DNA from: Thermoplasmatota archaeon | Lineage (GTDB): Archaea; Thermoplasmatota; JAKEGO01; JANQNJ01 | Assembly (NCBI GenBank): GCA_028279645.1 | Contig: JANQNJ010000057.1 | Coordinates: forward strand, 1 to 55,121 | Length of the DNA: 55,121 bases | Reading direction: 5' to 3' | Part shown: one piece after another, positions 1 to 55,121 of the stretch | How the letters are laid out: each line of letters opens with the position of its first letter | Numbering within the stretch: the first letter of the stretch is position 1 | Notes under the pieces: generated by a model | Seen by the model: only the letters and a program-made list of their open reading frames with translations | Database searches by the model: none | What the model was told of the DNA's origin: nothing | Translations under genes and position numbers: made by a program

Positions 1-2
1 AC

Positions 3-698
3 ACGTCCACTACGACCCTGGCCCTCGAGGCAGGCGAGCAGGAGACGGTCAGGCTGTACGTCCATATACCGGGCGACACCACTGATAACGTCGGCGCAGG
101 CAGCATCGGACGCGGTACGGACTATCCGATCAACATATCGGTCGCATCCACCACCGACTTCAGTCCGATGAACCTGAACAAGAGCGACGATCTCATCGTC
201 GAGGGACGCATACTGAGGACCGACCTCCATCTCGAGGTCATGACCCTCAGCAGCTCCCACCTCATGTCAGGCGGCCGCCTGCTGACCATTGTGGCCAACG
301 TCTTCAACTACGGCAACTGGACCAGCCCGACCGACGATGTCTCGGTGAAGTTCTACGTCGATCAGATCAACCCGGATCCCGACTACTACATCGGCGAGGT
401 TGTTCTCTCGTACAACGACCTTGCACCGGAGAACGGCGCATCCGTGAAGATCTACTTCGATCCGGCGGACCACCCGATCACCTACGGCGAGCACACCATC
501 TACGGTGTGATCTCCTACGCTGGTGACGAATATGTCGATGCGGACCACCCGAACAACGCTGAGGACACCTTCGCTTACACGGAGGCCAAGTTCACTGGCT
601 CTTCGTTCCTGCCCACCATCCTGGCGATGACCGTCGCCATGGCAATGGTAGCCACCACGTACACGAGCTACAGGCGCAGGAGAGAGGAGGAGGAGTGA
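3..698 (+). CDS. C-terminal part of a secreted/membrane-anchored CARDB-like surface protein (5' truncated by window edge)
   Basis: Frame 3 is open from base 3 to the stop at 698; beta-rich Ig/CARDB-like segments, C-terminal hydrophobic helix (SFLPTILAMTVAMAMVATTYTSY) then RRRREEEE tail. Confidence 0.75.
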   Translation, partial: TSTTTLALEAGEQETVRLYVHIPGDTTDNVGAGSIGRGTDYPINISVASTTDFSPMNLNKSDDLIVEGRILRTDLHLEVMTLSSSHLMSGGRLLTIVANVFNYGNWTSPTDDVSVKFYVDQINPDPDYYIGEVVLSYNDLAPENGASVKIYFDPADHPITYGEHTIYGVISYAGDEYVDADHPNNAEDTFAYTEAKFTGSSFLPTILAMTVAMAMVATTYTSYRRRREEEE

Positions 699-767
699 GG
701 GGGACCTAGGGTCCTCTTCCCTCGTTTCGGACCGATAGAACACAAAAACAAAGACCAAGAACAAAGT

Positions 768-815
768 CCCCCGGGGCCCGTCCCCGGGGGCACTCTTTTC
801 TTATTTTTTCTTTCG
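768..815. terminator. Putative intrinsic (possibly bidirectional) terminator between convergent genes
   Basis: Inverted repeat CCCCCGGGG-cccgt-CCCCGGGGG (768-776/782-790) followed by the T-rich tract cactcttttcttattttttctttc; lies between the ends of the 3..698(+) and 903..1457(-) genes. Confidence 0.6.
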
Positions 816-902
816 AACGGCAGCCTGGGCTAACGTGAGATGATCTTGATACAGAACCAATTGATCGGAAGGACCGATCTACGACTGATGAGGACGAGTC
901 CT

Positions 903-1457
903 TTAAAGCTCCCTGGCCAGGGACTCCAGGTAATCTATCCTTCTCGGAGAGTATCTCTCTCGCAGGTCGCCCTCCCCTCTGACGATACCGATAACTGTCT
1001 GAGCGGTAAGGTCGGGATCGTCCTCGTGGGTCTCGATCTCGAAGACCTCCGCTTTGGTTCCCATTGCCTCGGCGATAATGGTACCGATGGCCTCGGCCTC
1101 GACGTTCTCCTGCACCTTTGCTGCAGAATAGCTCCTTGCGACAAGGCGCTCCCTCAGGACGCCGGGATCGCATCTGAGGACCACGGTCAGGTCGGGTCCG
1201 AGTAGATGGGAAAGATGCCCCACAACGATGGGAACGCGATCATGGGACCGGTAATCGTCCAGTAACACTTCGAGAGCGGCCCTGATAGAATCGATATCGA
1301 TCTCGAAAGTATCCTGTACAGGGTCATACCGCTCCCGGATACCATCGACGAGTTCCGAGACCTCGATAGGGACGAACCCACCTTTGGATGCAATAAGCTC
1401 TGCGATGGTGCTTTTCCCAGTTCCTGGCGTTCCGGTGATTGCTATTGCGCGTATCAT
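903..1457 (-). CDS. Adenylate kinase-like P-loop NTPase (archaeal Fap7/AK6 type)
   Basis: MIRAIAITGTPGTGKSTIAELIASKG P-loop at N-terminus, ~184 aa; start chosen at the internal Met before the P-loop. Confidence 0.85.
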   Translation of the reverse strand: MIRAIAITGTPGTGKSTIAELIASKGGFVPIEVSELVDGIRERYDPVQDTFEIDIDSIRAALEVLLDDYRSHDRVPIVVGHLSHLLGPDLTVVLRCDPGVLRERLVARSYSAAKVQENVEAEAIGTIIAEAMGTKAEVFEIETHEDDPDLTAQTVIGIVRGEGDLRERYSPRRIDYLESLAREL

Positions 1458-1515
1458 GGATGAACGGGGATTATTACCAAAATTCATATATAAAAAACCA
1501 GCACATCTAAGGGGC

Positions 1516-3213
1516 ATGAGCCATCTCCAGGCCTCCCGGATCGCATTACTGTTCATCTTCATTGCACTGCTGGCAGCCTTTTCGGCCGCTGCGGAGGAGT
1601 ACACCGGTCCATCCACCATCGAGACAGACCACACCATCGAAGGCGGGGATTACATCATGGATTCCAACATCACCGTAAGTGCTGCGGGGAACCTGACGGT
1701 GGTCAATGCCACGTTCACGATGGCGAACGGGAGCGATGAACCGTACCTCTTCAACGTCGCCGGAAGACTGGCGATCAGCAACTGCACCCTCACCGGGGAC
1801 CTGTTCGGCGTGGGGATCTTCTCCAAGAACGGGACCGTGGTCGCTGATAGGCTCATCGTTTCAAGCTTCTTCAGCGGGATCTATTCGAAGGGAGATCTGG
1901 AGCTCTCGAACTCGACCGTCTCGGGTTGTAATTACGGCGTCTACTCACAGGATGGGACCGCCCTGGTCCGTTCTTCTAGGCTGATCAGGAACACCTACGG
2001 GCTCCAGACGGAGGGCTCCGAGGTCGTCGCGAACGATTCGGAGATATTCTCCAACAAGTTCTGGAACATTAGGGCGTCCACCTCTCAACTTAACATGACC
2101 GGCGGCCTGATCAAGGAGGGCGGAGATGGGATCCTACTGCGGTTCTCCGACGCGTTCCTTGACTCCGTGGAGTTTCATGACGTTTCGGAGACCAACTGCG
2201 AGGCCGGCTGCCAGGGACCCACCGTCCATGGTGCGGGCATCTATACATATTATTCAGATGTCGAGGTAGTTGACCTCCTGATGATCAATCTCACGTACGG
2301 AATATTATCGGAGTATTCACATCTCGATATCTTCGACAGCGTCTTCCGGGAGAGCCAATGGGGTGTCCATTCGACCTACAGCTCCGGAAGCGTCACGAAC
2401 TCGACCTTCTCCGACGACGATACGGGCATCGAGATGAGATACCAGCTGCTCAGATACTCCGGCAACAACCATACCGATGTCGGCGTTGAGATCGTCCAGT
2501 ACTGGAAGCTCGTGATCCAGGTCACCGATGAATACGCCTTCAACCTGAAGGACGTCGATATCATAATGGTGGACAATACCGGGACCGAGGTGACCTATAG
2601 GACCAACCATCACGGCCAGAAAGAGCTCACGATCGCGGAGTACGAGCAGAACGCCGGGATAGTTACCCGGTACGCTCCGTTCGCGATCAAGCTCCAGAAG
2701 GACGGCTATCAGATGGTAACAGGTCTTCACAATATCACACTGAACAAGGAGCTGAACTTCACGTTCGACGTCCCGCGCGCCGATATATACATCGAGAGGT
2801 TCGACCTCAAGGACAGACTCTCTGCTGGCGAGAGAAAGCTGATCGTCTGGGTCGGCAATCAGGGGGACCGGGCGGCTGCGAACGTCACCGTCACCTTTAT
2901 GGCGATATTGGAAGGTGGTCAGGAGGAGATCATCGGGACCGGTTTCATCTCATCGCTTGCCATGAACGAGACCAAGACCTCATCCGTAACGTGGACCCCG
3001 ACCAAGGGAACCTATACTGTGAGCGTGGTCGCCGATATCGAGGAGGACGAGATCGACCAGAGCAACGCAACAAATAACCATGTCAGCGTCTCCACCGAGA
3101 TATTCCAGGACGATGAGGATATCAACACCGCGTTCTGGCTCTCCGTGGTGGCCGGGATATTCATGTTCTTGGTCGTGTCGGTGATCTGGTTCAAACCGAC
3201 GCGTGGAAAATGA
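1516..3213 (+). CDS. Right-handed beta-helix + CARDB surface protein with signal peptide and C-terminal TM
   Basis: Signal peptide-like MSHLQASRIALLFIFIALLAAFSAAA; NSTVSGCNYGVYSQ-type parallel beta-helix repeats; CARDB-like ERFDLKDRLSAGERKLIVWVGNQGDRAAANVTVTF; TM FWLSVVAGIFMFLVVSVIWF. Confidence 0.8.
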   Translation: MSHLQASRIALLFIFIALLAAFSAAAEEYTGPSTIETDHTIEGGDYIMDSNITVSAAGNLTVVNATFTMANGSDEPYLFNVAGRLAISNCTLTGDLFGVGIFSKNGTVVADRLIVSSFFSGIYSKGDLELSNSTVSGCNYGVYSQDGTALVRSSRLIRNTYGLQTEGSEVVANDSEIFSNKFWNIRASTSQLNMTGGLIKEGGDGILLRFSDAFLDSVEFHDVSETNCEAGCQGPTVHGAGIYTYYSDVEVVDLLMINLTYGILSEYSHLDIFDSVFRESQWGVHSTYSSGSVTNSTFSDDDTGIEMRYQLLRYSGNNHTDVGVEIVQYWKLVIQVTDEYAFNLKDVDIIMVDNTGTEVTYRTNHHGQKELTIAEYEQNAGIVTRYAPFAIKLQKDGYQMVTGLHNITLNKELNFTFDVPRADIYIERFDLKDRLSAGERKLIVWVGNQGDRAAANVTVTFMAILEGGQEEIIGTGFISSLAMNETKTSSVTWTPTKGTYTVSVVADIEEDEIDQSNATNNHVSVSTEIFQDDEDINTAFWLSVVAGIFMFLVVSVIWFKPTRGK

Positions 3214-3237
3214 TCTGATATATCGCTGGAACACCGG

Positions 3238-5010
3238 TCAGCTGTGGGCAAAGGCGCCGACGATCATCTCCTCGTCGCCATCCTTATCGAGCCAGACATT
3301 GTAGTAGCCGACCCTCTCGAACTGGACTAGTACAGCTCCATTCACCGGGCCGATAGGTCCGATCACCGTTCTTCCCGACAGCAGGTCCGCAACCTCCGGC
3401 TCGCAGAACCCCTCCAGGAGGCTTCCATCTGGATGTTCCAGCCGTGTCCGGATCCCCGGGACACCAGCCCACTGAATTATGATGCCACCTGCATCCTTCA
3501 GGGTTGCGATATCGTCATCGACGTACTCCGCGGTTCCTGGGCCGGTGGCCCTGATATTGCACAGGTCCTTCAGACGGAGCACTGTACCGGCATCCCAGAC
3601 CTCTCCCGCAGGTACCAGGATGTCGATGACGCCGTCCTTCGAAACAAGTTCGTATTCGCGCTCGCCCAGGGAGGGGTCGCCTGGGTGCCTTGGAGCGGCT
3701 CCCTGGAGGCTGTCCGCACCCGTAATCGCCACACCTCTCGGTTCCTGAACGAAGAAGTACCTCAACGCCTTCGGATCGACGATCTCCCGGGCGTAAGCAT
3801 AGAGGTTCTCCCAGGAGAACCTGATATCCACCGCCTTGGTTCCCACCTCGATCCAGTACTTGCGGATGGCCTCCGGTGAGATACCCCGCCGGGCAAGACC
3901 CTTCAGTGTGGCCAGCCGGACATCGTACCAGCCAGAGAAGGTGCCCGCTGAGATGGCCTCCTTGATCGTGGACGTCTTGGTCAGCGCATCCTCTATCTTC
4001 ACCCATCCATAGTGAATGAACTCCGGCTCATCCCAGCCGAAGTGCTCGAATACGTATCTCTGCCTCTTTGTGTTGTTGAGGTGGTCCTTTCCCCTGAGGA
4101 CATGCGTTATGCCCATCAGATGATCGTCTATGACCACCGAGAAATTGTAGAGCGGATATACCTGGAACTCGTCCTTTGTCCTTGGGTGCGGGTGTTCAAC
4201 GATCCTGAATGCTGGAAAGTCACGGACCGCAGGGTTCCTGTGCTCAAGGTCTGTCCTGATGATCATTGTGGCCTCACCGGGAGCGAATCCGCCTGACAAC
4301 ATCCTCTCCCATTGCTCCAGGTTCTCATCGATACCGGTGTCCCGGTGGGGACAGGGCTTCGACGCGGCCTTGAGCTCCCGCCACTCCTCGCTGTCGCATG
4401 TGCAGATATAGCCGCCGCCTATCTCGACCATTCGCCTGCCATGTTCAAGATAGATCGGGAACCTGTCGCTCTGCACCACTGTCTCATGGACCTCTACGCC
4501 GAGCCAGCCCAGCTCCTCCGGGATCATCTCGTATGCCTCTGGGAGGATCGCCTCGGGATTGGTGTCCTCCAACCTTGTTATGAAGCGGCCTCCGTAGCGC
4601 TTCACGTACTCGTCATTGAGTATCGCAGCTCTCGTATGGCCTATGTGCAGAGGACCCGAGGGTCCTGGAGCGAACCTCATGACAACGCCGTCGGCGCCGA
4701 CGTTGGGCAGCTCGGGAAGACCCTCCCCACGTTCACCGCGCCCACCGTCGAAGGTCACTCCCTCCTGGAACTCGCCCTCAAGACTCGATCTCAGGTCGGT
4801 CCTCTCCTCTGACGACATCGAGTTGATACCTTCCACGATCGACCTGATCCTCGGGAACGCCTTGCCGGCGTTCTCCTTCAGCTCCGGTATTGCCGGTATC
4901 GCTGTGGATGCCACAGAGCCGGGGTTCGCCGTGCCGCCGTACCTCTCCGCGTTCTCCAGGGCTATGAGCGCTATCTTCCTGTCGACCTCGTTCTCATAGG
5001 TGTCCGTCAC
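3238..5010 (-). CDS. gltX: Glutamyl-tRNA synthetase (archaeal GluRS)
   Basis: RFAPGPSGPLHIGHTRAAILNDEY (HIGH motif), RLEDTNPEA, archaeal N-terminal extension. Confidence 0.97.
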   Translation of the reverse strand: MTDTYENEVDRKIALIALENAERYGGTANPGSVASTAIPAIPELKENAGKAFPRIRSIVEGINSMSSEERTDLRSSLEGEFQEGVTFDGGRGERGEGLPELPNVGADGVVMRFAPGPSGPLHIGHTRAAILNDEYVKRYGGRFITRLEDTNPEAILPEAYEMIPEELGWLGVEVHETVVQSDRFPIYLEHGRRMVEIGGGYICTCDSEEWRELKAASKPCPHRDTGIDENLEQWERMLSGGFAPGEATMIIRTDLEHRNPAVRDFPAFRIVEHPHPRTKDEFQVYPLYNFSVVIDDHLMGITHVLRGKDHLNNTKRQRYVFEHFGWDEPEFIHYGWVKIEDALTKTSTIKEAISAGTFSGWYDVRLATLKGLARRGISPEAIRKYWIEVGTKAVDIRFSWENLYAYAREIVDPKALRYFFVQEPRGVAITGADSLQGAAPRHPGDPSLGEREYELVSKDGVIDILVPAGEVWDAGTVLRLKDLCNIRATGPGTAEYVDDDIATLKDAGGIIIQWAGVPGIRTRLEHPDGSLLEGFCEPEVADLLSGRTVIGPIGPVNGAVLVQFERVGYYNVWLDKDGDEEMIVGAFAHS

Positions 5011-5031
5011 GGTTCGATCACCATTGATCGT

Positions 5032-5856
5032 TTATTCGCGCCAGTCAAGTCCCACCGTCCGGATCCCGAGCTTCGGGGCCACGGGCGGGTTCCTTTTGTG
5101 CGCTGTACACTTGTGAAGGCTCCAGATCCGTTCAACGACCTCCGGTCCCACATCGACCTCCTTGGCAACCTCGGTGTGGTCCAGTCTCAGCTCGAAACCG
5201 AGAAGGATCCTGTCGAGGATCGCATACGGGAGTCCCAGGTCCCCCTCGTCGGTCTGACCCTCCCACAGATCTGCCGTTGGCGCCTTTTCTAGTATCTCGT
5301 CGGGTATGCCAAGGCTCTCGGCAAGCTCCCTTACCTGCGTCTTGTAAAGGTCGCCTATCGGGATCAGGTCGGAGGCGCCGTCGCCGAACTTCGTGAAATA
5401 TCCGGTGAGGAGCTCGCTCTTGTTGGAGGTTCCCACCACCAGAAGTCCCTCGCGGTTCGCGGTCGCGAACAGCACCACCATACGGGCCCTTGCAATGATG
5501 TTCCCCATCGCGGCGCGGTCATCGTCAGGAACATCCAGCATGGTGCCGATCATCGTGGCTATGGGTTCGACCGGAACGATATCGTGCTCGATACCAAGAT
5601 GACGGCATATCATCTGGCCATCGATTATGCATGCCAGGTCCGCACACTCATCGGTCGTCGACGTAGGGGGCAAGAGCAGTCCTTTGACGCGGTCCTTCCC
5701 AACAGCTCTGACAGCAAGGGCAGCAACCACGGCGGAGTCGAGGCCGCCGCTGATGCCTACAAGGTATCCGTTCGAACCTGATTCAACGAGCAGATCGTGA
5801 AGGAAGCGGCAGATGACCTCCTCCGCGTCGCCTGGAACGGTCACATTCAGCTTCAT
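5032..5856 (-). CDS. nadE: NH3-dependent NAD+ synthetase
   Basis: GISGGLDSAVVAALAVRAVG, GTSNKSELLTGYFTKFGDGASDLIPIGDLYKTQVRELA motifs. Confidence 0.96.
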   Translation of the reverse strand: MKLNVTVPGDAEEVICRFLHDLLVESGSNGYLVGISGGLDSAVVAALAVRAVGKDRVKGLLLPPTSTTDECADLACIIDGQMICRHLGIEHDIVPVEPIATMIGTMLDVPDDDRAAMGNIIARARMVVLFATANREGLLVVGTSNKSELLTGYFTKFGDGASDLIPIGDLYKTQVRELAESLGIPDEILEKAPTADLWEGQTDEGDLGLPYAILDRILLGFELRLDHTEVAKEVDVGPEVVERIWSLHKCTAHKRNPPVAPKLGIRTVGLDWRE

Positions 5857-5936
5857 TTCATCAGCCTTCGCTACCGATTGTGGGTCGATGTATATATATT
5901 TTCATGCAAGGGGCGGTCTCGGGACCGGGATAAGGG

Positions 5937-6890
5937 TCATTCGGCGTTTCTATCAGACAGCTCCCTCTCGATCTCTTCGAGGCTGTCCTTCAGGAGTCTA
6001 TCAAGATCGGCACCGGGTGCTGTCTTGATGCCTGCTGCACCGGCATGCCCGCCTCCGTTGGCATCGGTCCCTTCTGCGGCCCTCTGGAACGCCCTTCCCA
6101 GGTTCACGCCCTGCCTGACCAGATATGGTTTGGCCCTCCCGCTTATCCTGGCCTCCTTCTTCTGTTCCGAAACGGTCAGAGCTATATCCGCACCGACCAT
6201 CAGCAGCGACCGGCATACGCTTCCCTCGAAGGAGCTGACTCGGGTAAACGCGATTATGACATCGCCCGCGCGCCGGAAGTCCATCCTTTGAGCGCCCTTC
6301 ACGTTGGCGATCTTCCTCGAGGGGTCGTAGTAATGCTCGGATTCCATCAGTGAGAATACCTCGGACAGATCGATGTCGTACCTCTGCATGAGCCTTGCGA
6401 CGGTCGCGAAGCTCTCATGATCCCCGAACCGGAACCTGCCGGTATCGGCGGATATCCCTGCGATGGAGGCTAGAGCCTCCTCTCGGGTTATCTCTATCCC
6501 ATTCTCGTCCAGAATCTCCAGGACCACCTCGACGGAGGAGGTCCTGGGAACGGTAAGGGTCCCGGCAACATCCTCCCAGCCTCCGTCGTTATGGTGATCG
6601 ATCACGAAGGTCCTGTCACGAGGGAGCTCCAGACCGACCATTCCCTCAGAGGATGAGTCGACCACGAGGAAATGGTCGTAATCGCTGGTGGCTGGACCGA
6701 CAACGACCGGTACTTCCAGCATCTCCGCCATCTGCACAGAGACCGCGATCATCCCGTCCTTGACACCGATGTCGTGATCTCCCACAAGGTGTCTTGCAAG
6801 CATCGCGGCCGCTAATGCATCCGGGTCCGCGCCCGTATGCATCAGGATCAGGGTCCTGCCCTCTTTGAGCCGGTCCATGCCATGGAGCAT
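5937..6890 (-). CDS. DHH/DHHA1-family phosphoesterase (NrnA/RecJ-like)
   Basis: LILMHTGADPDALAAA, VVDSS, FVIDHHNDGG, GISADTGRFRFG, C-terminal ANGGGHAGAAG DHHA1 motif; start chosen at an internal Met. Confidence 0.88.
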   Translation of the reverse strand: MLHGMDRLKEGRTLILMHTGADPDALAAAMLARHLVGDHDIGVKDGMIAVSVQMAEMLEVPVVVGPATSDYDHFLVVDSSSEGMVGLELPRDRTFVIDHHNDGGWEDVAGTLTVPRTSSVEVVLEILDENGIEITREEALASIAGISADTGRFRFGDHESFATVARLMQRYDIDLSEVFSLMESEHYYDPSRKIANVKGAQRMDFRRAGDVIIAFTRVSSFEGSVCRSLLMVGADIALTVSEQKKEARISGRAKPYLVRQGVNLGRAFQRAAEGTDANGGGHAGAAGIKTAPGADLDRLLKDSLEEIERELSDRNAE

Positions 6891-6966
6891 CCCTCGGTCA
6901 TAGTCATGACCGCACTTTAGCGTTTCTGGCAAGCTATTAAATACGGACCGAGTCGATCCACCCCGC

Positions 6967-7497
6967 ATGGAACGGATAGAGGGGGAGATCAGGGTCATCG
7001 ACGGTGAAAAGGAGGAGGCACACGTGGTCTCCACCGAGAGGTTGAGCGATCAACCCATCGAAGAGGTCCTGAAGGCCGTATCGGAGACCCTGAGATACGG
7101 CAGGCACCCGATCCCCACCGTGGACGGTGTCCTTGTCGAGGATGGCAGGATCCTGCTTGTTAAAAGGGGAAAGGAGCCGTATCTCGGCCAGTGGGCTCTC
7201 CCGGGAGGCTTCCTCGAGTACGGCGAGAGCGCCGAGACAGGTGTGCTGCGCGAGATCAAGGAGGAGACCGGGATAGAGGCCGAGATAATCGAACTTCTCG
7301 GCGTATTCTCCGATCCCGAACGCGATCCCCGCTTCCACACCGTCACGGCGGTGTATGTCCTGAGGCGCCTTCAGGGGGCTCCAAAAGGGGGAGACGACGC
7401 CGCAGAGGCCGCCTTTCACCGGCTCGACGCCCTTCCCACCCCTCTTGCCTTCGATCATGGGGATGTCGTGGCTCGTTATATCGAGAGCCGGGGCTAG
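6967..7497 (+). CDS. NUDIX hydrolase
   Basis: GGFLEYGESAETGVLREIKEETGIEAEIIELLGVFS matches the Nudix box. Confidence 0.93.
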   Translation: MERIEGEIRVIDGEKEEAHVVSTERLSDQPIEEVLKAVSETLRYGRHPIPTVDGVLVEDGRILLVKRGKEPYLGQWALPGGFLEYGESAETGVLREIKEETGIEAEIIELLGVFSDPERDPRFHTVTAVYVLRRLQGAPKGGDDAAEAAFHRLDALPTPLAFDHGDVVARYIESRG

Positions 7498-7552
7498 GAC
7501 ATCTTTTCTATATCCACTGATCAGGCTCTGTAGGTGTGCCTTTACCTAATGA

Positions 7553-8866
7553 TTACTCCCTTCTCCAGAACAGAGCGATTATGAGCAGTGTCCCGATGAT
7601 CGGCAGTATGATGCTGGCGAACTCGGGGACCTTCTCGGGCGCCGAGGTGTTCACATCATCCATGAGGGGTTTCGTATCGTTGCTCAGCCCGCCTGCGATA
7701 TTGTAGGGCTGATCGCCGATCCCGTCGTGGTTCACATCGGTACCTGAATAATCGTTCCAGTAGTTCCCCTCCTCGCCGTCGTCCCAGTCGTTGTTGCCCG
7801 TGGTGTCCCTTCCCTGGGAAGATGAACCGGTGTTGTTGATGAAGTTGTTGTGATGGACCAGGTTATTGTTGCAGCCCGATACCATGTTGACGCCGTAATT
7901 GGAGTTGTTGAATATCTCGTTGAAGTAGATCGAGTTGTAATCCGCCTCGTAGACGTCGATTCCGTATCCCGTGTTGTTGAAGATGGAGCAGTTGTGAATA
8001 TAATTGAACTCGCTTCCAGCGTGGAATGCGACCCCGGCGATCCCGTGGTAGGATATCGATGTATAGTTGATCCATGTGTTGTTGGAATCCTCTATCTCTA
8101 TGCCGGTCTCCGCATTCTGATAGATCCAGTTGTCGACGATGCGGTCGTGATGCGAGACTGTGACGAAGATGCCGTACTGTCCGTTGCCGTAGATATCGCA
8201 ATCGATCACCGAATTGTTCTCGGAGCCGCTCCCTCCGATCAGGACGCCGTCGTCGGTATTGTAGTAGGACGAACTGTTGTGCACGATGTTGAATGTCCCG
8301 GTCAGGAAATGGATGCCGTCATCCCCGTTGGAGTACATGTCGCAGTACATGACCTCGTTCTGATCTCCGTAGACCTCGATCCCATCAAGGTCGTTCTCGA
8401 ACATCTCGCAATAGGCGACCGTGGTGAGGTCGCTGTTGGAAAGGAAGATCCCGCTGCCGGATGCGTTGGTCAGGACGCAGTACCAGATGTTGTTGAGATT
8501 GTATCCGGTGATATCGATGCAGGACCCGCTTCCGGTACCGCCTCCCTGGACCGTTAGGCCCGATATATTGCAGTTATCGTGATTGACGTCGATGACATCC
8601 ACACCGGTCTCGTCGATGACATACGTTCCCGCGGTGCCGTTCCCGACGATACTCAGCTGCTTGTCGATAACGACGTTCTCATAATATGTGCCGTAATGAA
8701 CCAGGATCTCGTCGGTGTCTGCAGCGGCATCGACCGCATCCTGTATGCTGCTGTAATCCGCGCCTGCCCAGTTGTCGTCCACAATGTACGTGTCCGCCGA
8801 AGCGAGGCCCACAAGTACAAGCAGTCCGAACATCAGCGCGCCGGAGATGTAGATGTTCCATTTCAT
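7553..8866 (-). CDS. NosD-like right-handed beta-helix surface protein with PEF-CTERM-like sorting tail
   Basis: Signal peptide; VDDNWAGADYSSIQDAVDAAADTDEILVHYGTYYENVVI N-cap; EEGNYWNDYSGTDVNHDGIGDQPYNI; C-terminal VPEFASIILPIIGTLLIIALFWRRE. Confidence 0.85.
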   Translation of the reverse strand: MKWNIYISGALMFGLLVLVGLASADTYIVDDNWAGADYSSIQDAVDAAADTDEILVHYGTYYENVVIDKQLSIVGNGTAGTYVIDETGVDVIDVNHDNCNISGLTVQGGGTGSGSCIDITGYNLNNIWYCVLTNASGSGIFLSNSDLTTVAYCEMFENDLDGIEVYGDQNEVMYCDMYSNGDDGIHFLTGTFNIVHNSSSYYNTDDGVLIGGSGSENNSVIDCDIYGNGQYGIFVTVSHHDRIVDNWIYQNAETGIEIEDSNNTWINYTSISYHGIAGVAFHAGSEFNYIHNCSIFNNTGYGIDVYEADYNSIYFNEIFNNSNYGVNMVSGCNNNLVHHNNFINNTGSSSQGRDTTGNNDWDDGEEGNYWNDYSGTDVNHDGIGDQPYNIAGGLSNDTKPLMDDVNTSAPEKVPEFASIILPIIGTLLIIALFWRRE

Positions 8867-9136
8867 GATTTTCAGCTCCATTTGGAACGGGCACCTCTCC
8901 TAGGTCCCATCCTCTCTGACGAGGTCAATACGCCGTGTTAATTAATAAACCTTTTGCATTAAACCATCATTATTGGTCCTTTCTTTATATATTAACTAGC
9001 TGAATTCCAACTGTTTTGAACGGCTCACTCGGTCTGAATGCCCGAGCGGACTATCATGATCCACGTTATCAACCTGGGTTCCAGGCCTGATGCCCGAAAG
9101 GTTTAAACCCGTCCAGGCGATGCAAACCCGAGGGAC

Positions 9137-9769
9137 ATGGTCGAGAAGATAATAGAGGGTGTGAAACCCACCAGGATGGAGCTTCTGGGGCTCCGGAAGC
9201 GCAAGGACCTCGCCGAGAAGGGCCACAAGCTCCTATCGGAGAAGAGGGACGCCTTGGTGGTGCAATTCTTCGATATCATCAAGGAACGGAAGGATCTCGG
9301 AGATGCGCTTGGGAACGAGCTTGACCGCGGCCGTTCGCATATTCTGGCTTCATATATGGCGCTTGGCGAACAGCGTGTGGACCATGAGGCCTCCAGAAGT
9401 GGATTGTCCCTTGACCTGTCCAGCAGGACCGCCCACATAACCGGGATCGGGCTTCCGCGGTTCGATCTCGTCATGGCCGGCACACCATTATTGCCCAGCG
9501 GGATCGACGGCGACGGGAACCTTGTCATGGCCCGCAAGGCCTACATGGATTCACTCCCGAGGCTGGTCAAGCTGGCCGAGCTGGACGCGTCCATCGAGAG
9601 GCTTGGCATAGAGATCGAGAAGACCAAGCGTCGGGTCAACGCGCTAGAGCATATATTCATTCCCCGGCTTGAGAACACCATTAAGCATATCGAGGTCCAG
9701 CTGGAGGAGAGGGAGAGAGAGGACTTCTTCCGGAGGAAGAGGATCAAGGCGTTGATGGACGCTCAGTAG
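9137..9769 (+). CDS. atpD: A/V-type ATP synthase subunit D
   Basis: KPTRMELLGLRKRKDLAEKGHKLLSEKRDALV and KTKRRVNALEHIFIPRLENTIKHIEVQLEEREREDFFRRKRIK are hallmark subunit D sequences. Confidence 0.96.
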   Translation: MVEKIIEGVKPTRMELLGLRKRKDLAEKGHKLLSEKRDALVVQFFDIIKERKDLGDALGNELDRGRSHILASYMALGEQRVDHEASRSGLSLDLSSRTAHITGIGLPRFDLVMAGTPLLPSGIDGDGNLVMARKAYMDSLPRLVKLAELDASIERLGIEIEKTKRRVNALEHIFIPRLENTIKHIEVQLEEREREDFFRRKRIKALMDAQ

Positions 9770-9857
9770 GGGATTACTATTCTCTTATAATGTTGTTGGT
9801 TTCCTACAAAGAATTATATAAACTATAGCTGATGCGTAATTCACGTGGAGGTTGCAT

Positions 9858-12800
9858 ATGTTTATATCCCGTATAATCTGGGTAGCTTTTCTAATCTTTT
9901 TTATTTTATTGATAATTACTACACAGATTTCAGCTGGCGAAACTTACGTAGTTGATGATGACAATGGCGATTGGGTCGATTTCATGTCAATTCAGGACGC
10001 CATCAATTCGTCAAATGATCAAGATATCATTAGAATTTACGATGGAACCTTCCATGAAACGATTACGATCAATAGAACTATTACCCTTTATGGAAATGGC
10101 TCACAGGACACAATTGTGGACAGCCCTGGAAATTATTCTGCAATTGAGGTTCTCAATGAATCATGCATAATCTCTCATATTATGGTAATCAATAGCAGAG
10201 ATCTCGAAACAGGTGTCACGATTTCTGCGGACCAATGTACTGTTAAAGACTTGATGATATGCGATTTTTATTATGGGATTTATGCGAGTGATACTGATTA
10301 TCATCAAATGGTCAATATCTCAATTATAAACTGTACCAACGGCCTCTTTCTAACCTATTCCGATAACATTAACATCACTTTCTGCTTATTCGAAGAGTGC
10401 CAGTCAGGAATTCGAGAATGGTTTTCAAGGTCTTACAACATTTTGTTCAATCAATTTCATTCGAATTGGGCAGGAATATATTCAAGATTTGGAGGGTCTC
10501 ATGTTGTGAATAATAACTCATTCGAAAGGAACTCTTACGGATTTTATCTATATGATTCGGATTCGAATTCGATTAAAAGTAATTTTTTTAACAGGTCTAA
10601 GAGCTATGGTGTCTATTCAGATCACAGGTCCAGCAATAATCTCTTCACATTAAACGAATTTCATCACTCATTTAACGCTCCACAAGCCTATGATGATTCA
10701 GGCGGTAATAATTGGGATAGCGGGACCGTTGGGAATTATTGGTCAGATTATACCGGATCAGATAATGACAACAATAGCATTGGTGATGAAGATTATCCAT
10801 TGGAATCAAACACTGATCAAGTTGATAGATATCCGATCTTTCGTTCTAGAACTGTAGAGACCGACACCTATTACGTTGACGATGATGCAAACATTAAATG
10901 GTATAACGATACTAATTTCAGATCAATCCACCAAGCTGTTGAGAATGCCACTGATGGTATGACAATTAGAGTCTTCGATGGGGTCTACAGTGAGAATGTT
11001 TGTTCATTCTATAGCCTATCGTTCATTGGGAACGGTTCTGATCGAGTATCTATCAATGGTTCCGATGATGTCGAAACAATTAAGTTATTGCAGGATCACT
11101 CAGAGATAATAGGTTTTAACATCTCGCATTCACATTCTTTTAAAGCTGGGATCGGTATCTATGCGAATTTCATTAGGATCGAAAACAATACTTTCAAGTG
11201 GTGTTACTATGGGGTCTATGGGGATTTACAGACAGATATCGATATAATCAACAATATATTTATCGATAATAGTCATCATTTAGAGTTTAAATCAGAACGA
11301 AATTCAACTATCATCTCGAATCGATTCATTAATGGAAAATCCTATATACGATCCAATTCTGGAACGGTTTTTGTCAATAATACATTTAATGGTTCGAACG
11401 GAAACGCGATATATTTCATAGAAGGAGGAAAGAATTTGGTAATTAATAACTCCTTTATGAACAATTGGGGCGGGGTTGGAGATAACTCCAATAGAAATAC
11501 CTATCTAGGAAATCTATTCGTTGACAACGACTGGGGAATTCGATTAGACGGTTCAACCAACAGCTCTTTATTCAATAATACTTTCATCAATTGCTCAATT
11601 TATTATTCAGATTCATTGATTGATCGAATTATTAATTATACGATTCCTTCAAACAATACAATCAATGGCCTCCCGATTTACTTCCTTAAGAACATCACGT
11701 CCGTGTCCTTCAATGAAGAAACTTATTGCCTCTTGTTAGCTAATTGTTCCAGCATATTGATCGAAAATATTACGTTTAATAACTCAACTATTCCAATTAT
11801 TAGCAACACGTGTGACAACCTCACAATTAAAGATTGTTATTTCCAAGATGTGGTCCTTGGAATCCTCCTACAGTCATCTAAAGATTGTGTCCTTTTGAAT
11901 AATTCTTTCTCGGGGTGTGATTATAGTATTCAGATAAAATCCTCCACAAATGTCACTATCTCATCTAATGAGCTTGAAAGGGCAATAACAGGCATTACTA
12001 CATATCATTCTAAGCGGATTGCGATTCATAACAATTTAATATCAAACTCATCAACCAGTCATTTTCTACATTATTCTGATTCGATATCCATCGTGGCGGA
12101 AACCTTTAAGAATGGATCCAACGGAATCGTAATATCAAAGACGGAAAACGTTTCTATATCTAATACCTCGTTGAATAATTTCAATGGAAAATCCTTCGAA
12201 ATCAATGGAGAACTAGATAATATCACACTATTCAATGTTTCTTTTCGAAATTATTCGTGCGCGAATACTTCTTCGTTCATCATTGGTGAATACATAGATT
12301 TAATTGTCAATCAAGGTAACACGAGGCTCGAAGGTGTTGATATCAAGATAAACGCCAATAATGAAACGATCTACGCTACTAATTTCTTCGGTGGATCTGA
12401 TAAACGGACCAACACCAATGGCTCCGTGTTGCCCCTCGGGGTCCCGATCCGTATCTACAACGGAACTAATGCACCAACGAATGTTTCCTCTTCAGTAGTT
12501 ATTCATCATCAAGGATTTTTCGAACATCGTGAATTGGATCCAATTAATCGATATAACGAGGTTTTCTACATTCCATCACGTGTATATAATCATGTTCAGG
12601 ACACTTCCTATTACTCCCTCCAATCAGCAATAGATGAAGCTAATACGAATGACGTCATCATGGTTGCCGGTGGATTCTATAATGAATCCTTGTCGATCAC
12701 TTCACCAATTATGATCTTGGGCAAGGGAGCAGACACTGTAATTAGAGGCTCAAATGAGAGCGAACATGTGATAAATATCACATCCGATCACGTTTCGATC

Positions 12801-15800
12801 TCTAACATTTCTATCTCTCCATCGGACAGCTCGATCGACAGAGGGCTTTTCGTTGCAGGTGCGAATAATTGCACATTCAGCAACATCGATATCAGTGGAC
12901 TTTTCGAAGGGGTGAGGATCGGATCATCCGACAACAACACCTTCCGCAACATCAGTCTTCGGTGTATTAATGACGGTTTCATGATGTCTCAATCAGAAGG
13001 GAACCTGATCGAGCTATGTAATCTCAAGAACAATACATTCGGGATCAATATGTCATTCCTTGCTGAGGACAATATTGTCCGGAACAACTCGTTCCTCAGT
13101 AATCGATACGGCTTCCGTATATCGGATTCGAACAACAATACCATCTATTGGAACGAGTTCACCAATAACACCGATTTCGGAATCTCCTGTGAGGAAGGCA
13201 CCCAGGGAAACGTGATCTCGAACAATGTCTTTTCGGCACCTAACGGGACCTATCTGGGTCACGATAATAGTGGTCTTAACCAGTGGGACAATGGTACTCG
13301 CGGGAATCTGTGGGCAAATTATACCGGCAAGGACCCTGACGGTGATGGGATAGGTAATTCGGTCTATCCGATCGCTGGAAGGGGCGATTCCGAAGATCGC
13401 TACCCATTGATGATGGATATCAAGATCGATCTCCAATTCGGCCTGCCGCTATTCAGCAATGGAACTGAGATTTGGATATCTGATAGGACCGAGATCCATC
13501 TATCAACAACATGGCCCGATACAATCATCTACTATCGTACGTACAATGACGATGATTGGACAAGCTGGTCTGCATTTTCATCCAATATCACTCTTGATAA
13601 TTATGGTTCTCATTTCGTGGAGTACTTAGGGCGCAGCGATGGTACAAATGGATCAAGGTTCAACGACACTGTTCATGTGTCCCTCTCTAGACCGAGTACG
13701 AACCTGATGTTCAAAGGTATCGATGAAGATGTCCATTATGTGAACTCTAGTATCTCACAGGTCAAGCCGTTCACTATCAGCAATCTCACGAAGATTGAGC
13801 TCCAGAGCAAAGACGATGGATGCGGAATTCAAAGAACGGTCTACAGGTTGGACAACGGCTCATTAACGAATTACACCGTCCCATTCATTCATCCCGACAT
13901 TGAAGACATCAACCTCACCTATAACGCCTATGATAATCTCGGACGACCCGGACAGACCAGAACTGTGTGGTTCAGGATAATTCCTGCTAATCTGTCCTTT
14001 TCTCGCCTATATGTTGATGATAACGCTGATCCTGGATGGTATGATGATCTACATCTGGAGACCATCGTCTCTGCGCTGGAGTTGGTAGAGATAGATGGGA
14101 CAATACAGATCTTCGCCGGAGAATACAATGAGACCTTCCATGTGGACCGATCCATCTCATTGATAGGGAACGGTTCCAACACAACGTGGATCACAGGTAT
14201 CACTGAAGATGCTGTTGTTAACATCACCGCAGATAACGTGACCTTTTCTGGTTTCAGGATCAATGGATCAGCAGATTCGGCACTCTCCATCTCTGGAGAC
14301 AATGTCGTTCTGGAGGATATCGTGATCACTGGTTTCGAATATGCTATGGCCATAGAGGGATCGGTCAACAGCACTATCTCGAATTCAACCTTCGATGAAA
14401 ATTCATACGGGATATCGATGGACGATAGCGATGTCACGATATCGAACTCGAGTTTCAACAATAATTCCATCGGAGTTCATGTGAAGGATACTGGAGAATT
14501 GGTCGTAACGGATTGTGACCTTCTCTCCAACGGCCTGGATGTTTCTAACAATGGCTCGGCGACGGTTGATGCCATCTACTGTTACTGGGGCCCGACCAGT
14601 GGATCAACCACTCTCGGCCTCTCATCCTCGATCACGGGAAATATCAATTATCTACCATTCAGGACAGAGCCAGTGAACTCTTCAAGTGATAATCTCTCCA
14701 TTTTCGCAGCGACCGATCAGGAGCTTTCTGATTTCAATGGTTCGCTGGACTCGTTCGTGGTCGAATCAGATTGCACCGTGACCATCGATAACTCTACGAT
14801 TTTCCTGAGGACCGATCTTGATGTTAAAAACGGGACCGTGATCTTTAAGAATTGCACAGTGGTGGTTAATGGTACCATCATTGTGAACGCGTCCAGCGAA
14901 TATATTATCGAGAACAGTCAGGACACGTTGATCGTAAACGATATGGTGATCCATGGAACTGCGCTATGGAGCAATTCCAGGGTCCTGATCAGGACACGAC
15001 CATGGTCTAAATATGATATCTCTGTGATGCCAGGAGGACGCTTGACGATAGTTGACGGTTGTGTCGTTTCTTCCTATCATGCTGATTCCACATTCAACAT
15101 GAGCGTCAAGAGAGGCGCAACGCTGTCGATCCAGAACAGTACTGTTTCAAGGTGTGGATTTGACGAGATAGGACGATCCTCGGGCATTGTGGTACAGGCT
15201 TACGATGTTACAATCTCCCATTCGCTCTTTGATCATTGCCCGAACGGGATCACTCTTGACAACGCATCAGGAGTTCTGGTCAATAACAATTCCTTTTCCA
15301 ACTGCACGGTAGGTCTATCGATCACGAACGGATCGGTTGCCAATTCGATCATTGGGAATAGGTTCGATGACTGCGTTTATGGAGCGTATGCATGGAACAA
15401 TGAAGATGGTTCGGTTAACGCTTCGCATAACTGGTGGGGCCACTCATCCGGCCCATTTCACCCAATATCAAATCCTGATGGTTCGGGTGTCAATGTCAGC
15501 GACGCAATTATATTCGATCCATGGTTGAACGCAAGGAACGATCTTGTCGGAGAGAAACCCAATGTCCGACCATTGGTACAGATCGCCTCACCGTTGCATT
15601 ATCAGGTCGTCAGCGGATCGATCATGATCAAAGGCTCAGCTGCCGACCCAGATGGATTGATCCAGTATGTACAGATATCACTTGATGACGGTCCTTGGAC
15701 AAAGGTCAATGGCAGGTCACCTTGGGACTATGAGCTAGACACAACGGAGTATCCAAATGGTGATCTTAACATCAAGATCAGGAGCTTTGATGGTATCGAA

Positions 15801-16031
15801 TATAGCCAGGAGAGTAGTATTGACATCATGATCAATAACAGGGGAGATGGATCGCGGGATACGGATTCTGAAGATCGTGGGATCGGCATTGGACCGATAT
15901 TCTTGGTTACTTCGGTGATCTGTGTGATGGTCCTGATCATGATCCTTCATCGAAGAACACAGGAACGAATCAATGTGATCAGATCATCGAAAAAGAAGAC
16001 CGATCCGGTCAAGAGAAGGAAGATCAAATGA
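9858..16031 (+). CDS. Giant (~2,057 aa) NosD-like multi-module beta-helix surface protein, C-terminal TM
   Basis: Four N-cap-like segments (ETYVVDDDNGDWVDFMSIQDAI; DTYYVDDDANIKWYNDTNFRSIHQAV; VQDTSYYSLQSAIDEA; LYVDDNADPGWYDDLHLETIVSAL), two GNxWxxYTGxDxDxxxIGxxxYP motifs, Asn-rich beta-helix coils, TM IGPIFLVTSVICVMVLIMIL then basic tail. Confidence 0.88.
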   Translation: MFISRIIWVAFLIFFILLIITTQISAGETYVVDDDNGDWVDFMSIQDAINSSNDQDIIRIYDGTFHETITINRTITLYGNGSQDTIVDSPGNYSAIEVLNESCIISHIMVINSRDLETGVTISADQCTVKDLMICDFYYGIYASDTDYHQMVNISIINCTNGLFLTYSDNINITFCLFEECQSGIREWFSRSYNILFNQFHSNWAGIYSRFGGSHVVNNNSFERNSYGFYLYDSDSNSIKSNFFNRSKSYGVYSDHRSSNNLFTLNEFHHSFNAPQAYDDSGGNNWDSGTVGNYWSDYTGSDNDNNSIGDEDYPLESNTDQVDRYPIFRSRTVETDTYYVDDDANIKWYNDTNFRSIHQAVENATDGMTIRVFDGVYSENVCSFYSLSFIGNGSDRVSINGSDDVETIKLLQDHSEIIGFNISHSHSFKAGIGIYANFIRIENNTFKWCYYGVYGDLQTDIDIINNIFIDNSHHLEFKSERNSTIISNRFINGKSYIRSNSGTVFVNNTFNGSNGNAIYFIEGGKNLVINNSFMNNWGGVGDNSNRNTYLGNLFVDNDWGIRLDGSTNSSLFNNTFINCSIYYSDSLIDRIINYTIPSNNTINGLPIYFLKNITSVSFNEETYCLLLANCSSILIENITFNNSTIPIISNTCDNLTIKDCYFQDVVLGILLQSSKDCVLLNNSFSGCDYSIQIKSSTNVTISSNELERAITGITTYHSKRIAIHNNLISNSSTSHFLHYSDSISIVAETFKNGSNGIVISKTENVSISNTSLNNFNGKSFEINGELDNITLFNVSFRNYSCANTSSFIIGEYIDLIVNQGNTRLEGVDIKINANNETIYATNFFGGSDKRTNTNGSVLPLGVPIRIYNGTNAPTNVSSSVVIHHQGFFEHRELDPINRYNEVFYIPSRVYNHVQDTSYYSLQSAIDEANTNDVIMVAGGFYNESLSITSPIMILGKGADTVIRGSNESEHVINITSDHVSISNISISPSDSSIDRGLFVAGANNCTFSNIDISGLFEGVRIGSSDNNTFRNISLRCINDGFMMSQSEGNLIELCNLKNNTFGINMSFLAEDNIVRNNSFLSNRYGFRISDSNNNTIYWNEFTNNTDFGISCEEGTQGNVISNNVFSAPNGTYLGHDNSGLNQWDNGTRGNLWANYTGKDPDGDGIGNSVYPIAGRGDSEDRYPLMMDIKIDLQFGLPLFSNGTEIWISDRTEIHLSTTWPDTIIYYRTYNDDDWTSWSAFSSNITLDNYGSHFVEYLGRSDGTNGSRFNDTVHVSLSRPSTNLMFKGIDEDVHYVNSSISQVKPFTISNLTKIELQSKDDGCGIQRTVYRLDNGSLTNYTVPFIHPDIEDINLTYNAYDNLGRPGQTRTVWFRIIPANLSFSRLYVDDNADPGWYDDLHLETIVSALELVEIDGTIQIFAGEYNETFHVDRSISLIGNGSNTTWITGITEDAVVNITADNVTFSGFRINGSADSALSISGDNVVLEDIVITGFEYAMAIEGSVNSTISNSTFDENSYGISMDDSDVTISNSSFNNNSIGVHVKDTGELVVTDCDLLSNGLDVSNNGSATVDAIYCYWGPTSGSTTLGLSSSITGNINYLPFRTEPVNSSSDNLSIFAATDQELSDFNGSLDSFVVESDCTVTIDNSTIFLRTDLDVKNGTVIFKNCTVVVNGTIIVNASSEYIIENSQDTLIVNDMVIHGTALWSNSRVLIRTRPWSKYDISVMPGGRLTIVDGCVVSSYHADSTFNMSVKRGATLSIQNSTVSRCGFDEIGRSSGIVVQAYDVTISHSLFDHCPNGITLDNASGVLVNNNSFSNCTVGLSITNGSVANSIIGNRFDDCVYGAYAWNNEDGSVNASHNWWGHSSGPFHPISNPDGSGVNVSDAIIFDPWLNARNDLVGEKPNVRPLVQIASPLHYQVVSGSIMIKGSAADPDGLIQYVQISLDDGPWTKVNGRSPWDYELDTTEYPNGDLNIKIRSFDGIEYSQESSIDIMINNRGDGSRDTDSEDRGIGIGPIFLVTSVICVMVLIMILHRRTQERINVIRSSKKKTDPVKRRKIK

Positions 16032-16037
16032 GCCTGC

Positions 16038-17780
16038 TCACATCGCCCAGTAATCGCTCTCCTTCCTCTTGATGGCGATGACCTTCTCCAGGAGCTCCTC
16101 CTCCTCCATGGTGAGCTCCATCTTCTTCAACGCCTTCGCGTCAGCTTCGGGCAGGTCTACCAATAACACATCCCCGCCCTTTATCTGCCTGCCGACGGTC
16201 ACGTTCGGGATCGATATCGCCACTTCCTCTCCCACTCTGGCCTCGTTCCGCGACTCCTCTCCGGACCGTATCGATTTGATCGTTCCGATGACGCGACCAT
16301 CCTCACGGAGGATGCCCTGTCCTACCCTCAATCGTCCCGCGAGAACACGCACTCCAACTACGGCTGGCTTGCTCACCCGGAATATGTATTCGGGGAATAT
16401 CTTGAACTGTCCGGGGTAGGCCATCTTCATCCTGGAGGCTTCTTCGAGCTCGACCTTCTTAGCGTCGGCCCACTCGATGTAATCGTCCTTTAGTCTGTAG
16501 ATGACGTTGCCGGTGACGACCTTGACATCGGTCTCGTTGATCGCCTCTTTGGCGTCGGGAAGGATATTTACATTGAATGCAAGGATCGCCCTGAAGAGCG
16601 GGTCCTTGTGCATGGAGACCTCGACCACGTCCCTGCGCGAGACGTCTCCGATGCCTACCTTCTTGATGGGGACCTTCTCTTGTTCCAGTTCGAAGGAGAG
16701 GGCCTCCAGGGAGCCGATGGCATCGCCCTTCACGAAGATGCCGGCCTCCTTGGTCGTGATATGGTCGACGATGAACTTCTCCGCTTCCAGGTCGGTGTCC
16801 TTGGTCATGACCTTTACCGGAGAACCGGCGATCACGCCCTCCAGGTCCTGGCACGCGATCTTCACTCCTGCGGCAGCACTGATGATCTTGTCCGAATCGA
16901 ACCTCTCCCTCGGGTCCCTGATCTCGTCAAGGGGTTTTGGCGAGAGCAGCGCTTTGATCCTCGTGACCTTCGGGCCGTTGATGGTGTGGACCAAAAGCTC
17001 ATCCGTCGATCTTACTGAGCCGCGGTAGATGATCGTATCGATGGTCGTACCTAGCCCCTTCTCCTCCTTGACCTCGAGTATGGTCCCCTCCCCAGGCAAC
17101 GCTTCCTCGTCCGCCAGATGCTCCTCCAGGAACCTCTGTGCAAGTCCCACTAACAGAAGCAGCAGATCTGGCACGCCTTCGCCTTCCCTTGCCGAGATGG
17201 GAACGATCGCTATCGTCTTGGTGAAATCGGATATCCTGTCGAACCGGTCGGCCGGGACACCCTCGTCGTGCAGGTCGCCGATGATCTCGTAGAAACGCTC
17301 CTCAAGTCGTTTCTTCGTCGATTTGTTCTGCGCCGCTACCGATTTGGCGAAGGGCTTTCCTGGTTGCTTGCGCCATCCCTGCAGCCTGTCGATCTTGTTC
17401 AGGGCGATGATGAACGGCGTCTTGTGGTTCTTCAGGATGTTTATCGACTCGATGGTCTGGGGTTTCAACCCCTCCATGACATCGACGATCAGGACCGCGA
17501 TATCGGCGAGGTTCCCGCCCCTTGATCTCAATGAGGTGAAGGCATAATGACCGGGAGTGTCGATGAAAAGAAGCCCGGGCACCTTGAAGCCCTCGGGTTT
17601 CATCATCCCCTCGCAGATGTTGATGATCGTATCGAGGGGGACCTCGGTGGCTCCGATGTGCTGGGTTATCTTCCCGGCCTCCCTTTCTGCCACGCCGGAG
17701 CCGCGTATGTGGTCAAGTAGCGTCGTCTTGCCATGGTCGACATGACCTAGAATGCTGACTATCGGTTTTCTGATCCTCAT
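16038..17780 (-). CDS. infB: Translation initiation factor IF-2 / aIF5B
   Basis: MRIRKPIVSILGHVDHGKTTLLDHIRGSGVAEREAGKITQHIGATEVP; DTPGHYAF. Confidence 0.97.
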   Translation of the reverse strand: MRIRKPIVSILGHVDHGKTTLLDHIRGSGVAEREAGKITQHIGATEVPLDTIINICEGMMKPEGFKVPGLLFIDTPGHYAFTSLRSRGGNLADIAVLIVDVMEGLKPQTIESINILKNHKTPFIIALNKIDRLQGWRKQPGKPFAKSVAAQNKSTKKRLEERFYEIIGDLHDEGVPADRFDRISDFTKTIAIVPISAREGEGVPDLLLLLVGLAQRFLEEHLADEEALPGEGTILEVKEEKGLGTTIDTIIYRGSVRSTDELLVHTINGPKVTRIKALLSPKPLDEIRDPRERFDSDKIISAAAGVKIACQDLEGVIAGSPVKVMTKDTDLEAEKFIVDHITTKEAGIFVKGDAIGSLEALSFELEQEKVPIKKVGIGDVSRRDVVEVSMHKDPLFRAILAFNVNILPDAKEAINETDVKVVTGNVIYRLKDDYIEWADAKKVELEEASRMKMAYPGQFKIFPEYIFRVSKPAVVGVRVLAGRLRVGQGILREDGRVIGTIKSIRSGEESRNEARVGEEVAISIPNVTVGRQIKGGDVLLVDLPEADAKALKKMELTMEEEELLEKVIAIKRKESDYWAM

Positions 17781-17821
17781 GAGGGGTCCCCTCCGGGATC
17801 CTTATTTGAGCCGCGTCCGGG

Positions 17822-18277
17822 CTACTCGAACAGCCAGGCCGCGTCGATCCTGGTGTAATCCACCAGCTCGTCATCGTCGAAGAAGAGTCCGATCTCCCTC
17901 TCGGCGCTGGCCAGAGAGTCGGAACCGTGAATGATGTTCCTTCCTATCATCTGACCGTAGTCGCAGCGGATCGTTCCGGGTGTCGCGTCCTGGGGGTTCG
18001 TGGCTCCCAGGAACTTCCTGACCATCTCCACCGCGTTGTCGCCCTCAAGCACCATGGCCACCACGGGTCCTGATGTGATGTAGCTCATGAGCTTCTCGTA
18101 GAAGGGCTTTCCAACATGTTCGCCGTAATGCCTCGAGGCAAGGTCCTCGGAGATCAGCATGAGCTTCATGCCCACCATCTTGATGCCCTTCTTCTCGAAG
18201 CGGGAGATTATCTCACCTGCGTGTCCTCTCTGGACCGCATCGGGTTTGAGCATAACGAAAGTACGTTCCATCGCCAT
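17822..18277 (-). CDS. ndk: Nucleoside diphosphate kinase
   Basis: [51 protein letters not shown]. Confidence 0.97.
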
Positions 18278-18305
18278 ATCTGTTCACCTCCACCGTTGCG
18301 CCGCA

Positions 18306-18485
18306 TCAGCGCTTGTAGTGCTCGGACCACTTCACGCGCCGCGGGACGCGCTTGAGCTTGAACATGTTCTTGTGGCATTTGTTCGAGCAGAAGTGATGGA
18401 CGGAACCGTCCTTGAGAACGTGCATCCTGCCGGTGCCGGGCTCGATCTTGACACCGCAGAACGAACATACGCTTGTATCAACCAT
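18306..18485 (-). CDS. rpl24e: Ribosomal protein L24e
   Basis: [59 protein letters not shown]; start moved to internal Met. Confidence 0.95.
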
Positions 18486-18507
18486 TTGTACCACCCGTTC
18501 CGCATGC

Positions 18508-18720
18508 CTAGCGGACGTTGAGCTTCCTCGCCTCTCGGGCGGTCTCCCTGAGGAGAAGCACGTCACCGACCACGACGGGTCCCGTCGCGTTCCGGGTGAT
18601 GATCCGGCCCTTGTCCTTTCCGTCAAGGACCCTGACCTTTACCTGGCTGGCCTCTCCGGCCATACCGGTCTTTCCAATGACCTCCACGACCTCTGCCGGG
18701 AAGCCTATGATCTCGCTCAT
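18508..18720 (-). CDS. rps28e: Ribosomal protein S28e
   Basis: [61 protein letters not shown]. Confidence 0.97.
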
Positions 18721-18735
18721 CGGTCAATACCCCCT

Positions 18736-19104
18736 TCACTCGGACTTAAGCGGAAGCTGCTTGACCAGTCCGTCGAGAGCTGTCTTCGCCTTTCCGGGCT
18801 TCGAGATAGCAACGGCGGATGTGGGTACCATCAGACCGGAGGCCGCGCCAAGCTCCTTCTTGCTGGGCACGTAGGAGTAAGCGATCTTCTTCTCGTTGCA
18901 CAGCATCGGGATGTGCGCGAGGATCTCCTCGGGCTGAATGTCCTCTGCCATCACAACGAACTTCGCGGTCCCGCGCTCGACCATCTTGGTGACCTCGTTG
19001 GTCCCCTTGTGGATCTTACCGGTGTCCCTGGCCATCTCTACTATCTCGTAGACCGTGTTCACAAGTTCCTTCGGCATCTCGTATCTTACATATATGGGTG
19101 CCAT
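18736..19104 (-). CDS. rpl7ae: Ribosomal protein L7Ae (also a C/D and K-turn RNA-binding protein)
   Basis: [47 protein letters not shown]. Confidence 0.97.
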
Positions 19105-19158
19105 AAAACCACCTCATTCAGGTTGTTACCGTCATTCATCGGCCCTTCACCATATAGG

Positions 19159-19171
19159 ATTATATATAAAA
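19159..19171 (-). promoter_or_regulatory. Archaeal TATA-box candidate for the rpl7ae-rps28e-rpl24e-ndk-infB operon
   Basis: Minus-strand ttttatatataat ~55 nt upstream of the rpl7ae ATG at 19104. Confidence 0.5.
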
Positions 19172-19236
19172 CCCTTTCCCATGCGGCCTGCTACGGCCCT
19201 GAGCCTGATCATGTCGTCCAGGCCCTGAAGGAACCC

Positions 19237-19599
19237 TCAGCAGGTGAGATGGAACGCCCCGAGGACCTGCGCCGACTCATGTACGTCGTTGTATATATCG
19301 ACGGTCATTCCCGTGGTCTCGATGATGAGCTCTATCCCTCTGGTCCTGGCGAGGGCCTTGACCTCGTCGCTCACCTTCATGAGCCCGTTCTCACCGGTCC
19401 CGATTATCAGTATATCCGGGCCCGATCTCAGAAGGTGGGTGATGTCGTCAGGGACGACCTCGTGGCCATTGATCCTGCGCCACACGGTGACCCTGCCGTT
19501 CGGCATGATGGCGATATCGGATGTGAACCTCCTGTGGTTCACTACCATCTCCCCGAACTTGTACTCGTTTATCATAGGACCCCATATTATCATGGGCAC
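19237..19599 (-). CDS. Mth938/DUF498-like small protein
   Basis: NHRRFTSDIAIMPNGRVTVWRRINGHEVVPDDITHLLRSGPDILIIGTGENGLMKVSDEV. Confidence 0.8.
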   Translation of the reverse strand: MPMIIWGPMINEYKFGEMVVNHRRFTSDIAIMPNGRVTVWRRINGHEVVPDDITHLLRSGPDILIIGTGENGLMKVSDEVKALARTRGIELIIETTGMTVDIYNDVHESAQVLGAFHLTC

Positions 19600-19745
19600 G
19601 GCGGATATTTAAGGATTTCAATGGAAGCGCAGGTCCAGGGAACATCGGAACCAATTAAATAGCCCAGAGTGATTCATGACCGATGGGGAACAGAAACGAG
19701 AAGGACCACGGAAGCGATTGCGATGTTCAGGGACGCGAAAGGCCG

Positions 19746-20798
19746 ATGTTCAGGAAGGCGGAGATACTGTTCCTGGATTCGGTCCAGTTAGACCCGTCGG
19801 TGCATCTGCCTCACCCTATGTCGAGGTCAAGGTCCGGACCGCGCTCCTCTTTCAACCACATATTCATGACATGGGAGGACCACGTGGTAAGGATACCAGT
19901 TTCGAGGGAGCCGGCCGAGGCCAGACTGGTCAAGGATGGCGAGGTGGATACATTTTCTATCATCAAAGAGGATGAGGTCCTTGCGTCCGGCCTCGAAATG
20001 GTCGAGGCTCCGATCCACGCGCCGGGACAGGCCTTCATCTCCCTCAGGAACAGGTGCATCTACGACTGCGCGTTCTGTGAGATCGCGAGCTCGTGCACCC
20101 CTGCCGAGGAGGACGGACCCGACGACCTGACACCGAGTCAGTGGGTCGAAAGGATCGCTCCGCTCGTCGAGGAGGGACGGATACGTTCGATAGCTGTAAC
20201 GAGCGGTGTCTGGCCCGATGACGCTGCGACCTTCGTCGAGATCCTGGATGTCGTGCGTCTCTCCCGGGCCCGCTGGCCCAATATCCCTATAGGCGTTGAG
20301 CCAAATCCCGCCGAGGGACCTGTGCTCGACATCCTACGTTCCATGGGAGCCACCGAGATCAAGATCAATGTTCAATGCGCCGATCCCTCGATCTATCCCG
20401 ATATCTGTGCAGGTCTGGACCTGCCATCGGTCCTGCATTCCCTCGAGGCGGCCGTCGGGACCTTCGGCTGGGGGAAGGTGACATCCAACATAATAATAGG
20501 GCTCTCATCAGCCGATTCGATACGATCGATGATAGATAGGCTGTGTTCCATGGGTGTCGTTCCTACCCTTCGGCCGCTGGCCGTCACTGATGCGAACCGG
20601 GACCGCCTTGAACGCTTCGTCGATCCCGATCATGGGCCTGAGCAGGTGATCGAGCTCTCGAAGTATGCGGCAAAGGCCCTGGAGAAGAACGGCCTCACGA
20701 CCAGGAAGTTCAGGACGATGTGCCTCGCTTGCGGCGGCTGCGACCTGGTCCCCCTCTGGGATGTCGGACCGGGAAGGGGAGTGGAGGAGCTCCCTTGA
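19746..20798 (+). CDS. Radical SAM protein of unresolved subfamily
   Basis: RNRCIYDCAFCEI gives the CxxxCxxC motif; second Cys cluster CLACGGC near the C-terminus; start taken at MFRKAEILFLDSVQ. Confidence 0.8.
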   Translation: MFRKAEILFLDSVQLDPSVHLPHPMSRSRSGPRSSFNHIFMTWEDHVVRIPVSREPAEARLVKDGEVDTFSIIKEDEVLASGLEMVEAPIHAPGQAFISLRNRCIYDCAFCEIASSCTPAEEDGPDDLTPSQWVERIAPLVEEGRIRSIAVTSGVWPDDAATFVEILDVVRLSRARWPNIPIGVEPNPAEGPVLDILRSMGATEIKINVQCADPSIYPDICAGLDLPSVLHSLEAAVGTFGWGKVTSNIIIGLSSADSIRSMIDRLCSMGVVPTLRPLAVTDANRDRLERFVDPDHGPEQVIELSKYAAKALEKNGLTTRKFRTMCLACGGCDLVPLWDVGPGRGVEELP

Positions 20799-21958
20799 GC
20801 TTCCGTATCAACCCTGTCTCCGAGCTCAAGCTTGGATTCGCCTCACAGGAGGTCAGGATCTACGATACCACTCTCAGGGATGGCGAACAGAAGGCGGGAC
20901 TTTCCTTTTCAAAGGAGGATAAGCTCGAGATAGCCGGACTCCTCGATGATATAGGCGTCCCGCAGATAGAGGGCGGATTCCCCGCAGTGAGCCGGACCGA
21001 GGTCGATTCGATAAAGCGTATCAAGGAAGCTGTATCTGGAGACGTGCTGGTCCTGAGCCGGCTTGTTCCTGAAGATATCGACGCCGCTGCGGAGTCCAAC
21101 GCCGACATCGTCCTTCTGTTCATCGCTTCCTCACCCCTTCACCTGGAGCACAAGTTACGGATCGGGAGCGATGAGATAGACCCGTTGATCATCAAGGCTG
21201 TGGAACACGCCAGAGAGAGGGGCCTCCGCCCTTCGTTCAGTACGGAGGATTCCACCCGGACCCCAATACCGCACCTGTTCCGCCACTATTCATCGGCCAT
21301 CGATGCCGGTGTCGAGCGCATCGGCATAACCGACACGATCGGAGCATCCCCTCCCGACGGGATCAAGCTCCTTGTCAGGCTCCTGAAGACAGAGTTCGGC
21401 ATGCCGCTGTCGATCCATCTTCACAACGACCTCGGTCTTGCCACCGCCAATGCTCTATCGGGAGTGGAGGCCGGGGCCGACCATGTTGCCACCACGGTCC
21501 TAGGGATAGGTGAAAGGGCAGGGAACGTTCCGATGGAGGAGTTCCTGGTCGCTCTCAGGACGCTGTACGGAAAGGACCTTGGAATAGACCTACCACGGAT
21601 ATGTGAGGTGGCAGCGAGGGTCGCCGAGATCTCGGGCCAGTTCATACCTGACACAAGACCCGTGGTCGGTGGATCTGTCTTCTCCCATGAATCCGGCATC
21701 CATGCTGCCGCGGTCCTCCGGGAGCCGTCCACCTATGAGCTGTTCCCGCCGGAGAGCGTTGGGAACCGGCGAAGGATAGTCTTCGGCAAGCATTCAGGCG
21801 CCCAAGGCCTTGCGATGGTGCTTGGGGAGAAGGATATCGAGCTGGAGGATGACGCTCTGCGGGAGCTGTTGGATTGGATCAAGGAAAGGGGGGAGACTGG
21901 TCAGAACACCACGCTCGCCGAGATATTGGACCGGCTCGGACGTCGAGGACGGCCCTAG
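20795..21958 (+). CDS. 2-isopropylmalate/homocitrate/citramalate synthase-like HMGL-family enzyme
   Basis: RIYDTTLRDGEQKAGLSF, LHNDLGLATANALSGVEAGADHVATTVLGIGERAGN, FSHESGIHAAAVL; TTG start overlapping the stop of the upstream gene with a GGAGG-type RBS. Confidence 0.85.
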   Translation: MSFRINPVSELKLGFASQEVRIYDTTLRDGEQKAGLSFSKEDKLEIAGLLDDIGVPQIEGGFPAVSRTEVDSIKRIKEAVSGDVLVLSRLVPEDIDAAAESNADIVLLFIASSPLHLEHKLRIGSDEIDPLIIKAVEHARERGLRPSFSTEDSTRTPIPHLFRHYSSAIDAGVERIGITDTIGASPPDGIKLLVRLLKTEFGMPLSIHLHNDLGLATANALSGVEAGADHVATTVLGIGERAGNVPMEEFLVALRTLYGKDLGIDLPRICEVAARVAEISGQFIPDTRPVVGGSVFSHESGIHAAAVLREPSTYELFPPESVGNRRRIVFGKHSGAQGLAMVLGEKDIELEDDALRELLDWIKERGETGQNTTLAEILDRLGRRGRP

Positions 21959-22014
21959 CCACTGCCACTGACAGTTACGACGATTCGCACAAGATTTATG
22001 TATACATTATATAT

Positions 22015-23028
22015 ATGCCAGAATCGGCGAATGCCAAGGCCATCACGGAGTGTTGCATGATCCCCAACAAGATCAAGGGTGTTTCGATCGATCAGCAGGT
22101 CTGGCCCCTCCTAATGGTCGTTTTCTTCATTTCCTCCGTGGTCGTAGGGACATTGAACCTCGAAGCCCTGTACAACGGGCCAAGGGGAGATCTCACACCC
22201 GCTACCATCGGATGGCTCCTGCTGGGTCTGGCCTCGTTCCACGCCTTCAGAAAGGCCTTTGCGGCCTCCTGGAAGGCTATCATCTGGTTCGTCGGCGCAT
22301 TCTTCTTCCAGCTGGTAGGCGTCTCGGTCTATGCCGTGGCCGACGAACCCAGCAACTTCGCGCTACTGATCATCTTCTTCTGCGTCTTCCTGAGCTTCGC
22401 CACCCTCAGCTCGTTCATATGGCACTTCAAGGACCTCAGGGACCGCCTGATAATAGAAGAGGAGATGATGTTCGAGTACATCCCCCTGGGCCTCTGGTCC
22501 ATGGAGGTACTCTTCTCCGGCATATTGATCCTCGGCGCCTTGGGCACCTGGGGCGACTGGGCCGCCGAGAACGGCAGCGAGCTTGTCCTGTACATCCTGT
22601 TCATGGCATCCTTCGCCTTCCTCCTCTCCCACCTGTTCACGACGACGGAGCGGGTGGAGAACAACTTCCGCGAGCTCCTGGAGGCCCGCGGCACCAAGAT
22701 GAAGGAGGAGAAGGCCAAGCTCAAGTCGATGAAGAAGGCCGGCATCACCCCGGTGAAACCGGTCGCATCGGTCCCGGAGGGTACCTGTCCCGTCTGCGGT
22801 ATGGACGTCCTCTACACGAAGAAGAAGTGCGCCAACTGCGGACTGACCGTCGACTTCAAGTGGTGCCCCCAGTCCGAGGAGTTCGTCGTGGACTGTCCCT
22901 ACTGCCGGACGCCCACGCCCTACGGGAGGGAGCACTGCATCCACTGCTCCAAGCCGTTAAGGACGCTTGTACGCTGCTCCTGCGGAACGGAGAACCCGCT
23001 CAGCGAGTGGCTCGGCGGAGAGGAGTGA
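22015..23028 (+). CDS. Integral membrane protein with C-terminal double zinc-ribbon
   Basis: Several hydrophobic helices, charged helix (TKMKEEKAKLKSMKKAG), then CPVCGMDVLYTKKKCANCG...CPYCRTPTPYGREHCIHCSKPL. Confidence 0.7.
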   Translation: MPESANAKAITECCMIPNKIKGVSIDQQVWPLLMVVFFISSVVVGTLNLEALYNGPRGDLTPATIGWLLLGLASFHAFRKAFAASWKAIIWFVGAFFFQLVGVSVYAVADEPSNFALLIIFFCVFLSFATLSSFIWHFKDLRDRLIIEEEMMFEYIPLGLWSMEVLFSGILILGALGTWGDWAAENGSELVLYILFMASFAFLLSHLFTTTERVENNFRELLEARGTKMKEEKAKLKSMKKAGITPVKPVASVPEGTCPVCGMDVLYTKKKCANCGLTVDFKWCPQSEEFVVDCPYCRTPTPYGREHCIHCSKPLRTLVRCSCGTENPLSEWLGGEE

Positions 23029-23196
23029 GCTCTAGCATCCACACCTGATCCGATCTATCTATGAACATTATCCAAGCGTGAGCGCTGGCGATGTACGTCG
23101 ATGTCGTTAAGGTAGCACAAGCTCTACTCGAACCTTTTTATACGATCTCCAGGCATAGTCGATATTAGAGGTATATGTCAGTTTGGGGGTATATCA

Positions 23197-24246
23197 TTGA
23201 AGCCTACTGTCATCGTTCTCGGCTTCAGCCGTGCAGAGGCGGAGCAGTTGAAGGAGGAGCTCAAGGAGGTTGTGATCTCGAGCTTCAGGATCACCAGTGC
23301 TTTTCGTAGGACCTCCTACTCGCTTGACCGGATCGCGAGGGAGCCGCCCACATGCTATGGGCCGATGAAGCGCAAGATAATGGTATTCATCAACTTCAGC
23401 CCGAAGAACCGGTACCGCGTCCATCGATACTACTCGCATCTCGGAAGGACCGATCTGTTCTGGCTGATCGCGACGAACGAGCAGCAGACGGCCATGTCGT
23501 TCCATCAGGCATGTTACAGATATCTTGGAGGAGGTGGAGGAAGCTCTACGAACTGGGCGTTGATCATCATCACCGTGGCGACCTTTGTCACGATCCTCCT
23601 CGCGTTCATCCTGTACATCTGGGCCCAGTCGTTCGTGTGCAAGCCCGTGATCTATCTGTACACACCGGAGAAGAGGAGGGAGAACGTCCGACTCCGTGTC
23701 ATAGGCGAGATCACGACACGGATACCTTATCGCAGAGGTGTCACCTCGATCACATGGGACGACCTGACCCTGGAGAAGGGGAAGATCGACACCGACGGCC
23801 GGTCATACGACTATCTGTTCTACGAATCAAAGAGCGTCGTGCCGAAGCTGGACGATGTCGGATGGACACTGGCGCGCGGGGACGGAAGGATCTACTGGGA
23901 CGGAAAGGAGACGACGGATCAAGAACTGAAGGAGAAGTTCGAGGATATCCTTCGCAGTTACGGCCTGTACAACAACGAGATCAAGGACTTCATCGACTAC
24001 TGGTTCGACGACGACATGAAGATACTTCCTGAGGAGGGGGAGTTCATATACGGGATCTATCCTGTTTCCCTTCTGGAGCTCGAGCGCATATTCAAGCTGG
24101 AAACCGACAACGTCTACCCGGAGTACATCCGCGTCCAGTTTTTCATGAAGGCAGTTCCGGAGGGAACGATCCTAAAGCATCCTGTCTATCCTGAAGTGAG
24201 ACGCTCACAGTACGCGCTGCATGAATGGGGAGTGATCTTCGGATGA
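23197..24246 (+). CDS. Single-TM protein with KPVIYLYTPE domain (paralog 1)
   Basis: TTG start; ~110 aa N-terminal domain, Gly run, TM LIIITVATFVTILLAFILYIWA, then CKPVIYLYTPEKRRENVRLRVIGEITTRIPYR...YDYLFYE. Confidence 0.75.
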   Translation: MKPTVIVLGFSRAEAEQLKEELKEVVISSFRITSAFRRTSYSLDRIAREPPTCYGPMKRKIMVFINFSPKNRYRVHRYYSHLGRTDLFWLIATNEQQTAMSFHQACYRYLGGGGGSSTNWALIIITVATFVTILLAFILYIWAQSFVCKPVIYLYTPEKRRENVRLRVIGEITTRIPYRRGVTSITWDDLTLEKGKIDTDGRSYDYLFYESKSVVPKLDDVGWTLARGDGRIYWDGKETTDQELKEKFEDILRSYGLYNNEIKDFIDYWFDDDMKILPEEGEFIYGIYPVSLLELERIFKLETDNVYPEYIRVQFFMKAVPEGTILKHPVYPEVRRSQYALHEWGVIFG

Positions 24247-24274
24247 CTAAAAGTTACTTCGAGGAGGTATATCG

Positions 24275-25318
24275 TTGAAGCCTACAGTGATAGTTTTCGG
24301 GTTCGGCAAGTCCGAAGCGGTGGAGTTGAAGAACGAGTTAAGGGAGGTTGTCGATTCAAGCTTCAGGATCACCAGCGCCTACGGCAGGACCAACTGTACA
24401 TTGCGGGATATCGCATCCGATCCACCGACGCACTACTCTCCGATGAGGCGCAAGATAATGGTCTTCGTTCGGTTCAGTCCCAACAACCAGTATCACATCC
24501 ACAAGTACTATACGGACCAGGGGCGGCGTGATCTCTACTGGCTGATCGCTACCAGCGAGGAACAGCTGGAGCTGTCCTATCATCAGGCGACTTTTCGATA
24601 TATGGGTGGTGGCGGGGGTGGCTCGATCGTGCGTGCGTTGATCGCCATTCTCTTGATGATGGCGATTACCGTGATACTGGCAGCTGTCCTTTATGTAAAT
24701 GCCCAGTCGTTCAAGCCAGCGATCTACCTTTATACGCCAGAGAAGAGAAGTGAGAACCTCCGCCTCACGGTGAAGGGCGAGATCACGACCCGTATCCCAT
24801 ACAGGAAAGGTCGATCCACCATCACCTGGAACGATCTCATTCTCGAGGAAGGAAAGATCCACACCGACGGAAGACAGTTCGACTATCTCTTTTACGAGTC
24901 CGACAACACCAAGCCCAAAGTCGAGAACAAGGGGTGGGTCCTGAAGCGCGAGGATGGACAACTGTACTGGAATGGGGATGCAATCAGCGAGGCGGACCTT
25001 GCTTCGAAGTTCGAGGAGATACTGGAGATGTACGGTCTCTTCGAGAACGAGATCGCCGATTTCGTCGAGTACTGGTTCGATGATGATATGAAGATATTCT
25101 TCGGCGGGGATGAGTTCAATTACGGCATCTATCCTGTGTCGCCTGGCGAGCTTGACAGGATATTCAGGATCGATACCGAGCTGGATTATCCTGAGTACAT
25201 CCGGGTTCAGTTCTACATGAAGGAGATACCTGAGACGGTAGTTCTACAAGAGCCGGTCCCTCCGAGGATACTTCGGTCAGGATACGCGTTGCATGAGTGG
25301 GGTGTGATCAAGGGATGA
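24275..25318 (+). CDS. Single-TM protein with KPAIYLYTPE domain (paralog 2)
   Basis: Collinear with the preceding protein (MKPTVIVFGFGKSEAVELKNELREVV..., KPAIYLYTPEKRSENLRLTVKGEITTRIPYR); identical TTGAAGCCTAC start context. Confidence 0.75.
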   Translation: MKPTVIVFGFGKSEAVELKNELREVVDSSFRITSAYGRTNCTLRDIASDPPTHYSPMRRKIMVFVRFSPNNQYHIHKYYTDQGRRDLYWLIATSEEQLELSYHQATFRYMGGGGGGSIVRALIAILLMMAITVILAAVLYVNAQSFKPAIYLYTPEKRSENLRLTVKGEITTRIPYRKGRSTITWNDLILEEGKIHTDGRQFDYLFYESDNTKPKVENKGWVLKREDGQLYWNGDAISEADLASKFEEILEMYGLFENEIADFVEYWFDDDMKIFFGGDEFNYGIYPVSPGELDRIFRIDTELDYPEYIRVQFYMKEIPETVVLQEPVPPRILRSGYALHEWGVIKG

Positions 25319-25716
25319 TACCAGACGCGGATGGTGACGTAGGATATCCTCCTGATCTCGCGCAAACTGACGAGCTCGGGATCAGGACCGTTCAGCGGAG
25401 GCGGGTTCGGGTTTCTTTTATCATTACCGTCAGTTCAGCCTATATCATCCTCACAGGCTTCTTCCTACTCGCGAACAACATCGATGCCTATGACACGATC
25501 TATGCGAGCCACTGGCAGTGGAAAGGCCGATTCCCACCCGTCATGTCCTGGCTCTATGTACTGAGCCTGGTCATGTTGATCGTTCCCTGGGTACTCTATC
25601 TTCCGAGGATAAGGAGACCGAACGCCTCGAAGACCCTCATTGAAAACTCGTTCATGTCGCTGATCTTCCAGGTAGGACTTTTTGTCATCAGCCTGCTCTA
25701 TCCGGTATACGGTTGA
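25315..25716 (+). CDS. Small multi-TM membrane protein, unknown function
   Basis: ATGA overlap with the stop of paralog 2; three hydrophobic stretches in 133 aa. Confidence 0.6.
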   Translation: MIPDADGDVGYPPDLAQTDELGIRTVQRRRVRVSFIITVSSAYIILTGFFLLANNIDAYDTIYASHWQWKGRFPPVMSWLYVLSLVMLIVPWVLYLPRIRRPNASKTLIENSFMSLIFQVGLFVISLLYPVYG

Positions 25717-25766
25717 GGCCCATCCAATGAAACTGGCTACGCTGGGATAATAAAGAAATGAATTCT

Positions 25767-25811
25767 CGGCATTCCTCCGGACGCGGCGGAAGCGCCCGTC
25801 CGGAGATGCCG
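25767..25811. other. Strong inverted repeat / hairpin between convergent genes
   Basis: CGGCATTCCTCCGGACG (25767-25783) pairs with CGTCCGGAGATGCCG (25797-25811): ~15 bp stem with a 2-nt bulge. Confidence 0.6.
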
Positions 25812-25846
25812 CGCTTACTCTTAAAAATTACCTGATGCCTTAAGGC

Positions 25847-25987
25847 TCAGTACCTTCGCGGAGGCCTGTGCTTCTGGTAGCAATCCCTGCAGTACACCGG
25901 CCGATCCTCGGCTGGCTTGAATGGTACTTCGCATTCCTGGTTGCAGTCTGAACATATGGCCTTATGCATCTCTCTATCGCCGTACAT
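25847..25987 (-). CDS. 46-aa CxxC-x17-CxxC zinc-ribbon microprotein (missed by the ORF track cutoff)
   Basis: Hand translation MYGDREMHKAICSDCNQECEVPFKPAEDRPVYCRDCYQKHRPPRRY*, a recognisable small zinc-ribbon family. Confidence 0.85.
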   Translation of the reverse strand: MYGDREMHKAICSDCNQECEVPFKPAEDRPVYCRDCYQKHRPPRRY

Positions 25988-26104
25988 TATCTCTTACTCC
26001 TGTTGCCCCTATCTGTGAGCAAGCTCACCTGTTGGGCATTGATAAGTAGGAAGATGCCCTATTTATACATATGTTCTCGGCTGGATCCTGGTATAAATGC
26101 TGTT

Positions 26105-27676
26105 TTACGCCTTTTCAGAGGCGTTAACGGCCCATAGATGGTCCCTTCCGTCCTTCGTGAAGACCACTGCATCGATCTGAACCGGTTTCTTCTTTCTCGA
26201 CAGCGAATGGGCCCTCAGAATTAGGTCGAACCCTGTTATTGGAAGCACGATGATCCCCCTCCTCAGGGAGGGGATATACGGCTTGGCGTAGAGGACGTAT
26301 CTCTCCGGGTACTTGTAGCCGCTGATGTCGATCCCCTTGAGATCCGCCTCGAACCTGATGAGGGCCGGCTCCTCCCCGAACCCGATATTTTCGATATCTT
26401 CGATCTGTTTCGGCTTCCCCTTCCTGACAGCTTCGACCTTCGGTATGATATCCGTTATCGGGACCGCATTCCGCCGCTGCGACCTCATGTGGAGATCCCA
26501 GGCGAGGTCGAGCTTGTTGCTGCGTAACCGGGTCCAGTAATAGTTCATTGGATGCCTGATGTTCTGACATAGGAGGTCGGGCGATACACAGATGCCGTAT
26601 GTCTTCATCGTATCGCACTTCGGCGGTGTGTAGACCGTCCCGCCGCTGGTCCCCATGATGTGCTCGATCTGATAGCGGGCCTTGGAGATGTCGAAATCGG
26701 GGGCGCTGGAGAAGATCGCGATGATGCCCTTCTCGTCGATGCCCAGCGAGTTCAGGAACGACGTGATCGCGAACCTGCCGTGGTGGGGGATGTTGACGCC
26801 TTCCTGGAGGTCCCTGAGTAGGACCTTCATGCAGGGCGGGAGGGCGGATGATCGGACCTCGCCGGTCGCCTCGGACCTGGTCTTCGCCTTGAGGTCGCCG
26901 ACCTTGTTCGTGATATCAGACAGGTATCGCCTGAACGCTTTCTTCATCTGCTTCGTTGTCGGCGCCGGCAGGTCCTTCCCGATCCGTTCCCCGATGACCA
27001 CCTGGAGCACCCTGACGAGCTCCCTCCTAGTCAGGATGACCTGTCCGCCGTCCACCGTCCGGTTGATCAGCTTCCACTCGCCTCCGGTCCCGCCCAGGAT
27101 CCCAGCGGTGTTACGAAGGTAATCGGTAAAATGTATCGACAGTTCGATCTCCTCCTCGGGAGGCTCCTCCTCGTCCCCGAACTCCTCGACCACCTCGTCA
27201 AGAAGCTCCTCGGGAACGTCGCCTCCGCCTGCAAGCTGGATATGTATGTCCTTGCGCTTCTCGGGGCGCCGGACCCGCTTGGTCACGTTGATATCGAGCT
27301 CTCCGGCGATCCCAAGAACACCTTCCAGGTCCTCGTGGCCCATGAAGACCGACATCCGCTTCGACTCGGATGTGACGAACCTGCGGATCACATACTGATC
27401 ACCGGAGACCGAGACCAACATCCTTGCCACAATATACGAAAGGAGGACATCCAGGACCATTTCGTCATCGATCCTCATGGTCTCCTTGTCTCTGGGAGGG
27501 AGTGTAAGAGCCGGCTCCTCGGATGAGAACGATGACATCACCCTGCGAAACCCGAGCATCCTGGCGTTCTCGAACCTGTCCGACAGAAGTATATCCTCGA
27601 GACCGACCTCGCGCTCCTTTAGGTATGATGAGACACCCTCCAGGAAAGGATACCGGGCAAGGTCGGCCGGGTCCAT
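26105..27676 (-). CDS. priL: DNA primase large subunit (PriL) with a C-terminal extension
   Basis: MDPADLARYPFLEGVSSYL N-terminus; C-terminal Fe-S-type region LPPCMKVLL...HHGRFAITSFLNSLG...PPKCDTMKTYGICVSPDLLCQNIRHPMNYY; ~140 further residues after this. Confidence 0.88.
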   Translation of the reverse strand: MDPADLARYPFLEGVSSYLKEREVGLEDILLSDRFENARMLGFRRVMSSFSSEEPALTLPPRDKETMRIDDEMVLDVLLSYIVARMLVSVSGDQYVIRRFVTSESKRMSVFMGHEDLEGVLGIAGELDINVTKRVRRPEKRKDIHIQLAGGGDVPEELLDEVVEEFGDEEEPPEEEIELSIHFTDYLRNTAGILGGTGGEWKLINRTVDGGQVILTRRELVRVLQVVIGERIGKDLPAPTTKQMKKAFRRYLSDITNKVGDLKAKTRSEATGEVRSSALPPCMKVLLRDLQEGVNIPHHGRFAITSFLNSLGIDEKGIIAIFSSAPDFDISKARYQIEHIMGTSGGTVYTPPKCDTMKTYGICVSPDLLCQNIRHPMNYYWTRLRSNKLDLAWDLHMRSQRRNAVPITDIIPKVEAVRKGKPKQIEDIENIGFGEEPALIRFEADLKGIDISGYKYPERYVLYAKPYIPSLRRGIIVLPITGFDLILRAHSLSRKKKPVQIDAVVFTKDGRDHLWAVNASEKA

Positions 27677-27731
27677 GTTCGAACGAAGGTCCGAATAACT
27701 ATTTAACGCTTTAGAGCCATGTACCGAACGG

Positions 27732-28241
27732 ATGAGCATTGTCTTCGAGAGGGAGCTGAGAGGGATACTCGAGGCCGACGATGGCGTTCTCGAACAGGTC
27801 GTGAAGAGCTGCACGCTCGAGGAGCGGGAGGGCTATCTCTCGATCCGGAGGAATCCGTTCTACGTCGTCAGGGCAGCAGGCTCCTTCGGCATCGACCTTG
27901 TCGCACTTCGTGATACGATATCCATTCCCATCGAGGTCAAGTCCTCCGAGAAGCGAACGATCCTTCTCTACAAGGGAAAGCCCGCAGACCAGGCCAAGGC
28001 TATCGAGGAGACGGCGTTGAAGGTCGGCCTCGTCCCGATCTACGCATATCGGTTGAAGAGGTTCCGGGGCGATGCCTGGCGAGTATATACGCCCCAGCTC
28101 GATCATGGAAAGGGTGTCTACAGGATGATACAGAACCATATCCCGAAGATGCCGCGCACTCGTTCGGACAACTATGTTCTCAGATGGGACGAGGGGATGC
28201 CGTTGAGCAGTTTCCTCGGCTATCTGGCCGATGTCTTCTGA
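27732..28241 (+). CDS. Hjc-like Holliday junction resolvase / PD-(D/E)XK nuclease
   Basis: FERELRGIL...VVRAAGSFGIDLVALRDTISIPIEVKSSEKRTILLYKGKPADQAKAIEETALKVGLVPIYAYRLKR: D...ExK core with the archaeal Hjc layout. Confidence 0.7.
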   Translation: MSIVFERELRGILEADDGVLEQVVKSCTLEEREGYLSIRRNPFYVVRAAGSFGIDLVALRDTISIPIEVKSSEKRTILLYKGKPADQAKAIEETALKVGLVPIYAYRLKRFRGDAWRVYTPQLDHGKGVYRMIQNHIPKMPRTRSDNYVLRWDEGMPLSSFLGYLADVF

Positions 28242-28864
28242 CCTTCCTTTTCAAGTTGACGTTCCATGGTCTTTAGCATCATTTCAGAGATGAGGTATCT
28301 TCCGCATCCAGGGCAGTATCTTATCACGTCCACAACCGTCAATCCATCCAGGTCGGATCCCAGACCGCAACCGGGACAGAAGTACTGAAAGCTCTGATCG
28401 GCGGCCTTGATCCTCTTTAACACCTCGCTGACGGCTCTCTCATCCTCTTCCTCGCTAGCGGCATGGGATACATTCGTCCGGCTGGCTGTGGCTCCAGTGG
28501 TCTCGCGGACCTCTTTTTCACGGATTCCGTCCAGTGGTGTATACCAGGGCCCCGCTTGATAACATTCCTTGCAGTACACAAACCTCTCGCCATTTACCTC
28601 CCTCGCCTTAAAACATGAATAGCAGACCATCTTTCCACATTCACCACATATGATCCTATCCTTGGGAAAGATGGCCTCGACCTTGCACCGCTGGCACTTG
28701 AACTCGGGTCTGGTAGCACAATGGTTGCATATGAACCAGGGCTCACCATTGACCATGTCGAACTCTTGAACGCAGGTGTCACAGAAAAGGACCTTGCATA
28801 CCACGCAACCACAGGTCTCTCCGCGCTTCATCCTGTCTCCACAGATCGGACATCTTTTTCCCAT
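28220..28864 (-). CDS. Cys-rich protein A: tandem FYVE-like eight-Cys modules + C-terminal CxxC-x17-CxxC ribbon
   Basis: CPICGDRMKRGETCGCVVCKVLFCDTCVQEFDMVNGEPWFICNHC / CQRCKVEAIFPKDRIICGECGKMVCYSCFKAREVNGERFVYCKEC / CPGC-x17-CPGC. Confidence 0.8.
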   Translation of the reverse strand: MGKRCPICGDRMKRGETCGCVVCKVLFCDTCVQEFDMVNGEPWFICNHCATRPEFKCQRCKVEAIFPKDRIICGECGKMVCYSCFKAREVNGERFVYCKECYQAGPWYTPLDGIREKEVRETTGATASRTNVSHAASEEEDERAVSEVLKRIKAADQSFQYFCPGCGLGSDLDGLTVVDVIRYCPGCGRYLISEMMLKTMERQLEKEGQKTSAR

Positions 28865-28901
28865 TTGAACACCTACGATCATCACCGGTCCAGAAGATCC
28901 T

Positions 28902-29564
28902 TCATTGATCCCGGTTGCTACCGGCCTTTGCCACTTCGATGCCATACTTGGTCTTGAGAGCATTAACGACACGTTCGCTCTGCAGCCCCAATCCGCACCT
29001 CTCACATGTTCGTATATCGCCGGTGGCCCGATCTGCATCCACCCCCTTAGGGTCCCCGCAGCATGGGCAGAAGAACCTCACGGATGTCCCCTTCACACGG
29101 AGATGCTCGATGGTCCGGTCGAACTCCTCCATCGAGCTCTTATCCACACCGATACGGATCGGCCTGTATCGCCTTCGACCCCTTGCGGGTTCAAAGTTCT
29201 GCTTCCTCCTCTCCTTTTTGATGACCCTTTCCTCATGAAGGTCGGTCAACGCTCTGTAACACTCAAAACAGTATTCAGGACCTGCCAGGCCCTTTGAATC
29301 CAGCTTTCTCCTACAGTGATAACACACCTTCTTCTTGCACCGATAGCATCTCACCTCATCTATGGGAAGGACCAACGTCTTGTTGCATCTCTCGCAATGG
29401 AACGATGGATGTTGATAACAATTAGGGCAGATATATGACACGACCCCGTCGACGACATCGAACTCCCTTGTGCACTCCGGACAATAGTTCCGGTTACATA
29501 TCTTGCATCGATGGGGTTTCCTGAAGAGCGGTAAACCCCCTGTGCACCATGGACAGGTCGACAT
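28902..29564 (-). CDS. Cys-rich protein B, paralog of A
   Basis: CPWCTGGLPLFRKPHRCKICNRNYCPECTREFDVVDGVVSYICPNC / CERCNKTLVLPIDEVRCYRCKKKVCYHCRRKLDSKGLAGPEYCFEC / CPCC-x17-CERC. Confidence 0.8.
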   Translation of the reverse strand: MSTCPWCTGGLPLFRKPHRCKICNRNYCPECTREFDVVDGVVSYICPNCYQHPSFHCERCNKTLVLPIDEVRCYRCKKKVCYHCRRKLDSKGLAGPEYCFECYRALTDLHEERVIKKERRKQNFEPARGRRRYRPIRIGVDKSSMEEFDRTIEHLRVKGTSVRFFCPCCGDPKGVDADRATGDIRTCERCGLGLQSERVVNALKTKYGIEVAKAGSNRDQ

Positions 29565-29705
29565 ATCAGTGAGCTCCACTTCAGGAACTGATCACTTTCC
29601 TTAAAATCGTTTCCTTTCTCTGGGATCGGGAAGGCATCGGCGCACGCTGAGAATTTTCTGTGTCCCATTCATTCTTCAAAGGTGAACGGAAGATCGTTAC
29701 GAAGC

Positions 29706-30113
29706 CTACTTGTCGCAATCGCAGTCATCCTTCCCGGTATGGCGTGCGGTGTGAACGAACAACCTCTTCCCATCCGATGTGATGAACGCTGTTGGATACA
29801 CGCACGAGAAGCAGTGCATGTCGTTGTTGGGATCGTAGATGTTCTTCTCCACGATATCGTTCGTTGCCTTCGCCTCCATCAGCAGACATCCTTCAAGGGG
29901 CTCCTCCGATCTGTGGAACGCTCGATGGCAGCATTCACCGACAACGGACTCCGGGTTCTGCTTTAACTGCCAGTAGATCGCCTTGTTCGCTCTCAGGACA
30001 CGATGTTCCTCGTCCACGATGAACATGAAGAAAGGGAACGCATCCATGAACTCCTGTAGAGTGTCCAGTAGCTCCTCGTCATCACCGAGCTTCACTGTCC
30101 CACTGCTACCCAT
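29706..30113 (-). CDS. Stand-alone PAS-domain protein
   Basis: LQEFMDAFPFFMFIVDEEHRVLRANKAIYWQLKQNPESVVGECCHRAFHRSEEPLEGC...; Cys-rich C-terminus ending DDCDCDK. Confidence 0.75.
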   Translation of the reverse strand: MGSSGTVKLGDDEELLDTLQEFMDAFPFFMFIVDEEHRVLRANKAIYWQLKQNPESVVGECCHRAFHRSEEPLEGCLLMEAKATNDIVEKNIYDPNNDMHCFSCVYPTAFITSDGKRLFVHTARHTGKDDCDCDK

Positions 30114-30271
30114 GCTATCGCTAATATGTTGATTATTAACTATTTAAGCTTAACTAATAATGTCGGATAATGCAGTGAACCCGTTTTGACCTTTGTACTG
30201 ATTATATCGATTAGCAGCCATTCTCGGCTCGCCTTGCGCTCAATTCCGATGTGGTCGAGTTTAAATATTTA

Positions 30272-30601
30272 CTAAGCGCTCGATCTGGACCGTTCTTTCG
30301 AACATCTTCTGCAGAGGTGTTCCCTTCGACCGTTGATGGTATGTTTCTTCGAACAGGATGTGCATAAGGAAACACCGCATCCGGGGCAGGTCTTCTGCCG
30401 AATTGGATAGACCTTCTCCTCTCCGCATCTCGAACATGTGAAATCAGCTTCCCTTGAACACCAGACGCAGATGAACAGATATTCTCCGTTGACGAGATCG
30501 TACTGATCTGTACACATGTGGCAGACGGTCCTTTTACAAACCACACATCCTCTCATATCAGCTCGCGAGTTCCTATCCTTGCACATTGGACATTTTGGCA
30601 T
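30272..30601 (-). CDS. Cys-rich protein C, short paralog with only the two FYVE-like modules
   Basis: CPMCKDRNSRADMRGCVVCKRTVCHMCTDQYDLVNGEYLFICVWC / CSRCGEEKVYPIRQKTCPGCGVSLCTSCSKKHTINGRREHLCRRC. Confidence 0.8.
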   Translation of the reverse strand: MPKCPMCKDRNSRADMRGCVVCKRTVCHMCTDQYDLVNGEYLFICVWCSREADFTCSRCGEEKVYPIRQKTCPGCGVSLCTSCSKKHTINGRREHLCRRCSKERSRSSA

Positions 30602-30644
30602 CAGATCAGCTCGGTTCAACGATTAGTTCGTGGTTCAATGACGA

Positions 30645-31280
30645 TTAATTGTAGACACCCAGACTCCTGTTCAGGGTCTTGATCATAAGGTCGGTCAACA
30701 ACCTTACATTGCAATTGGGACAGTTGCCGATCCGTTCTATCCGGGTCTCCCCGGTCAGAAGCATCACGTGACTACATTCTGGGCAGTGATATGGGACCTC
30801 TTCGCCTGTTTCCTTCAATCTTCCGATGATCGGTTCCATTTCGTTCTTGTAGATCCTTTCCCGATTGATCTTCATAAGGGCTCTGTTGACGCCATCTTCC
30901 GCTTGGATCCTCTTGTACAGTTCTATTGCAGCGGAATAATGTCCTTTGGATTCAGCTAGTTCTGCATCGTCGTGCATACATTCCCTGCAAAGCCATCTAA
31001 CCCTTCCTGATCGGGTCTGTTTATTGATGCAAACTGGACAAACTGTTCTCCCACATCTGTGACAGGCCGTTGACGAATACGGAATCACTGCACCGTCGGT
31101 GCACATGGGGCACTGTAGCGAAGGATGGCGAAGGCAGAATCTGCATATCCTTCTCATTTCACCTTCCACGACATCATATACAGATACACAGGTCTTGCAG
31201 TAGATCGACCTGCAGAACACACAGGTGTGCTTTGTCTCCATGAGCGGGATCCTGTGATTACAGGATTTACAGATGACCAT
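30645..31280 (-). CDS. Cys-rich protein D, paralog of A/B with a TPR/MIT-like helical linker
   Basis: CKSCNHRIPLMETKHTCVFCRSIYCKTCVSVYDVVEGEMRRICRFC / CPMCTDGAVIPYSSTACHRCGRTVCPVCINKQTRSGRVRWLCREC / AELAESKGHYSAAIELYKRI / CPEC-x17-CPNC. Confidence 0.8.
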   Translation of the reverse strand: MVICKSCNHRIPLMETKHTCVFCRSIYCKTCVSVYDVVEGEMRRICRFCLRHPSLQCPMCTDGAVIPYSSTACHRCGRTVCPVCINKQTRSGRVRWLCRECMHDDAELAESKGHYSAAIELYKRIQAEDGVNRALMKINRERIYKNEMEPIIGRLKETGEEVPYHCPECSHVMLLTGETRIERIGNCPNCNVRLLTDLMIKTLNRSLGVYN

Positions 31281-31387
31281 CGTCTGGCTTCCCTCGTTGT
31301 GGTTAACGCATTGTAGTATGAAAAGATTTCCTGAATGAAGGCTACTCATTGGCCAACGATGTTGCTCCTACAGCGTTGCCGGGGGGT

Positions 31388-32278
31388 CTACCGCAACCCT
31401 CTCCGCCGCTTGAACTCCAATGCGAACTTGATGTAGGCCTGCGCACCGGGAGAGTTCGGATTGTAGCTCACCGCCGGCTTGCCATGGCTGGGGGCTATGC
31501 CGATGTTGCGGTCCCTTGGGACCTTGGCCCTGTAGACCTTGGACTTGAAGTGTCCCTTGATCTCCTGTTCTATGTCCCGGGCCATCTTGTGCCCCTCGTA
31601 CATCGTCAGGAGTATCCCTTCCAGTTCCAGGCTGTGGTTGAGCTTCTCCTGGACCAGGTGGAGTACGTTCAGTAGGTCCTTGACTCCCTCGACGGCGAAG
31701 TACTCGCACTGGAGGGGGACCAGGACCGCGTTGGATGCAACGAGGCTGTTCAGGGTAAGGATCCCGAGTGACGGCGGTGTGTCTATCAGGATGAAGTCGT
31801 ACCGCCTGTGGACCTTCTCCAGGGCGTCCTTGAGCCTGTAGTTCATGTCCTGGGATCCGACAAGGTCGATGGTGGCTCCCGAGAGGGTTATGTTCGACGG
31901 GATGACGTCGAGGCCCGGTATCCCCGACTTCCACTTTACATCGTCTACGGACTTCTCACCGATCAGAATGTCGTAGACCGTGTCTTTCAGGTTGGATTTA
32001 TCCAGGCCGACACCGCTGGACGAATGGCCCTGCGAGTCCATATCCACGAGCAGGGTCTTGTGACCCATCATGGCCAGTGATGCAGCCAGGTTGATCGACG
32101 TTGTCGTCTTCCCCACGCCACCCTTCTGGTTGGCGATGGCGATCACGTAGGTCTCCTTGTATCTCTTCCGCGGCGGCCTTCTGGGGAGCTTTACCATCTG
32201 AGGCCTTGGAGCCGAGGCTGCAGTGGCAGCTCGTCTCTTCCTGGCCTTTCTCCTCCTCAGCCATGCGCCCAGACCCAT
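31388..32278 (-). CDS. ParA/Soj-family P-loop ATPase with a basic N-terminal extension
   Basis: AIANQKGGVGKTTTSINLAASLAMMGHKTLLVDMDSQGHSS deviant Walker A; FILIDTPPSLGILTLNSL; ATG start preferred over GTG at 32287. Confidence 0.92.
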   Translation of the reverse strand: MGLGAWLRRRKARKRRAATAASAPRPQMVKLPRRPPRKRYKETYVIAIANQKGGVGKTTTSINLAASLAMMGHKTLLVDMDSQGHSSSGVGLDKSNLKDTVYDILIGEKSVDDVKWKSGIPGLDVIPSNITLSGATIDLVGSQDMNYRLKDALEKVHRRYDFILIDTPPSLGILTLNSLVASNAVLVPLQCEYFAVEGVKDLLNVLHLVQEKLNHSLELEGILLTMYEGHKMARDIEQEIKGHFKSKVYRAKVPRDRNIGIAPSHGKPAVSYNPNSPGAQAYIKFALEFKRRRGLR

Positions 32279-32423
32279 CTTGATCACCGGTCCCTTACCG
32301 GAGGTCCCTCAGAGGACCTCCTTGTACGTTCTGAAATGGAGTTAATCGTAATTAAAACTGTTGGGCGCCGCAGGCAAGGCAGCTTCATCAAATGATCCAA
32401 CACGTCGAGTTCGGTGGACCGGT

Positions 32424-35400
32424 TCAATCCTTCAGGGCCTTCAGCTCCTTGAGCAGGGCGTCGGCTTTGGAGTCCATGTCGTCGAAGTCGTCGAGCAGGT
32501 CTAGGTCTTCATCGATGTCGTACTCGTCATCGTCCAGCGGTTTCGTGACCATCGGCCTCATCTGTGGTGTAGTGGGTGGCGTGGTGGGCATTGGGGGCGG
32601 AGTGGAGGCTTCTGGCGCTTGCTGTGTCTGCGTGCTCGTGGTCACCGTCGTCCTCTCGACGGTCGTTCTCGTCGAGGTGGCCCCCGTCGTTGATGTACGC
32701 TTGGTCTCGGCCTTCGCCTCCGCGATCGACCTGATGTTGGGCATCGGCGTCTTTGGCATCGCAAGAGGTTTTTCTTCGGGTTCTGGCCCCGCCTGGGGCT
32801 TCGGTTCGGGTCTGGGCGCCGGCTTCGGTACTGGAGGCGTTGCCCTGAGGGTCTCGATCGGTCCGCCGGTCACCTCGGACAGGCGATTGTACAGTTTGTT
32901 GAGGTCCTTGCTCAGGTTGTCGATCTGGGCCTTCTGACCACCGATGTGCTCCTTGAGCTCGACGATACGGCGCTCCTTGGTCAGGATGTCGTTCTCCCTG
33001 TTCTTGAGGGCCTTTCTCAGGTCCTCGACCATCATCTGGTAGTCTATCTTGGTCCCCCTTCCACCGGTATCGCTCTGGGCCGAAGCAAGCATCTGTTCCT
33101 TCTCCTTGAGCTCCGCCTCGAAGTCCTGAATGACCGTGCTCATGTCGGCCATCTCCTTCTCCTGGGCTACGATCCGGTCCTTCATGACCTCTATCTGCTT
33201 CTCCCTGTCCTTCACCTTCTCCTCCAGCTTGGAGCTCTCAGGATCCCCAGTACCGAGCGACTCCACCTTCTTGCGGAGCTCGTCGATCTGGGCCTGGTTG
33301 CGTTTCTGGGCCATATCTCCGTCGGACCGTATCTTCTTGATCTCGGCGTTCCTCTCCTCGATCTCCGCCTTCAGGTCCTCGACCTGACCCTTCAACTTCG
33401 ACTCCCGCTCCACGGTCTCGTCGAGTGCGTCCTTATCCGCTTTCATCGAGGATGCAGAATCCCTCTGGTCCTTCAACTCGTCCTCGAGCTTCTCGACCTT
33501 CGCTTCCATCTCCTCCAGCTTGCGGCGCCTTTCCTCGTTCTCGGCCGCCTCCGACCTTAGCTTCGCCTTCAGCTCGTCGTTCTGCATCTGTACAGATTTG
33601 ATCTGGTCGGATGACTTCAGGAGCAGCAGGTTCTCCTTCTCTAGCTCCTCCATCTTCTCCATGATGACCTCGGCCTCTTCCTCCATCTGGGCGGCGTCCT
33701 TCGACTCCTTGAGCTTCTCCTCAAGATCGTGGACCTTGCCGAGCAGGGCCGACCTCTCTGTCTTGATCGATTCGTAGACACCCTCTATCTTCTCCAGCTC
33801 CTCGATGTGCTCACGGGCGGCCCTCTTGTCAGCCTCGAACTCGTGGACCTTCTTCTCGAGCGTGCTCTCGAGCTCGGTGACCGACCTTCTGCTCGCCTCG
33901 AGCTCTTCAAGAAGCTCCTTCCGGTCCTTATCGACGTTCTCAAGGTCGGCCTTCAGGTTCTTGTAGTCGCGCTCCACCTGTTTGAGCTCCTTGATCTCGA
34001 GGTCCTGCTGTTTGTTCTTCTCCTCCAGGACCCTCCGCTTGTCCTCTCCCTCCTTGAGCTGCTCGAGCAGCGGCTGGAGGCCGTCGATGTCCTTTTGCAG
34101 CGACTCGTTCTCCCTCTTCAGGACCTTGAGCTCGGCAGATACGCCCTCGAACTCCTTCATCGATTCGCGAAGGGCCGTGTTCTCCCTCTCTACCCCCTTG
34201 AGCCGGTCCATCTCCTTGAGACGGTCCTCGCTGTCGTTGACGATCTTGCGCAGCCTCCGGACCTCGTCCTTCGAACTGGCGAGATCTGCTGAAACGTTAT
34301 CGAACTCACGTACGCCGTCCTTGAGGACCTCGTTCTCCTTCTCGAGAGACCTCAGCTTCTCGAGGTCCTTCTTCAGTAGCTCGTGGTCCTTCAACCGGCC
34401 CAGGAGCTCGTCCTTATCCCCCTGGATGCGGCTGAGGCCGGTCCTCACCCGATCCATCTCGAGGTCGCGCCCTTCAAGGGTCTCCTCGAGACCAGCGACC
34501 TGGTTCCGAAGGTCGGAGTTCTCCTTCTTCACCTCCTCCATCTTCTTGATCATAGCCTCAAGCGACCTGATCTGCCCGTTAAGGTCTCCCACCTTGCGGG
34601 CTGCCTCCTCACGGACGTTCCTGAGGATAATACCGTGGTTCCGCTCGAGCTCGTCGGTCCTCTTGGCTGTTTCCTTCTCCGCCTTCTCCAGTTCTTCCTT
34701 GAGTCTTTCTTCGAACGCGGTCTCGCGGTCCTTCGAGCTCAGCTCAAGTTCCTTCACCTTCTTCTCCAGCTCGTCGGCGTGCTTGGTGCTGCTCTTCGAC
34801 GACCTCTGGAGCTCCCAGATGTTCTGGTCCTTCTCCTTCGCGATTGACTGGTAATGGGAAAGCTGATCTGTGAGATGTTTAACACGCTTCTCGAGGTCTT
34901 CCAGCAGCTTCTTGTTCTCGGATTTCGCGCTTTCCTGGGACGACTGGATCGATTCCTTCTCCTTCTTCAATCTATCGAGCTCTGTTCGGGTCCCCTTCAA
35001 CTTCCCTTCCAGCTCCTTGATCCTCTCGGTATGATCCTTCTGCAATCTGGCCGTCTCGGAACTGAGCTTGTCCTGAAGCGTGTGTGTCTCCTTCTTGAGC
35101 TTGTCACTGAGACTGCCGATCTCTGAGGCATGATCGCGCCTCATGTTATCGATGATGCTCTCCTTCTCCTCGATGATCTTCATCAGACCGTTGACCTTGT
35201 TCTCGTGCTTCCGGTACTCCCGGAGGATCGCCTCCTTCTCGGAGATCGCCTTGTCGATCTCTTGCCGGTGCTTCTGTTCTATCCTCTTCAGGGTGGACTC
35301 GAGCTCTCTCTCGCTCCCTCGCAGCTCCTGAACGTTCATCCTCAGGTGCTTCACATCCTCTTCGAGGGCCTTCTTGTCCACGCTGAGCCTGGAGAGCTCG

Positions 35401-36014
35401 CTCTTCAATCCTTCCCTCTCACCATCGGACCTCTTCGTCAGGTCGTCGATCCGTTTATCATAGGTCTCTGCGATCTCTATCTTCTCCCGCTTCGCCCTCT
35501 CGAGCTGGGCCGTGACGTTGCTCCTCTCCTTCTCCAGAACATCTATTCGCTTGGTCAGGTCCGCTTCCCGTTCGCGTATGAAGAAGCTCTCCTTCTTGAT
35601 GCGGTCTATCTCCTCGAGGTCGATCTTCTCGACCTCCTTTTCCCTGTCCTCCACCACCCTTATCCTATCCTCGAGCTTCCTCGTCCTGACCTCCATGTCC
35701 TTCTCCAGACCTTCGACCAGGATCTCCTTGCTCTTGACCTCGGCCAGGCGTTCCTCGGATTCCTTCTCAAGCGCGCCCCTGCGCTGGTCCATATCCTTCT
35801 GATGGGCCTCCTCCCTCTGCTTGATCTCCTTCTGGAACCTATCCTTATCCTGTTCGTGCCTCTTCTCGGCCTCCTTCAAGGAGGATTCCCTTCCTTCGAG
35901 GAGCTTCTCAAGCTTTTTTACCTCGTCCTCCCTCTCCCTCATCTCCTCCTCGAACTCCCTGATCTGGTCCAGAAAGCTTCCGCGCGATTTTCCGCTGTCT
36001 TCGTCACCGCTCAT
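32424..36014 (-). CDS. 1,196-aa coiled-coil protein with Thr/Pro-rich linker and acidic C-terminal tail
   Basis: Near-continuous heptad-like E/K/L/R sequence; no Walker motifs seen; C-terminal PAPRPEPKPQAGPEPEE...TTVTTSTQTQQAPEAS...DDDEYDIDEDLDLLDDFDDMDSKADALLKELKALKD. Confidence 0.85.
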   Translation of the reverse strand: MSGDEDSGKSRGSFLDQIREFEEEMREREDEVKKLEKLLEGRESSLKEAEKRHEQDKDRFQKEIKQREEAHQKDMDQRRGALEKESEERLAEVKSKEILVEGLEKDMEVRTRKLEDRIRVVEDREKEVEKIDLEEIDRIKKESFFIREREADLTKRIDVLEKERSNVTAQLERAKREKIEIAETYDKRIDDLTKRSDGEREGLKSELSRLSVDKKALEEDVKHLRMNVQELRGSERELESTLKRIEQKHRQEIDKAISEKEAILREYRKHENKVNGLMKIIEEKESIIDNMRRDHASEIGSLSDKLKKETHTLQDKLSSETARLQKDHTERIKELEGKLKGTRTELDRLKKEKESIQSSQESAKSENKKLLEDLEKRVKHLTDQLSHYQSIAKEKDQNIWELQRSSKSSTKHADELEKKVKELELSSKDRETAFEERLKEELEKAEKETAKRTDELERNHGIILRNVREEAARKVGDLNGQIRSLEAMIKKMEEVKKENSDLRNQVAGLEETLEGRDLEMDRVRTGLSRIQGDKDELLGRLKDHELLKKDLEKLRSLEKENEVLKDGVREFDNVSADLASSKDEVRRLRKIVNDSEDRLKEMDRLKGVERENTALRESMKEFEGVSAELKVLKRENESLQKDIDGLQPLLEQLKEGEDKRRVLEEKNKQQDLEIKELKQVERDYKNLKADLENVDKDRKELLEELEASRRSVTELESTLEKKVHEFEADKRAAREHIEELEKIEGVYESIKTERSALLGKVHDLEEKLKESKDAAQMEEEAEVIMEKMEELEKENLLLLKSSDQIKSVQMQNDELKAKLRSEAAENEERRRKLEEMEAKVEKLEDELKDQRDSASSMKADKDALDETVERESKLKGQVEDLKAEIEERNAEIKKIRSDGDMAQKRNQAQIDELRKKVESLGTGDPESSKLEEKVKDREKQIEVMKDRIVAQEKEMADMSTVIQDFEAELKEKEQMLASAQSDTGGRGTKIDYQMMVEDLRKALKNRENDILTKERRIVELKEHIGGQKAQIDNLSKDLNKLYNRLSEVTGGPIETLRATPPVPKPAPRPEPKPQAGPEPEEKPLAMPKTPMPNIRSIAEAKAETKRTSTTGATSTRTTVERTTVTTSTQTQQAPEASTPPPMPTTPPTTPQMRPMVTKPLDDDEYDIDEDLDLLDDFDDMDSKADALLKELKALKD

Positions 36015-36116
36015 CGTTGATGCACCTTCGGGCAGTGTCTGATGGGTCCCAATGGTCTGTAGGCTCCGATCACCCCGATACTGTCGGGATGTGCTGTTCC
36101 CATGTCACAGTTCCGA

Positions 36117-37799
36117 TCAGGAGGATGCTCGCTCCTCTTCGAGGATCTCCTTGAGGAACTCTTCCTTGGCCATGAGGTCGATCTTCTTCTGGAGCATCTT
36201 CTCCTTGATCCGCTTCGCCTCGAGGAAGAGCGCATGGGCCTCCATGAGGAACTTGTCCTCCTTGGCCTGCAGTTCCCTCTCCCTCATCTCGAGCTCGCTC
36301 TCGCGCTTCATGTAGACCTCTAGCTGGGTCTCCTTGCTGGAGAACTCGCTGGACCTCTTCTGCATCTCGAGCTCGCGGGCGTTCAACTCCTCCTCTTGTT
36401 TCAGAAGGGCGATCCGCTCCTCCTTGAGCTGTTGGATCTGCTTCCTGAGGTCCTTGATCTGGGAGTCATCCACCGTAGGGGTCACACCTCTCTTGCGGAG
36501 CTCCTCGATCTCGACCTCTCTCGCGATGAGTTCGACCTCTCGCTGCATGAGCTCCTCCTTGAGCTTCTCCTCCCGCTCCTGGAGCTCTATCTCCCTGGCC
36601 TTGAGGCGCTTCTCGTAGTCCATGAGCTCTGACTCGCGGGAGCGAAGCCGATTGGCGTACTCCTCCTTCTCGGCCCTGATCTGTTCGACGCCCGCGTAGG
36701 CCCCTTCCATGTCCTTCTCCCGCTCCCTCAGGTTCTCCTCGCGAGCGGCCAGCTCCCTCTCCTTTCTCGAGATCTCCTCGAACTTCGCCTCGTCGATGAT
36801 GATCTCGACCTCCTTCCTCAGGAGCTCCTCCTTCATTATCTGCAGGTCCCGCGCCTTAGTATCGAACTCTTCGTCAAGGGTCCGCCTCTGCATCTCGAGG
36901 TCGCGCCTATCCTTTCCGAGCATCGCCTCGAGCTCGGCGATCCGGGCCTGGGCCGTGACCAGGTCCTGGTCCCTGAGCGCGAGCTGCTCTTCCAACGACT
37001 TGATGTGGGCGGAGTACTCCGCAAGAAGCGCTGAATCCACAGCGGCGATCTCGACCTTCTTGTGCTCGATCCCGGCATCCTTCACGTAGTCGGCTATCTC
37101 CTCGGTCTTCGACCGGAGCTCTCCGATGAACGCATTGAGGATCGTTATCGATTCGGCCCGTTTGATCACTAGCTCCTTGTTCTCGACCTCCTTCTCCCTC
37201 TTCCTTATTGCGTCCATCTTCGTGTGGAGCTCCTTCTCCAGCTCGTTGATCCGCTCGGGAGGCATCTCTTTAACTGCTATGAGATGTGCGTTGGTCTTGC
37301 CGCTCAGCTTTACATAATCGTCTATGGCATCAAAGATCGCCTCGCCTATGCCTTGAACGTGAAGAAGGTTCTTCTTGCGCTTGAACGGTCCGTTCTTCTC
37401 CCGGTATGCGATGATCTCCTTGGCCTTCTGTTCGCCGAGGCCCGGAAGGAGGTCGAGCTCCTCGAGGGTCGCGGTGTTAACGTTGACCTGTCCGATGATC
37501 ATCGTATCGGGGACCGGTTCCTTCTGGAGGTCTCGGATATCGATCTCGCTGATGTGGATATCCGTGTCTCCCTTCACGGTCATGTAGGGGCGAATCTTCT
37601 CGAAGGTCGCCTCTCCGATCGACTTGATCTTCTGAAGCCCGTCGACGGATTCGAACTTGCCTCTCCGCTTCCGGTACCTCAGGATGGCATTGACCTTCTT
37701 TACACCCAGGTCGGGCAGTATCATCAACTGCTCCTTCGACGCTGTGTTTATGTTGATCTTACCTTCAAGTGTACCTAGTTGTTTCTCCGCATCGGTCAT
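36117..37799 (-). CDS. Double ComEA-like helix-hairpin-helix protein with a long coiled-coil C-terminus
   Basis: ININTASKEQLMILPDLGVKKVNAILRYRKRRGKFESVDGLQKIKSIGEATFEKIRPYM and VNVNTATLEELDLLPGLGEQKAKEIIAYREKNGPFKRKKNLLHVQGIGEAIFDAIDDYV; then ~350 aa coiled coil. Confidence 0.88.
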   Translation of the reverse strand: MTDAEKQLGTLEGKININTASKEQLMILPDLGVKKVNAILRYRKRRGKFESVDGLQKIKSIGEATFEKIRPYMTVKGDTDIHISEIDIRDLQKEPVPDTMIIGQVNVNTATLEELDLLPGLGEQKAKEIIAYREKNGPFKRKKNLLHVQGIGEAIFDAIDDYVKLSGKTNAHLIAVKEMPPERINELEKELHTKMDAIRKREKEVENKELVIKRAESITILNAFIGELRSKTEEIADYVKDAGIEHKKVEIAAVDSALLAEYSAHIKSLEEQLALRDQDLVTAQARIAELEAMLGKDRRDLEMQRRTLDEEFDTKARDLQIMKEELLRKEVEIIIDEAKFEEISRKERELAAREENLREREKDMEGAYAGVEQIRAEKEEYANRLRSRESELMDYEKRLKAREIELQEREEKLKEELMQREVELIAREVEIEELRKRGVTPTVDDSQIKDLRKQIQQLKEERIALLKQEEELNARELEMQKRSSEFSSKETQLEVYMKRESELEMRERELQAKEDKFLMEAHALFLEAKRIKEKMLQKKIDLMAKEEFLKEILEEERASS

Positions 37800-38235
37800 C
37801 CTCTTCCCCCTCGAAATATTGGATGTGTAGCTGAGAGGATTGGTATGATTAATTATTAAGTTATCGGTCAAGAACAGGGAAAATGACGTTTTTTCTCGTG
37901 CTGATCCGTCTTTTTTCCACCGGTCGCTAATCGAGGTATCGTATCTGTAAACCTCGATGCCTGGCTAAGGAAAAGAAACATGGAAATCCAAGGTTTTCTG
38001 TGGTGGCGATCCGTTTTGAAAACGAAATCTCTCTCATGTTGATCGATCCCCTTGTCCTCGCATCGTCCGAGCGACCGGAATGCACCGACGGATACAGGTC
38101 CTGGTCCCCAAGGAACTGATCCTTTCATCAGAATGCCGGAGGCCCTCCATCGTTTTCGCCGATCGCCTTCGCCATCTTGCGATCGAGCCTGCTGGTGGCA
38201 ATCCTTTAATGTATTGTCACCTTTAGGCTTACTGT

Positions 38236-38844
38236 ATGGCAGAGGTTACCTTCAATGAATCACACTTCCGGCGCGCCAATCACACTGTGGGCGCAGCTTC
38301 CATCCTCTACCTGTGGCTTCCCGAGAGCTTTTGGGGGGTTCCCAAGCTCGTCATTCCTGCACTCTCCATCACCATCATGACGCTGGGCGAGATCGTTCGG
38401 TTCAAGTACGGCATCGTGTTCAAGGGCCTGAGATCACATGAGGGTTCGCAGATCTCCTCGTTCTACTGGTACGCTCTGGCTGTAGTCCTCCTGCTCGTTC
38501 TATTTCCCGTCGAGATCGCGGCTCCCTGTATCTTCCTGCTTGCCTTCGTGGACCCGTTGGCCGGAGAGACGCGCAATTCTGGACGACCCTTGCTGGCAGC
38601 CTCATCCCCATTCCTCTGCTTCCTGCTGGGCATCCTCATCTTCGCGATCTTCGGATATAGCGGCAAGCTCCTGGTCATCGCGGCGACAGCGTCGGCCATA
38701 GGTGTTGCCGCGGAGCGGCTCCACATTCCCAAGGTCGACGACGACCTGCTTCTTCCGATCCTGCCGGCCCTCTACCTTGTCATGGCATCCTGGTACGTGT
38801 CGCTTCCGGCCTTCGATCCGATGCTCATTGGAGGGCTGATATGA
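38236..38844 (+). CDS. Polytopic membrane protein, possibly SEC59/DGK1/VTE5-type lipid kinase or CTP-transferase-like
   Basis: ESHFRRANHTVGAASILYLWLPESF start, multiple TM helices, LAFVDPLAGETRNSG segment; family call by resemblance only. Confidence 0.5.
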   Translation: MAEVTFNESHFRRANHTVGAASILYLWLPESFWGVPKLVIPALSITIMTLGEIVRFKYGIVFKGLRSHEGSQISSFYWYALAVVLLLVLFPVEIAAPCIFLLAFVDPLAGETRNSGRPLLAASSPFLCFLLGILIFAIFGYSGKLLVIAATASAIGVAAERLHIPKVDDDLLLPILPALYLVMASWYVSLPAFDPMLIGGLI

Positions 38845-39014
38845 ACGCACGGCTCTTCTCGTTCTGGATGTTCACCCTTCTCGGGTTCGCGCTCATCGGA
38901 GGAGGGATCCTGGTATACAAGGGTGAGCTCATGCTCGGCCTGGTGCTGGCAGCGGGAAATCTGGTCTACGATGTTCCGTTGATCAGATCGGTCCGATACG
39001 TTGAAAAGGATTAG
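38841..39014 (+). CDS. 57-aa two-TM small membrane protein, translationally coupled to the preceding gene
   Basis: ATGA overlap; hand translation MNARLFSFWMFTLLGFALIGGGILVYKGELMLGLVLAAGNLVYDVPLIRSVRYVEKD*. Confidence 0.6.
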   Translation: MNARLFSFWMFTLLGFALIGGGILVYKGELMLGLVLAAGNLVYDVPLIRSVRYVEKD

Positions 39015-39029
39015 GCCCGGTGTACCGCT

Positions 39030-41318
39030 TTATTTCATGAACGGATCGTCCTCGAGGACCGTCTGGCATGCTGTGAGCCCGTCCCCGGCTCCCCTGTGGT
39101 CCGGATCGAGTTCCAAAGTCCTTTTGAATGCGCCAGCGGCCTCGTCGTAACGTTCCAGGACGCATAGGACGACGCCGAGATTGTAGTATGCCTTAGAATA
39201 TTCCGGATCCAGCTCCAGGGACTTCATGAAAAGTCCGACCGCGCGTTCTGGCTCGCTGTTGGCGATCTTCGTCCCCTTGTTGAAGAACCTCACTGCCAGT
39301 TCATCCGAGTCCGGCGAGGGTGGTTTCCATTTATCCTTCTTCACACCCTTGGGAGGAGCGTTGGTCCTCGGCCTGGCCACAGTTCTCTTGGCCGGCTGCT
39401 TTCCGGTCCGTCGCTTTTTCACCTGGGCCCCGCCTGCCGGAGGCCGCTTTTTTGCAAGATGCGCGTGGTTCTTCCGGAGACCATGGCCGATCTGGTCCAC
39501 CTTCTTTCGGCACATCCTGACGTAGACAGTATTGATTACCACCAGAAGGACGACCACCAGAACGCCGGTGAGGATTATAAGGTTCATAACCGGAAGCCCT
39601 TCGTCCTTCTCGGCGCTCTCGGTCACCGTCAGAGTGAAGTTGCCCTGGACCGACAGATCGTTCTCCATCGTCAGGGTCAGACGTACCTGGTACTCACCGG
39701 GATCCATGTACGTGTGGTTCGAGACCGGGACGGTGAGCTTTCCACTGTACTGCCCGTCCCCGAAGTTGAACGAGTAAAATGCGATATCCCCCCTCGATGA
39801 GCCAGCATTGAACTTGATGGTCTCACCGGTCCTGGCCTTTTGATCGAAGGTCAGGCCAGGTTCGAGCTCGCGGCCGGAGATGTTGAAACCGACATAGTTG
39901 TTGTTCTCCAGCCTGCATTCCACCTTGTTGTTCCCCGCCGCGCTGTCTAGAACGAACCTCACGCTGGCCACACCGTTCACCACCTCCACCGCCCACTCCT
40001 TGCTCACCACCTCGCTGGAGAAGGAGGAATCTCCCAGTAGGCCCGATGGCCGTATGAAGAAGGTGACCGTACCTGTCTCCACCTCTTCCCCTATCGGGTC
40101 AAGGACCTTGACCTTGATCGGACCCGACCATTTACCAGCAACCGCCAGGCTTCCATCCCCCTCCAGGACCTCTACCGTGTGAGGACTGCCCTGTTTTACG
40201 AAGAGCTCGTTGAGGGCGTTAACACCAAGGTCAAGGTCACCCTCGCTGTAGGTCCACCCCTCGACGTCGAAGGTGGCGATGATCTCGTGGCCTGTCTCAA
40301 GGTTCCCCTCGTGTATCACGAGCGGCACCAGAACTGGACCGAAACCTCCACCGCTCTTGGTCTTTCCCGATATGATCTCCTCTCCGTTGCTGGAAATCAC
40401 CACATCGACGTCCTTTCTTCCCACGGTCTTGAGCACTGAGGTGTAGACCTTGAACCTGACATAGTTCTGGACCTCCAGAACCGAATGTGCGAAGACCAGG
40501 ATGCGGTCCTCCTCGTATACTACATTGTTGAATACTGCGTCAGAGTGGGTCAGTTCTGCGTCCGAATCTCCATCTATGAAGGTGATGTTCTCCAGCAGAA
40601 TGTCGTTGGAATACCTGAAGATGCAGTTCTTCTGTGTGGAGTTGAAGGTCCCTCCGAGGATCGAGACATCCCCTCCGTAAGAGATCGTTATCCCGGCGTA
40701 GTTCCCCTCCAGCACCAGGTCCGTCATGGTGATGTTGCTGGCGCCGTCCATGAATATGCCGCTCCGATAGCTGTTCGACACCGATACGTCGTCCAGGGTT
40801 CCGAGGCTGCTGTCCTCGATGAGAAGGCCGTAATAGTTGTCGCGGATCTCGCACCCCTCTAGGATGAAACCCGAGGTCCGTACCATCGGTCCGTTGTTCT
40901 CGAGGACCGGGTCGTCGAAGCCGCAGTTCTGAACCCTCGTATCCGAGAAATGGATGTCCGAGCCGTTCTCAAAGACCATCGTGTACGGATGGGTCTTGGT
41001 ATAGGACTTTATGATCGATCCTTCCCCCGATCCGGCATTGATGGTCAGGCTGCCGCCCGGTTCGATCCAGACGCCGAACTCGCCGCTCCTTGTGCATTTC
41101 AGCGTGAGGGTCACGTTCCTCAGTTCGAGGTTCCCGCCGTTCTTGACGATCAGGTCCCCCCTGAGGTCGATAGCCTCGTTCTCGATCACTGTGGTGTCCG
41201 ATATCTCCCAGTCTCCCGATGAAGGCGGCTCGGTCTGGCCGGTCGCCGCCCCGATCGTAAAGATCGCGATCATGATGAGAACGATCGCGAACGATATGGT
41301 GTGATTGTTCGAGGTCAT
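39030..41318 (-). CDS. Beta-helix + PKD ectodomain, TM, cytoplasmic TPR protein
   Basis: Signal peptide; beta-helix coils; PKD-like GDIAFYSFNFGDGQYSGKLTVPVSNHTYMDPGEYQVRLTLT; TM NLIILTGVLVVVLLVVINTVYV; basic linker; TPR PEYSKAYYNLGVVLCVLERYDEAAGAFKRTLELDPDHRGA. Confidence 0.85.
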   Translation of the reverse strand: MTSNNHTISFAIVLIMIAIFTIGAATGQTEPPSSGDWEISDTTVIENEAIDLRGDLIVKNGGNLELRNVTLTLKCTRSGEFGVWIEPGGSLTINAGSGEGSIIKSYTKTHPYTMVFENGSDIHFSDTRVQNCGFDDPVLENNGPMVRTSGFILEGCEIRDNYYGLLIEDSSLGTLDDVSVSNSYRSGIFMDGASNITMTDLVLEGNYAGITISYGGDVSILGGTFNSTQKNCIFRYSNDILLENITFIDGDSDAELTHSDAVFNNVVYEEDRILVFAHSVLEVQNYVRFKVYTSVLKTVGRKDVDVVISSNGEEIISGKTKSGGGFGPVLVPLVIHEGNLETGHEIIATFDVEGWTYSEGDLDLGVNALNELFVKQGSPHTVEVLEGDGSLAVAGKWSGPIKVKVLDPIGEEVETGTVTFFIRPSGLLGDSSFSSEVVSKEWAVEVVNGVASVRFVLDSAAGNNKVECRLENNNYVGFNISGRELEPGLTFDQKARTGETIKFNAGSSRGDIAFYSFNFGDGQYSGKLTVPVSNHTYMDPGEYQVRLTLTMENDLSVQGNFTLTVTESAEKDEGLPVMNLIILTGVLVVVLLVVINTVYVRMCRKKVDQIGHGLRKNHAHLAKKRPPAGGAQVKKRRTGKQPAKRTVARPRTNAPPKGVKKDKWKPPSPDSDELAVRFFNKGTKIANSEPERAVGLFMKSLELDPEYSKAYYNLGVVLCVLERYDEAAGAFKRTLELDPDHRGAGDGLTACQTVLEDDPFMK

Positions 41319-41341
41319 GTTGATCTGGTCCTGAGTTGGTC

Positions 41342-44300
41342 CTACTCGTCCTCCTTCTCGAAGAAGAACTTCCTCTTCTTGGTGGATATCGGCTGTCCCT
41401 TCTTCTTCTCCTCTAGCTCCAGTACGAGGTCCTCAAGGGTCTTCTCCTTCCCACCCTTCTTCGAGACCGGCTTTCCCTTCTCGATGGTCTTCCCAGGTTT
41501 TCTGGGCTTCTTCGCCGGCTTCTTCTTCTCCTCCATGTCGAAGAACAGCTCCTCCTCCAGTGAGTCGTCGAACTCCTCGAACTCAAGCTCCTTCTTCTTC
41601 GGCCGCCTCTCCTTCTCGGCAGGTTCGTCCTTGCCTTTCCGGATCAGGTCGGGCTTGATGATCAGAACGATGAGGATCACTATCACTATCAGAAGGATGA
41701 GGATCCAGATGAAATTGGAGGAGACCTGTTCACTTACCGACCTGGGCTTGTCGTCCACCGGTCTCCTGCTGACGTCGATGGTCTCGTTGAAGGTAGCGCT
41801 CGTGGCCCCTTTCTCATCCATGGATACAACTGTGATCTTGTACGTGCCTGTAGAATAGGTGTGTCTCACAGTGGTCATGTTGATCCAGCCGGTCGATGAA
41901 CCGTCGCCGAAATCGATGTTGTGCATGATGCCCTCGCCGTTCGTCTTCACGGTGATCGTGACGACCTCTCCAGCATAGATGTTCCCGGAGGGAACCACAA
42001 GATCGACCTCGAGCCGCTTCACAGAGATGTTGAACGTGACGTTCTTGGCCGGTTCGGTCAGAATGCCTGCGGTCACGTACACGTAAGGCAGATCATCGAC
42101 CTCGGGCTGGTCTGGTGTGAACCTGACCGATGCAACTCCGGAAGCATTGGTCCTGACTGATGTTGAATTGAACCTTCCTCCTTCCGAGGTGAAGTTCACC
42201 ATGTATCCATCCTGGGGGTCGCCGTTGTGATCGGTCACCCTGACCACCAGGGGTTTCTTGAGCTGCAGTTCTCCCATTCCCTTCTGCCCGTCCCCGCTGA
42301 CTATCTCGATATATGCCGAGATGTCCACCTCGTAATAGTAGATCTCCTTGTGTGAATTCGACATGTCCACGTTCAGGTCCTCGATCTCCCAAAGGTTGAA
42401 GTAGACCTTGATCGCGGTCATTGGATCGGTGACCTCGTCGTCCCTGTAGATCTTGTCAGTTATTAGGAGAGGTCCGATCATACCCTGGTGGTCTGTCCTG
42501 TTATCGCTTCCACCGTATTCCTCGGTAGCATAGTATACAGGATTGTCATCATCGTTCCAGACCCTGACGTCGGCATCCCTTATCGGGTTGAAGGTCGCTG
42601 GCGATATCACCTTGATCGTGAGGTAGTTCATCACCTCTACCTCGGTCCCGTTGAGGAGGTCCAGGTCGGAGAAGGAGACGTTGATCGCGGTCACCTTCCC
42701 GCATTCGTTCATGACGACGACCTCGTCGTAGGTCGTGTTCTCCATCGAATCGATGTCGGACCCGGATATCCTGGCCGCTTCTCCCGGGCCGAGGAACCTG
42801 CAGAGGTTCATAATGATATTATCGCCCTTGGAGGTCCACCCTGTCCCGTCGCTTGAAATATCCGATGTGACCAGTTCCACGGACGAACCGGTGGTCGTGA
42901 TCCCCGCCTCAGGGACCTCTATGATAGTTCCCTCGATGAAAAGGTCCGATGTCATTGCGTCGATACCGATGCTCACATTTCGGAAGGTCATTGAACGGCC
43001 TGCGATGCCCGAGTCGATGACCTCCAGACCGACCTCCATCTCTCCATCTATGACGACGTTCGTGAGGATGATCCTCTTGGAATCGGTAATCCTCATCCCC
43101 TCCAGGCCGCAGTCCCTGATCGTCATGTCGCTGAGATGGGCGTCCTTGGCGTCGATTATCGAGACGCCCAGCATGGCGTTGTCCTTGACCATCGAGTCGT
43201 TCATCTGTGCCGAGCTGTTGTCGATGACGACGCCGGTATCGCTCTCATGGTAGAGGCCGTCGCGGTCGGTGACATCGGTGGAGTCCTCGATACGGATCCC
43301 GATATCCGTGAGGTTCACGACATTGTCCGTGGACCCGATCCTGTTCGAATCCAGTATGTGGATCCCGATATCGGCCCCGATGATCGTGTTCGACTCGAGG
43401 TCTGTCACGAACGAATCGACGAGGATCCCTGTCTCGGAGGAACTGATTATCAGTGAATCGGACACGAGCATCCATTTCGAATCCTCTATCCTGATGCCGA
43501 CCATCGACCCGTTGACCACGTTGGAGGTGAACGTTGCGTTCTTGGCCGACCTTGAATAAAGCCCGGTGGTTCCCCTATGAACGGTGTTCGATACGACCTG
43601 GGTCCTCTCGGAATCGCCTGTAAAGATCCCGTAGAATATACAGTCCGATACCGTGTTCTCCTCCACCTCGGTGTCGATGCTGTCATCGACGACCTGGATC
43701 CCGTACTTGACCGCCGAGATCTCGTTAGAGCTTGCAGTTATATTGATGCTATCGGAGATCTTGATGCCCGACATCTGGAAGTCCGGGTTTCCGAGCTCAT
43801 CGAGCTTCTCCACAAGGATGTCGTTAAGGACGACGTCTATCTTCTCGGAAGCGATCACCTCGATGGCCGAGCGATCGTCCACCATCTCGTTGGCCTCAAT
43901 GTTCCCGCGATAGCAACCGTCGACCACGACCGATCTCTCACCGTTGCTGAACGTGTTCTGCACAACGTCTATATCGGAGCAGTCGGCCATGACGATATGG
44001 TCGGCCCGAGAGACCATATCGTTCCCCTCGAACATGATATCCGTGACCCTCAGCAGATAGGCTCCCTCGTCGAATCCCGAGAACTCGTTGAGGGTCACAA
44101 GGATGTCGTCGCAGTCTGTGGCGTTGATCGGCCATGTCCCGTCCTGGAACTCGTTCTCCTCGATCACTGTTCCGGAACACCCTTCCAGGTCGATCGCCAC
44201 GCCTGAATCCGAGAACATCGGCTGGATCGTGTGCTGGATCCTCTGGTTCTGGATGATGGATATGTCGGTACAGTCGATCCCGACCACGGTCCGGTCGTTG

Positions 44301-47300
44301 CCCTTTAGAAGGCTCATGGTGATCCTGGGTCCGGTCGATCCGTCAAAGAGGACCCCGTCAACATTGTGATGGATGTACGACTGGGTCACCTCGGTCGACT
44401 CGTCCCCTATGCACCAGAGACCGATCGTCGAGTTGTATATCTCCGTCTGGCTGTCGAGGACGTTTCCCTCTCCTCCATCTATGATCAGTCCGATAACGTT
44501 GTCACCTAACTCGGTGTTCGATATCTCTGCCTCCTTGCAGTTGACCATCATGCCTCCGATCTGGTTGTCGATTATCGTGTTCTGATCGAAGAAGCTCTCC
44601 GCCTCATCCTGGCCGGTGAATGTAATGTTATCCATGAGGAAGCCGGTCATGGAGCTCTCGAACCGTGTGTTGGAGACCAGGACGTCGGTCGTATTCCTGG
44701 CGACGATCCCGTGGACGTTGTCCTCGAGGACACACCTCGTGATCTCCAGGATGTCTGTATTGACCGCGTTTATCCCGATCCTTCCGTTCGATGATGTGAC
44801 GTAGTTTGCCCGCATATTGCTGCAGTTGACGAAGTTGATCTGACCGAGGTTCGTGATGTTCTCTACCTGTACAGCTATCCATCCGAGGACGATGTCGCTC
44901 TTTTCGAAGTAGTAATAGATCGTCTCGTTGTTCACCGTGTTATCGTCCCTTATCCGGTTGTACTGGCCACCGCCGGTCAGGTGGAACGCTAGGTCCGAGG
45001 ATGCCTTCGTTATCTGGTTCGAACCGACGATGTTCTCGGAGGCCTTGTGTCTCAGCTCGATAGCCGTATCAAGGCCTGAGAAGGTGTTTGATTCTATCGA
45101 GTTAGAGAATCCTTTGTCGATCACGAAGCCAAGGGTATCCCCCTGTACCTCGTTGTCCTCGATAAGGTTGTTCATGCCGCCCTCCATGAAAAGAGCAGCA
45201 ATGGAACATGATGCGAACTCGTTGCCCGTGATGTTGTTACCGTCTCCCTTGAGGCTGATCCCGGTGTCGGTCCCGTCGAACCGGCTCTCTGTGACGGTCA
45301 CACCGTCGGAGCCGATATCGATCCCCGTGGCCGAGCTGCCGAACCACGAGTCGTTCTCCACAGTTACGATGGATGAATCGATGTCGATGCCTATCTCGCA
45401 GTCCCATATCGAGGTCTCGGACACAACAAGGTCTGATGAATCGGTGACCCTGATCCCGTACAGGTTCCAGTCTATATCCGAAACGTTGATGTACATGCCC
45501 GTGACGTTCGACAGCTCGATGCCGACCGAGTCAGTTGTACCGAGCCCGGTGAGATCGATCGAGGTGAGCGTGATATTGAATGTGTTCTTCACGGCGATGC
45601 CGGCGACATTGGTATTTAGAAGGGTACCGACGACATCGATCTCGGAGCTGTTATCTAATATCATACCTCCGTCGTCGAACCTCCCGTTCCCACCGATGGG
45701 CGCATAGTTCAGATCGAAGTCGTCGTTGACGAACCGGGCATCTGAGGTGTTCTCCGCGAGGAGCCCGATATCGTTATCCTCGAACGAATTGTCGTCGGTG
45801 AATATCTCAAATCCAGGTGCGTCACATCGGAACCTGGCTCCGATCCCGTTATCGTAGAAGGTACCAGAGGAGAGCGTGAGAGAGCCGTTGATCGTCCCAT
45901 AGCCGTGTCCAGGCGAATCCTTGAAGATGAATCCAGTCCCGGTGGTATTGATGATGATCGAATCGATGGAGGAGTTGCCGTTCGTGCCACCGATGGAGAT
46001 ACCTCTATCCATTCCGCTCATGACGGTTCCGGATATCGTGATGTTGCCTGTTCCCTTGGTGAGAACACCGTCGGGTGAATCCGAATGGACCGAGTCGAAG
46101 ATGCCGAGCGTCGATCCGTTGATCGAACGGATGTCCATAGTATTGTTCGTGAACGATGGTCTTAACAACGACACGTCGGTGGAATTGATGATGGATATCC
46201 CGTAGCCCGAATCTGCAACATATATCCCGGTGAGATTTCCTGCAAAGGCCACCTCGGAGATCACAACGGCCCAGGTACACCTCTCGAAGATGACCGAGCC
46301 CATCACCAGGTCCTCGGTCTTGACCAGCAATGCCGCGTTCTCTGTAGCGTTCGCCCCAGATGTTCCGCCCCTTCTCAGCTCTGAGTTCCTGATCTCAGCG
46401 GATGAGCCCGGTTCAAGGATGATCCTGTACGGCCTGCCGCTGCTGAGGTTGAGAAGTGTTAGTACCGTCCTGTCGTTGGTGGTGCTATCGTTCATGTCGG
46501 CGTCGAAGATACGCAACCAACCGTCGTTCAGCACGCGTATCAGGTTGGAGGTATTGATGAAGTGACTGTCTATGTAGAGCTTCACGTTGTACATGGTCAG
46601 GGATGCATTCGGCATCACCGTCATGTTGTTCCTCAGGATGACCGTCATGTTCGTCCAGACCACGTCCGAAGTGATGTTCAGTTCCGAATCGTAGACTACC
46701 ACATCGTATTCGAAGTATTCCGGATGGGTGGTGTTCATGTCAACATACCTGTCCTCGGACCACCCACCGAACTCGACCGCCGTGTAAACCGTATGATAGT
46801 CAGGCGTTCCGCCATCCTTTGTCCAGCTCGTGATGAGGACCCATTTCACCCAACCACCCGAACCGGTCTTCGGATCGGTCCCGCCGTAAAAGGCCGTAGA
46901 GTAGACCGTCTTGGAGGAGGTATCGTCCCTTACGAAGACATTGGCGTTGGATATCCCCTTCTTGGAGATCGTCTCGTTGACCCTGATATGCAGCCAGTTC
47001 TTCACAGTGAGTGTACCGCCATCGGACTCGTCGGAGTCGTTGAAGGTGCAGTTAAAGGTCGTGAGGTCGGAGCTGTCCACATTGAATGACTTCGTACCAA
47101 GGACCGTCGAGTTGAAGATCTCGATATCCGTGGTATCCTCGAGGGTCACACCCACCGACGCATCTGTGACGGAGCAGTTCCACAGAGTGTTGTCGTCGCT
47201 GTTCTGGACCAGGTTGATCCCTATGGGAGCCCCATCGATGTCCGCGTGTGATATCTCATTATCGGTGCTACCCTCCAGACCGATACCGCTCGAGGCCGAT

Positions 47301-48217
47301 CCGTTCATCGATATGGCCAGGTCGCTGAGCGAGTTCAGGTCGGAATCCTCCACCATGATGCCTATGCTGTTGTTGATGACCACGAGCCCTTCTATCTCGT
47401 TGTTATAGCACTCGTACTCGAGGAACAATCCGTTCTTGTTCGGATGATAGGCGGTCTCGGAGCCGGTGATCGTGTTCCAGTCCGATTTCTCCAGATGGAA
47501 CCCGTTCTTCTCGTCGGTCGGCAGGGTGGAGTGTCCGTTCCAGTGGGCCGTGACATTGGTGAACGTGTTGTTGTCAGAATCCTTGATGAAGAGCCCATCC
47601 ATCTTGTTCCTCCGGACGAAAACATCGGCAAGGTCGTTCAGCTCGCACAGCTCCAGGAATATCCCGTTCTTCTCGCTTCCCCTGACCGTAATATTGCTCA
47701 GGACGGCGTTCACGACATCGTACAGATATATCCCATCGTCTCCGCTGTTCGTGATGGACGTGTTTATGACCGTAAGGTCATCGATCGACGCCGCATCGAT
47801 GCCGATGTTGCTGTCGGTGATGGCCACCCCTTCTATCATGCAGTCGTCGGAGTCGACCTCAATGCCGGTATCAGAACCGTCCACCGTGATGAACTTGACC
47901 GTGACATCCGGTTCCTCAACCACGATGCCGTTCGATGAACCCGCGTCGATAATGACCGTCGAAGCCGAAGCGCCGATGATGGAAACCGTCTGGTTGACGA
48001 CGACCGATTCCGCATATGTGCCCGCTGCGATCATGATGGTGTCGTTGTATGCCGCATTATCGATCCCGTCCTGGATCGTCGTATAGTTTCCTCCGCCACC
48101 CTGGTCCACATAGATCGTCTCAGCCGATGAGCTGGAGAGGAAAAAGGATGTGCAAAGCACTACCGTCAAGCAGACAAGAGCGGTCCTCACGCTTCTGGGG
48201 GGCAAATGAGCGGCCAT
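41342..48217 (-). CDS. Giant (2,291 aa) beta-helix surface protein with PKD domain, TM and ~95-aa charged cytoplasmic tail
   Basis: Signal peptide; YVDQGGGGNYTTIQDGIDNAAYNDTIMIAAGTYAESVVV N-cap; dozens of beta-helix coils; NIDFGDGSSTGWINMTTVRHTYSTGTYKITVVS; TM FIWILILLIVIVILIVLII; KKKELEFEEFDDSLEEELFFDMEEKKKPAKKPRK tail. Confidence 0.88.
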   Translation of the reverse strand: MAAHLPPRSVRTALVCLTVVLCTSFFLSSSSAETIYVDQGGGGNYTTIQDGIDNAAYNDTIMIAAGTYAESVVVNQTVSIIGASASTVIIDAGSSNGIVVEEPDVTVKFITVDGSDTGIEVDSDDCMIEGVAITDSNIGIDAASIDDLTVINTSITNSGDDGIYLYDVVNAVLSNITVRGSEKNGIFLELCELNDLADVFVRRNKMDGLFIKDSDNNTFTNVTAHWNGHSTLPTDEKNGFHLEKSDWNTITGSETAYHPNKNGLFLEYECYNNEIEGLVVINNSIGIMVEDSDLNSLSDLAISMNGSASSGIGLEGSTDNEISHADIDGAPIGINLVQNSDDNTLWNCSVTDASVGVTLEDTTDIEIFNSTVLGTKSFNVDSSDLTTFNCTFNDSDESDGGTLTVKNWLHIRVNETISKKGISNANVFVRDDTSSKTVYSTAFYGGTDPKTGSGGWVKWVLITSWTKDGGTPDYHTVYTAVEFGGWSEDRYVDMNTTHPEYFEYDVVVYDSELNITSDVVWTNMTVILRNNMTVMPNASLTMYNVKLYIDSHFINTSNLIRVLNDGWLRIFDADMNDSTTNDRTVLTLLNLSSGRPYRIILEPGSSAEIRNSELRRGGTSGANATENAALLVKTEDLVMGSVIFERCTWAVVISEVAFAGNLTGIYVADSGYGISIINSTDVSLLRPSFTNNTMDIRSINGSTLGIFDSVHSDSPDGVLTKGTGNITISGTVMSGMDRGISIGGTNGNSSIDSIIINTTGTGFIFKDSPGHGYGTINGSLTLSSGTFYDNGIGARFRCDAPGFEIFTDDNSFEDNDIGLLAENTSDARFVNDDFDLNYAPIGGNGRFDDGGMILDNSSEIDVVGTLLNTNVAGIAVKNTFNITLTSIDLTGLGTTDSVGIELSNVTGMYINVSDIDWNLYGIRVTDSSDLVVSETSIWDCEIGIDIDSSIVTVENDSWFGSSATGIDIGSDGVTVTESRFDGTDTGISLKGDGNNITGNEFASCSIAALFMEGGMNNLIEDNEVQGDTLGFVIDKGFSNSIESNTFSGLDTAIELRHKASENIVGSNQITKASSDLAFHLTGGGQYNRIRDDNTVNNETIYYYFEKSDIVLGWIAVQVENITNLGQINFVNCSNMRANYVTSSNGRIGINAVNTDILEITRCVLEDNVHGIVARNTTDVLVSNTRFESSMTGFLMDNITFTGQDEAESFFDQNTIIDNQIGGMMVNCKEAEISNTELGDNVIGLIIDGGEGNVLDSQTEIYNSTIGLWCIGDESTEVTQSYIHHNVDGVLFDGSTGPRITMSLLKGNDRTVVGIDCTDISIIQNQRIQHTIQPMFSDSGVAIDLEGCSGTVIEENEFQDGTWPINATDCDDILVTLNEFSGFDEGAYLLRVTDIMFEGNDMVSRADHIVMADCSDIDVVQNTFSNGERSVVVDGCYRGNIEANEMVDDRSAIEVIASEKIDVVLNDILVEKLDELGNPDFQMSGIKISDSINITASSNEISAVKYGIQVVDDSIDTEVEENTVSDCIFYGIFTGDSERTQVVSNTVHRGTTGLYSRSAKNATFTSNVVNGSMVGIRIEDSKWMLVSDSLIISSSETGILVDSFVTDLESNTIIGADIGIHILDSNRIGSTDNVVNLTDIGIRIEDSTDVTDRDGLYHESDTGVVIDNSSAQMNDSMVKDNAMLGVSIIDAKDAHLSDMTIRDCGLEGMRITDSKRIILTNVVIDGEMEVGLEVIDSGIAGRSMTFRNVSIGIDAMTSDLFIEGTIIEVPEAGITTTGSSVELVTSDISSDGTGWTSKGDNIIMNLCRFLGPGEAARISGSDIDSMENTTYDEVVVMNECGKVTAINVSFSDLDLLNGTEVEVMNYLTIKVISPATFNPIRDADVRVWNDDDNPVYYATEEYGGSDNRTDHQGMIGPLLITDKIYRDDEVTDPMTAIKVYFNLWEIEDLNVDMSNSHKEIYYYEVDISAYIEIVSGDGQKGMGELQLKKPLVVRVTDHNGDPQDGYMVNFTSEGGRFNSTSVRTNASGVASVRFTPDQPEVDDLPYVYVTAGILTEPAKNVTFNISVKRLEVDLVVPSGNIYAGEVVTITVKTNGEGIMHNIDFGDGSSTGWINMTTVRHTYSTGTYKITVVSMDEKGATSATFNETIDVSRRPVDDKPRSVSEQVSSNFIWILILLIVIVILIVLIIKPDLIRKGKDEPAEKERRPKKKELEFEEFDDSLEEELFFDMEEKKKPAKKPRKPGKTIEKGKPVSKKGGKEKTLEDLVLELEEKKKGQPISTKKRKFFFEKEDE

Positions 48218-48473
48218 CAGGCGATAATATCTATTATTGTTATATAAATAGTATGTGGTTATTACCTATCCCATTGGAGCATTTCTTTATATACTAAACC
48301 ATCATCGATAACGTTTAAGGTCGGTTATCTTCGGTCGATTGGGCAATTTTCATGCACTATTTCGGTGGTCGGGCTGCCATTTAGCTCCCTGATCGATGAT
48401 CCCAGTTCATCCGGACCGGGCCCCAGCGATTAACTATATAAATACCATCCCCGATAGCCCGTCCGGTGGTTCG

Positions 48474-49427
48474 TTGAGGATACTTGTATGCGACGGGGTC
48501 GCCCAGGAGGCCATTGACCTTCTGAGGACCAAGCATGAGGTTACAGAGGACACTCCCAGCCCGGAGTATCTCGTACATATGATCAGGGAATATGATGCCG
48601 TTATAGTGCGGAGTCGGACCAAGCTGCCGCTCAAGATCCTTGAGGGGACAAAGCTCAAGGCGATCGGACGCGCCGGCATCGGTACTGACAACATCGATAC
48701 AGAGGCCGCCACCGTGCTCGGAATACCGGTACTGAACGCTCCATCTGGCTCGACCACATCGGTTGCAGAGCTTACCCTCGGGCTCATGCTGGGCCTTGCC
48801 AGACATATACCCAAGGCAGACGCGACAATGAAGGACGGTGAATGGGCCAAGAAGTCGTTGAAGGGTACGGAGCTCAGCGGCAAGACCCTGGGCCTGATCG
48901 GTTCAGGCAGGATAGGATCGGCTGTCGCAAACCTGTGTCAGGCCTTCGGCATGGACGTCCTCGTTTACGATCCATACCTGTCGGACGAGCAGATCGCGTC
49001 CTTCGGCGGAAAGAAGGTGGAGCTCGACAACGTCCTCGTCTGGTCCGATTACATCTCTCTTCACCTGCCGATCAACGACGAGACCCGGGGAATGATCAGC
49101 ACCGAACAGCTGATCAAGATGAAGGATACCGCCTACATCGTGAACTGCGCCAGAGGCGGCATCATCGACGAGGAGGCGTTAGTAAAGGCGCTCAACGACG
49201 AGCTGATCGCCGGGGCCGCCCTCGACGTCTTCGCCGAGGAACCGCCCAAGGGCGAGATCCTGAAGGTCAAGAACCTTATCATGACGCCTCACATCGCGGC
49301 CGCAACGGCTGAAGGCCAGAACCGAGCAGGGACCATCGTCGCCGAGCAGGTGATGAAGGTCCTCGACGGCGAACGGCCGGACTTCCTTGTCAACAAGGCG
49401 CTCTACAGCAAGTGGCCTGAAGAGTGA
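48474..49427 (+). CDS. serA: D-3-phosphoglycerate dehydrogenase-like 2-hydroxyacid dehydrogenase (short form)
   Basis: GRAGIGTDNIDTEAAT, LGLIGSGRIGSAVANLCQAFGMDVLVYDPY, NCARGGIIDEEAL, MTPHIAAATAEGQNRAG; TTG start inferred. Confidence 0.88.
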   Translation: MRILVCDGVAQEAIDLLRTKHEVTEDTPSPEYLVHMIREYDAVIVRSRTKLPLKILEGTKLKAIGRAGIGTDNIDTEAATVLGIPVLNAPSGSTTSVAELTLGLMLGLARHIPKADATMKDGEWAKKSLKGTELSGKTLGLIGSGRIGSAVANLCQAFGMDVLVYDPYLSDEQIASFGGKKVELDNVLVWSDYISLHLPINDETRGMISTEQLIKMKDTAYIVNCARGGIIDEEALVKALNDELIAGAALDVFAEEPPKGEILKVKNLIMTPHIAAATAEGQNRAGTIVAEQVMKVLDGERPDFLVNKALYSKWPEE

Positions 49428-49460
49428 GCTACCTGGGCGAAAAGAGCTTGAAAGAAATCC

Positions 49461-49712
49461 TTATTCAGCGACAGCGCTGGCCACGTCAAGAAGCCGCAGC
49501 CACGCGGTCATTGACGCATGGAGTGCCACAAGGTCATCGGAATCGATGGTCACCACGATCTTGGATCCGTTGGCAGCCAGTTCCGATGATGTGCGGCCGA
49601 CCTCGTCCTCCTTTTCGGGCGATATCGATGCGAGTACCATCTTGGATCGTTCCGGAGTGTCCAGGTCCAGGATTATCGTGGAGCTGCATCGAGGCATTGT
49701 GACTGATATCAT
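49461..49712 (-). CDS. pcc1: KEOPS complex subunit Pcc1
   Basis: Size (83 aa), sequence SKIVVTIDSDDLVALHASMTAWLRLLDVASAVAE, and linkage to rpoP/rpl37ae/exosome genes. Confidence 0.85.
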   Translation of the reverse strand: MISVTMPRCSSTIILDLDTPERSKMVLASISPEKEDEVGRTSSELAANGSKIVVTIDSDDLVALHASMTAWLRLLDVASAVAE

Positions 49713-49783
49713 GTAAGACGTTCTTGTGGGTTTTGGTACTCATTGTTAGAGAGTATGAACTTTTTTGGATACCCTTCCAGAAC

Positions 49784-49979
49784 GGCCCCCCCAAGCTCTT
49801 CCAAGGATTGGGCCCGAGAAGGTATTGGTCGTGATATTCCGACAAACAAGCCTTGATCCGAGCTTACGCAGCAAGCGAGGAGAACGGTCCGGCGACTGTG
49901 TATCCATGGATAAATCGGTAGGGGGCGTCACGGATTCAGCATTATCTAGCTGTGTGATGGCCTCGAAGGGCGGGGGGCC
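49784..49979 (-). ncRNA. Candidate structured ncRNA closed by a GC helix (strand tentative)
   Basis: ~360-nt gap without a convincing ORF; GGCCCCCC at one end and GGGGGGCC ~190 nt away; TATA-like cctctttatgg / tatttattatg upstream on the minus strand. Confidence 0.3.
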
Positions 49980-50071
49980 AGACTACATAATAAATAGTAC
50001 CATAAAGAGGACTCGCTCAAGACAGCCTCCAGGCTAGGACATCAATAGAATCGACAACGTTGGACCGCCTA

Positions 50072-50206
50072 TCAGCGAGCGATGAGTGTCTTCTTCATGT
50101 TCGGCCTTTCCTTGTGGAAGACCTTTGAACCGCACTTCTCGCACTGGATGCCTATGATCTGGATCGTCTCCCTGATCGGGTGGCCGCACATCATACATCT
50201 GTACAT
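50072..50206 (-). CDS. rpoP: RNA polymerase subunit P (Rpb12-like)
   Basis: MYRCMMCGHPIRETIQIIGIQCEKCGSKVFHKERPNMKKTLIAR. Confidence 0.93.
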   Translation of the reverse strand: MYRCMMCGHPIRETIQIIGIQCEKCGSKVFHKERPNMKKTLIAR

Positions 50207-50229
50207 GTCTATCCAGCTCCGGTGGTTTC

Positions 50230-50460
50230 TCAGCGGGTCCTGCTGGAGGGCTTGTAGGCCGCTCCTGCGAAGGTGTAGTCGCAGTGCTTGCAGGTCCAGA
50301 TGCCCGAGGATATCCTCTTGACGGCCTTGTGCCTGCACTGGGGGCACTCGTGCTTCTTGGTGATGTTGCCCCTGACGTTCTTGTACTGCTTCCTGATGCG
50401 AACCCCGTAACGGGGACCCATACGGGCGGAAGAGCCCGTTTTCTTGGTTCTACGACTCAT
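50230..50460 (-). CDS. rpl37ae: Ribosomal protein L37Ae
   Basis: RRTKKTGSSARMGPRYGVRIRKQYKNVRGNITKKHECPQCRHKAVKRISSGIWTCKHCDYTFAGAAY. Confidence 0.96.
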   Translation of the reverse strand: MSRRTKKTGSSARMGPRYGVRIRKQYKNVRGNITKKHECPQCRHKAVKRISSGIWTCKHCDYTFAGAAYKPSSRTR

Positions 50461-50479
50461 TTGAACCCACCAAGGTTAA

Positions 50480-51259
50480 TCAGTCCATCGCGAGTAAATC
50501 CCTTATGTTATTTGAACCTTTTTGAGCAAGGTCCATGGCCCTCTGGACCTCTTCAACGGTCAGATTGGCGGTCCCGCCCTTCTGCATCGCCCTTATATCG
50601 CCCTTCTCGTCCATCGTGATCGTCAGTCTTGCCTCGGCGACGGTCTCCTCCACGAGATTGGCGTCCAGGAGCAGCTCTCCCCCGACCTTGTACACTGTGA
50701 CCGGGATCGGCGACTCCACCACGGGAAGCGGGAAATCATCCCCTACCTCGTGGTCGCTGGCCCGAACCGTGGCGTTCTTCAGGGCGGCGATGGCAGCAAT
50801 GCCCGCGGCGTCGATCAGGTTCCCGTCGAAATCCAGGGCGTGGATGTCGATGAACAGGACCCACACCTTCTCGCCCTCGACTATGCAGAGCTTGTCAAGC
50901 TCTATGGCGCCGCTCTCGCGGATCCCTCTGTCGACCACCCTCGCCAGCTCGATGGACTCCGCCTTGGGCGGTCCCTGTTCGAAGAACTCTGACGCTCCGG
51001 GCCGCAGCTCGGCAACGGTGGTCAATACACCGCTGGCTGGTCTGTCGGAGTAGGGTTCGCCTATGATCATCTTGATCCCGACGATGACGTCGGTGTTGCC
51101 GAGTTTAACCCTGGCGGAACCCTCGGCGCTCCCGTAGGGATTGATCTCGACGCTGAGCGGCCGGAACTCCTCGAAACCGCGGCCGTCGGTCCTCTTCCGT
51201 TCCCTGATGAGCCGGGATATATATCCACGCTCGATATCCGGTATCAGCTCCCTGTCCAT
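50480..51259 (-). CDS. rrp42: Exosome complex component Rrp42
   Basis: RTDGRGFEEFRPLSVEINPYGSAEGSARVKLGNTDVIVGIK; position after rrp41. Confidence 0.94.
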   Translation of the reverse strand: MDRELIPDIERGYISRLIRERKRTDGRGFEEFRPLSVEINPYGSAEGSARVKLGNTDVIVGIKMIIGEPYSDRPASGVLTTVAELRPGASEFFEQGPPKAESIELARVVDRGIRESGAIELDKLCIVEGEKVWVLFIDIHALDFDGNLIDAAGIAAIAALKNATVRASDHEVGDDFPLPVVESPIPVTVYKVGGELLLDANLVEETVAEARLTITMDEKGDIRAMQKGGTANLTVEEVQRAMDLAQKGSNNIRDLLAMD

Positions 51260-51261
51260 TA

Positions 51262-51972
51262 TCACACCTCCGAGTACCGGCGCTTGAGCGCCTCGATCAT
51301 CATCTCGTGAATGCCTTTACTCGCCTCGGTGATAAGTCCGAGGGCCTTGTCGAACTCCTCCCTTGTGAAGTGGCCGTCCATCTGCATCAGCGAGATCTCG
51401 CCCGTCATCGGCTCTATCCCCACCGGGAGGTCAGCCTCTCCGTAATTGTCCTCCTCCTTTCCAAGGTCCAGGACGACCTCGCCGTTGATCTTCCCTGCGG
51501 CGCATCCTACCAGGAGCCCTCTCATCGGTATTCCGGCATCGGCCAGAGCAAGGCTGGACGCGGTCAATGCCACGCACCTCGTGCCTGCGCTGGCCTCAAG
51601 GACCTCGACGAAGACGTCAACGGCGGTCCGGGGGAACCTCTCTACGAATACCTGACCGGTGAGCGCATCGGATATAACCTTGGATATCTCGCTGGACCTC
51701 CTGTCGGGACCCGGACGCTTCCTGTCTGGGACAGAGAAGGCTGCCATGTTATAGTTGCATCTTACTATTGCCTTGATCGGGCTCTGCTGGTGGCGGGGAT
51801 GGACCTCGCGCGGGCCGAAAGCTGCGGCGATCACCTTGTTCTTGCCCCATTCGACATAGGCTGATCCTACGGCGTTCCTCAGAACACCTACCTCGATCTT
51901 GATGGGCCTGACCTCGTCGAACCTCCTGCCGTCAAGCCTCGTTCCGTTCTCGATCATGATCCTTTCTTCCAT
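51262..51972 (-). CDS. rrp41: Exosome complex exonuclease Rrp41
   Basis: [51 protein letters not shown]. Confidence 0.95.
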
Positions 51973-51988
51973 ATCGATCACCACACCC

Positions 51989-52993
51989 TCACTCGTCGTA
52001 CTCGCTGACGATGTCGTCGATGAGCTCCTTGATCTCATCGTCGTTCAGCTCCTCTTCGCCCGGGGTCGCTGGCCTGTTCGCTGCATCCGTCCTGGCCCCG
52101 TCCTGGCGCTTCCGACCAGGCTCATCGCTTCGCGCCTGTCCGGATCTTCCATCGATCGGTCCTTCTTCCAGCTCCGAGTCTATGTCCTCTTCCCGGGGAC
52201 CCGTTCCTGAGCCGCCCATCGACCCGGCCCTTTCATCACCGGGGCCCCTGTCCGGGTCCCCGCGGTACTGCCGCTTCTCGCTGTCGGTGAAATCAGGAAC
52301 GTGGTCGCCCTGGGCCTCGAGGAAACGCTCCATCTCGTCGGTCAGGCCTGGCATATGGGCGTACCTCTCTATCATCCGGATGGCCCGCTCCGCCAGTTCG
52401 ACCCTGTCGAGCTCGCCTTGAAGCCAGATCCTTCCGTTCTGACCGACGAATATGCGTACATCGGTGAACCTCTTGATCAGAGCGATCATCGAGCCCTTCT
52501 TGCCGATGATCCTGGGGACCTTCGTGGGCACGACCTCGATGACGTGGCCGGAATCGAGCTTCTTCAACCCCCGCTCCTTCATTGTAATCATTACCTTCTT
52601 GATCGTGTTCACGCTCTCGACCTTGGCCAGGACCACGTCCCCGACGTCGAGATATTTCTGTGTCTCGCCGAAGTTCACCCTCCAGGGCGCATCGTTGACA
52701 TGGAGCAGACCAGGGTAGGGTGAGTTGATGTCCACCATCCAGCTGCTCGGGTTGGTGTCCTCCACCACACCGATCACTAGGTCGTTCTTCTTGAACTGCG
52801 GGATATACCTCCCGCTCAGCGGTATGACATTGATATAGTTCGATCTGACGTCCTTCAGGCCGATTATCATGGCCATGACGTCGTCCTTCTCCCTGAAGGT
52901 CCCGAAGCCCGCCTTCAGATCGGGCTGATCGCGATTCAGCACCGTGCCGGGCACCACAATCTCCTTTTTCCTTGTTCCTGTCTCGGTATCCAT
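51989..52993 (-). CDS. rrp4: Exosome RNA-binding subunit Rrp4 with a long charged C-terminal extension
   Basis: [11 protein letters not shown]...[42 protein letters not shown]...[36 protein letters not shown] (S1 + KH). Confidence 0.95.
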
Positions 52994-53160
52994 AGTGAAA
53001 ACCCTCCTAAAAATCCAAAAAAACGGGGTTTTATGTCGATCATATCGTTTCTACTTCTGCTTCCCATCACTGTGACACGCCGTTGCAACACAATTGAAAA
53101 TATGACGTCATCACATCCTTGTTCAATCTCGAGGGACAGATATTCCTGGTGGTACGCTCT

Positions 53161-53952
53161 TCAGCGCACCACCTTGAAATCCACCTCGCCCTTGGTCTTC
53201 TCAGCGAGCCTCTGGAAGAACTCGTCCTGCAGACCGGCCGGAAGCTTGACCAGTCCGATCCAAGAACCGTCCTTCTGCCACTCCTCCCTCGTGATCTCCG
53301 AGTGGTTCCGTACGTCGCCGTAGGCAGAACCGGAGTACCTGGGCGGCAGCTTGACCGCGATGGTGATCTTCTCCATACTGATCGGCATCAACGGTTGCAG
53401 GAGCGGAAGGACCCCCTTGACCTGGTACTCTACCGTCTGGAACGGATCGATGGTGACCCTGGCATCCTCCATGGCAAGCTCGATCCGCTTGGGAGGGTGC
53501 GGGGTCTTGGTCTGCGGGTTGAAGGCGAACTTCGAGATGTACTCGACTATCTGCCTCCTCTTCAGCTCCGTGAACTCCTTCCTCTGCTCCGTGGTCAGCT
53601 GGATCTCACCGTCGGAGATGATCTTCATGGCAACGGGTTCGAACTCCGTGGTGCCGAAGACCTCCTGGACCTTGTCGGAGGGGGACCGGTCCCCCTTCTT
53701 GACATCGGAGAATACCGCGTCGGTTGTCAGGCATTCTGTGAGCTTGGCGGCCAGTTCTTCTTCGCTGAGGCCAGATCCTTTCTTCTTCTCGCCTTCGGCA
53801 GCCTCGTCGTCACCGTCCTTCGGCGACTCCTTTGCAGCATGAAGGGCCTCGCGGAGGTCCCTAGCAAGAGCTGGGTCCACAAGTATCTCGAAGTGCTCGC
53901 CGTGAGACTCGTAGCGGGCTATGACAGATTTCTCGACATCCGTCATCCTCAT
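53161..53952 (-). CDS. SBDS/Sdo1 ribosome maturation protein
   Basis: [40 protein letters not shown]...[45 protein letters not shown]. Confidence 0.95.
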
Positions 53953-54683
53953 TCCTTCTTGTTGTTCTTGTTGGACTCAGATATGTACTTCTGGGTCTCC
54001 TTCACGTCGAGCTTCCTGAAGTGCTGTCCAACTTCAATGAGGCCCATCTCGATGGCCTCTGGGTTCAGACCCTCGTCGGTCGCGGTGTCAAGGGCTCCAA
54101 GGCCGAGGAGGACCGCCTCCTTCCGGCTCATGTTATCCTTGTACTTCTCCTCGAAGATCCCCATTACAACGTTCCGGCCCGCGCCGATGCTGCCCGCCTT
54201 GTAGGCCATCAGGGCGCCGCTCGGGTCGGTCTCGTAGAGATGGACCGTCTTGTCCGAATCGACCCCTGCTGTCAGGAGCGCGGTGCCGAAGGGCCTCACG
54301 CCGCCGAACTGGGTGTAGGTCTGCTTGAAATCGCAGATCGCCTTGACAAGGGCCTCCACCGTGATGTTCTCGTTGTACCGGATCTTGTTGATCTGGGCCT
54401 CTACACGGGCCTTGTCCACGAGGACCCTCGCATCTGCGACAAGTCCTGACGTGGCGCAGCCGATGTGGTCGTCGATCTGGAACATCTTCTCGATGGATGC
54501 CGGCTCGATGAGCCTGCTGGTGATCCTCTTGTCGATGATCAGGACCACACCGTTCTTGTACTTCAGACCGACCGTGGTCGTTCCCCTCTTTACCGCTTCT
54601 CTGGCATACTCCACCTGGAAAAGCCTTCCATCGGGTGAAAAAACAGTGATCGCCCGATCATATGCCATCTGTCCACCTTGCAT
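53949..54683 (-). CDS. psmA: Proteasome alpha subunit
   Basis: [48 protein letters not shown]. Confidence 0.97.
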
Positions 54684-54984
54684 CATATTACAACTCCTCC
54701 ATAAGTTCAAACAGGTGTCTCAATATCGATTTGGGCTCGATCTATAATCATTCCCTCTGTTCTCGGTTCTTGTATCAAACACGTGTTGTTCACGCAAATA
54801 TCGTTCAACTGCAGTTCGTCCCAAACAAACGGTTGGTTCGTTCTTCTCAAGGGGTGTAGAAGTGAGCCCTTTCATATATCTTTCCATTAATAAGCTCCCT
54901 TGGCATGGATCGCACACTCTAATTTTCTCCTTCATCATCTCCACATGGCAAGCATTTTATCGCTTGAAGCACTAACAGGGCGTG

Positions 54985-55121
54985 ATGGATGTGTTCAGGC
55001 TAGAGGCCGAGGACGGGAACGCCCGGGTCGGCAGGTTACAGACGGGCCACGGGAGCGTGGAAACGCCGTTCTTCATGCCTGTGGCGACCAAGGGTACCGT
55101 GAAGACCCTGACGTTCGAGCA
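54985..55121 (+). CDS. tgtA: Archaeosine tRNA-guanine transglycosylase, N-terminal fragment (cut by window end)
   Basis: [45 protein letters not shown] from ATG 54985. Confidence 0.88.

Follow-up and report, generated by a model that had tools for sequence, protein, structure and literature searches.

Four paralogous proteins, A to D, are encoded together in the stretch of archaeal DNA analysed here (the window; 55,121 nucleotides of a Thermoplasmatota archaeon), and each begins with two directly abutting eight-cysteine modules. Judged by their sequences, these modules resemble the FYVE finger but fall outside the FYVE family. The proteins are best explained as lineage-specific, zinc-stabilised adaptors for protein interaction and not as lipid readers, a reading to which we give about an even chance.

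Gene cluster

The four reading frames lie where the initial annotation had placed them, all on the minus strand (Table 1). The PAS_4 gene that separates B from C had been overlooked.

Table 1. Genes of the A-D cluster and its flanks (positions in the window).
Feature	Coordinates	Strand	Length	Description	Evidence
Hjc-type Holliday junction resolvase	27732..28241	+		left flank of the apparent insertion	PF01870, 45.5 bits; synteny with parA
Protein A	28220..28864	-	214 aa	two FYVE-like modules in tandem (residues 5-49, 57-101), a long linker, and a zinc ribbon at the C-terminus (163-187)	
Protein B	28902..29564	-	220 aa	two FYVE-like modules in tandem (KPHRCK in module 1), a basic linker, and a zinc ribbon at the C-terminus (166-190)	net charge +16
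PAS_4-domain protein	29706..30113	-	135 aa	cysteine-rich, between B and C	PF08448, 23.1 bits, exactly the cut-off
Protein C	30272..30601	-	109 aa	tandem FYVE-like modules alone, without C-terminal ribbon	
Protein D	30645..31280	-	211 aa	two FYVE-like modules in tandem, then a TPR-like hairpin of helices and a zinc ribbon at the C-terminus (107-204)	
ParA-type ATPase	31388..32287	-		right flank of the apparent insertion	PF13614, 215 bits; synteny with hjc

Tandem eight-cysteine modules

The residues between successive CxxC pairs, counted through module 1, the gap and module 2, are 11,4,14 / 7 / 12,4,13 in A and in C, 12,4,14 / 7 / 12,4,14 in B, and 12,4,14 / 7 / 12,4,13 in D, which agrees exactly with the two adjacent modules and the spacing formulas first proposed. 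All module cysteines are conserved across A-D (64/64) despite a pairwise identity of about 28-39%, and the proteins form a paralogous family. The [FY]D-x-V-x-G core described as invariant in module 1 is indeed so (FDMVNG, FDVVDG, YDLVNG, and YDVVEG); it is not present in module 2 of A-D. Modules 1 and 2 are homologous to each other (94.6%, hhalign). Most other positions that do not vary hold residues with an expected structural role (D, V, G, I, P, and G); this suggests that the four copies may have diverged to bind different partners.

The chance test used a DNA pattern that combined [FY] and G with the six final cysteines of module 1. The pattern occurred four times in the window and in none of 100 dinucleotide shuffles. 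The whole 2.24-Mb genome also contained four occurrences, and the reversed control gave none.

Resemblance to FYVE domains

The FYVE spacing of 12, 4, and ~16 quoted by the initial annotation holds for the EEA1 FYVE domain (spacers 12, 4, 16). Each module of A-D has eight cysteines in this spacing, with a last loop of 13-14 residues against about 16. The RING spacing, with two to three residues between the fourth and fifth ligand, was found in none of the modules, as 8/8 have x4. FYVE (PF01363) was the leading Pfam match for A, B, and D, though below threshold; the scores of A, B, C, and D were 16.7, 18.1, 13.4, and 17.4 bits, all under the curated cut-off of 27.8, and the host genome yielded no FYVE match at E 0.001. 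FYVE_2 (PF02318) scored 18.3 bits in C and 8.1 bits in D, both under its cut-off of 27.2. Protein C also had weak Prok-RING_2 and B-box matches, none above cut-off.

The lipid-binding signatures were absent or partial. WxxD ahead of the first cysteine, which is residue 4-5, was absent before either module of A-D. The RRHHCR-like stretch that had been pointed out is a partial likeness in B (KPHRCK) and D (KHTCV), with no complete R(R/K)HHCR in any of the four; A (ETCGCV) and C (DMRGCV) are without the motif. At the seventh cysteine, RVC was not found in A-D, the residues being FIC, YIC, FIC, and, in D, RIC. With these signatures incomplete and the scores under the cut-off, we call A-D FYVE-like and not FYVE. 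The proposed tandem treble-clef family stands in its spacing, paralogy, and nearest structures (FYVE and FYVE_2), but A-D, at 13-18 bits where 27.8 is required, are not supported as FYVE family members, and phosphoinositide binding is accordingly unsupported.

In a profile-profile comparison, FYVE reached 82% and 76% against 33% and 2% for RING, and was also preferred over LIM and ribbon, these RING, LIM, and ribbon decoys being approximate sequences that serve as rough controls only. Against a profile of archaeal proteins passing Pfam FYVE, the values were 96.8% and 92.8%, compared with 70% for RING against this same profile. In a shuffle test against the archaeal FYVE profile (cysteines fixed, remaining residues shuffled, n=500 per module), module 1 of B beat 500/500 shuffles (0 reached the real score), that of D 493 (7 reached it), and that of A 486 (14 reached it). 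Module 1 of C and all four second modules had no clear advantage over the shuffles.

These results bear on origin, not function. Convergence on the spacing, with the modules being treble clefs without common descent with eukaryotic FYVE, was allowed for by the initial annotation and is a tenable though doubtful account. It fits the fact that every match lies below the family cut-offs, and it may hold for module 1 of C and for the second modules; the first modules of B, D, and A and the higher values than RING against the archaeal profile argue against it and for a putative homology.

Predicted structure

The AlphaFold models are of moderate confidence and were built on only four sequences. Module 1 has a pLDDT of ~73-91 (80-90 in B), and protein C a mean of 79.5. 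The Foldseek matches with a probability of at least 0.96 against either model were all FYVE or FYVE_2, although none reaches E 0.001. They comprise RIM2 2a20 (probability 1.00), Slp4 5x6t (probability 1.00, TMt 0.72), RIM 2cjs (TMt 0.73), and, at 0.96 or above, rabphilin 1zbd, CARP2 1y02, EEA1 1joc, RUFY1 2yw8, Hrs 3zyq, and ZFYVE16 3t7l. With FYVE and RIM-rabphilin FYVE_2 as top matches (probability 0.96-1.00), but with E values all above 0.001 and moderate models, the interleaved treble clef is a candidate fold for the modules. A PDB profile search ranked rabphilin first (E 0.0045) and EEA1 second. Strong-looking PDB matches to alphaRep designs were rejected, as charged helices were aligning with the linker.

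C-terminal zinc ribbon

The domain picture drawn earlier was right about the tandem modules and incomplete, as it missed a further zinc-binding domain, the third, which differs in type from the modules and is specific to the phylum. This is a C-terminal ribbon, CxxC...CxxC, at residues 163/184 in A and 166/187 in both B and D; the CxxC spacing analysis found none in C. A C-terminal profile built without A-D matched D over its full length (40.4 bits) and B and A over the ribbon part (25.0 and 23.0 bits), and cysteine-preserving shuffles matched the score in 0/1000 cases each for D, B, and A. With the same profile, C scored -11.2 bits and is not a member. The profile describes a phylum-wide family with a TPR hairpin plus zinc ribbon (L005-L015, L019, L020, L022, L077-L080), in which the other bearers of the module have transmembrane segments (many) or a single N-terminal zinc finger (some). 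No conserved neighborhood of this family was found elsewhere. As other proteins of the phylum carry the C-terminal module of A, B, and D, the proteins of the cluster look native.

Distribution and probable insertion

The tandem arrangement was found in the host genome only. A genome-wide peptide scan returned no relatives. A DNA pattern search of a collection of 85,462 species gave three loci: one real FYVE-like finger in Microcoleus (L057), a B-box-like finger in Clostridiales (L056), and a third (L058) that was rejected as a chance match. FYVE domains that pass the Pfam cut-off are encoded in 7/393 genomes of the host phylum.

In two genomes of the same order, hjc and parA are adjacent without the A-D cluster between them, so the block looks like a lineage-specific insertion of about 3 kb. 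Its GC3 is 0.54-0.62, below the 0.70-0.82 of most neighbors. A viral or mobile origin was rejected, as no relatives occur in IMG/VR, phages, or plasmids; the viral pattern matches included no relative of A-D, most being cysteine runs of low complexity or short frames and two or three being unrelated cysteine-rich ORFs. PADLOC returned nothing and PHROGs no convincing match among defense or phage families. As to insertion scars, the window contains no tRNA, and no long flanking repeats were found.

Function of A-D

FYVE_2 fingers of RIM, rabphilin, and Slp function in protein complexes. We propose that A-D are four soluble paralogues that work likewise, in protein complexes and not in lipid reading. 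Each would carry at its N-terminus a homologous pair of binuclear treble-clef fingers of FYVE or FYVE_2 type, with two zinc ions per finger and no linker to separate them, which may form a rigid, variable, zinc-stabilised surface for partner binding. The C-terminal ribbon of A, B, and D would dock to a partner common to the phylum-wide family, whose members are often membrane-anchored. The spacings, the paralogy, the model fold, the C-terminal homology, and the lineage-specific insertion come from the computational tools, whereas zinc content, homology with eukaryotic FYVE, and the adaptor role are inferred. The basic character of B, C, and D (pI 8.7-9.1) counts against this proposal and would also fit nucleic-acid binding; in addition, the neighbors of a lineage-specific block are uninformative on partners.

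Zinc ribbons are commonly nucleic-acid binders. It is possible, but unlikely, that A-D are RNA or DNA regulators with the basic surface and ribbon as contacts, as the net charges of B (+16), C (+10), and D (+8) and weak matches to archaeal ribosomal and Zn-ribbon RNA-binding proteins would suggest. However, the family does not share a basic surface, as A has a net charge of only +1 and a pI of 7.3 and is neutral; no DNA-binding domain above the Pfam cut-off was found in A-D, and related C-terminal modules occur in membrane-anchored proteins. The proximity of hjc, priL, and parA is accounted for by the insertion.

It is quite unlikely that the modules are RING-like E3s or adaptors for the ubiquitin-like system of the host. 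The same genome has an operon for Ubl, E1, E2, and a JAB/Rpn11-like protease on contig C30 (E2 PF00179, E 8.7e-22; ThiF 183.7 bits; JAB 51 bits) without a RING gene. The host genome has no zf-RING_2 match, whereas a RING lies next to Ubl-E2 in some relatives, and the E3 of the Caldiarchaeum cascade is the RING-type srfp (PMC5654768). Nevertheless, the spacing of 4 between the second and third CxxC is FYVE-like (2-3 in RING), and module 2 gave only 2% against RING. A genome of the same order (G001) has the operon without A-D, E2-like genes occur in 24/61 genomes of the phylum, and a RING may be missing from the assembly because the genome is only 82% complete. The more specific version, in which a tandem FYVE-like and TPR-ribbon family arose within an archaeal lineage and supplies a RING-less Ubl-E1-E2-JAB system with its layer of substrate recognition or E3 activity, is very unlikely.

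Binding of membrane lipids in the manner of canonical FYVE, with a basic pocket for the headgroup of a phosphoinositide or of archaetidylinositol, is the least probable function and hardly to be expected. The K-P-H-R-C-K of B and the K-H-T-C and RIC of D stand at the right positions, but A and C have no basic patch at the site of R(R/K)HHCR, WxxD and the full motif occur nowhere, and the FYVE scores are sub-cut-off.

Comparison with known systems

The FYVE finger is generally treated as a eukaryotic domain. One archaeal phylum has single FYVE domains above the Pfam cut-off, and the host genome adds a diverged tandem cluster without a lipid signature. If homologous, they would suggest that prokaryotes had the FYVE-type scaffold as a binding module independent of phosphoinositide recognition; A-D are small proteins that can be expressed for testing this idea.

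Binuclear treble clefs of prokaryotes, among them RING and B-box (Burroughs et al. 2011, cited in PMC4506424), share with A-D the cross-brace zinc finger in a prokaryote, and C matches two such families weakly; A-D differ in that they do not have the RING spacing and gave no match above a cut-off. The phylum family with a TPR hairpin plus zinc ribbon shares the whole C-terminus of D and the ribbon part of A and B, whereas tandem FYVE-like modules occur in no member and many have transmembrane segments instead.

The FYVE_2 fingers of RIM, rabphilin, and Slp gave the top Foldseek and PDB-profile matches for A-D and likewise lack a phosphoinositide pocket. They differ in their flanking Rab-binding helices, which were not detected in A-D, and C remains under the family cut-off. 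The FYVE domains of EEA1, Vps27, and Hrs share the eight cysteines (x2, x11-12, x2, x4, x2, x13-16, x2) and resemble the moderate-confidence models in fold, whereas A-D have directly abutting tandem copies, a shorter last loop, and RVC only as the RIC of D. The archaeal single FYVE domains of the same phylum (L136-L142) have the binuclear finger and equal spacing to the sixth cysteine; unlike A-D, they occur as single copies, pass the Pfam cut-off, and belong to other architectures (ribbon-FYVE and kinase-FYVE-formylglycine-generating-like). Among them, the domain of L138 closely resembles module 1 of B (LGFFSKPVKCEICGRAFCMAC).

Cluster organization

All four open reading frames of the initial annotation, A-D, were found at its coordinates on the minus strand, and the cysteine spacing that it claimed was matched by every module. 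The [FY]D-x-V-x-G core was invariant in module 1, the first of the two adjacent eight-cysteine units, but was restricted to it. The module 1 DNA pattern occurred four times in the window versus none in 100 shuffles, and no occurrence was detected in the rest of the 2.24-Mb genome. The coding-strand order is parA, D, C, the PAS gene, B, and A; the short gaps of 43 bp (D-C) and 37 bp (B-A) suggest that the genes of each pair may be transcribed together. The coiled-coil protein adjoining parA had no Pfam hit and just one short match, in one same-order genome.

Coordinates of the cluster, its neighbors, and related loci
Feature	Location	Strand	Description
hjc	window, 27732-28241	+	left flank
A	window, 28220-28864	-	zinc protein
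B	window, 28902-29564	-	zinc protein
PAS gene	window, 29706-30113		free-standing PAS_4 protein, rich in cysteine, within the cluster; may sense redox state or metal
C	window, 30272-30601	-	zinc protein
D	window, 30645-31280	-	zinc protein
parA	window, 31388-32287	-	right flank
Coiled-coil gene	window, 32424-36014		1196-aa protein
Ubl conjugation operon (L106)	source genome, contig C30, 6623-9721		Ubl-like ORF, E1 (ThiF), E2 (UQ_con), JAB/Rpn11-like protease
RING-like protein (L122)	G007, 216-4631		1471 aa, C-terminus RING-like; Ubl and E2 genes follow immediately downstream
FYVE-like finger (L057)	around 2657-2746		Microcoleus MAG protein; one finger and a C-terminal membrane segment

Fold and FYVE membership

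Structures were modeled from the four window sequences only. The mean pLDDT of protein B was 65.8 (about 80-90 in module 1, under 50 in the linker, and about 55 in the ribbon), and that of protein C was 79.5 (about 73-91 in module 1 and about 68-79 in module 2). For both models, the highest-probability Foldseek matches in the PDB were FYVE or FYVE_2 fingers, although none reached an E-value of 0.001. The PDB sequence-profile search returned rabphilin (E 0.0045) and EEA1 (E 0.013), followed by Hrs, WDFY3, Vps27, melanophilin, and RIM2, interspersed with mixed zinc fingers. In the profile comparison, which used retrieved FYVE sequences and took the decoys as rough controls, module 1 gave FYVE 82%, RING 33%, LIM 1%, and TFIIS ribbon 0.6%, and module 2 gave FYVE 76%, RING 2%, LIM 14%, and TFIIS ribbon 36%. 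The two modules were mutually related (94.6%), consistent with internal duplication.

A-D scored 13.4-18.1 bits with Pfam FYVE, whose cut-off is 27.8; WxxD was not found, R(R/K)HHCR was partial and in B and D only, and RVC was present only as RIC, in D. By sequence, we classify A-D as FYVE-like, not FYVE. For part of the modules, convergence rather than descent may explain the resemblance: with cysteines fixed, A1, B1, and D1 beat nearly all shuffles against an archaeal FYVE profile, whereas C1 and the second modules did not. Spacing, models, and profile comparison support the proposed tandem FYVE-like treble-clef family; the cluster is a real, lineage-specific set of predicted binuclear proteins, a variant of a known domain kind.

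Distribution

The four-sequence profile recovered the tandem family in the source genome only, among 393 genomes of the phylum, as did the tandem-only profile among three genomes of its class (the other two 85% and 73% complete). Scans of an 85,462-species collection yielded no tandem relative. Single FYVE domains exceeded the Pfam cut-off in 7 of the 393 genomes, some of which could carry bacterial contamination. Their architectures comprise ribbon-FYVE (L136 and L137; ENRRHKCSVCG, carried by L136), a short FYVE protein (L138), Ser/Thr kinase-FYVE-formylglycine-generating-like fusions (L139, L142), and FYVE domains in long disordered proteins (L140, L141).

C-terminal ribbon and genomic context

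A third domain, absent from the initial annotation, is a C-terminal zinc ribbon in A, B, and D; protein C ends after module 2. A profile built solely from proteins of other genomes scored 40.4 (D), 25.0 (B), and 23.0 bits (A), and for each protein all 1000 cysteine-preserving shuffles fell short of the real score. Elsewhere, the domain consists of a TPR-like hairpin (AGNYEKAA...) and, after it, YKCPSCG...CPYCG; it is joined to transmembrane segments or to a zinc finger at the N-terminus. With A, B, and D included, the profile matched 166 of 296 genomes at E 0.001; only about twenty places matched strongly over the domain, and weaker matches were mostly generic zinc ribbons. Since the domain is found across the phylum, A-D incorporate a native component shared phylum-wide and are not contamination. 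The TPR hairpin recurs in membrane-anchored proteins of the phylum's other families (L081, L084-L088, L090), each with a short double-CxxC ribbon at its end.

PriL, Hjc, and an IF5B-type GTPase mark the gene content as archaeal. Two genomes of the same order have hjc and parA side by side, 34 bp (L103) and about 200 bp (L104) apart, with priL kept in the same block; in the window, the two genes are separated by 3.1 kb that holds the four zinc-protein genes and the PAS gene. GC3 is 0.54-0.62 in A-D versus 0.70-0.82 for most neighboring genes, and neither an integrase nor a tRNA or long flanking repeat signals an insertion. Gain in the source genome is the more parsimonious reading, although the block may instead have been lost in both relatives.

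Ubiquitin-like system and proposed function

The source genome encodes a Ubl conjugation operon downstream of pelota. Because its Ubl-like ORF (ending ...QQAGGI) had no Pfam hit, it was assigned by size, position, and C-terminal GG. No RING gene lies between the operon genes, and zf-RING_2 had no match in the genome; 24 of 61 phylum genomes encode E2-like proteins. Close RING and E2 matches suggest an arrangement similar to that of L122 in G018, G034, and G040. In the Caldiarchaeum cascade, the E3 is a small RING protein (PMC5654768). A-D could act in an E3-like way, but module spacing lends this no support and the operon is present in same-order G001 without A-D.

The suggested lipid binding was not supported, given the motif content. 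No lipid or nucleic-acid pocket shared across A-D was visible. The invariant non-cysteine residues (M1, D, V, G, I, P, G) are expected to be mostly of a fold-holding kind, and net charge runs from +1 (A) to +16 (B); the surfaces have therefore diverged, in keeping with adaptors that bind different partners. Our preferred reading, at about even chances, is that A-D act as protein-interaction adaptors; zinc content, partner, and role are inferred. Their best structural matches, the FYVE_2 fingers found in RIM, rabphilin, and Slp, operate within protein complexes.
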